Origin: Pseudomonadota bacterium
Lineage (GTDB): Bacteria; Myxococcota_A; UBA796; GCA-2862545
Direction: 5' to 3'
Assembly: GCA_002862545.1 (NCBI GenBank)
Contig: PKDJ01000041.1
Span: forward strand, 1-32,122
Length of the DNA: 32,122 nucleotides
Shown one piece after another: positions 1 to 32,122 of the stretch. How positions within the stretch are numbered: the first letter of the stretch is position 1; the number at the start of each line of letters is the position of its first letter. The position numbers and the translations under genes are program-made. Below the pieces are notes generated by a model. That model was not told the DNA's origin. It did no database searches and was given only the letters and a program-made list of their open reading frames with translations.

Positions 1-3000
1 GATCTCGACGACCGGCGGCGTGGGGACGAAGTTGGCCACGACGACACGGTTGGAGACGGCCTCTTCGCTCTCGTGAACGCCATCGGAGGCGATGATGCTG
101 CAGCGAATGCCATCGCCGCGGGCGAAGTAGCTCCCGTCGAGAGTCGGCGAGTCGTAGTCCGGGACCTCGGCGAGGTCGACGCGCCAGCTGTAGGACAGCG
201 TCACCTCGTCCCCGTTGGGGTCGAAGACATCCACGGCGTAGCACTGCATGATGTCGGCTTCGGTCGGGCCGCCCGGTCCGAGGACGGCCGTGACGCTCGG
301 GGTCTCGCCGTCGTCGGGCCCCCCACCGTCGCCGCCGATCACGACAGACGCCGGGGCGGCCTCGGTCTCGAAGATGCCGTCGCTGGCGAACACGAGACAG
401 GTGACCTCGGCGGCCTCACCGTAGTCGACGCCCGAGAGCACGCTGTCGGTGACATCGGAGAGCTCGCCGTCGAGCCACCACTCGTAGCGGAAGGTGACCT
501 CGTCGTAGTTGGGGTCGCGCACCTCCAGTGGGATGCACGTCACGGGCTCACCACGCTCGGGCTCGGCGGGCTCGACCACGGCGCCCTCGAGGTCGGGCGC
601 GAGCGGTGGGATCTCCAAGACGCGTCGGTCGGTCTCGGCCTCGAGCTCGGCCATCAGTCTGTCGTAGGCGGCGGCGGCCTCGCCCTCGAGGGGACCGCTG
701 TCCGTCAGGTCTTCTCGCTCCACGACCTCGCCGTCGAGATCGAAGAACGAGATGTCGGTGGGGGGATCCTCATCGAAGTCCTCACCGATGATCAGCTTCC
801 AGCGGCCGTCCGTGATCGCGCGACTGCGAGTCATGTAGGGGCCGGGGCCATTCGGTGTGGCCCGGGACACCATCAGCGTGTCGCGGAGTCCGGGCCGCTC
901 GGGCTCGGCGAGGTAGGGGAGGAGGCTCTGTCCATCGACGAGCACGGGGTGTACGTCGGCGCGGTCGTCGGTCGTCGTGAGGGCCTGGAGGTCGACGCCG
1001 GCCATGATGCCGGCCGTCGCGAAGACATCGACGGCATGGACGAGCGCTCCGGACTCCGTGCCTGCTCGAGCAACGAGCGGCGAGCGCACCACGAGGGGGA
1101 CGTTGATGCCGCCTTCCCACACGCTGCCCTTGCCCTTGCTCGGGTCGAAGGGCTCCGTGATCGCGTGCTTCGGAGTGCCGTTGTCACCCATGAAGATCAC
1201 GTGGGTGTCGTCGACGGCCTCCGCTGGGATGTTGTCCAGGAGGCGGCCGATCTCCGTGTCGAGGGCCTCGACCATCGCCTGGTACATGTCGTGGTCGGAC
1301 GACGCCGGGGTGAGGTCATCGTAGCCATGGAGGCCTGCCGGCGGGACGTGCAGCGGCGTGTGTGGCGCGTTGAAGGCCACGTAGAGGATCCAGGGCTCCG
1401 GCATGCGGTGCATCTGGGAGATGGCGTCGTCGACCGTGTCGGTCGTGGCGTAGACCTCATGTGCAGACAGGGACCCGTTGGTGTTCTTCTCCCAGAGCGA
1501 GTAGCCCTGTAGGTCAGATTCGAGGAGGTAGGCCGGGTCCCGGAGATTTCCGAGGGAGCCGGCGTGCCACCCGAAGCCGGCGTTCGCGGGATGTTCGAAG
1601 CCGTCAGCCGGCGTGCCGAGGTGCCACTTGCCCGTCAGCGAGGAGACGTACGTGAAGTCTGGGCTCTCGGCGAGCATGCGGGGCAGCATCACCTCGGTGT
1701 CGGGCACGGAGGGGGTCCACTCCCAGTTGTCGATGATCTTGTTGACGCCGAAGCGCTCGGGGAAGCGTCCGGTGAGCATGGCCGCGCGGGTCGGTGAGCA
1801 CGTCGGCTGCGAGTAGGCGTTGCGGAAGAGAACGCCGTCCTCGGCCAGCATGTCGATGTTCGGTGTGGGTGGCGCGCCCGCATGCTCGCCGTAGGCTCCG
1901 ACCTTGTCGGTGCCCACGTCGTCGGCGACGAGCAGGATGAGGTTGCCGCCGGCTGGGGCGGGCTCGACCTCGACCGGTTCGGTAGCCGGGGACTCGCCGA
2001 GCAGATCGCCCGCCACCCAGGCGCACGACCAGGTGCGCGCATGGGTGGTCTCGTGAGCCGGGATGGTGTCCGCGGTGCGCTCGCCGTCGGTGCCCGCGTA
2101 GAGCACGCCATCGGCTCTCCACACGGCCCGGTAGTCAATCGGGTCGCCGTCGGGATCGACCGCGGGCTCGCTGAGGACGCAGTGGAGGTCGTCTACGCCC
2201 CAGGTGGGTTCGACAGGCTCGATGCCGGGCACGGCTCCCTCAGGCCGACCGTTGACGATCTCGACGGCGTCGAGGAGCATCGGCGCGCCGAGGTCGTCGC
2301 CATCGAAGGGACTGACCTCCGCCCTGACCAAATCACCGAGCGCGAAGAAGGCGGGCTCGAGGGTCTCGCCGACATGCACCTCCACGCCGTCGACGATCCA
2401 GCGGATCTGCAGCACCACGTCGTCGCCGTCGTCGTCTCGTGTGAGCACGTCGGCGATCGAGAGCGTGCTGCCAGAGGTTGGCTCGAGCGGATGGATGGCG
2501 GCGGCCGAGAGGACGGGCGGCGTGTTGGCGACCACCACCTCGAGGCTGGCGACGGGTGAGCCGAGGTCTAAGCCGTCGAAGGGGGTGGCCTCACAGCGAA
2601 CGCGGTCGCCCTTGTCGTACCCCGTGCCGTTGAGGCGCGGGGTGTCACTGACGAGGACATCGTTGACGTACCACGACCACTGGTAGTTCTCGGCATCACC
2701 GTCGAGGTCGGACCACCCGTCGGGTGTGCACTCCGTGGGGCGCTCCTCCAAGGGCAGGGGCTCGAGCGCCACAGCTGTGATGGACGGAGGCGTGTTGGCG
2801 ACCAGCAGGGGCTCGCTGGCCACCTCATCGCTCGACAGGCTGCTGTCGGAGGCGACGGCGGTAGCGACCACGGCCTCGCCACGCACGGTGCCGACGAGGG
2901 AGAGGGTGTCGCCGGCACCTGCGACGGCACCGTCGACCGTCCACACCACGTCGACGATCAGATCGTCCCCGTCGGCGTCGTAGGCCTCGACGACTGCGGT

Positions 3001-3672
3001 CACAGTGTCGCCCGACCGTGCCTCGGAGGGCTCGATCGTCACGGCTCTGAGCTCGGGCGCCACGTTTCCGATCGCTGCTGTCGCCTCGGCCGGCGTGCCG
3101 AGGAGGCTGCCGTCGTCGGGGGTCACGACCACTCGCCAGACCTGGCCGCCCTCCGTGGCGGATGCAGGTACCCGGTCCGAGACGAACTCCGTCGGCTCGC
3201 CATCGCGCGTCCAGCTCCAGGTGAGCAGCACGTCGTCGTCGTCGGCGTCCGTCGTGGTGACGACAGCAACGAGGTCGTCCGCGCCCGAGGGGTCGGCGGG
3301 TGTGAGGTCGAGCATGGCCGAGGGCGCGCTGTTCGCGATGGCCACCGCAGCCTCGACCGCCGGCGCCGAATCGCTGCCGTCGGTGGCGGTGACGAAGACC
3401 TGCCAGGTCTCGTCGCGCTGGGTGAGCGCGGCCGAGACAACGTCGTCGTCGAGGTCGGCCTGCGGGAGCCCGTTGTTCACCCACTCGTAGGTGTACGTGA
3501 CGCGCTCGCCCTCGGGGTCTTCCGCTTCTTCGACGATGGACACCACGAGGTCGTCGAGGGTGGTCGCATCTGCGGGGCCGAGGGCGATCACGGGGGTGGA
3601 CGGAGGCCGGTTATCGGCCTTGCCTCCGGTGCATGCGCTCACGACGAGCAGGACGGTCAGCAAACAGCGCAT
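1..3672 (-). CDS. Giant lipoprotein: sulfatase domain embedded in Ig-like repeats (partial, runs off left edge)
   Basis: A single frame stays open from ATG at 3672 to the left edge (at least 1224 codons), so the C-terminus is missing. The N-terminus is a lipoprotein signal with lipobox V-S-A-C (Cys14). Six Ig/PKD-like repeats of about 90 residues (about 25-574) follow, marked by DPDGD-type acidic turns and ending in motifs such as ANTPP. The sulfatase domain spans about 577-1015: metal Asp584/Asp585, the formylglycine motif starting at Cys625 (CSPTRAAMLTGR), GKWHLG at 681-686, and a later DNG motif. At least two more Ig-like repeats follow from about 1021. Sulfatases hydrolyse sulfate esters after a maturase converts the Cys; no maturase gene is visible here. 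The lipobox places it in the envelope, with the repeats probably spacing or displaying the enzyme. The substrate is unknown. It lies 99 bases downstream of a second sulfatase on the same strand. Confidence 0.9.
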   Translation of the reverse strand, partial: MRCLLTVLLVVSACTGGKADNRPPSTPVIALGPADATTLDDLVVSIVEEAEDPEGERVTYTYEWVNNGLPQADLDDDVVSAALTQRDETWQVFVTATDGSDSAPAVEAAVAIANSAPSAMLDLTPADPSGADDLVAVVTTTDADDDDVLLTWSWTRDGEPTEFVSDRVPASATEGGQVWRVVVTPDDGSLLGTPAEATAAIGNVAPELRAVTIEPSEARSGDTVTAVVEAYDADGDDLIVDVVWTVDGAVAGAGDTLSLVGTVRGEAVVATAVASDSSLSSDEVASEPLLVANTPPSITAVALEPLPLEERPTECTPDGWSDLDGDAENYQWSWYVNDVLVSDTPRLNGTGYDKGDRVRCEATPFDGLDLGSPVASLEVVVANTPPVLSAAAIHPLEPTSGSTLSIADVLTRDDDGDDVVLQIRWIVDGVEVHVGETLEPAFFALGDLVRAEVSPFDGDDLGAPMLLDAVEIVNGRPEGAVPGIEPVEPTWGVDDLHCVLSEPAVDPDGDPIDYRAVWRADGVLYAGTDGERTADTIPAHETTHARTWSCAWVAGDLLGESPATEPVEVEPAPAGGNLILLVADDVGTDKVGAYGEHAGAPPTPNIDMLAEDGVLFRNAYSQPTCSPTRAAMLTGRFPERFGVNKIIDNWEWTPSVPDTEVMLPRMLAESPDFTYVSSLTGKWHLGTPADGFEHPANAGFGWHAGSLGNLRDPAYLLESDLQGYSLWEKNTNGSLSAHEVYATTDTVDDAISQMHRMPEPWILYVAFNAPHTPLHVPPAGLHGYDDLTPASSDHDMYQAMVEALDTEIGRLLDNIPAEAVDDTHVIFMGDNGTPKHAITEPFDPSKGKGSVWEGGINVPLVVRSPLVARAGTESGALVHAVDVFATAGIMAGVDLQALTTTDDRADVHPVLVDGQSLLPYLAEPERPGLRDTLMVSRATPNGPGPYMTRSRAITDGRWKLIIGEDFDEDPPTDISFFDLDGEVVEREDLTDSGPLEGEAAAAYDRLMAELEAETDRRVLEIPPLAPDLEGAVVEPAEPERGEPVTCIPLEVRDPNYDEVTFRYEWWLDGELSDVTDSVLSGVDYGEAAEVTCLVFASDGIFETEAAPASVVIGGDGGGPDDGETPSVTAVLGPGGPTEADIMQCYAVDVFDPNGDEVTLSYSWRVDLAEVPDYDSPTLDGSYFARGDGIRCSIIASDGVHESEEAVSNRVVVANFVPTPPVVEI
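1951..3600 (-). repeat. Six tandem Ig/PKD-like domains N-terminal to the sulfatase
   Basis: This stretch encodes about six divergent copies of a roughly 90-residue beta-sandwich-like unit. Each has a W-x-x-D/N-G strand motif, an acidic DADGD/DPDGD-type turn and a closing ATDG/PFDG-type motif followed by A-N-x-x-P. Copies 4 and 6 contain paired cysteines that could form a disulfide. Further copies lie C-terminal to the enzyme, in about 1-612. Confidence 0.75.
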
Positions 3673-3771
3673 CGGTTCCCATGACTACACAGTGCTACAG
3701 AGCATGCGTAGCGCAGAGCTTGCCCACTGCCTAGCTTTCGGCGCGTTGGGGCACTGTCGTCGTGTGCTTGC

Positions 3772-5094
3772 TCACTCGGGCACTCTCCAAGGCAGCTCGG
3801 CGGCCAAGCGGAGGTAGGCCTCCCGCTCGCTCGGTGTGAGGACGCCCTCCATCAGGTTCTCTCCCTCCACGTCGAGGCCCTCGAGGTCGTAGAGCTCGTG
3901 CATGGTCTCGGACCCATCGAGCCACTTCTGGACCAACTTGTACCGCTCGTCTCTGATCATCCGTCGAGCGTAGGTGTACGGACCACGGACGGGTCCGAAG
4001 GACTCGGAGTAGACGACTTGTCGGCGGCTGGGCGCATCCGGATCCACGAGGTACGGCATCAGCGATCGCGACTGAATATCGACCGGAATCCGCGACAGGT
4101 CCACCTCGGCGGCATCGGCGATCGTCGCGAAAAGATCCGAGATCTGGACGAGGTGGTCGATGGCCCGGCCTGGCTCGGTGACGACCGGGCCACGTGCGAT
4201 GAGAGGTACGCGAACCCCGCCTTCGTAGACTGTCCCCTTTGCGGTCGTCTCGTCGAACGGAGGAGACGCGGCCTCGGGTGGGCTGCCATTGTCGCCGAGC
4301 ACGAGGACGAGGGTGTCGTCGGCGTGCTCCGATTCGTCGAGGTGAGCGAGGACTCGGCCGAGCTCCGTGTCCACCGCTTCGGCCGCTGCGTTGTACTTGC
4401 GCATGACCGAGGTCGTGCCGACCGGCTCGGTGGTCAGCTCCGGTGGGGGCTCGTGCCAGGGAGCGTGAGGGGCATTGAAGGCCATCCACATGAACCATGG
4501 GGGCTCCATGGCGTCGATGCGCGCGATGGCGTCATTGGCGGTGTCGGTCGTCACGTACGTCTCGACCCACTCCAGGGCGCCGTTGGTGTTCTTCTCCCAG
4601 TGGTAGTACGACATCGGTGAGCCGTCAGAGCTGTGGCTGGGGCCCAGATCGCCCATCTGCCCTGCGTAGAAGTCGTAGCCTTGATCGTTCGCGTGGTTGA
4701 ACAGATCGGAGCGGAAGGAGCCGAGGTGCCACTTGCCGAGCGCGCTGGACTCGTAGGCTCCGTCCGTACCGAGTCGGAGCATCTCCGGGATGGTGATCTC
4801 CTCCAGTCGAAGCGACACGGGCCCACGCGGGGACAGCGGGCGGGCAATCCGATGTTGCCAGGGCTGGCGGCCGGTCTGTGCGGTGGCCCGGCTCGGGGAG
4901 CAGGACGGCATCGCGTAGGCCCGGGTGAAGTGCACTCCCTCTGCTCCGAGGCGGTCTAGGGTCGGCGTTGGAGGAACCTCCTCGCGACCGACGCCGTAGA
5001 GCCCCACCTTGTCGACTCCGAGATCGTCGATCACGACCACCAAGACATTCAGGGGAGATGCAAGGGCGATCCCGGCGGCGAGGTAGAGCAGCAT
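3772..5094 (-). CDS. Exported formylglycine-type sulfatase
   Basis: A 440-residue sulfatase of the alkaline-phosphatase superfamily with an N-terminal signal peptide (about residues 1-13). Visible family features are metal-binding Asp23/Asp24, the formylglycine motif from Cys65 (CSPSRATAQTGR), GKWHLG with Lys121 and His123, AFNAPHAPWH, and GDNGSP. The frame stays open upstream to 5526, but that part is antisense to the neighbouring ATP-grasp gene. I chose ATG 5094 because a signal peptide begins there and a good extended -10 lies exactly one leaderless distance upstream. It is Cys-type, so it needs a maturase (FGE or anSME) encoded elsewhere. It resembles the sulfatase domain of the downstream giant lipoprotein but lacks Ig-like repeats. 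The substrate cannot be read from the sequence. Confidence 0.93.
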   Translation of the reverse strand: MLLYLAAGIALASPLNVLVVVIDDLGVDKVGLYGVGREEVPPTPTLDRLGAEGVHFTRAYAMPSCSPSRATAQTGRQPWQHRIARPLSPRGPVSLRLEEITIPEMLRLGTDGAYESSALGKWHLGSFRSDLFNHANDQGYDFYAGQMGDLGPSHSSDGSPMSYYHWEKNTNGALEWVETYVTTDTANDAIARIDAMEPPWFMWMAFNAPHAPWHEPPPELTTEPVGTTSVMRKYNAAAEAVDTELGRVLAHLDESEHADDTLVLVLGDNGSPPEAASPPFDETTAKGTVYEGGVRVPLIARGPVVTEPGRAIDHLVQISDLFATIADAAEVDLSRIPVDIQSRSLMPYLVDPDAPSRRQVVYSESFGPVRGPYTYARRMIRDERYKLVQKWLDGSETMHELYDLEGLDVEGENLMEGVLTPSEREAYLRLAAELPWRVPE

Positions 5095-5100
5095 GCGCGC

Positions 5101-5109
5101 AGAATAGCA
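5101..5109 (-). promoter_or_regulatory. Extended -10 promoter for a leaderless sulfatase transcript
   Basis: On the minus strand the sequence reads TGCTATTCT, an extended -10 (TGn plus 4 of 6 consensus bases). Only six bases separate it from ATG 5094, so transcription would begin at or next to the start codon. No Shine-Dalgarno lies at usable distance; the nearest GGGAGG is 16 bases away. The -35 match is poor, as is common with extended -10 promoters. Confidence 0.45.
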
Positions 5110-5220
5110 GCCTCCCGCGGGGCCTCCCACGGGTGCGTGTCGGCACCTCGCGCGTACATATGACTTCCCAGTGCCGCGTCCTCGGGTGCCGGATATGCGC
5201 CGCGCCCGACTGGAGCACCC

Positions 5221-6474
5221 ATGGCGACGATCACGAAGCACATCGGCCTGTCGCTCGGCGCAGATCTCTGCTGGCCCGCGGCCTTCGAGGCCCTCGTCGA
5301 GGCCCTTGACCTCACCGTCCCCGTTGGCGAAGACCAGGTTCGCTTCGCGGTCGAGCGGGTGACCGTCGAGCCATACGACCTCCAGTACACGCCCAAGTAC
5401 TCCCTGATCCTCGACCGGCTCACGCACTGGTTCATGACGAGTCGAGAGTGGATCAAGAAGCTCGTCTTGATGGACGACGTGTACGTGCTGAACGATCCGT
5501 GGTCGATCCAGAGCATGGAGAAGCACACATCGTACGCGGCGATGATGCGCCTGGGACTACCCATCCCGAAGACCTGGATGATCCCTCCGAAGGAGTATGA
5601 GCGCGGCGGCGACTGGGATGCCACGGTCGCTCGGTACAACAAGCTCTTCGACCTCGGCGAGGTGGGCCGTCAGGTCGGCTACCCGGCCTTCCTGAAGCCC
5701 TACGACGGGGGAGGGTGGGTCGGCGTCACCCGAGTGACGAACGAGCAAGAGCTGCGTGCGGCCTACGACAAGTCGGGCAAGCGGGTTCACCACCTCCAGG
5801 CTGCGGTCCCAGACTGGGACCTCTTCGTGCGGGCCATCGGGATCGGTCCACAGGTCAACGTCGTTCGCTACGACCCCGACCAACCCCTTCACGACCGCTA
5901 CCGGGTGGACTTCAACTTCGTGGACGGCCCGGAGTGGCAGCGTGCTGCGCGCACCTGCCGCACGATCAACGCCTTCTTCAACTGGGACTTCAACAGCTGT
6001 GAGCTGCTGCGGCAGGCAGAGACTCGGATCTTCCACCCGATCGACTTCGCCAATGCGTGCCCGGACAGCCAGGTGACGAGCCTGCACTACCACTTCCCGT
6101 GGCTGGTGAAGGCCCTGATCCGCTGGTCACTCTTCAACGTGGCCACGGGTCGGAAGAAGCCGCTCGATACCCAGTGGCAGCGCTTCTATGATGCACATGA
6201 CCCCAGCCTCGACCCTGACGATCAGCTAGCGGCCTACGATGCGATCGCGCAGGAGTACTACGACACTCCCGCCTTCGAGGCCTTCTGTGACGAGCACCTC
6301 GGTGACCTCGACCGGGTCGCCGTCGAGTACTTCTCGTCCGCCGAGTTCAAGGAGGTGGTGCGCATGAAGGTCTCCGCCTTGTTCCCGCAGCACGAGGTGG
6401 ACAAGTTCACCGAGCACTTCTTCGGAATGGTCCAGTTCTGGTGCCACACGGAGCGTGATCGGCTGGGCCTCTGA
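5221..6474 (+). CDS. ATP-grasp ligase-like protein (first of two)
   Basis: A 417-residue protein with no signal peptide. The central part has an ATP-grasp signature: GYPAFLKPYDGGG with Lys159, the usual ATP-phosphate-binding lysine, and a glycine-rich loop at 162-164 inside a RimK-like or carbamoyl-phosphate-synthase-like nucleotide fold. ATP-grasp enzymes activate a carboxylate as acyl phosphate and join it to an amine or thiol. The N-terminal 110 residues and the Trp/Tyr-rich C-terminal 150 residues match no family I can name. ATG 5221 follows a GGAG at about 5210. The gene is divergent from the sulfatase (126-base spacer) and is followed 83 bases later by the arylsulfotransferase-like gene. 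Substrates are unknown. Cytoplasmic location is inferred. Confidence 0.8.
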   Translation: MATITKHIGLSLGADLCWPAAFEALVEALDLTVPVGEDQVRFAVERVTVEPYDLQYTPKYSLILDRLTHWFMTSREWIKKLVLMDDVYVLNDPWSIQSMEKHTSYAAMMRLGLPIPKTWMIPPKEYERGGDWDATVARYNKLFDLGEVGRQVGYPAFLKPYDGGGWVGVTRVTNEQELRAAYDKSGKRVHHLQAAVPDWDLFVRAIGIGPQVNVVRYDPDQPLHDRYRVDFNFVDGPEWQRAARTCRTINAFFNWDFNSCELLRQAETRIFHPIDFANACPDSQVTSLHYHFPWLVKALIRWSLFNVATGRKKPLDTQWQRFYDAHDPSLDPDDQLAAYDAIAQEYYDTPAFEAFCDEHLGDLDRVAVEYFSSAEFKEVVRMKVSALFPQHEVDKFTEHFFGMVQFWCHTERDRLGL

Positions 6475-6557
6475 CGATGAGCCTGCGGGCCTACAGTCGC
6501 GTTGGCTGAGGCGAAAGACGTCCACAGCGGCTAGGCTGCCCGCTCGAAGGAGGTCTG

Positions 6558-8063
6558 ATGCGCTTGGTGGGACTGCTTGTCTTGAGCTTGGTGGCGTGCA
6601 GCGGCGACGACAAGAACGTCGACAGCGCGGGGACCACTGGCGGTGGAGGAACGGCCATCCCAGGCGAGTTCGAGGCGACGATGGCCTTTGACGAGTGCAG
6701 CAAGGCGGGCCTGCGCGTGACCTGGACGAGCCCTGTGGAGGGCTCCAGCTTCGTCGAGTATGGCGTGGGTACGCCCGACGAGTCGGCCTTCGACCTCTCG
6801 ACTCCGGAAGACGCAGGCGGGACGGAGCACGAGTGGGTCCTGCGCGGGCTCACGAACGGGGAGACCTATGCAGTCCGACCGGTCACCGTCACGGCGGACG
6901 GAGAGAGGCTGGTGGGCCCGACCGAGCAGCACACGGTGCCCTTCGCACCGGCCGACCTGCTGCCGATGAAGATCGACGAGGCTCAGCTCGACCCGGCGCG
7001 CTCCGAGGTCTACGGCGGCTTCCTGACGATCAGCACGCTCGGCGCCGAGAGCAGCTACGCGGCGGTCCTCGACCCACGGACGGGTCAGTACACGTGGTGG
7101 TCGACGGTCGACGATCCCGGGAGCCTCGCTGTCGGTCGACTCAAGCCCAGTCGCGATGGCCAGTCCTTGCTGTGGAACGACTACCTCCGCTCTCGGGCTG
7201 TCGACGAGGCACACACCTACCGGTACTCCCATGACTCGTGCGACGTGGAGACCACGCGGAACCTGTGGGGGCACCATGACTTCAACGAGCTGCCAGATGG
7301 GTCTCACGGCTGGCTGAGCTACACCTTCGACGACGCGGTCGCGGTCGATGGATACGGTGAGATTCCGATCATCGCCGACAACATCTACGAGGCAGCCGCG
7401 GGGAGCGACACCGAGACACCCACCGAGATCTGGAGCTCGCTGACCGACTGGGACTGCCCGGTCTACTGGGTCGGGCCCACGATGGAGCTCGACGCCTGGG
7501 TGCCCGGCTACCACGAGTGGGGACACGGCAACTCGCTGGCCTACCTCGACGATGACGACGCCTACTTCATGATGATGCGCTACACCGACGCGCTCGTGAA
7601 GGTCGACCGCGCGACGGGCTCGACGGTCTGGACCATGGGGGGGCCATGCGGCACGGTAGCCAATGCTGCCGGCGATGCGCCGTTCTGGTCCTACCCTCAC
7701 TTCAGTCAGGTGTGGCGGGATGCCGACGGTCTGCATGTGTTGGTCTTCGACAACGGAGACAACTACGAGCCACAGATCAGCCGCGTGGTGGAGTACCTGA
7801 TTGACGAGGCGGCCGGCTCGGCCACCGAGGTCTGGAGCTACACCCACCCCACTGGCGACTTCATCCGCATCCTCGGAGATGCACGGCGGCTCGAGGGGGG
7901 CAACACCCTCATCGCCTGGTCTCCGCAGGGGGCGATGCAGGAGGTCACGCCTGAGGGAGACATCGTCTGGTACGCCTCCACCGGGCTTGGCCAGACGGTC
8001 GGGCGCGTCCACTTCATCCCCGACATCTACGCGGGCTCGATCGGCGGTAAAGGCACGCCCTGA
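6558..8063 (+). CDS. Arylsulfotransferase (ASST)-family lipoprotein
   Basis: A 501-residue lipoprotein: the signal ends in lipobox L-V-A-C (Cys14) and is followed by a Ser/Gly/Thr linker. Residues about 35-135 look like a fibronectin-III-like domain. The rest is a beta-propeller of the arylsulfotransferase type, with a His pair at 319/323 (YHEWGHGNS), Arg341 in MMMRYTD, VDRATGSTVWTMGG, His381 in YPHFSQVW, and EGGNTLIAWSPQG. Known ASST enzymes move a sulfuryl group between phenols through a catalytic His, but many family members are uncharacterised. A strong Shine-Dalgarno (AAGGAGGT, 6547-6554) sets the ATG. It lies between two ATP-grasp genes, all co-directional, opposite two sulfatases. That supports a sulfate-related role but does not prove it. 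Confidence 0.85.
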   Translation: MRLVGLLVLSLVACSGDDKNVDSAGTTGGGGTAIPGEFEATMAFDECSKAGLRVTWTSPVEGSSFVEYGVGTPDESAFDLSTPEDAGGTEHEWVLRGLTNGETYAVRPVTVTADGERLVGPTEQHTVPFAPADLLPMKIDEAQLDPARSEVYGGFLTISTLGAESSYAAVLDPRTGQYTWWSTVDDPGSLAVGRLKPSRDGQSLLWNDYLRSRAVDEAHTYRYSHDSCDVETTRNLWGHHDFNELPDGSHGWLSYTFDDAVAVDGYGEIPIIADNIYEAAAGSDTETPTEIWSSLTDWDCPVYWVGPTMELDAWVPGYHEWGHGNSLAYLDDDDAYFMMMRYTDALVKVDRATGSTVWTMGGPCGTVANAAGDAPFWSYPHFSQVWRDADGLHVLVFDNGDNYEPQISRVVEYLIDEAAGSATEVWSYTHPTGDFIRILGDARRLEGGNTLIAWSPQGAMQEVTPEGDIVWYASTGLGQTVGRVHFIPDIYAGSIGGKGTP

Positions 8064-8082
8064 CCCCACAGTGACGGGCTCT

Positions 8083-8094
8083 GACGACGTCGTC
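8083..8094. other. 12-base perfect palindrome in the ASST / ATP-grasp spacer
   Basis: GACGACGTCGTC is a perfect inverted repeat lying 19 bases after the ASST stop and 54 bases before the next start. It could be an operator half-site pair, or chance in GC-rich DNA. No T-run follows, so it is not a standard terminator. Confidence 0.2.
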
Positions 8095-8148
8095 GACAGG
8101 CCCGCGACCTCACGATAGCCGCGGCGCCCCGCGTGGATGGAGTGCCGC

Positions 8149-9378
8149 ATGGCTCACGTGATTTTTGTCGCACCTCACTTTCCTGCCAACCAGCGCCGCT
8201 TCGCTCGGGGACTGAAGGCGGTGGGAGCGCGGGTCACTGGGATCTGTGACGTGAAGTACGAGCACCTCGACCCCGAGCTGCGGGGCTTGCTCGACGACTA
8301 TGAGTACGTACCCGCGGTCACCCACGAGGCCAGCCTGCACGACGCCGTGAAGCGCATCCAGGAGCGTGGGCCTTGGGTCGATCGTCTCGAGGCCACGGTC
8401 GAGGCGCACATGCTTCCCGTAGCCCTCGTGAGGAAGGCGCGAGGCATTCCTGGTGCTACGCCTGCCCAGGTCGAGCTGTGCCGCGACAAGTACAAGATGA
8501 AGCAGTTCCTTCGCGCGCGAGGCATCCCCTGCGCTCGGAACGCCATCGTCAACCGCGCCGAAGACGCCATCGCCTTCGTCGAGGAGGTCGGGTACCCGAT
8601 CATCCTGAAGCCACGTGACGGCGCCGGTGCACACTCGACCTACCGCATCGACGACGCGGCTGACCTGCAGCGTGCGATCTCCGAGACGGGGCTCGACCGG
8701 CGCGCAGCGTTCTTCACGGCCGAGGAGTTCGTCGCTGGTCACGAGGGCTACTTCGACACGCTGACCGTCAATGGTCAGGTCGTCTTCGAGGCGATCACGC
8801 ACTACTACCCCAACGTCCTCGGGGCGATGCGCGAGCGGTGGATCAGCCCGCAGATGGTCACGACGAACCGCATCGACGCTCCTGGCTACGGCGAGCTCCG
8901 AGAGTTCGGTCGGCGGGTGGTCGACGCCTTTGGCCTCGGCACGACGGCCACCCACATGGAGTGGTTCGCGGGGCCCAAGGGGCTGATGTTTAGCGAGATC
9001 GGTGCGCGTCCGCCGGGCTGCAACTTCTGGGATGTGTACTGCGCGGCGAACGACTTCGACCTCTACACCGAGTGGGCTCGGGCGATCGTGCACGGGCGGG
9101 TCGAGCAGCGTCCCAGTCGGCGCTACGCTGCTGGCCTGATCGCACTACGGCCCAGCCAAGATGGTCGCATCGTCGGCTACAGCGGCGTGGAGGAGATGCA
9201 GCAGAAGTACGGGGAGAACATCTTCCGTGCTCACCTGCCTCCCGTCGGCCATCACACGCAGCCAGTTGAGGCCGGCTACCTCGCAAATGCATACGTCTGC
9301 GTGCGTCATCCGAACTACGACACGGTCCGAGCAATCCTCGATGACATTGGGCAGTCGGTGAAGGTCTGGGCTCGCTGA
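8149..9378 (+). CDS. ATP-grasp ligase-like protein (second of two)
   Basis: A 409-residue protein. The start ATG 8149 is preferred over ATG 8137 because GGAG at 8139-8142 is spaced six bases from it, and the protein then opens directly with a hydrophobic beta strand (MAHVIFVAPHFP). The layout is a pre-ATP-grasp domain (about 1-110), then an ATP-grasp fold with GYPIILKPRDGAGA (ATP-binding Lys and glycine loop), EEFVAGHEG, and the metal/catalytic strand HMEWF followed by FSEIGARPPG. This resembles biotin-carboxylase and carbamoyl-phosphate-synthase type ligases more than RimK. It is clearly different in sequence from the first ATP-grasp protein, so the two may catalyse successive steps. Cytoplasmic. 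The substrate is unknown. Confidence 0.87.
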   Translation: MAHVIFVAPHFPANQRRFARGLKAVGARVTGICDVKYEHLDPELRGLLDDYEYVPAVTHEASLHDAVKRIQERGPWVDRLEATVEAHMLPVALVRKARGIPGATPAQVELCRDKYKMKQFLRARGIPCARNAIVNRAEDAIAFVEEVGYPIILKPRDGAGAHSTYRIDDAADLQRAISETGLDRRAAFFTAEEFVAGHEGYFDTLTVNGQVVFEAITHYYPNVLGAMRERWISPQMVTTNRIDAPGYGELREFGRRVVDAFGLGTTATHMEWFAGPKGLMFSEIGARPPGCNFWDVYCAANDFDLYTEWARAIVHGRVEQRPSRRYAAGLIALRPSQDGRIVGYSGVEEMQQKYGENIFRAHLPPVGHHTQPVEAGYLANAYVCVRHPNYDTVRAILDDIGQSVKVWAR

Positions 9379-9471
9379 GCGGGCCTTGGGTTCCTTGGCT
9401 GCTCGCCTTGCGGTACAAGATTGCCGGGGGCTAGGTCTGCGTCGGTCAACGCCCCGCCTCTCCAGAAGGAC

Positions 9472-9519
9472 ATGGGCTCGATGGTCGAAGTGGATGTGCT
9501 CGCCGAAGAGGCCGCGTGA
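9472..9519 (+). CDS. Possible 15-residue leader peptide upstream of the response regulator
   Basis: ATG 9472 opens a 15-codon frame whose TGA (9517-9519) overlaps the regulator's ATG at 9519. An AGAAGGA sits just before it, too close for ATG 9472 but about ten bases from an internal ATG at 9481. It might couple translation of the regulator. Nothing in the peptide is recognisable and it may be chance. Confidence 0.2.
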   Translation: MGSMVEVDVLAEEAA

Positions 9520-10883
9520 TGGGAGAACCCGATGTTCCCGTCGTGCTGGTCGTTGATGATGACCCCAGCCATCGGAAGCTGATTGGCCGCTGGGTCGAGC
9601 GTGCGGGCTACCTGGTCGAGGAGTACGCGGGCGCGGGAGCACTGCTCTCGTCGCTCGACCACATGCTTCCGGACGCCATCTTGCTCGATGTTCACATGGA
9701 GGGCATGAGCGGTCTGGCGGCGCTCGAGCGACTCAAGCGGCTGTACCCGACGCTGCCCGTGATCATGCTCACGGCAGACGCGAACGTGCCGACCGCAGTG
9801 CAGTCCATCCAGCAGGGAGCCTATGACTACCTGACGAAGCCCGTCGACCGGAGCCGCTTGCTCACCGTGCTGCGGAATGCAGTCGAGAAACACGCCATGT
9901 CGGCCCGTCTCCGCCAGCTCGAGCGTGAGCTGGACGGGGGGGGCTACGGTGGCATCATCGGCACGAGCCGCACGATGCGACGCTTGTTCCGACAGCTGGA
10001 TCGCGTAGCTCCGAGTGACGTGACCGTGCTCGTCGTCGGAGAGAGCGGTACGGGCAAGGAGCTGGTTGCTCGGGCGATCCACGCCAACTCAGGGCGTGCG
10101 CAGGGGCCCTTCGTGCCGATCAACTGCGCTGCCATCCCGGAGACCCTGCAGGAGTCTGAGCTCTTTGGGCACGAGCGGGGCTCTTTCACGGGGGCGACGG
10201 GGCGTCGCGTCGGGAGGTTCGAGCAGGCTCACGGTGGCACCCTCTTCCTCGACGAAGTGGGCGAGCTCTCTGCAGGCCTTCAGGCCAAGCTGCTTCGCGT
10301 CCTTCAGGAGCGTCGATTCTACCGCCTGGGGGGCTCCGATCAGATCGAGGTGGATGTTCGCATCGTCACGGCCACCCATCGCGACCTGCAGGAGCGCTGC
10401 CAGCGAGGGGAGTTTCGCGAAGACCTGTTCTACCGGCTTGCGGTGTTCGAACTCGAGCTTCCTCCACTCCGCGAGCGCCCTGACGACATTCCGCTGCTCG
10501 CGCAGGCCTTCCTAGAGCGCTTCACCAAGCGGCATGGCCGCCCGAGCGTTCGCCTCGGCAAGGAGGTGCTCGCTGCCCTGCAGGCCTATCACTGGCCCGG
10601 CAACGTCCGGGAGCTCCAGAACGCCGTGGAGCGGGCACTTGTCGCGACCCTCGACGAGGAGGTTCAGCCAGAGGACCTGCCGCGTCGCGTGCGAGAGCCG
10701 GCTCGCGTGACACCCTCTCCGACCAGGCGTGTGTCAGACCTTCAGCCGATGGAGGAGCTCGAGAAGCGGGCCATCCGCGAGGCCATTCAGGCGGCAGAGG
10801 GAAACATGTCCGAGGTGATCCGACGGCTGGGCATCCCGCGCACGACCCTCTACCGTAAGCTGAAGAAGTACCAGCTTCGATGA
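9519..10883 (+). CDS. NtrC-family sigma54-dependent response regulator
   Basis: A 454-residue regulator with three modules. A receiver domain (about 1-120) has acidic VVDDD, phospho-acceptor Asp57 and a TKPVD lysine. An AAA+ sigma54-interaction domain (about 145-385) has Walker A GESGTGKE from 174, the sigma54-contact loop GSFTGA (221-226; the usual form is GAFTGA), a Walker B LFLDEVGEL and an R-finger region. A Fis-type helix-turn-helix occupies the last 40 residues. It would activate sigma54 promoters when phosphorylated. ATG 9519 is chosen over GTG 9516 because GAAGAGG lies seven bases upstream. Its stop overlaps the kinase start (ATGA), so the pair is translationally coupled. Target promoters are not evident in the window. 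Confidence 0.96.
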   Translation: MGEPDVPVVLVVDDDPSHRKLIGRWVERAGYLVEEYAGAGALLSSLDHMLPDAILLDVHMEGMSGLAALERLKRLYPTLPVIMLTADANVPTAVQSIQQGAYDYLTKPVDRSRLLTVLRNAVEKHAMSARLRQLERELDGGGYGGIIGTSRTMRRLFRQLDRVAPSDVTVLVVGESGTGKELVARAIHANSGRAQGPFVPINCAAIPETLQESELFGHERGSFTGATGRRVGRFEQAHGGTLFLDEVGELSAGLQAKLLRVLQERRFYRLGGSDQIEVDVRIVTATHRDLQERCQRGEFREDLFYRLAVFELELPPLRERPDDIPLLAQAFLERFTKRHGRPSVRLGKEVLAALQAYHWPGNVRELQNAVERALVATLDEEVQPEDLPRRVREPARVTPSPTRRVSDLQPMEELEKRAIREAIQAAEGNMSEVIRRLGIPRTTLYRKLKKYQLR

Positions 10884-13231
10884 GCTCTGATGGCTGTCGG
10901 ATCGCCGAGCTCGAGGCCGAGCTGAGCGCCCTACGCGCCGAGAACGCGGCCCTGCAGTCATCGGAACAGGCATCCCGCGCGAAGAGTGAGTTTCTCGCTC
11001 ACATCAGTCACGAGCTGCGCACGCCGCTCAACGCGATCATCGGCATGACCGATCTCGCACTGGACACCCGACTCGACTCCAAGCAGCGTCGCTTCCTCGA
11101 GACCGTCCGCCTCAACTCCGAGGCCCTTCTTCATTTGATCAGCGACATCCTGGACTTCTCCAAGATCGAGGCGGGGCAGATGGAGCTGGAGTCCGTCGCC
11201 TTCGATCTGGGCTCTCTCGTCGAGGACGTAGCCGAGGCGCTGGGGGTGCCGGCTGCTCGCAAGGGGCTGCGCCTCTACGTCGAGTCGATAGACACGGTGC
11301 CGCCGCTCCTCATGGGAGACCCGAGCCGGGTTCGGCAGGTCATCACCAACCTCCTCGGCAACGCGATCAAGTACACCCACGCGGGGCATGTCGCCGTGTC
11401 GGTGATCGCTACGGGAGCCGGCGTGAAGCTGGCGGTGTCCGACAGCGGCATCGGCATTGCCGAGGAGGACCGGCGCCGCGTGTTCTCTCGCTTCGTGCGT
11501 GTACAGACCGGCGACCAAGGCCGAACGAGTGGCACGGGGCTCGGACTGTCCATCACGCGCTCACTGGTGGAGCTGATGGGAGGGACCATCGAGGTCGAGA
11601 GCACGGTCGGCAAGGGGACGACGTTCACCGTGTCGCTGCCTCTGGCATCTGCCGCGCTGCCCTCCGCGCCGGAGGCTCGTCCCTCTGGGTCGACCGTGCT
11701 GGTCGCAGAGCAGGACGCTCGCTCTCGGGCCAACCTCGCGGCGCTCCTGTCGAGCTGGGGCAACCGCGTGACCGAGGTGACCAGTGGTCCAAAGCTCCTC
11801 AGCAGGCTCATGCAAGGGGACACCCCCGATGTCGTGTTGCTCGACGCGGGCATGCGCCGACCCGATCCGGAGAGTCTGGTGGACGTGGCCCGCAGCGATC
11901 CTTCGTTTCGGCGAGTTCGCTTCTTCCTGCTTGCGGAGTCGACGCGCAAGGCGACTGCAGACGAGCAGTTCGACGCGGTGCTTCATCGTCCGGTCCGACG
12001 CAGTGCCCTGGCGGCTGCGCTCCGTGGCGGGCGCCTTCAGCGACCGGAGTTCGACGAGAGGGACAACACACCCATCGAGCATGCGGTCAGGTACACACCG
12101 CCACCCACCCCCCCACGGCGGCAGACTGCACCCGTAGCCGTCGGAGCCAGTGGCTGGGTGACGCTGCGGCGACACGTGAACGTCCTGGTCGTCGACGACA
12201 GCCCTGACAACCAACTCCTCGTCATCGAGGCCTTTCGAGGGGCCGGACACCGAGTCGTGGTGGCGGACAACGGGCAGCACGGCATCGAGCGCGCGCGTGC
12301 TGAGGTCTTCGACTTGATCCTCATGGACGTCAACATGCCGGTGGTCGATGGCATCGAGGCAACGGCCAACATTCGCTCGGACGAGGTGCTCCTAAAGCGC
12401 CAGCGTGTCCCCGTGGTTGCGCTCACGGCGCATGCGACGGACAACATCCGGCGGCGCTGCTTCCGCTCTGGCATGGATGACTTCGTGTCGAAGCCCGTTC
12501 AGCGAGAGCGACTCCTCGGTCTCGTCGACAAGTGGGTGAGGACGGTACCGAGGGTCCTCGTGCTCGATGATGATGCGGATGGTCGCCACCTGCTGCAGGA
12601 GATTCTGCTTGCAGGAGAGGTCGAGGTGGTGGTGGCAACCACCGGCCGAGAGGCGCTCCAGAGGCTCTCTGAGCAGGTCGTGGATGTGGCCTTGGTCGAT
12701 CTTGAGCTTCCCGACATGGACGGCTTCGAGGTGCTCGAGGTGATTCGGAGTCTGCCCCGTGACGAGGCTCTGCCCGTTGTGGCCGTGACGGGTCATGTTG
12801 GCCCGGCCATCGTGGAGCGGTGTCGGGAGGCTGGCTTCTGTGCGCACGTAGGCAAGCCCGTCAGCCGGCTGGATGTGCTTCGGGCGGTAGAGAAGAGTCT
12901 CACCCTGCGCGTGCGAGAAGAGAGTCCGGCGCCCAAGTCGACGCCACCCCCGCGAATCACGCGAGACGTCGATCCCGATATTGCGGATCTCGTCCCTGAC
13001 TTCCTGGCTAATCGGCGAGCGGACGTGCGCAGGATCCGCAGCCACCTCCGTGCTGGACGTCTCGATGACATCCGGCGAATCGGGCACAGCATGAAGGGGA
13101 CCGGGACGCCCTATGGCTTCCCCGAGCTCACGCGCCTCGGGAGCGAGCTGGAGCGAGCCGCTATGCAGGGAGACACCGCACTCATCCGAGCGCTTGTCGA
13201 CGAGCTGGAGGCCATAGTCGACGATCCCTGA
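10880..13231 (+). CDS. Soluble hybrid histidine kinase with three receivers and an HPt domain
   Basis: A 783-residue protein with no membrane segments and no PAS or GAF sensor. A short coiled coil (1-35) precedes the HisKA domain with phospho-acceptor His44 (SHELRTPLN). The ATPase domain has an N box near 154, DSGIGI near 191 and GTGLGLS near 218. REC1 (about 272-385) keeps Asp322 but has EQD in place of the acidic pair and Arg in place of the conserved Lys, so it is probably a pseudo-receiver. REC2 (about 434-550, Asp483) and REC3 (about 555-675, Asp607) look complete. A C-terminal HPt domain has His736 (IGHSMKGTG). The arrangement suggests phosphorelay through REC2/REC3 and HPt to the overlapping upstream NtrC-type regulator. 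The input signal may come through the coiled coil or a partner protein. Confidence 0.95.
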   Translation: MSSDGCRIAELEAELSALRAENAALQSSEQASRAKSEFLAHISHELRTPLNAIIGMTDLALDTRLDSKQRRFLETVRLNSEALLHLISDILDFSKIEAGQMELESVAFDLGSLVEDVAEALGVPAARKGLRLYVESIDTVPPLLMGDPSRVRQVITNLLGNAIKYTHAGHVAVSVIATGAGVKLAVSDSGIGIAEEDRRRVFSRFVRVQTGDQGRTSGTGLGLSITRSLVELMGGTIEVESTVGKGTTFTVSLPLASAALPSAPEARPSGSTVLVAEQDARSRANLAALLSSWGNRVTEVTSGPKLLSRLMQGDTPDVVLLDAGMRRPDPESLVDVARSDPSFRRVRFFLLAESTRKATADEQFDAVLHRPVRRSALAAALRGGRLQRPEFDERDNTPIEHAVRYTPPPTPPRRQTAPVAVGASGWVTLRRHVNVLVVDDSPDNQLLVIEAFRGAGHRVVVADNGQHGIERARAEVFDLILMDVNMPVVDGIEATANIRSDEVLLKRQRVPVVALTAHATDNIRRRCFRSGMDDFVSKPVQRERLLGLVDKWVRTVPRVLVLDDDADGRHLLQEILLAGEVEVVVATTGREALQRLSEQVVDVALVDLELPDMDGFEVLEVIRSLPRDEALPVVAVTGHVGPAIVERCREAGFCAHVGKPVSRLDVLRAVEKSLTLRVREESPAPKSTPPPRITRDVDPDIADLVPDFLANRRADVRRIRSHLRAGRLDDIRRIGHSMKGTGTPYGFPELTRLGSELERAAMQGDTALIRALVDELEAIVDDP

Positions 13232-13237
13232 GGCCCG

Positions 13238-14461
13238 TCAGGGGAGCTGCGCCTCGAGGCTGGGGTCGGCGTCCTGCAGGATCGCTGACAGCTCTTCGGT
13301 CACGTGCTCGAGGTCGACACCGGCGTCAATGGTGATCTCGACTCTCCGGAGGCCTGGCGCGTCGCACCAGCTCCGCGAGATGGTCGCCACGTCGCCGACG
13401 GTCTGGTCGTCATCGATGGGGAGCGCGGCGGGATGTCCGGCCTCGAGGGACATCGTGAAGACGGGTGGATCGGTCTGTAGGAGCACGCCGTGGGGGATCA
13501 GTGCATTCTGTACCGGCTCGAGGTCGGACCTACTCGCCAGCTCGACCCGATTGCAGCTGCGAATGCCGTGGACCGTCACCTTCACGACGTCGACGAGACC
13601 GAGGATGTCCTGCTTCAGAGACTCGGTCGCCTCTCCGAACGCGACGGGGTCTTCGAAGTCTTGGCGCAGGCTGACGACCATCGCCGTCGGGCCCTGGGTG
13701 AGGCGAGGAGCGGGGGAGGGCTCGACGGGGAGAGGAACCGCGGGGGACGGCTCCGACGCGCTCTGTTCCCAGGGACCGCTCTTCTTCAGGACGACCTCGA
13801 TGCGGGGGCCCCCGATCAGCTCGAAGTTCTCTGGACCGACGGTGTACCGGCCGTGGGGCAGGAGTCCGGTGAACTCGCGCTCGGCCTCCAGCACCGTGAT
13901 GGCCTTGTCGATGGTCGACTTGTGCGCGGGGACAAAGCTCATGTCTTTGTTGACCAGCGTCAACGGTGCCTTCCAGCTGGGTAGGGCGACGATGTGGACC
14001 AGCTGGTACTCGCTGTCGAGCTTCGCAATCCACATCTCGATCTCGTCGGAGAGACCGTCCTGGGCTTGTCGTGCCCGCACCAGACGGAGGTAGGTCTCCT
14101 TCAGGTCTCCAAGCTCTTGGGCGGCACGGGCTCCGAGGATGTGCAGCTCGGAGGAGACGGGCGTGCCCTTGCTCTGAAGCTCGGCAAGGGCCAGATAGCT
14201 GCGGTTGACCCCAGTCCATGCGCCTCGCTGTGCCAGACCCTCGGCCTCTGCGGCGAGTCGCTTGAGCTCTGCAGCATCGGCCGTCTTGCCCGCTGTCGAG
14301 TGTTGCGGGAGCGTCAGGACGAAAAGGGAGACCGTTGCTTGGAGGAGCCTCTGGGCGCGCCGCTGAATACGTCGCCCGGTCGCGAGGCGCTCGGTGAGCG
14401 CATCGGGGCCGGCTTCGACAAGCCTCGGTCTCCCTTCGACACCCTGTTCGCTCAAGGCCAC
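13238..14461 (-). CDS. Exported protein of unknown function with TPR-like helices
   Basis: About 407 residues if it starts at GTG 14461. No ATG lies near a sensible N-terminus. That start gives a basic stretch (RRIQRRAQR) followed by a hydrophobic segment ending near HSTAG, which looks like a signal peptide or N-terminal anchor. A weak -10 (TATGCT, minus strand 14481-14476) just upstream fits this choice. Residues about 60-140 are Ala/Leu-rich helices resembling tetratricopeptide units (AQRGAWTGVNRSYLALAEL). The middle looks beta-rich, followed by a Pro/Ser-rich linker and a final alpha/beta region. I do not recognise the family. It is divergent from the pentapeptide-channel gene and ends six bases from the kinase stop. 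Confidence 0.72.
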   Translation of the reverse strand: MALSEQGVEGRPRLVEAGPDALTERLATGRRIQRRAQRLLQATVSLFVLTLPQHSTAGKTADAAELKRLAAEAEGLAQRGAWTGVNRSYLALAELQSKGTPVSSELHILGARAAQELGDLKETYLRLVRARQAQDGLSDEIEMWIAKLDSEYQLVHIVALPSWKAPLTLVNKDMSFVPAHKSTIDKAITVLEAEREFTGLLPHGRYTVGPENFELIGGPRIEVVLKKSGPWEQSASEPSPAVPLPVEPSPAPRLTQGPTAMVVSLRQDFEDPVAFGEATESLKQDILGLVDVVKVTVHGIRSCNRVELASRSDLEPVQNALIPHGVLLQTDPPVFTMSLEAGHPAALPIDDDQTVGDVATISRSWCDAPGLRRVEITIDAGVDLEHVTEELSAILQDADPSLEAQLP

Positions 14462-14557
14462 TCCAGCTCTGAGCGAGCATACCGCACCCGCCCGGGCCTG
14501 TTCGCCTGGCCCGCGACCGCCTTTGGGAGCGGTTAACTGGATTCGCGCCCATCGTGC

Positions 14558-14563
14558 AGGAGG
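14558..14563 (+). promoter_or_regulatory. Shine-Dalgarno deciding GTG 14569
   Basis: AGGAGG lies five bases before GTG 14569. The earlier in-frame GTG at 14554 precedes this site and GTG 14563 overlaps it. Starting at 14569 gives a clean signal peptide. Confidence 0.7.
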
Positions 14564-14568
14564 TGCAT

Positions 14569-16992
14569 GTGCGCTACCTCGCGCTCTGGCTGTGCGTTGC
14601 CTGGATGCTGACGGTCGGTCCTGCAGCAAGAGCAGAGCCGGACGGAATCGACGCCGAGTCACAGGAAGACGTCCAGGATCCCCGGAGGCTGCAGGGGCTG
14701 GCCGAGCGTGCCTTGGAGGCGGGCGACGTCGAGCGGTCCCGCGAGCTGTACCGGGCGATGTTCCAGCGCCAAGAAGTGGTTCGCTACCTGGGCTATCGGA
14801 AGCTGCTCGAGGACGCGCTGGTGGCCGAGCGCGTGGGCGACACCGAGGGGGCCGCCACCCTCTACCGTCAGAGCTTCGACGATGACGTCCACCGAACGAT
14901 TCAGGTGCTGCGCATCATCTCCGAACATCCGCACCGCGATCTGCTCGTTCGTGAGGCGTACGACCGGGTTCGTGGCTTGGTGGACGCTGTCAAGACCGGC
15001 GAGCGTGCCCAGATCTACACCACCTCCAAGGGCGCTCCACGGTTCTTGACCGAGTACTCGACGGACGAGGTACTGGAGCTCGCCAGGGCCGGAAAGACCG
15101 TCCGGTACTGCTATGTCGAGACGCTGGACCTCCGCGGGAGGCAGGCGGACCTCCCCGAGCGGGTCAACCTCGACCGGTGTGTTGTCGGGGGGATCATCGC
15201 GCCGGACCTCGAGCTCGGCCAGCTCATCTTCAAGGGGATCGCCCTCGGTGACGTGAACATCGGAAAGACCTGGGAGGGGGCGAAGAACAAGTCGAAGACC
15301 ATTCCGCCGTCGACCGCGCAGGACCTCATGTTCCGGGACGCCATCTTCGTCGGGAGAGCGAACTTTTCAGGTGTGACGGTTCATGGGGACGGGCGTGCGT
15401 ACTTCCCCATGGCCGTGTTCGAGGGTGAGGCCGACTTCAAGGGAGCCGAGTTCTGGGGTGCGACGGAGTTTCGCTTCGCCTCGTTCGGAGCCGGAGCCAA
15501 CTTCAAGCACCTCCGCCTGCACGCGCCTGTGTACTTTGGTGGGGGGCGCTATCGCGCCGACACGGTCTTCACGGGCGTCTACTCGGAGCGGGACGTCTAC
15601 TTCAACAGCGTCACGTTCGAGAGGACGGTCTCGTTCGACCTCTGCGAGTTCCAGCGTGGGGCGACCTTCGAGGATGCCCAGTTCGCGGGCGAGGCGAACT
15701 TCGGGAGTACCCGAGTCGCTGAGAACCTCAACCTCAGTCGTGCCGTCTTTCGCGACGAGGTCAACGTAAAGGACGTCGAGGTCGGCGAGCTTGATGCCTT
15801 CGGCACGCACTTCCAGCGGGACGCCTGGTTCACGGACGCGACCATCGAGGGACGCACGCGGTTCAGCCTCGACGAGGTCACGCGGCATGCCATTCAGCAG
15901 GAGATCGACGCACTGCTGCCCCTGTATCGGCACTACCAGGGTGACGAAGACGCAGACGAGCCGCTGACGGACCAGTCTTCATATGGCGTCGTCGCGATGA
16001 ACGATCTGACTGCGAAGATCGACGGGGACATCTCCTTCGCGAACACGGTCTTCGGCGGGTACACGGTCTTCGAGGGGGTCGTCTTCGGACGAGAGCCTGG
16101 CGGCGTCGCGAGCTTCTTCAACTCGCAGTTCTTGGGCGAGACGCACTTCGAGCGAACGCTCTGGCGCAACCAGGCCGACTTCACGACGATCTTCGGTAAC
16201 GAGGTCGCCTTCAACAACGCGACCTTCCAGCACTCGCTGATCCTCGACGACGCGAACGTGACCGGGCGGGTCACGCTGACGGACGCGGTCTTCGATGGCG
16301 CCTCGAACATCAGCTTCTACGCCGCAGAACTGCGGGCATTTCAGATCGGTCCCGCGCAGGTGCTGCGCGATGACGGAAGCCAGCGACTGTTCTACCTCAG
16401 CTGCACTGAAGATGGGCCCGATCGGTCTGATGTGAGAATAGAGCGGATCATTCGGGGAGAAGAGGTCGCAGACGACGAGCTTCGACAGGTCTGCTACGAC
16501 TTCGTCATCGACGAGCTGATCGCGCTCAAGGATTCCTACGGCGATCGTGCGATGACGGCCGACGAGGACGACGCCTACTGGTGGACCCGGCACATGCAGG
16601 CGATGTTTGCCTGGGAGTTCGGAACGCCGCTGCTACAGGTGCGCACGCTGGTCGTGGACTTCCTGCTCTTCGAGCTGTGCTTCGGCTGGGGAGTGCGACT
16701 CGGCAACCTCGCGGTCGCGGTGGTCGTTGTGACGGTGCTGTTCGCGGTGCTGTATCGACTGCTGTGCCCAAACACGGTGCTCACCTACGACGGCACGGAC
16801 ATCTGCGTGCGAGACGTCGGCTTCGTGGGGCTCTGCTACGTCTCGCTACAGTGCCTGCTCGCCATCAACACGGGCTGGGACTTCGGGGACGATGACCACA
16901 CCTTTCGGTTGCTCAACACGATCGAGACCCTGGTCGGCTTCATCATCCTGACGTTCTTCGTCGGTGCCTACACGCGGATGATTTTGGCCTGA
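14569..16992 (+). CDS. Pentapeptide-repeat protein with C-terminal ion-channel module
   Basis: An 807-residue protein. It starts with a signal-peptide-like segment (about 1-22, cut after AARA), then an alpha-helical repeat region with TPR-like character (about 30-130). Residues about 215-600 are a long pentapeptide-type beta-helix with A-D/N-F spacing (EGEADF, GAEF, GANF, GATF, GEANF, NQADF). The C-terminus has a hydrophobic helix at about 711-733, a pore-helix-like stretch ending in NTGWDFG (767-773), and a last helix at 788-806, like two-helix potassium-channel modules (Ion_trans_2). The filter lacks the classical TVGYG. Fusions of pentapeptide repeats to this channel module are known, but usually with cytoplasmic repeats; here an export signal precedes them. 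Its function as a channel is inferred. Divergent from an exported protein of unknown function. Confidence 0.85.
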   Translation: MRYLALWLCVAWMLTVGPAARAEPDGIDAESQEDVQDPRRLQGLAERALEAGDVERSRELYRAMFQRQEVVRYLGYRKLLEDALVAERVGDTEGAATLYRQSFDDDVHRTIQVLRIISEHPHRDLLVREAYDRVRGLVDAVKTGERAQIYTTSKGAPRFLTEYSTDEVLELARAGKTVRYCYVETLDLRGRQADLPERVNLDRCVVGGIIAPDLELGQLIFKGIALGDVNIGKTWEGAKNKSKTIPPSTAQDLMFRDAIFVGRANFSGVTVHGDGRAYFPMAVFEGEADFKGAEFWGATEFRFASFGAGANFKHLRLHAPVYFGGGRYRADTVFTGVYSERDVYFNSVTFERTVSFDLCEFQRGATFEDAQFAGEANFGSTRVAENLNLSRAVFRDEVNVKDVEVGELDAFGTHFQRDAWFTDATIEGRTRFSLDEVTRHAIQQEIDALLPLYRHYQGDEDADEPLTDQSSYGVVAMNDLTAKIDGDISFANTVFGGYTVFEGVVFGREPGGVASFFNSQFLGETHFERTLWRNQADFTTIFGNEVAFNNATFQHSLILDDANVTGRVTLTDAVFDGASNISFYAAELRAFQIGPAQVLRDDGSQRLFYLSCTEDGPDRSDVRIERIIRGEEVADDELRQVCYDFVIDELIALKDSYGDRAMTADEDDAYWWTRHMQAMFAWEFGTPLLQVRTLVVDFLLFELCFGWGVRLGNLAVAVVVVTVLFAVLYRLLCPNTVLTYDGTDICVRDVGFVGLCYVSLQCLLAINTGWDFGDDDHTFRLLNTIETLVGFIILTFFVGAYTRMILA

Positions 16993-17057
16993 CGCCCGGC
17001 GTGCTGCCAGCTGTCGCTTCCTGTCGCCGAGCGCGCGTTGATTGTCCGAATCCGGCC

Positions 17058-17360
17058 TCACTCGTCGGTGCTCTCGGCCTCCATGCGGTTGGTGTTGGAG
17101 CGCTTGGCCTTGCCTCCCTTGGCGGGCTCGGTGGCGGCGGGTGCAGCGGTCTCTTGCTCCGCCTTCTGAGCCTCGCACGCTGTCTTTTCCTCTCCTTCGA
17201 GCGTGGAGCAGTCGGGCTCCTCAGCGGCCTCTTCTGCGGACTCCTCCGTGGCTTCTTCCGTGGTCGCCTCGTCCGTGGCCTCGGCCGGCTCGGGGTCTGC
17301 AGCATGGGCGGTCGCCGAGAGGGCGAGGAGCAGCAGGGATGCGCTGGTGATGGTCTTCAT
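17058..17360 (-). CDS. Small acidic secreted protein, low complexity
   Basis: A 100-residue protein with a clean signal peptide (about 1-20, ending ATAHA). The mature part is dominated by Glu, Ala and Thr, with two cysteines about ten residues apart (PDCSTLEGEEKTACEA) that could form a disulfide, and a basic patch near the C-terminus (GGKAKRSN). GGAGA five bases upstream supports ATG 17360, and a good sigma70-type promoter lies just before it. No family is recognised. The composition suggests a disordered periplasmic or surface protein. Confidence 0.8.
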   Translation of the reverse strand: MKTITSASLLLLALSATAHAADPEPAEATDEATTEEATEESAEEAAEEPDCSTLEGEEKTACEAQKAEQETAAPAATEPAKGGKAKRSNTNRMEAESTDE

Positions 17361-17393
17361 GCGGTCTCCGAAGGCCCCGAGTGGGCTCGGTGC

Positions 17394-17422
17394 AGGGTAG
17401 AGCGTCCATCTGTGTCGGTCAA
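17394..17422 (-). promoter_or_regulatory. Sigma70-like promoter for the small acidic secreted protein
   Basis: On the minus strand, -35 TTGACC (17422-17417) and -10 TACCCT (17399-17394) are separated by exactly 17 bases. The predicted start near 17387 leaves a short leader of about 26 bases containing the Shine-Dalgarno. Confidence 0.55.
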
Positions 17423-17571
17423 TCGCTCATCTCGACCACCATGAGCAGGGCGGCAGGTGAATCCTGATGCAACATAGAGGGTGAGTCTTGACGGTGAAGG
17501 AGAGATGTCGGGAAGAAGGAACGATTGGCCGACGAGCTGAAAACCGGTCAGAATGCAAGAACGGAGGTCTC

Positions 17572-18603
17572 ATGATCCTCGGGATCGCAGCAGCACTGTT
17601 CACGGCAGACCCGGCCCTCGCGCAGGACCCGGGCGACTTCACGATTCAGCCCGAGATTTTGCTGGCCAGTGCGGGTGGCTATCGCTCGAATGGTGTGGGC
17701 GCGCCGAGCGTGGTCTGGGATCCAGACCAGAGCCGCTATCTGATGGTCTTCGAGGTTCGGCTCCCCGACGTGGCCGCTGAGTGCCCGGCTGGCAAGTGGG
17801 GGCTCGGACTCGCGACGTCCACCGACGGACTGAACTGGTTCCCGGGGCCGACCGCATTGTTCGAGCCCGCAGCCGGGTCCTTCTACAGCTGCGTGGCTGC
17901 CCATCCAACGGCGGTCTACGACAACACGGACCGTGCGCTCTACGTCTTCTTCAAGTCGGAGCAGGGCACCGATGCCTGCGACGTGACGACTCCCTCGTGG
18001 GGATGCACGCGCTACACCGGCGTCGGCCGCCTGCGGGTCGGGTTCGACGATGTCGGCAACCCGACGCGGCTGACGGTTCGAAGCACGCCCGTCGTCGACA
18101 TCGACATCGACATGGGCTTCCCGAAGTTCGTCAACCAGGGCAGCACCAAGTACATCCTCCTGAGCCGTCGTCCCGACGTCTTCGTGGCGAGCTCGCCGGT
18201 CTTCAGCGACTTCTCGCTCGACCCCGACCCGGTGATCACGCCCGGTCTCGTCAGCTGGGGCCAGGACGAGATGTTCAACCCCTCGGTGGTCTGCCAGGAC
18301 TCCATCAGCTTCCCGCTGGCGAGCTACCCTGGTGGGCGTAACCTCGATGGATTCAGCATCCTCAGCGCCGGCTGGGGCAAGGCCCTCGCGAGCACTCCCG
18401 CTTCGTGGTTCCTCGGGGCGTCGCCTTACTTCGAGTGGTCAGACGACGACCAGTGGCGACACTGGGAGGTCGCGCGCCTCTCGACCGGAGAGTACCTCGT
18501 ATACTTCTCCGAGAAGGATGCCTCCGGCAACCCGCGCATTCGTCTGGCGACCACCACGCCGAGCTGGGCGGGTATCGACATTGCCGGCAAGTCCTGCCCC
18601 TGA
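17572..18603 (+). CDS. Secreted five-bladed beta-propeller protein (GH43/GH32-like fold)
   Basis: A 343-residue protein. ATG 17572 is chosen over an upstream TTG (17488) because GGAGGT (17563-17568) sits three bases before it and a signal peptide starts there (cleavage near ALAQ). Repeated motifs fit the blades of glycosidase propellers: GAPSVVWDPDQSRYLMVFE, GLGLATSTDGLNW, AHPTAVYDNTDRALYVFF, and later GEYLVYFSEKD and RIRLATTT. Families with this fold (GH43, GH32, GH68, GH130) cleave or transfer sugars, but I cannot confirm a complete catalytic acid triad, so it may be a non-enzymatic or sugar-binding relative. Five or so cysteines fit an extracytoplasmic protein. It is convergent with the Nfu gene 22 bases away. 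Confidence 0.75.
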   Translation: MILGIAAALFTADPALAQDPGDFTIQPEILLASAGGYRSNGVGAPSVVWDPDQSRYLMVFEVRLPDVAAECPAGKWGLGLATSTDGLNWFPGPTALFEPAAGSFYSCVAAHPTAVYDNTDRALYVFFKSEQGTDACDVTTPSWGCTRYTGVGRLRVGFDDVGNPTRLTVRSTPVVDIDIDMGFPKFVNQGSTKYILLSRRPDVFVASSPVFSDFSLDPDPVITPGLVSWGQDEMFNPSVVCQDSISFPLASYPGGRNLDGFSILSAGWGKALASTPASWFLGASPYFEWSDDDQWRHWEVARLSTGEYLVYFSEKDASGNPRIRLATTTPSWAGIDIAGKSCP

Positions 18604-18625
18604 CTGACTCACGCGGGGGGCAAGG

Positions 18626-19471
18626 TCAGACCTGCTCGACCCGCTTGATGTCGTCTGGGAAGGCCTCCCGCAGCGCCCGCTCCACGCCGAGCTTGAGCGT
18701 GGCGGTGGATGCAGGGCAGGTGCGACAGGCGCCCTCCATGGCGACCTGAACGACCCCATCGGTGATGCCGAGCAGTCTGAGGTCACCACCATCCCTGTGG
18801 ATTCCGGGGAGTATGCGCTCCTCGAGGACCTCCATGACGGCCTGCTCGAGAGGATCTTGGCGAGCGGCAGCCTCCGCACCCGTCAGTGCCTTGCCGCAGA
18901 GCAAGAAGTGTTGGCGCAGGGCTTGGTCGACGCCTCGGTCGATGGCAGGCCAGGGATGATCGGGCTCGCGCTCCACCGTGATGGTGTTGTCGCGCAGGAG
19001 GACCGAGCGTACGCCCTCGGTCTCCAGCAAGCGGCTCGGTAGATGGGGGAGCTGGGACTGACCGGCGGAGAAGAACCGCGGCGCGCCGACGGCCAGCTGT
19101 CGAGTGCACAGGTAGAGCCGACCGTTCGGGTTGGGGGTCTCGCGCGCACGAACCTCGAGCGCGAGGACGACCTGCCATCCTCCCTGGGTGTGGTCGAGCA
19201 AAAGGCCGCTGAGGTGCTCTAGGTCAGCGTTGCCCATGGTCACCGGCCCGTCGATCTCGGGCGGCGGAGGACCCTGCAGCTCACCCTCGGCGACCTGAAC
19301 GATGCGTCCACGATCGGTGAGGGCGGTCTGCACGTGAATCCCGTGACCGTCGGGGAGCGAGGCGAGGTGAGCCCGAGCGCTCTCGGTCAGGGCGACAGGG
19401 GTGTCAGCGGGTGTGACGGTGAGGGCATGCTGCATGCCCAGCGCGCTTCGGAGCGTGTCGAGGAGTCCCAT
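18626..19471 (-). CDS. Nfu-type Fe-S cluster carrier, three-domain form
   Basis: A 281-residue protein. The N-terminal region (about 15-110) resembles an A-type (IscA/HesB-like) domain without the conserved cysteines, as in the degenerate A-type domain of NfuA. The middle (about 112-185) matches the Nfu N-terminal domain, with TPNPNGRLYL, FFSAG, LLETEGVRSVLLRDNTITV. The C-terminal NifU domain has CxxC at Cys249/Cys252 (GACRTCPAS) and GGDLRLLGI. The CxxC from two monomers normally holds a [4Fe-4S] cluster for delivery to target enzymes. ATG 19471 follows GGAG closely. Divergent from the phosphatase gene (60 bases). Confidence 0.9.
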   Translation of the reverse strand: MGLLDTLRSALGMQHALTVTPADTPVALTESARAHLASLPDGHGIHVQTALTDRGRIVQVAEGELQGPPPPEIDGPVTMGNADLEHLSGLLLDHTQGGWQVVLALEVRARETPNPNGRLYLCTRQLAVGAPRFFSAGQSQLPHLPSRLLETEGVRSVLLRDNTITVEREPDHPWPAIDRGVDQALRQHFLLCGKALTGAEAAARQDPLEQAVMEVLEERILPGIHRDGGDLRLLGITDGVVQVAMEGACRTCPASTATLKLGVERALREAFPDDIKRVEQV

Positions 19472-19531
19472 GCGCTCCGGTATCCTCCGAACGCAGAGCG
19501 GGCTCCCGGCATAGGTGGCTGACGGGGACCG

Positions 19532-20017
19532 ATGAGCCGACCGATCCGCGTGCTGTTTGTCTGTCTCGGCAACATCTGTCGAAGTCCGCTCGCTGAGGGG
19601 CTCTGCATCGGTTCGGTCGAGCGCCGAGGCCTCGAAGGACGCTTCGAGATCGCCTCTGCGGGCACGGCTGCGTACCATGCAGGCGAGCTGGCCGACCCCA
19701 GGACGAGAGAGATCCTGGAGCAGCGTGGGATTCAGCTGCGTAGTCGGGCTCGCAGGATCACACCGACGGACTTCGTCTACTTTGACCACGTGCTGGCGAT
19801 GGACGAGTCGAACCTGCGGTCGCTCCTCGCTCAGTGTCCGGAAGACCATCGCTACAAGCTTCGAAAGGTTCTGGCGCTGTCGAGCGGGGGGGACGTGGTC
19901 GACCCCTACTACGGCGGGCCTGCGGGCTTTGAACGCAATGCTGCGCAGCTCGAGGTGGCCCTCGAGGCATGGATCGCGCACTGGCTCACCGACCGCCGCG
20001 ACTCCGACCACGCTTGA
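19532..20017 (+). CDS. Low-molecular-weight protein tyrosine phosphatase
   Basis: A 161-residue protein matching the family's usual length. The P-loop CLGNICRS has catalytic Cys11 and Arg17, followed by PLAEG. AGT (residues 43-45) and the general-acid loop DPYYGG near 124 complete the active site. It dephosphorylates phosphotyrosine or phosphoarginine, or small phosphates. Its last 32 bases overlap the 3' end of the convergent RelA/SpoT-like gene. Confidence 0.96.
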   Translation: MSRPIRVLFVCLGNICRSPLAEGLCIGSVERRGLEGRFEIASAGTAAYHAGELADPRTREILEQRGIQLRSRARRITPTDFVYFDHVLAMDESNLRSLLAQCPEDHRYKLRKVLALSSGGDVVDPYYGGPAGFERNAAQLEVALEAWIAHWLTDRRDSDHA

Positions 20018-21062
20018 GGCGGCGCTCTACACGCCGCTCTTGCCTGGCCTTGTACAGATGATGCGCGTTCTCGCCCTCTTCGTTCAGGCGCGCGGTCTCT
20101 GCGTCGACGAGCTGGAACTCGACCATCACGAACACCGTGCGCCCCAGCTCGAACGACAGCGGGCCGAGCGCCGACCCCGGGACTCGAACGGGATAGTCGA
20201 CGATGAAGTTGATCATTCGGTAGCTTGCGCCAGAGAACTCGTTCTTTCCCTGATCGTGTAGCTCGGGCAGGCTCAGCGCCTGTGCCGACTCCCGGTCGTC
20301 GTCGGTCAGGAAGTCGAGCAGCGACTCGGGCTCGAGCAGGTTGTTGTGGCTCTGGCCAGGGATCACGTAGTTGAACGGAAAGACGTGGCGCGTCATCCAG
20401 GTGAGGGTGGGGGCGATGTCCTCTGGAGTCGCCACCACGATGCGAAAGCGCAGCTTGTCGAAGATCGTGGCCGCGATGTTCTCGGCCTTGGCGAGCAGCT
20501 TGGTGATCACGCTGCTTCTGGACTTCCGGTTTCCGTAGAAGCTGACGATCGGCAGGCCTGCGGCCTGCATGTCGCGCGCCGAGCGGAGGATCTCGCCATA
20601 GGCGAGCTCGACGTACTGCACCTCGGAGATCGGGGTTCGGAACTTCAGGTCGGCCGCCTCCATGTGATGGATGACGTGCATCAGCTTCAGGATGACGCAG
20701 GAGAGGATCTGGGTGCGCCTGAAGCCGCCCGACTGGGACGCCCACATGAAGAGAGAGCGTACGTCCGAGGGGTTTCGTAGCTCTCGGGGGAAGGTGAGCC
20801 CGAGGTGCTCCTCGAGGTAGGAGACAGCCTCGTTGAACACGTACCGGAGGCGTAGGCGGTCCTCGTCGGAGCTCGGGTCGAGCAGGAGCCGGGCGAGGAA
20901 GCGGTCGACCTCGTCGAAGTTCTGGAATGCCAAGCGCTGCCAGTCGACCACCGAGGTGCCGGAGAGCAGCAGCCTGACGCTCTCGACATCCTGGAGTCGA
21001 ATGTCGAGCGCGTGCAGCGTGGTGTCGAGGGAGCTGTCAATCTCGAGGATGTCGCGTCGCAT
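19986..21062 (-). CDS. RelA/SpoT-like (alarmone synthetase fold) protein with novel N-terminal domain
   Basis: A 358-residue protein. Residues 175-345 carry the spaced signature of RelA/SpoT synthetase domains. KxxxSxxxK is Lys180, Ser184, Lys188. IFDKLRFRIVV with Arg207 is followed by Asp215 (PED), matching the catalytic Asp. Tyr281 (GASYRMIN) matches the stacking Tyr. Glu315-x-Gln317 matches the catalytic ExQ, and E-x-G-x-x-A-H-x-x-Y-K at 329-339 matches the conserved C-terminal helix. There is no HD hydrolase, TGS or ACT domain. The N-terminal 170 residues are mostly helical and unfamiliar. It may belong to a hypothetical family I recall as TIGR04552 in Myxococcota (unverified). ATG 21062 is chosen as the first Met of a helical start; the Shine-Dalgarno is weak. 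Product chemistry is inferred: (p)ppGpp, pppApp or a protein/RNA target. Confidence 0.8.
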   Translation of the reverse strand: MRRDILEIDSSLDTTLHALDIRLQDVESVRLLLSGTSVVDWQRLAFQNFDEVDRFLARLLLDPSSDEDRLRLRYVFNEAVSYLEEHLGLTFPRELRNPSDVRSLFMWASQSGGFRRTQILSCVILKLMHVIHHMEAADLKFRTPISEVQYVELAYGEILRSARDMQAAGLPIVSFYGNRKSRSSVITKLLAKAENIAATIFDKLRFRIVVATPEDIAPTLTWMTRHVFPFNYVIPGQSHNNLLEPESLLDFLTDDDRESAQALSLPELHDQGKNEFSGASYRMINFIVDYPVRVPGSALGPLSFELGRTVFVMVEFQLVDAETARLNEEGENAHHLYKARQERRVERRLKRGRSRGGR

Positions 21063-21088
21063 GCGCTCGACTCTATGCGAGAGGCGGG

Positions 21089-22318
21089 TCAGTCGCGACG
21101 ACGCCGGAGCAGACCGAGCCCGAGGACCAGAGCAAGGGTGCCGAGCGGTGCATCGGCTCCGTGGCTGCACCCAACCGGTCCGCCGCCGCGGAGCATGAAC
21201 TCGTCGTCGCAGAGGTCGCCGAAGCCGTCGCCGTCCTCGTCGAGCTGCTCGGGGTTCTCGAAGAACGGGCAGTTGTCACAGAGGTCGCCGATGCCGTCGA
21301 GATCCTTGTCGGACTGGTCGGGATTGGAGAGCTCCGGGCAGTTGTCGCACACGTCGCCGAAGCCGTCGGGGAAGCCGTCCTCGTCTTCGTCAACGTCTGC
21401 CTGATCCGGGTTGAACACGTCGATGCAGTTGTCGCAGACGTTGCCGAGCTGGTCCTGGTCGTTGTCGTCCTGACCGGCGTTGGGGATCGTCTGGCAGTTG
21501 TCGCACTCGTCACCGACGCCATCCGTGTCGGCATCGGCCTGGGTCGGGTTGAAGGTGTCGGGGCAGATGTCGCAGACATCCCCGATGCCGTCAGCGTCGA
21601 CATCTTCCTGCGTCGGGTTGAAGCGCAGGAAGCAGTTGTCGCAGAGGTCGTTGCGACCGTCGGCGTCGCTGTCCTCCTGCCCCGGGTCGAAGTCGAAGGG
21701 ACAGGGATCGCAGGCGTCCCCGACGAAGTCCTCGTCAACGTCTCCCTGGCCGCGGTTGAACACGTCAGCGCAGTTGTCGCAGGCATCTCCGAAGCCATCA
21801 CCGTCTGAGTCGAGCTGCGCGGGGTCGTAGTCGAAGGGGCACAGGTCGCACTCATCGCCGATTCCGTCGTAGTCGAAGTCGGTCTGGAGTGGGTTGGGAA
21901 TGGTGAGGCAGTTGTCACACAGGTCGCCCACGTCGTCGCAGTCGACATCAGCCTGGTCGAGGTTCCAGTTCTCCGGGCAGTTGTCGCAGGAGAGGATGAA
22001 CACACGCTCGGGGAACTTGGCATCGGGCGGGACGGGCAGCTGGCCATCGGAGAGGCCGTCGCCGTCGATGTCATAGGTCGCCGGATCTACGAAGTAGTCG
22101 CACCCGAACGAGTGGTAGTCGTAGTAGTAGTCGGCGTTCGAGAAGGGCAGCCCGGTGTAGTCATCGACGTTCTCCAGACAGGTGGGGTCGGAGATATTGA
22201 CCGCCGCCTCGTCGCGAACGTCGATGGTGTTGCAGTTTAAGTCCTGGTTGATGGTGGTGTTCACGCAGGCCACGCCGCCGGCGGTCGCGGCTTGGAGCGT
22301 GAGGAACAGCATCAGCAT
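21089..22318 (-). CDS. Secreted thrombospondin-type-3 repeat protein with MYXO-CTERM-like tail
   Basis: A 409-residue protein. A signal peptide (about 1-14) precedes a Cys-containing N-terminal region (15-110, Tyr/Asp-rich). Eleven TSP3 units (112-370) follow, then [14 protein letters not shown], a hydrophobic helix and RRRR at the end. The tail matches the MYXO-CTERM sorting pattern, in which a Cys motif plus helix is processed and the protein becomes surface-anchored. The repeats bind calcium in known proteins. ATG 22318 has a poor Shine-Dalgarno but an extended -10 lies 67 bases upstream. It ends 26 bases before the RelA/SpoT-like gene, on the same strand, so they may be co-transcribed. 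Confidence 0.92.
21209..21985 (-). repeat. Eleven tandem TSP3 units, Cys-containing type
   Basis: Units of about 23 residues follow the pattern D-N-C-P...N-P-x-Q-x-D-x-D-x-D-G-x-G-D-x-C. One unit is lengthened by six residues with an extra DEDGFPDG. Each unit has a pair of Cys and a run of Asp positioned to bind calcium. Confidence 0.9.
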
Positions 22319-22384
22319 GAAGGCTTCCGGGGCAGAGAGGGTGCACAGCTGGCTCGTGTCCGAGGGCGCACACCGTGGGCGCGC

Positions 22385-22393
22385 ACTATAGCA
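22385..22393 (-). promoter_or_regulatory. Extended -10 promoter for the TSP3/MYXO-CTERM gene
   Basis: The minus strand reads TGCTATAGT, an extended -10 with 5 of 6 consensus bases and no clear -35. The predicted start is near 22378, leaving about a 60-base leader. It shares the TGCTAT core with the leaderless sulfatase promoter. Confidence 0.5.
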
Positions 22394-22443
22394 CTCCCGC
22401 AGGACCGGACGAGCGTCACAACCGACGTCACGAGCAGCGCAGC

Positions 22444-22449
22444 GGAGGA
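22444..22449 (+). promoter_or_regulatory. Shine-Dalgarno deciding rsgA start
   Basis: GGAGGA lies three bases before GTG 22453. The longer in-frame GTG (22375) has no such site and falls next to the promoter of the divergent gene. Confidence 0.6.
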
Positions 22450-22452
22450 CTT

Positions 22453-23388
22453 GTGCGGGGTGGTGGCAAGCGCCCTTCGAGGGGTCGGCGTGCTCGTCAG
22501 GCGGATGAGCGCGCCGGAGAGGTCGTCGAGATCCGAGGACGACGAGTGGTCGTGCGCGATCCGGAGGGGGAGCGGGTCTGCTTTCTCTCCGGGGAGCGAG
22601 CGGTGGTCGGCGATCGGGTGAGGTGGGTCGAGGCTCGGGGCACCGGTGGCAAGCTCGTGGGGGTCGAGCCGCGCCGCACGGCGCTCGAGCGGGTCGACGC
22701 CATCGGGCGCGTGCAGGTCCTCGCTGCGAACCTCGGGGGTCTGATCGTCGTCACCGCGCCGGTGTCGCCTCCCTTCCGCGCGGGGCTGTTGGATCGCTAC
22801 ATCGTCACGGCTCGGAGTGCCGGTCTCGATGTCGTCATCGTGGTGAACAAGCTCGATGAGGGTGTGCCGGCCGAGGTCGAGGAGGCGCTCGCGCTCCGTG
22901 ATGAGGTCGAGCAGCTTCGGGTCAGCGCAGCGACGGGCGAGGGGCTGCAAGACCTCCGCCACGCCCTGGCTGAGTGGTCGTCGGATGCCCCGTGGGCTCT
23001 CGTGGGGCACTCCGGTGTCGGAAAGACGAGCCTGGTCGCTGCTCTGCTGCCGGAGAGAGACGACATCGGAGAGATCGGGGCCCTGTCTTCGCACTGGGGA
23101 ACGGGTCAGCACACGACCACCCGCTCCCGCTTGTTCGAGCTGCCCGGGGGAGGTGCCATCGTCGACAGCCCCGGAATCCGAACCTTCGCGCCAGGTCGGC
23201 TGTCGAGCATCGAGGTCCGACGATTCTTCCCCGGGTTTGGCACGGTTCGCTGCAAGTACCGTGACTGCCGGCATCGCGAGGGCGAGGAGGGCTGCGTCGC
23301 CGACGAGCTCGTCCCTGCGCAGCTGCTGACCAGCTATCGCCGCATGCACGATGAGCTCGTGGCGATCGAGGAGCGGCAGCGGCCCTAG
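22453..23388 (+). CDS. rsgA: Ribosome small-subunit biogenesis GTPase RsgA
   Basis: A 311-residue protein with the RsgA layout. An OB-fold lies at about 20-75. The GTPase is circularly permuted, so the motifs run G4 (NKLDE), then G1 ([10 protein letters not shown]), then G3 (DSPGIR). A C-terminal zinc-binding region has Cys-x4-Cys-x-His (CKYRDCRH) and a later Cys. The gap between G1 and G3 contains TTRSRLF, the family's switch region. RsgA checks late 30S maturation. The basic N-terminus ([14 protein letters not shown]) fits rRNA contact. Divergent from the TSP3 gene and convergent with the MATE gene 26 bases away. Confidence 0.95.
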
Positions 23389-23414
23389 GCTGGGTTCCGA
23401 GCGCTTGTCTGGCG

Positions 23415-24761
23415 TCAGAGCTTGCCCGGATTCACGCGCTGGATGCGCCATGCGAGGAGCGCTGCGGTGATGCCCAGTCCAGCGCACAGCCCAACCCACA
23501 GTCCTACGAGGCCCAGGCCTGCCTGAAAGGCGAGGAACGCGCCCAGCGGAACCCCGATCACCCAGTGAGCGACCAGGTTGATCATGAACGGAACCTGGGT
23601 GTCACCAAGGCCGCGAAGCACGCCTGCTGCGGTCACTTGAATGCCGTCGAACACCTGGAAGGCGGCGGCGACCGGCAGGGCGCCGAGCACGAGCGCCAGG
23701 ACGACCGGGTCGGTCGTGTACAGCCGAGCCAGGAGATCGGGTGCGGACAACATCGTTGCTGCGGTGAGGCACATCGCCGCGACCCCGACCCCGATTGCGG
23801 TCCACCCACTCGCTCGCCAGGGCAGACGTGCACCGACGAGGTTGCCGATGCGGGTTGCTGCGGCGGCCCCTACGCCCAGGGGCAGCATGAACGCGAGGCT
23901 CGCCATGTTCAAGGCGGCGGTGTGCGCAGCGAGCGCAGCCGGACCGATGGCCCCCGCTAGCACAGATGCTGCATGGAACGCCCAGATCTCGGCGGAGGTC
24001 TGCGCGGAGACGGGCAGTGCCACTGTCGCTACGGCCCGCATCCGCTCCAGCGAAGGAATGTGCCAGCGGCCGCGGACGACATCCATGAGGGGCGACCAGC
24101 CCAGGTACAGCAGTGCGCCGAGCATGCACCACTGCACGAGGGAGGTGGAGAACGCTGCGCCTACCGCTCCCAGTGGCGGAACACCAAGTCCGCCATAGAC
24201 CCACCAGACATCGGCGACCAGGTTCACCACGTTGCCCAGGATCGCGACGATGGTGGCGGGCTTCATCAGGCCGCGTGCTTGGAGGAGCTGCTTGAGCAGC
24301 AGAAAGCCAAGGAACGCGGGCACCCGAAGCGCCAGAGCCCAGGAGCAGGCCGAGAAGGTGGGCAAGATGACCGGGTCTTGCCCGGTCCAGGCGAGCAGAG
24401 GACTCGCCGCAAGATGCAGCGCGATCATTGGGGCGGCCAGGACCGTCAGCAGCGCCGTCCCCCGGACGAAGGCGTCGCCCAAGCCCTCGCGGTCCTCGGC
24501 TCCCCAGGCACGCGTGAACCAAGGGTCCAGGCCCATCGCAGCGCCGAGACCTGGAGCGAGGACCGAGAAGCTCCAGGCATGGGCGAGAGCGAGCGCGGCG
24601 AGCGGCTCTGCGCCCAGCTGACCCACGATGATCACGTCGACCGTGCTCATGGCGCCGAGAGCGAGTTGTCCGAGCGTCACGGGCCAGGCAAGAGAGACGA
24701 AGCGGCGGGCCTCTTGCGCGACGCCATCGAAGGCCGGAACAGTAGTGGCATTCCTGGACAT
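23415..24761 (-). CDS. MATE-family multidrug/cation efflux transporter
   Basis: A 448-residue integral membrane protein with about twelve hydrophobic segments in two homologous halves. Opening motifs typical of MATE proteins are visible: LAWPVTLGQL, STVDVIIVGQLGAEPLAALALA, and QARG near the middle, then VALPVSAQTSAEIWAF and LGVGAAAATRIGNLVGA in the second half. MATE pumps export cationic drugs or metabolites in exchange for Na+ or H+. The specificity here is unknown. ATG 24761 overlaps an ATG on the other strand, so this gene and pdxH share a very short divergent control region. Confidence 0.95.
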   Translation of the reverse strand: MSRNATTVPAFDGVAQEARRFVSLAWPVTLGQLALGAMSTVDVIIVGQLGAEPLAALALAHAWSFSVLAPGLGAAMGLDPWFTRAWGAEDREGLGDAFVRGTALLTVLAAPMIALHLAASPLLAWTGQDPVILPTFSACSWALALRVPAFLGFLLLKQLLQARGLMKPATIVAILGNVVNLVADVWWVYGGLGVPPLGAVGAAFSTSLVQWCMLGALLYLGWSPLMDVVRGRWHIPSLERMRAVATVALPVSAQTSAEIWAFHAASVLAGAIGPAALAAHTAALNMASLAFMLPLGVGAAAATRIGNLVGARLPWRASGWTAIGVGVAAMCLTAATMLSAPDLLARLYTTDPVVLALVLGALPVAAAFQVFDGIQVTAAGVLRGLGDTQVPFMINLVAHWVIGVPLGAFLAFQAGLGLVGLWVGLCAGLGITAALLAWRIQRVNPGKL

Positions 24762-24795
24762 GGAGCCCCGTGGGGTGACAGGGTACTCCCCTTAC

Positions 24796-25377
24796 ATGCA
24801 CGACACCAACAGCCCTTTCGCACTCTTCACGACCTGGCTCGCCGAGGCTGAGGCTGCCGAGCCGCGTGTGCCCGACGCCATGCAGCTCGCGACGGCTGAT
24901 GCATCGGGGCGCCCCAGTCTCCGCACGGTGCTGCTCAAGGCGCACGGCCCCAGGGGGTTCGTCTTCTACACGAACACCCGCTCCCGGAAGGGGCAGGAGA
25001 TTGCGGTTCGCGACCGCGTCGTGGCCCTGCTGCACTGGAAGAGCCTGGAGAGACAGGTGATCATCGAGGGGCGCGCCACGCCGGTCACCGAGGCCGAGGC
25101 CGATGCCTACTTCGCCACCCGCGCTCGAGGCAGCCAGCTGGGCGCATGGGCGTCGGACCAGGGCGAGCGTCGGCAGGAGGGTGTGCTCGAGGAGCGCGTC
25201 GCCCGGGTCACCGCGGCTCACGCGACCGGCGCCGTGCCCCGGCCGCCACACTGGAGTGGCTACCGCATCGTGCCCGATCGCATCGAGTTCTGGCAGGGGC
25301 GCCCGAGCCGTCTGCATGACCGCTTGGTGTTCATCGCCGAGGGCGCGGGCTGGACCACCCACTGGCTGAACCCCTGA
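24796..25377 (+). CDS. pdxH: Pyridoxamine 5'-phosphate oxidase
   Basis: A 193-residue protein that oxidises pyridoxine/pyridoxamine phosphate to pyridoxal phosphate using FMN. Family motifs are visible through the whole length: RTVLLKAHGPRGFVFYTN, SRKG, LLHWKSLERQV, ARGSQLGAWAS, IEFWQG, RLHDR. It is slightly short at the N-terminus compared with the E. coli enzyme. ATG 24796 gives the conserved PFALFTTWL opening; an in-frame ATG at 24760 would add twelve unconserved residues. Its stop overlaps the next ATG (TGATG at 25375), so the downstream gene is translationally coupled. Confidence 0.95.
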   Translation: MHDTNSPFALFTTWLAEAEAAEPRVPDAMQLATADASGRPSLRTVLLKAHGPRGFVFYTNTRSRKGQEIAVRDRVVALLHWKSLERQVIIEGRATPVTEAEADAYFATRARGSQLGAWASDQGERRQEGVLEERVARVTAAHATGAVPRPPHWSGYRIVPDRIEFWQGRPSRLHDRLVFIAEGAGWTTHWLNP

Positions 25378-26753
25378 TGCCTCTCTACGGACGGCGCTCG
25401 GTGCTTCCGGGAATCACCGCTCGGCAGATCTTCGACTGGCACGCCCGGCCCGGTGCCTTCTCCCGACTCGTTCCCCCCTGGGAGGCCGTCCGGGTCGAGC
25501 AGCGCGGTGAGGGCCTCGAGGTAGGTACTCGGACGATCTTGTCGGCACCCGTGATCGGCCCGATACGAAGTCGATGGGTGGCGCACCATGTGGAGTGCGA
25601 GGCGCCGGGAGGGTTCACCGATGTGCAGGAGAGGGGTCCCTTCGCGAGCTGGAGGCATGTGCACCGGTTCAGCGACGGGCTCGAGGGCGCCGTCCTCGAG
25701 GACGAGGTCACGTGGGAACCCCCTCTGGGGGCCCTGGGACGGGCCGTTGCAGGAGGCTTCATTCGGCGACGCCTCGATGCGATGTTCGGAATGAGGCACC
25801 GTCGCACGACGCGTGATCTCGAGAGACTTCGGCCCTATGCCGACAAGCCACGACTTCGTGTGGTGGTGAGCGGTGCGTCGGGCTTGGTCGGTACGGCGCT
25901 CTGCGCATTCCTGGATGCCGGCGGCCACACGGTCGAGCGCTTGGTTCGTCGCGAGCCCGGCCCTGGAGAGATCCGCTGGGACGTCCGTGCAGGAACGATC
26001 GATGCCGCTGCGCTGGAGGGTGCGGATGCGGTCATTCACTTGGCTGGCGCCCCCATCGCCGGGGCACGCTGGACCGAGGAGCGCAAGCGGCTGATTCGGG
26101 ACAGTCGGGTCGATGGCACTGCGCTGCTCTCGCGGACACTGGCGGCGCTCGAGCGGCCTCCAGAGGTCTTCGTGAGCGCCAGCGCCATCGGCTTCTATGG
26201 TCACACCGGCACCCACGTGGTCGACGAGGACTCGCCGAGGGGAGAGGGGTTCTTGGCTGACGTCTGCGCGGCGTGGGAGGCGGCTGCTGCCCCCGCGGCG
26301 GAGGCGGGCATTCGGACCGTGAATCTCCGCGTGGGCCTTGTGCTGTCAGCGGCAGGAGGGATCCTGCAGAAGCTCCTCCCCACAGCGAGGATTGGCCTGG
26401 GAGGACCGGTCGGTAGCGGTACGCAGGGCCAGTCGTGGATTGCACTCGACGATCTGGTCGGCGCGATCCACTTTGCGCTCCGCGAGGCGAGCGTCCGTGG
26501 GCCGGTGAACGGCACGGCCCCCGAGCCGGTAGGGCAGGCCACCTTCGCCCGGGTGCTGGGGAGCGTCCTGGGTCGGCCTGCTGTCCTCCCGGCGCCGTCG
26601 CTGGCCATCCGACTGGCGCTCGGTGAGATGGGGCAGGCTCTTGTGCTCGAGGGACAGTACGTCCGGCCGAGCAGGCTGCTCGAGCATGGCTTCCGCTTCG
26701 ACGAGCCAGCGCTGGCAGGGGCCCTCGAGCACTGCTTGGGGCTGCGCTCGTGA
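25377..26753 (+). CDS. SRPBCC domain fused to TIGR01777-type NAD(P) epimerase
   Basis: A 458-residue fusion. The first 150 residues are a START/SRPBCC-like hydrophobic-ligand domain (ITARQIFDWHARPGAFSRLVPPW). From about 160 comes an extended SDR protein of the YfcH/TIGR01777 type: nucleotide motif GASGLVG, DAVIHLAGAPI, SASAIGFYG with the conserved Tyr, RVGLVLS, and the C-terminal SRLLEHGF. YfcH-type proteins are widespread and their substrate is poorly known. The SRPBCC fusion occurs in actinobacteria and deltaproteobacteria. Overlaps pdxH by one base and the downstream Sel1 gene by four bases (GTGA), forming a three-gene operon. Confidence 0.92.
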   Translation: MPLYGRRSVLPGITARQIFDWHARPGAFSRLVPPWEAVRVEQRGEGLEVGTRTILSAPVIGPIRSRWVAHHVECEAPGGFTDVQERGPFASWRHVHRFSDGLEGAVLEDEVTWEPPLGALGRAVAGGFIRRRLDAMFGMRHRRTTRDLERLRPYADKPRLRVVVSGASGLVGTALCAFLDAGGHTVERLVRREPGPGEIRWDVRAGTIDAAALEGADAVIHLAGAPIAGARWTEERKRLIRDSRVDGTALLSRTLAALERPPEVFVSASAIGFYGHTGTHVVDEDSPRGEGFLADVCAAWEAAAAPAAEAGIRTVNLRVGLVLSAAGGILQKLLPTARIGLGGPVGSGTQGQSWIALDDLVGAIHFALREASVRGPVNGTAPEPVGQATFARVLGSVLGRPAVLPAPSLAIRLALGEMGQALVLEGQYVRPSRLLEHGFRFDEPALAGALEHCLGLRS

Positions 26754-27658
26754 TCATGGCTCTGTCGGTTCTGGCGCTTGCGGGACCCTGCGGAGAGCTT
26801 GCGCCGGGGCCCTGCGCCGAGCGCGGGGTTGCTCGGGTGCTCGAGGGTGACGCTGCGGGGCTCGCGCTCGTCGAGGACGCCTGCTCCCAGTCGGAGCCGA
26901 GCGCCTGCTATCGACTCGCCTCGGCCCTGCTCGACGCGCCTGGCATCCCATCCGATCCACCCAGAGCGGTGAGGCTCCTCGGCGTGGCCTGTGATGCGGG
27001 CCAGGCGGATGCCTGTGCGGACCTCGGACAGCTTCTGGCGGTCGGCCATGGGACTGAGCGTGACCCGCCCGCAGCGCGCGCACGCACCCGTCGCGCCTGC
27101 GAGCTGGGGGCGTTCCTCGCCTGCAGCGAGCTTGCAGGAATGATGGTGGCGGGCTTCGGCGGGCCGACGGATCCTGTCACCGCGCGCGCCGTGGCTGTGC
27201 GGACCTGCGAGAGAACCCTGGACGGGGCCTCCTGTGCGCGTGCCGCCGCACTGCTCGAGTCGGGCATCGGGGGCGCTCCCGAGCCTGCGGGAGCGCAGCG
27301 TCTCCATGGGCTCGCGTGCGGTGGCGGTGCGGGTCCATCCTGCACGGTCGCGGCGACGAGGGCGCGCTCTCAGGGGCGTGCGTCAGAGGCTCGCGACCTG
27401 GCCAACCGTGGCTGTGCAGCCGAGCAGCCGAGCAGCTGCATGCTCCTCGGGCTCATGACGCTCGGTGGTGAGGGCGGCTCTGCGCAGCCCGCGGCGGCTC
27501 TGAGCCACCTGACCCGTGCGTGTGAGCTGGGCAGTGGTGGGGCGTGTCAGGCCGCCGGCGCTCTGTTGCTTGAGGGCACCCGGGTTCCTGGAGACGAAGC
27601 GAGGGCCCGCGAGCTCGTCGAGCGTGCCTGCGAGCTCGACTCGCGACGCTGCCCGTGA
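26750..27658 (+). CDS. Cys-rich Sel1-repeat protein
   Basis: A 302-residue protein starting at GTG 26750 (overlapping the previous stop) or ATG 26756. A short hydrophobic N-terminus (MALSVLALAG) may export it. About six Sel1-like units follow, each with paired helices and motifs such as ACYRLASALLD, ACADLGQLLAVGHG, ACELGAFLACSELAG, GACQAAGALLLEG. Nearly every unit carries a Cys pair, which in Sel1 proteins (HcpA-like) forms disulfides locking the helices. Sel1 repeats bind protein partners. Ends four bases from the convergent second Sel1 gene. Confidence 0.85.
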   Translation: MIMALSVLALAGPCGELAPGPCAERGVARVLEGDAAGLALVEDACSQSEPSACYRLASALLDAPGIPSDPPRAVRLLGVACDAGQADACADLGQLLAVGHGTERDPPAARARTRRACELGAFLACSELAGMMVAGFGGPTDPVTARAVAVRTCERTLDGASCARAAALLESGIGGAPEPAGAQRLHGLACGGGAGPSCTVAATRARSQGRASEARDLANRGCAAEQPSSCMLLGLMTLGGEGGSAQPAAALSHLTRACELGSGGACQAAGALLLEGTRVPGDEARARELVERACELDSRRCP

Positions 27659-27662
27659 TGCC

Positions 27663-28592
27663 TCAGGGGCTGGGCTCTTCGCGCGGCGTCACCGAGCGCT
27701 TTGTGCACGCCTCCGTGTGCCCATGGTCGCAAGCGAGGTTGTAGAGAGACTCGATCTCGGAGCTTCGTGCATCGAGGCGCGTCGACGACGACATGAGCTC
27801 GGCCGCCTCGAAGCAGCCGCGAGTCGGGTCAGCTTGGCAGGCCTTCTGGAACAGCAGGGAGGCCTTGTGATCACTGGGCTCTGGGAGCTCCTTGTCGCGG
27901 TGCATCTCGGCGAGCTCGAAGCACCCCTGGCTCGGCTCGATGCGACACGCCTTGTGGAAGAAGTCCATCGCAGTGGTCTGGTTCTCGCTCCTCTCCTGGG
28001 GCCGCGAGGCAGTCTTCGTGCGAAACAGGGCGCCCACTTCGACGCAGCCCGGTGCGTGATCGGCCGCACACGCCTTGCGGAACATCCTCTCTGCCACCTC
28101 GAGGCTGGGCTTGCCCTCGATGCCGTCACCCTGGACATGAGCGCGACCAAGCGCGGTGCAGGCGCGTGGCTGTGCAGGCTCGCCGCCGCAGGTGGACTGG
28201 AACATCACCACGGCGCGCTCCGCGTCCTTGGCGATACCGTCGCCTTCGAAGAGCATGGTGCCAAGCTCGACACAGGCAGTCGCGACCCTGCCCTTGCAGG
28301 CGATGTCGAACAGCTCGGCGGCGCGCTTGGGATCGCGTGGGCCCCCCTTGGCGGTGTTGACCATCGTGCCGAGCAGGTTGCAGGCCTCTGCGTGGTGGAA
28401 GGTGCACGCCTTGGACAAGTACCGGCGGGCGGCCGTGTTGTTGGGGATGGCCTGCTCGAGGTTCGCCTTGCCCAGCTGAAAGCAGACAGCGATGTCCTTG
28501 TTCTTCTCGCAGCGGTCGTGCTGGTTGGTGGTGGCGTCCACAACCTTGTCGCAGCCAAAGAGGGCAAGGGCGACCAAAACGGCACGAGTCAT
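27663..28592 (-). CDS. Cys-rich Sel1-repeat lipoprotein
   Basis: A 309-residue lipoprotein: the signal ends in lipobox L-F-G-C (Cys14). AGGAG five bases upstream supports ATG 28592 over the longer open frame. About seven Sel1-like units follow, each with Cys in positions like ACNLLGTMVNTAKGG, ACVELGTMLFEGDGIAKD, ACTALGRAHVQGDGIEG, GCVEVGALF, GCFELAEMH, GCFEAAELM. The paired Cys suggest HcpA-type disulfide-linked repeats in the periplasm or on the outer membrane. It is the same family as the convergent neighbour but clearly divergent in sequence. Confidence 0.92.
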   Translation of the reverse strand: MTRAVLVALALFGCDKVVDATTNQHDRCEKNKDIAVCFQLGKANLEQAIPNNTAARRYLSKACTFHHAEACNLLGTMVNTAKGGPRDPKRAAELFDIACKGRVATACVELGTMLFEGDGIAKDAERAVVMFQSTCGGEPAQPRACTALGRAHVQGDGIEGKPSLEVAERMFRKACAADHAPGCVEVGALFRTKTASRPQERSENQTTAMDFFHKACRIEPSQGCFELAEMHRDKELPEPSDHKASLLFQKACQADPTRGCFEAAELMSSSTRLDARSSEIESLYNLACDHGHTEACTKRSVTPREEPSP

Positions 28593-28671
28593 CGCGGCTC
28601 CTGCGGAGGCTCTGGTTTTAGCGCACGCGGGGCTCACATCGCTATGGGATACGCGTGGCGTGGAGGGAGTC

Positions 28672-29373
28672 ATGTTCGAGCCTGGGGGCCCTTCCTTCGT
28701 AGAGTTGGTTCGGCAGGGACTGTCGAGCACCGTTCATGGATATGACCTCCTGGCACCAAAGTTCGATCACACGCCGTTCCGGACGCCGGATGACGTGCTC
28801 GGGCGCGTCGTAGAGCACCTCCGTCCCTTCGGCCCCTTCGGGCATGCGCTCGATCTCTGCTGTGGGACGGGGGCCGGCGCAGGCGCCATTCGTCCGCTGT
28901 GCGAGCGCGTCACGGGCATCGACTTCAGCGAGGGCATGCTGGCCCAAGCTCGCGAGCGCCTCGGCGATGACCCCTCGGTGCAGTGGAGGCACGGCGATGT
29001 CTTCGAGACGGATCTGGGCGGAGACTACGATCTCGTGGTGTGCTTCGGCGCGCTGGGGCACATTCCGCCGCTCGAGCAGCCCCAGCTCCTCCGCAGGGTG
29101 CGGGGAGTTCTCCGCGAGGGGGGACGCTTCGTCTTCGTGACCCACACGGTGCCGCCCTGGACCTCTGCCGCGCGCTGGGCGGCCGAGGTCTTCAACGCCA
29201 CCATGCGGGTGCGGAACGCACTCATCAAGCCAGAGTTCATCATGTACTATCTGGACTTCTGCCTGGGTGATGCACTGCCTCGACTGGAGGCTGCCGGGCT
29301 CGAGCCGACGGTCGTCCCGCTCGGGCTTGCTCGGGCGCCTCGCTTCTACATCGTGGATGCGAAGGCCGTGTGA
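28672..29373 (+). CDS. Class I SAM-dependent methyltransferase
   Basis: A 233-residue protein. GGAGGGAG (28662-28669) sets ATG 28672. The SAM-binding fold shows motif I DLCCGTGAGAGA, acidic GIDFSEGML at the end of strand beta2, HGDVFETDL and YDLVVCFGALGHI, then LREGGRFVFVTHT. It resembles the small UbiE/Methyltransf_25-type enzymes. The substrate is unknown. The N-terminal HGYDLLAPKFDHTPFRTP suggests a substrate-binding lid. Divergent from the Sel1 lipoprotein (79 bases). Confidence 0.9.
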   Translation: MFEPGGPSFVELVRQGLSSTVHGYDLLAPKFDHTPFRTPDDVLGRVVEHLRPFGPFGHALDLCCGTGAGAGAIRPLCERVTGIDFSEGMLAQARERLGDDPSVQWRHGDVFETDLGGDYDLVVCFGALGHIPPLEQPQLLRRVRGVLREGGRFVFVTHTVPPWTSAARWAAEVFNATMRVRNALIKPEFIMYYLDFCLGDALPRLEAAGLEPTVVPLGLARAPRFYIVDAKAV

Positions 29374-29384
29374 CTCGGACAGGA

Positions 29385-29404
29385 TAGAGGCCAGTAGAGG
29401 CCGA
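29385..29404. repeat. 10-base tandem duplication before the TSP3 gene
   Basis: TAGAGGCCAG is followed directly by TAGAGGCCGA. The nine-base spacing to the ATG overlaps the ribosome-binding area (GAGG). It could be an operator with one-helical-turn spacing or a slippage event. Confidence 0.35.
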
Positions 29405-29412
29405 GGTACGGG

Positions 29413-31233
29413 ATGTGGCTCCTCGCGCTCGCGCTCGCAGCCGGCGCGGTCGACACGGACGGTGATCTACTCGACGATGCCTTCGAGGTGGAGATCGGGA
29501 CCGATCCTGATGATCCGGACTCGGATGACGATGGACTGCGCGACGGCATCGAGACCTACGGGCCTGATCTGGCGCTCGGGACGGGAGATGAGTCGGATCC
29601 ACTCGACTCTGACACCGATGACGATGGGATCGACGACTTCCTCGAGCGCCGTGGCGAGGACGGCGAGCCGGACACCTTCGACGAGCTCGACCCGCTCGAC
29701 CCCGACGTCGATGACGACGGGCTCCCCGATGGCCTAGAGGGTGGGTACTGCGAGGGCACGAGCGGTGGCGTGTCGGATGTGGCGAAGATTCCGTTTCGAG
29801 GAACTGACCTGGCGGTGTTCCGACCGGACGGGGACTGCGGCATCACGACGACTCAGCTGTGGCAGGCCGACAGCGACGGCGACGGGCTGACCGATGGGGA
29901 AGAGGATCTCGATGGTGATGGTGTGCCGGACGGCGACCAGCCTGGCACAGCGGACGACGAGACGGACCCCACGCTCGAAGACACCGACGGTGACGGCGTC
30001 GACGATCGCTCCGAGGGAGGGGCAGGTGGGCCAGACAGCGACGGTGACGGCACCATCGATGCCCTCGACGCCGACACGACCGCCGTGGACTCGGACGGCG
30101 ACGGCCTGACGGACGAGGAGGAGAGCGTCCTCGGAACCAATCCCTATCTGGCCGACAGCGACTCGGATGGACTGGACGACGAGGCGGAGGTCGAGACCCA
30201 CGGGACCGATCCGATCCGGGCCGACACCGACGGTGATGGCCTGCTCGACGGCGAGGAGATCGACGTGCACGGCACCGATCCTCTGTTGGTCGACACCGAT
30301 GGTGAGGGGCTCACGGACTGGGAGGAGGTGTACGAGCATCCCACCGACCCGACCATGCGCGACACGGATCTCGATGGGCTCGACGACTACGAAGAGCGGA
30401 TCATCTGGGGGACCTACCCGCGCGCGAAGGACACGGACGGTGATGGGCTCTGGGATGGACCAGAGGTCGACGAGCACGGCACCGATCCCCGCCTCTTCGA
30501 CACCGATGGGGGCGGGGCAGGAGATGGCATCGAGGTCGACGCAGGCATGGACCCTCTCGACCCCTCCGATGATGACGCCGACAGCGACGGTGATGGGCTC
30601 ACGCTCTCGGAGGAAGACCACTGGGGCACGGATCCCACTGATCCCGACACCGACGACGATGGCCTTGGAGACGGTGAGGAAGTCGAGCTCGGCACGGACC
30701 CGACCTCTGCGGACCCGGATGGTGATGGCTTGATCGACCCCGACGAGCTCGCGCTAGGGACCGATCCCTTCCTGTGGGACTCAGACGGGGACCAGCTGGG
30801 AGACGGCGACGAGGTGCAGGCAGGCACTGACCCGGCCAATCCAGACACTGATGCGGATGGCATGCCGGATGGTGACGAGGCCGTGAGGGGCACGAATCCA
30901 CTGCTGGCGGACACCGACGGGGATCGGCTCGTCGATGGCGACGAGCCACCCTTGGGATGCGACCCACTCTCTGCTGACACGGACGGTGATGGTCTGAGAG
31001 ATGGTCGGGAGGTCGAGCTTGGGACCTCGCCGGTCGACCCCGACACGGACGGGGGCGGTGTCGAGGACGGCCAGGAGAGGAAGGACGGCACCGATCCTCT
31101 CGACCCCAGTGATGATGGTCAGTCCAAGCGGCAGCGGGCGTCTACAGGCTGTGGCTGTGAGCATGGGGGTGCGCCTGGAGGTGGTCTCGGCCTCGGTCTC
31201 GTGCTCCTCGGCCTGTGGCGGAGGCGTCGGTGA
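29413..31233 (+). CDS. Asp-rich bacterial TSP3-repeat protein with MYXO-CTERM tail
   Basis: A 606-residue protein. A short signal peptide (about 1-12) is followed almost immediately by calcium-binding-type repeats of the form D-T-D-G-D-G-L-x-D-G-x-E...G-T-D-P, about twenty of them. A non-repeat insert (about 115-155, two Cys) interrupts them. The end reads [10 protein letters not shown], a hydrophobic helix and RRRR, the MYXO-CTERM sorting signal. It is probably exported, calcium-stiffened and anchored on the surface. GAGG precedes ATG 29413. Its TGA overlaps the downstream GTG (GTGA). Confidence 0.93.
29452..31110 (+). repeat. About twenty Cys-free bacterial TSP3 repeats
   Basis: Units of about 18-30 residues alternate D-x-D-G-D-G-L-x-D-G-E-E with G-T-D-P. 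Unlike the TSP3 repeats at 21209-21985 these lack Cys, so they belong to a different TSP3 subtype. Confidence 0.88.
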
Positions 31234-32122
31234 TTCTGGCACTGATGCTCGGCTGTAGCGACCCTGCCACCGAGCCGGTCGACCGAGCGCCGTCCTTCGA
31301 GACGCTCATCGACACGGGTACGGCCGACGTGACGGGTCCCGAGCTTGCTCCAGTGGACCTCGTGGGCAGGGCCGTCGTGTGTCCGAACCCAGAGGCGCGT
31401 GACGTTCAGCCCTACGATGTGTGGGAGAGTGAGCACGAGCAGCCACGAGACGCTCGGTTTGCCTCGGGTGGCGTGCTCGTCGCAGACGTGAACGGCGACG
31501 CTCGCCTCGATCTGCTGATCCCGGGCTTGCTACGGTCGTTCCTCTATCTCGGAGTCGAGGGGGGCTTCGTCGACGCCTCGGTCGTTCTGCGTGGGCTGCC
31601 GCTCGCTGCAAGCTCTGGCGTCACCGCTGCGGACTACGATGCGGACGGGGATCCCGACGTGCTCGTCACACGGTTTCTCCTGCCCGATGTCTTGCTGCGC
31701 AACGAGGGCACCCACTTCGTCGATGTGACGCAGGAGGCGGGGCTGACGCAGGCTCTGACGCGCAGCATCCAGTCGTCCTGGGGTGACCTGGACCGGGACG
31801 GTGACCTCGACCTCTTCGTCGGCAGCTACGGCTACCTCGATGAAGGCCCAGGACGGCATGAGGACTTCTTGCCTGCCGACCCCTCGTTTCTCTACCTGAA
31901 CGACGGGGACGGTACCTTCAGTGACGTGAGCGACCGACTGCCGGACGCCGTGCACGACGGCTACACACTGGGTGGAGGGTTTCACGACCTGGATGTCGAC
32001 GGCTGGCTCGACCTCTACGTGGTCAACGACTTCGGGGTGAGCACACCGAATGCACTGCTCTGGAACGAGCAGGGAGTGCTCGTCGCCGACGGCAATCGCA
32101 GCGGGCTGGACATAGCCATCAC
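31230..32122 (+). CDS. Lipoprotein with FG-GAP/VCBS-type repeats (partial, runs off right edge)
   Basis: An open frame from GTG 31230 to the window end (about 297 codons, incomplete). The N-terminus is a very short lipoprotein signal with lipobox M-L-G-C (Cys9). The remainder has FG-GAP/VCBS propeller blades: [69 protein letters not shown]. This resembles the ASPIC/UnbV and CRTAC1-like calcium-binding propeller family. GTG overlaps the TSP3 stop, so it is translationally coupled to it, suggesting the two work together on the cell surface. Confidence 0.9.

Follow-up and report, generated by a model that had tools for sequence, protein, structure and literature searches.

The closest described systems for the locus analyzed here are the RelA/SpoT-type (RSH) enzymes, namely, the long RSH proteins (Rel, RelA and SpoT; Pfam PF04607), the small alarmone synthetases (SAS), including RelP (YwaC) and RelQ (YjbM), and the toxSAS proteins FaRel2, FaRel, PhRel and CapRel together with Tas1. 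In the classification of Atkinson 2011, 30 SAS subgroups were defined (PMC3153485). In SaRelP, R78 and R112 stack the adenine, K80, S84, K88 and R91 bind phosphates, D107 and E174 bind Mg2+, Y151 holds guanosine and H190 the ribose (PMC5794853). It follows from studies of toxSAS that acceptors other than GTP/GDP are possible with the RSH fold; in particular, FaRel2 acts on tRNA CCA ends, and its N-terminal extension shares in tRNA recognition (PMC11782079). The window, i.e., the whole stretch of 32,122 nucleotides that was analyzed, carries on its minus strand (19986-21062) a TIGR04552-family gene, whose product combines an RSH-type synthetase domain with a novel helical N-terminal domain.

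The ORF of this gene extends from an ATG at position 21062 to a stop codon at position 19986 and encodes 358 aa. Since the close relatives begin at the same methionine with M-R-R-D-x-L-E, the annotated start is correct, and the ORF is, according to this sequence comparison, real. The protein matched the NCBIfam families TIGR04552 (326.1 bits, cut-off 125) and TIGR04562 (306.5 bits, cut-off 140) over its full length, both domains included. By these scores, it is not an orphan and belongs to existing uncharacterized families, to which NCBIfam assigns no function and from which it did not differ in any respect, i.e., this is plain membership. The TIGR04552 gene was found in 229 of the 379 sampled genomes of the window's phylum (about 60%), almost always as a single copy. 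Outside this phylum, the occurrence of the family was supported only for Bdellovibrio, where a small indel in a TIGR04552 gene of Bdellovibrio sp. NC01 is listed in a mutation table for one evolved population (PMC9888234). A literature search by family name found TIGR04552 in that paper only and did not find TIGR04562; nor did it find a published statement of a relationship between TIGR04552 and RelA/SpoT.

The C-terminal half is distantly related to the ppGpp-making RelA/SpoT enzymes and appears to be intact; at the family level, this link is firm. PF04607 was matched by 39 of 40 family members at E ≤ 1 (best E = 6.6e-7); no other Pfam family was matched by two or more of them. The 358-aa protein by itself scored 17.2 bits and did not reach the Pfam RelA_SpoT cut-off of 27, which counts against its reading as an active RSH enzyme, while the relative from genome G037 cleared the cut-off by itself (27.8 bits); thus, the RSH relationship is already partly visible to databases. 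The family profile matched nine PDB chains, all nine being RelA/SpoT-type enzymes with RelSeq (1vj7) at the top (E = 1.8e-4); both motif blocks were colinear in the RelSeq alignment, and in the same profile search, the RelP stretch GYRSLHLIIEMPV was aligned to SYRVINFVVDLPV. Comparison of the C-terminal domain with the Rel/SAS domains of the same phylum using hhalign gave E = 1.7e-9 over 131 columns, whereas the column-shuffled control gave E = 0.35. An AlphaFold2 model of the protein, built from 14 sequences, had a pLDDT of 79.5 and a pTM of 0.79, and the best 50 PDB fold matches listed for it by Foldseek were all RSH synthetases (top E = 2.2e-4, probability 1.00 for most), the best being the RelP/RelQ structures 5ded and 6fgk. 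The TM-scores were modest (≤0.53 by target length) and the rmsd was large, which also speaks against an active RSH enzyme; the evidence from this comparison is the ranking, not the superposition.

The RelA/SpoT signature that the sequence-only reading had placed in this half was therefore borne out, as its landmarks were found and the profile and fold searches converged on RSH proteins. The assumption that the motifs match by chance in an unrelated protein would explain the weak single-sequence Pfam hit and a single-sequence phmmer search of the PDB, in which no relevant match to the protein was found. This assumption is extremely improbable and was rejected, since independent profile, profile–profile and fold searches all reached RSH synthetases and shuffled controls did not; when D202 was used instead of D215, the landmarks were found in the required order in the protein but in none of its 100,000 shuffles.

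Residue conservation was counted over 44 family members. The putative donor phosphate site is formed by a β1 strand and a helix with K180-x3-S184-x3-K188-x3-K192 (20487-20549, minus strand, as are all features of the gene given below), which aligned with K243, S247 and K251 of RelSeq. It is followed by D202-x4-R207 (20442-20459), the counterparts of the catalytic metal-binding Asp (RelSeq D264, SaRelP D107) and of the adenine-side Arg (SaRelP R112), with roles according to PMC5794853, then by E315-x-Q317 (20112-20120), the counterpart of the catalytic Glu (RelSeq E323, SaRelP E174), and by G330-x3-H334-x2-Y337-K338-x-R340-Q341-x3-V345-x2-R348 (20019-20075), in which the counterpart of the G-x3-HWxYK block is joined to family-specific invariant R, Q, V and R residues. 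As in RelSeq and the long RSH proteins, the K-x3-S-x3-K, D-x4-R, G-loop Tyr, E-x-Q and G-x3-H-x2-YK elements were colinear, and the spacing from Glu to His was identical. By alignment and spacing, K180, S184, K188, D202, R207, Y281, E315 and H334 corresponded to K80, S84, K88, D107, R112, Y151, E174 and H190 of SaRelP, respectively. Residues K180, S184, K188, D202, R207, E315, Q317, H334, Y337 and K338 were invariant (44/44), and position 281 was occupied by Tyr in 41 members and by Phe in three. K180, S184, K188, R207, D215, Y281, E315 and Q317 were all located where they had been placed beforehand, and ExGxxAHxxYK was found at 328-338 instead of 329-339. The conservation expected of Lys180, Asp215 and Glu315 in homologues held for Lys180 and Glu315, which were invariant, but not for Asp215, which was conserved in only 39 of 44 members; the designation of the latter as the catalytic Asp is to be corrected, the RelSeq catalytic Asp being aligned with Asp202 (44/44).

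The degree of this conservation bears on whether the protein is a catalytically dead RSH-like nucleotide sensor or scaffold. Such a role would be consistent with the absence of the adenine-stacking Arg in all members and with a G-loop that is degenerate relative to the classical enzymes, but it is very unlikely because neither the two metal ligands nor any of the phosphate-binding residues varied among the 44 divergent proteins, with identities to the query down to 26%, which is unexpected for a pseudoenzyme. More probably, the TIGR04552 protein is an active RSH-type ATP pyrophosphotransferase of chromosomal, non-toxin nature, for which we infer the activity, the substrates and the role of the N-terminal domain. 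In such an enzyme, pyrophosphate from ATP would be transferred to the 3′-hydroxyl of an acceptor nucleotide, with K180, S184, K188 and K192 holding the donor phosphates, D202 and E315 binding the Mg2+ ion, R207 lying at the donor adenine and the acceptor base being stacked on Y281.

The active site differed from the classical ones on both sides. Position 178, two before the initial Lys of the phosphate site, was not Arg in any of the 44 members, which have G, S, P, N, D or E there, whereas 26 of the 27 Rel/SAS sequences compared from the phylum carry Arg at this point; the neighboring R179, found in 36 of 44 members, might replace the missing adenine-stacking Arg. The G-loop PKxNGYxSLH of classical enzymes was changed to NxFSxxxYRxI[HN]; in almost every member, NxFSxxx stands in the position of PKxNG. 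Its counterpart in the protein is N274-x-F-S-x3-Y281-R-x-I-[HN]-F (20205-20243), identified from the alignments, in which PKxNG is absent and Y281 is the predicted acceptor-stacking Tyr; one distant member retains the classical YRSLH, which supports this alignment. The G-loop is preceded by a variable insertion (aa 241-273; 20244-20342) with a mean identity of 13%. Family-specific invariant positions were N240, N274, D320, R340, Q341, V345 and R348. Thus, unlike the long RSH proteins, the TIGR04552 protein lacks the Arg two residues before Lys180, the PKxNG motif and the HD, TGS and ACT domains and has an extra variable insertion of ~30 residues and an N-terminal domain that does not match HD. 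It resembles RelP and RelQ in having a single synthetase domain, and SAS in general in that the domain occurs without HD, TGS and ACT (40 members), but differs from RelP and RelQ in being ~150 residues longer at the N-terminus, in lacking an equivalent of SaRelP R78 and in the changed G-loop.

Because the acceptor-side loop and the donor-side Arg were unlike those of the synthetases compared, the substrate choice, as far as can be judged from the residues, is probably altered. The absence of the Arg in 44 of 44 members and of PKxNG may also be held against an active RSH enzyme as such. The acceptor could be GTP/GDP, bound through contacts that have drifted, or a different nucleotide or RNA, and the product could be ppGpp, pppApp or a modified target. 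GTP/GDP as the acceptor corresponds to a conventional SAS making ppGpp/pppGpp from GDP/GTP, with the sequence drift being merely cosmetic. It would be in keeping with the retention of every catalytic residue, with the predominance of the acceptor-stacking Tyr281 (41/44, Phe in three), with the H/N at position 285 corresponding to the His of YxSLH and with the YRSLH of the distant member. Nevertheless, this reading is rather doubtful, considering the loss of PKxNG in nearly all members and of the donor-side Arg in all 44, as well as the new invariant N240, N274, D320, R340, Q341 and R348, which suggest a different pocket. In addition, the host genome already encodes two proteins scoring well above the Pfam RelA_SpoT cut-off, a long Rel (738-aa frame) and, separately, an SAS-like protein (288-aa frame); therefore, the TIGR04552 protein is the third RSH-type protein there. 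Among the RelA_SpoT proteins of the sampled genomes, intermediate Pfam scores (51-72 bits) were obtained for frames of 331-518 aa at G007:C97:3134-3505, G033:C39:42208-42579 and G038:C174:120-500, which might represent another divergent RSH group.

The N-terminal domain (aa 18-170, ~150 residues; 20553-21011) was all-helical in the AlphaFold2 models and was seen only in fusion with this synthetase domain. One face of a long helix in the model carries the conserved C122-x3-K126-x2-H129-x3-H133 (20664-20699), in which C122 and H133 were invariant in the 44 members, K126 was K or R and H129 was retained in 42 of 44. No Pfam, PDB-sequence or PDB-fold match was found for the domain; its model was of only moderate quality (pLDDT 71.5), so that the domain may yet conceal a known fold. 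A profile of the domain run over 96 genomes gave one copy per genome, located at the TIGR04552 locus wherever a locus was listed. HD, TGS and ACT domains were found by Pfam neither in the protein nor in any of the 40 members, and a degenerate HD domain at the N-terminus was rejected (hhalign against the Rel HD region, probability 0.1%, E = 0.43). These results uphold both the lack of the three domains and the unfamiliar nature of the N-terminus noted from the sequence. As we infer, this constant part of the protein probably serves to control the enzyme or to recognize its partner or acceptor.

By analogy with toxSAS FaRel2, the protein could be a pyrophosphotransferase whose target is RNA or some other macromolecule and whose N-terminal domain serves as a substrate-recognition module. 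The FaRel2 precedent of the fold acting on tRNA with an N-terminal extension in recognition (PMC11782079), the basic invariant C-terminal helix (R340, Q341 and R348), the unusual G-loop and the constant presence of the N-terminal domain agree with such a function; the lack of an antitoxin partner and the stable chromosomal single-copy inheritance speak against a translation-killing activity, and RNA modification of this type is considered unlikely. Tentatively, and as a possibility only, TIGR04552 may constitute an unrecognized RSH branch, nearly universal across large sections of its phylum, with a remodeled donor/acceptor site, a nucleotide or RNA product other than (p)ppGpp and control by a unique helical sensory domain.

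The genomic surroundings also separate the family from toxSAS and Tas1, with which it shares the catalytic fold. The TIGR04552 gene of the window is preceded by a gene encoding thrombospondin-type-3 (TSP3) repeats (21089-22318, minus strand), with 26 bases between the stop codon of the latter and the ATG, and its 3′ end is overlapped by a convergent gene for a low-molecular-weight phosphotyrosine phosphatase (LMW-PTP; 19532-20017, plus strand). An LMW-PTP homologue was found at only two other loci and a TSP3 gene near none; a functional reading of the phosphatase and surface-protein neighborhood was discounted, as the neighbors were not conserved. The gene of the ribosome-biogenesis GTPase RsgA (22375-23388, plus strand) was divergently adjacent at 10 other loci of the window's own clade, two of which apparently belong to the same genome; in the window, the TSP3 gene stands between the two. 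In other clades, mfd and a membrane protein gene, or lon, lay beside the TIGR04552 gene. A functional link to RsgA was also rejected, since an adjacency limited to the closest clade points to inherited gene order. No neighbor common to TIGR04552 loci across clades was found; six-frame neighbor lists were discarded because high G+C yields many false ORFs. The family likewise gave no match in plasmid sequences, the protein had no match in PADLOC, no relative was found in viral contigs and no conserved antitoxin-like or immunity gene adjoined the loci, all of which fits a stand-alone chromosomal gene and not a toxin–antitoxin module. Thus, unlike toxSAS and Tas1, TIGR04552 is a vertically inherited, near-single-copy gene without a conserved adjacent antitoxin or immunity gene, PADLOC match or plasmid occurrence. 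Because it is chromosomal, phylum-wide and near-single-copy and has no partner antitoxin, a toxin is less likely, and a housekeeping signaling or modifying enzyme is the more likely role.

A phage-borne member suggested by tblastn was dropped because the record resembles a mislabeled bacterial chromosome. This record, GenBank MW495066.1 ('Microcystis phage MaAM05', 273,876 bp), contains smc, scpA, scpB, topA, uvrA, glyS, secDF, zur, acpS, mtgA and a tRNA and encodes a distant TIGR04552-like protein (24% identity, 87% query coverage). Elsewhere in the window, a second TSP3 repeat protein is encoded at 29413-31233 (plus strand). The TSP3 protein of 21089-22318 (minus strand) ends in a C-terminal hydrophobic stretch followed by RRRR, a tail that we take to resemble a MYXO-CTERM sorting tail. 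Two adjoining sulfatase genes (1-3672 and 3772-5526, minus strand) lie near genes for an arylsulfotransferase-like protein (6558-8063, plus strand) and an ATP-grasp protein (8137-9378, plus strand), and an Fe-S scaffold protein with Nfu_N and NifU C-terminal domains is encoded at 18629-19555 (minus strand).

In stringent-response research, alarmone synthetases are counted by Pfam RelA_SpoT matches, and TIGR04552 proteins, mostly below that cut-off, are present beside a normal Rel in some 60% of the genomes sampled from the phylum. Consequently, Rel/SAS knockouts in these bacteria may leave a further RSH-type enzyme. The altered substrate pocket and the new N-terminal domain offer a direct way to test which substrates the RSH fold can use and how it is regulated, and the phylum may harbor an overlooked signaling or modifying enzyme.
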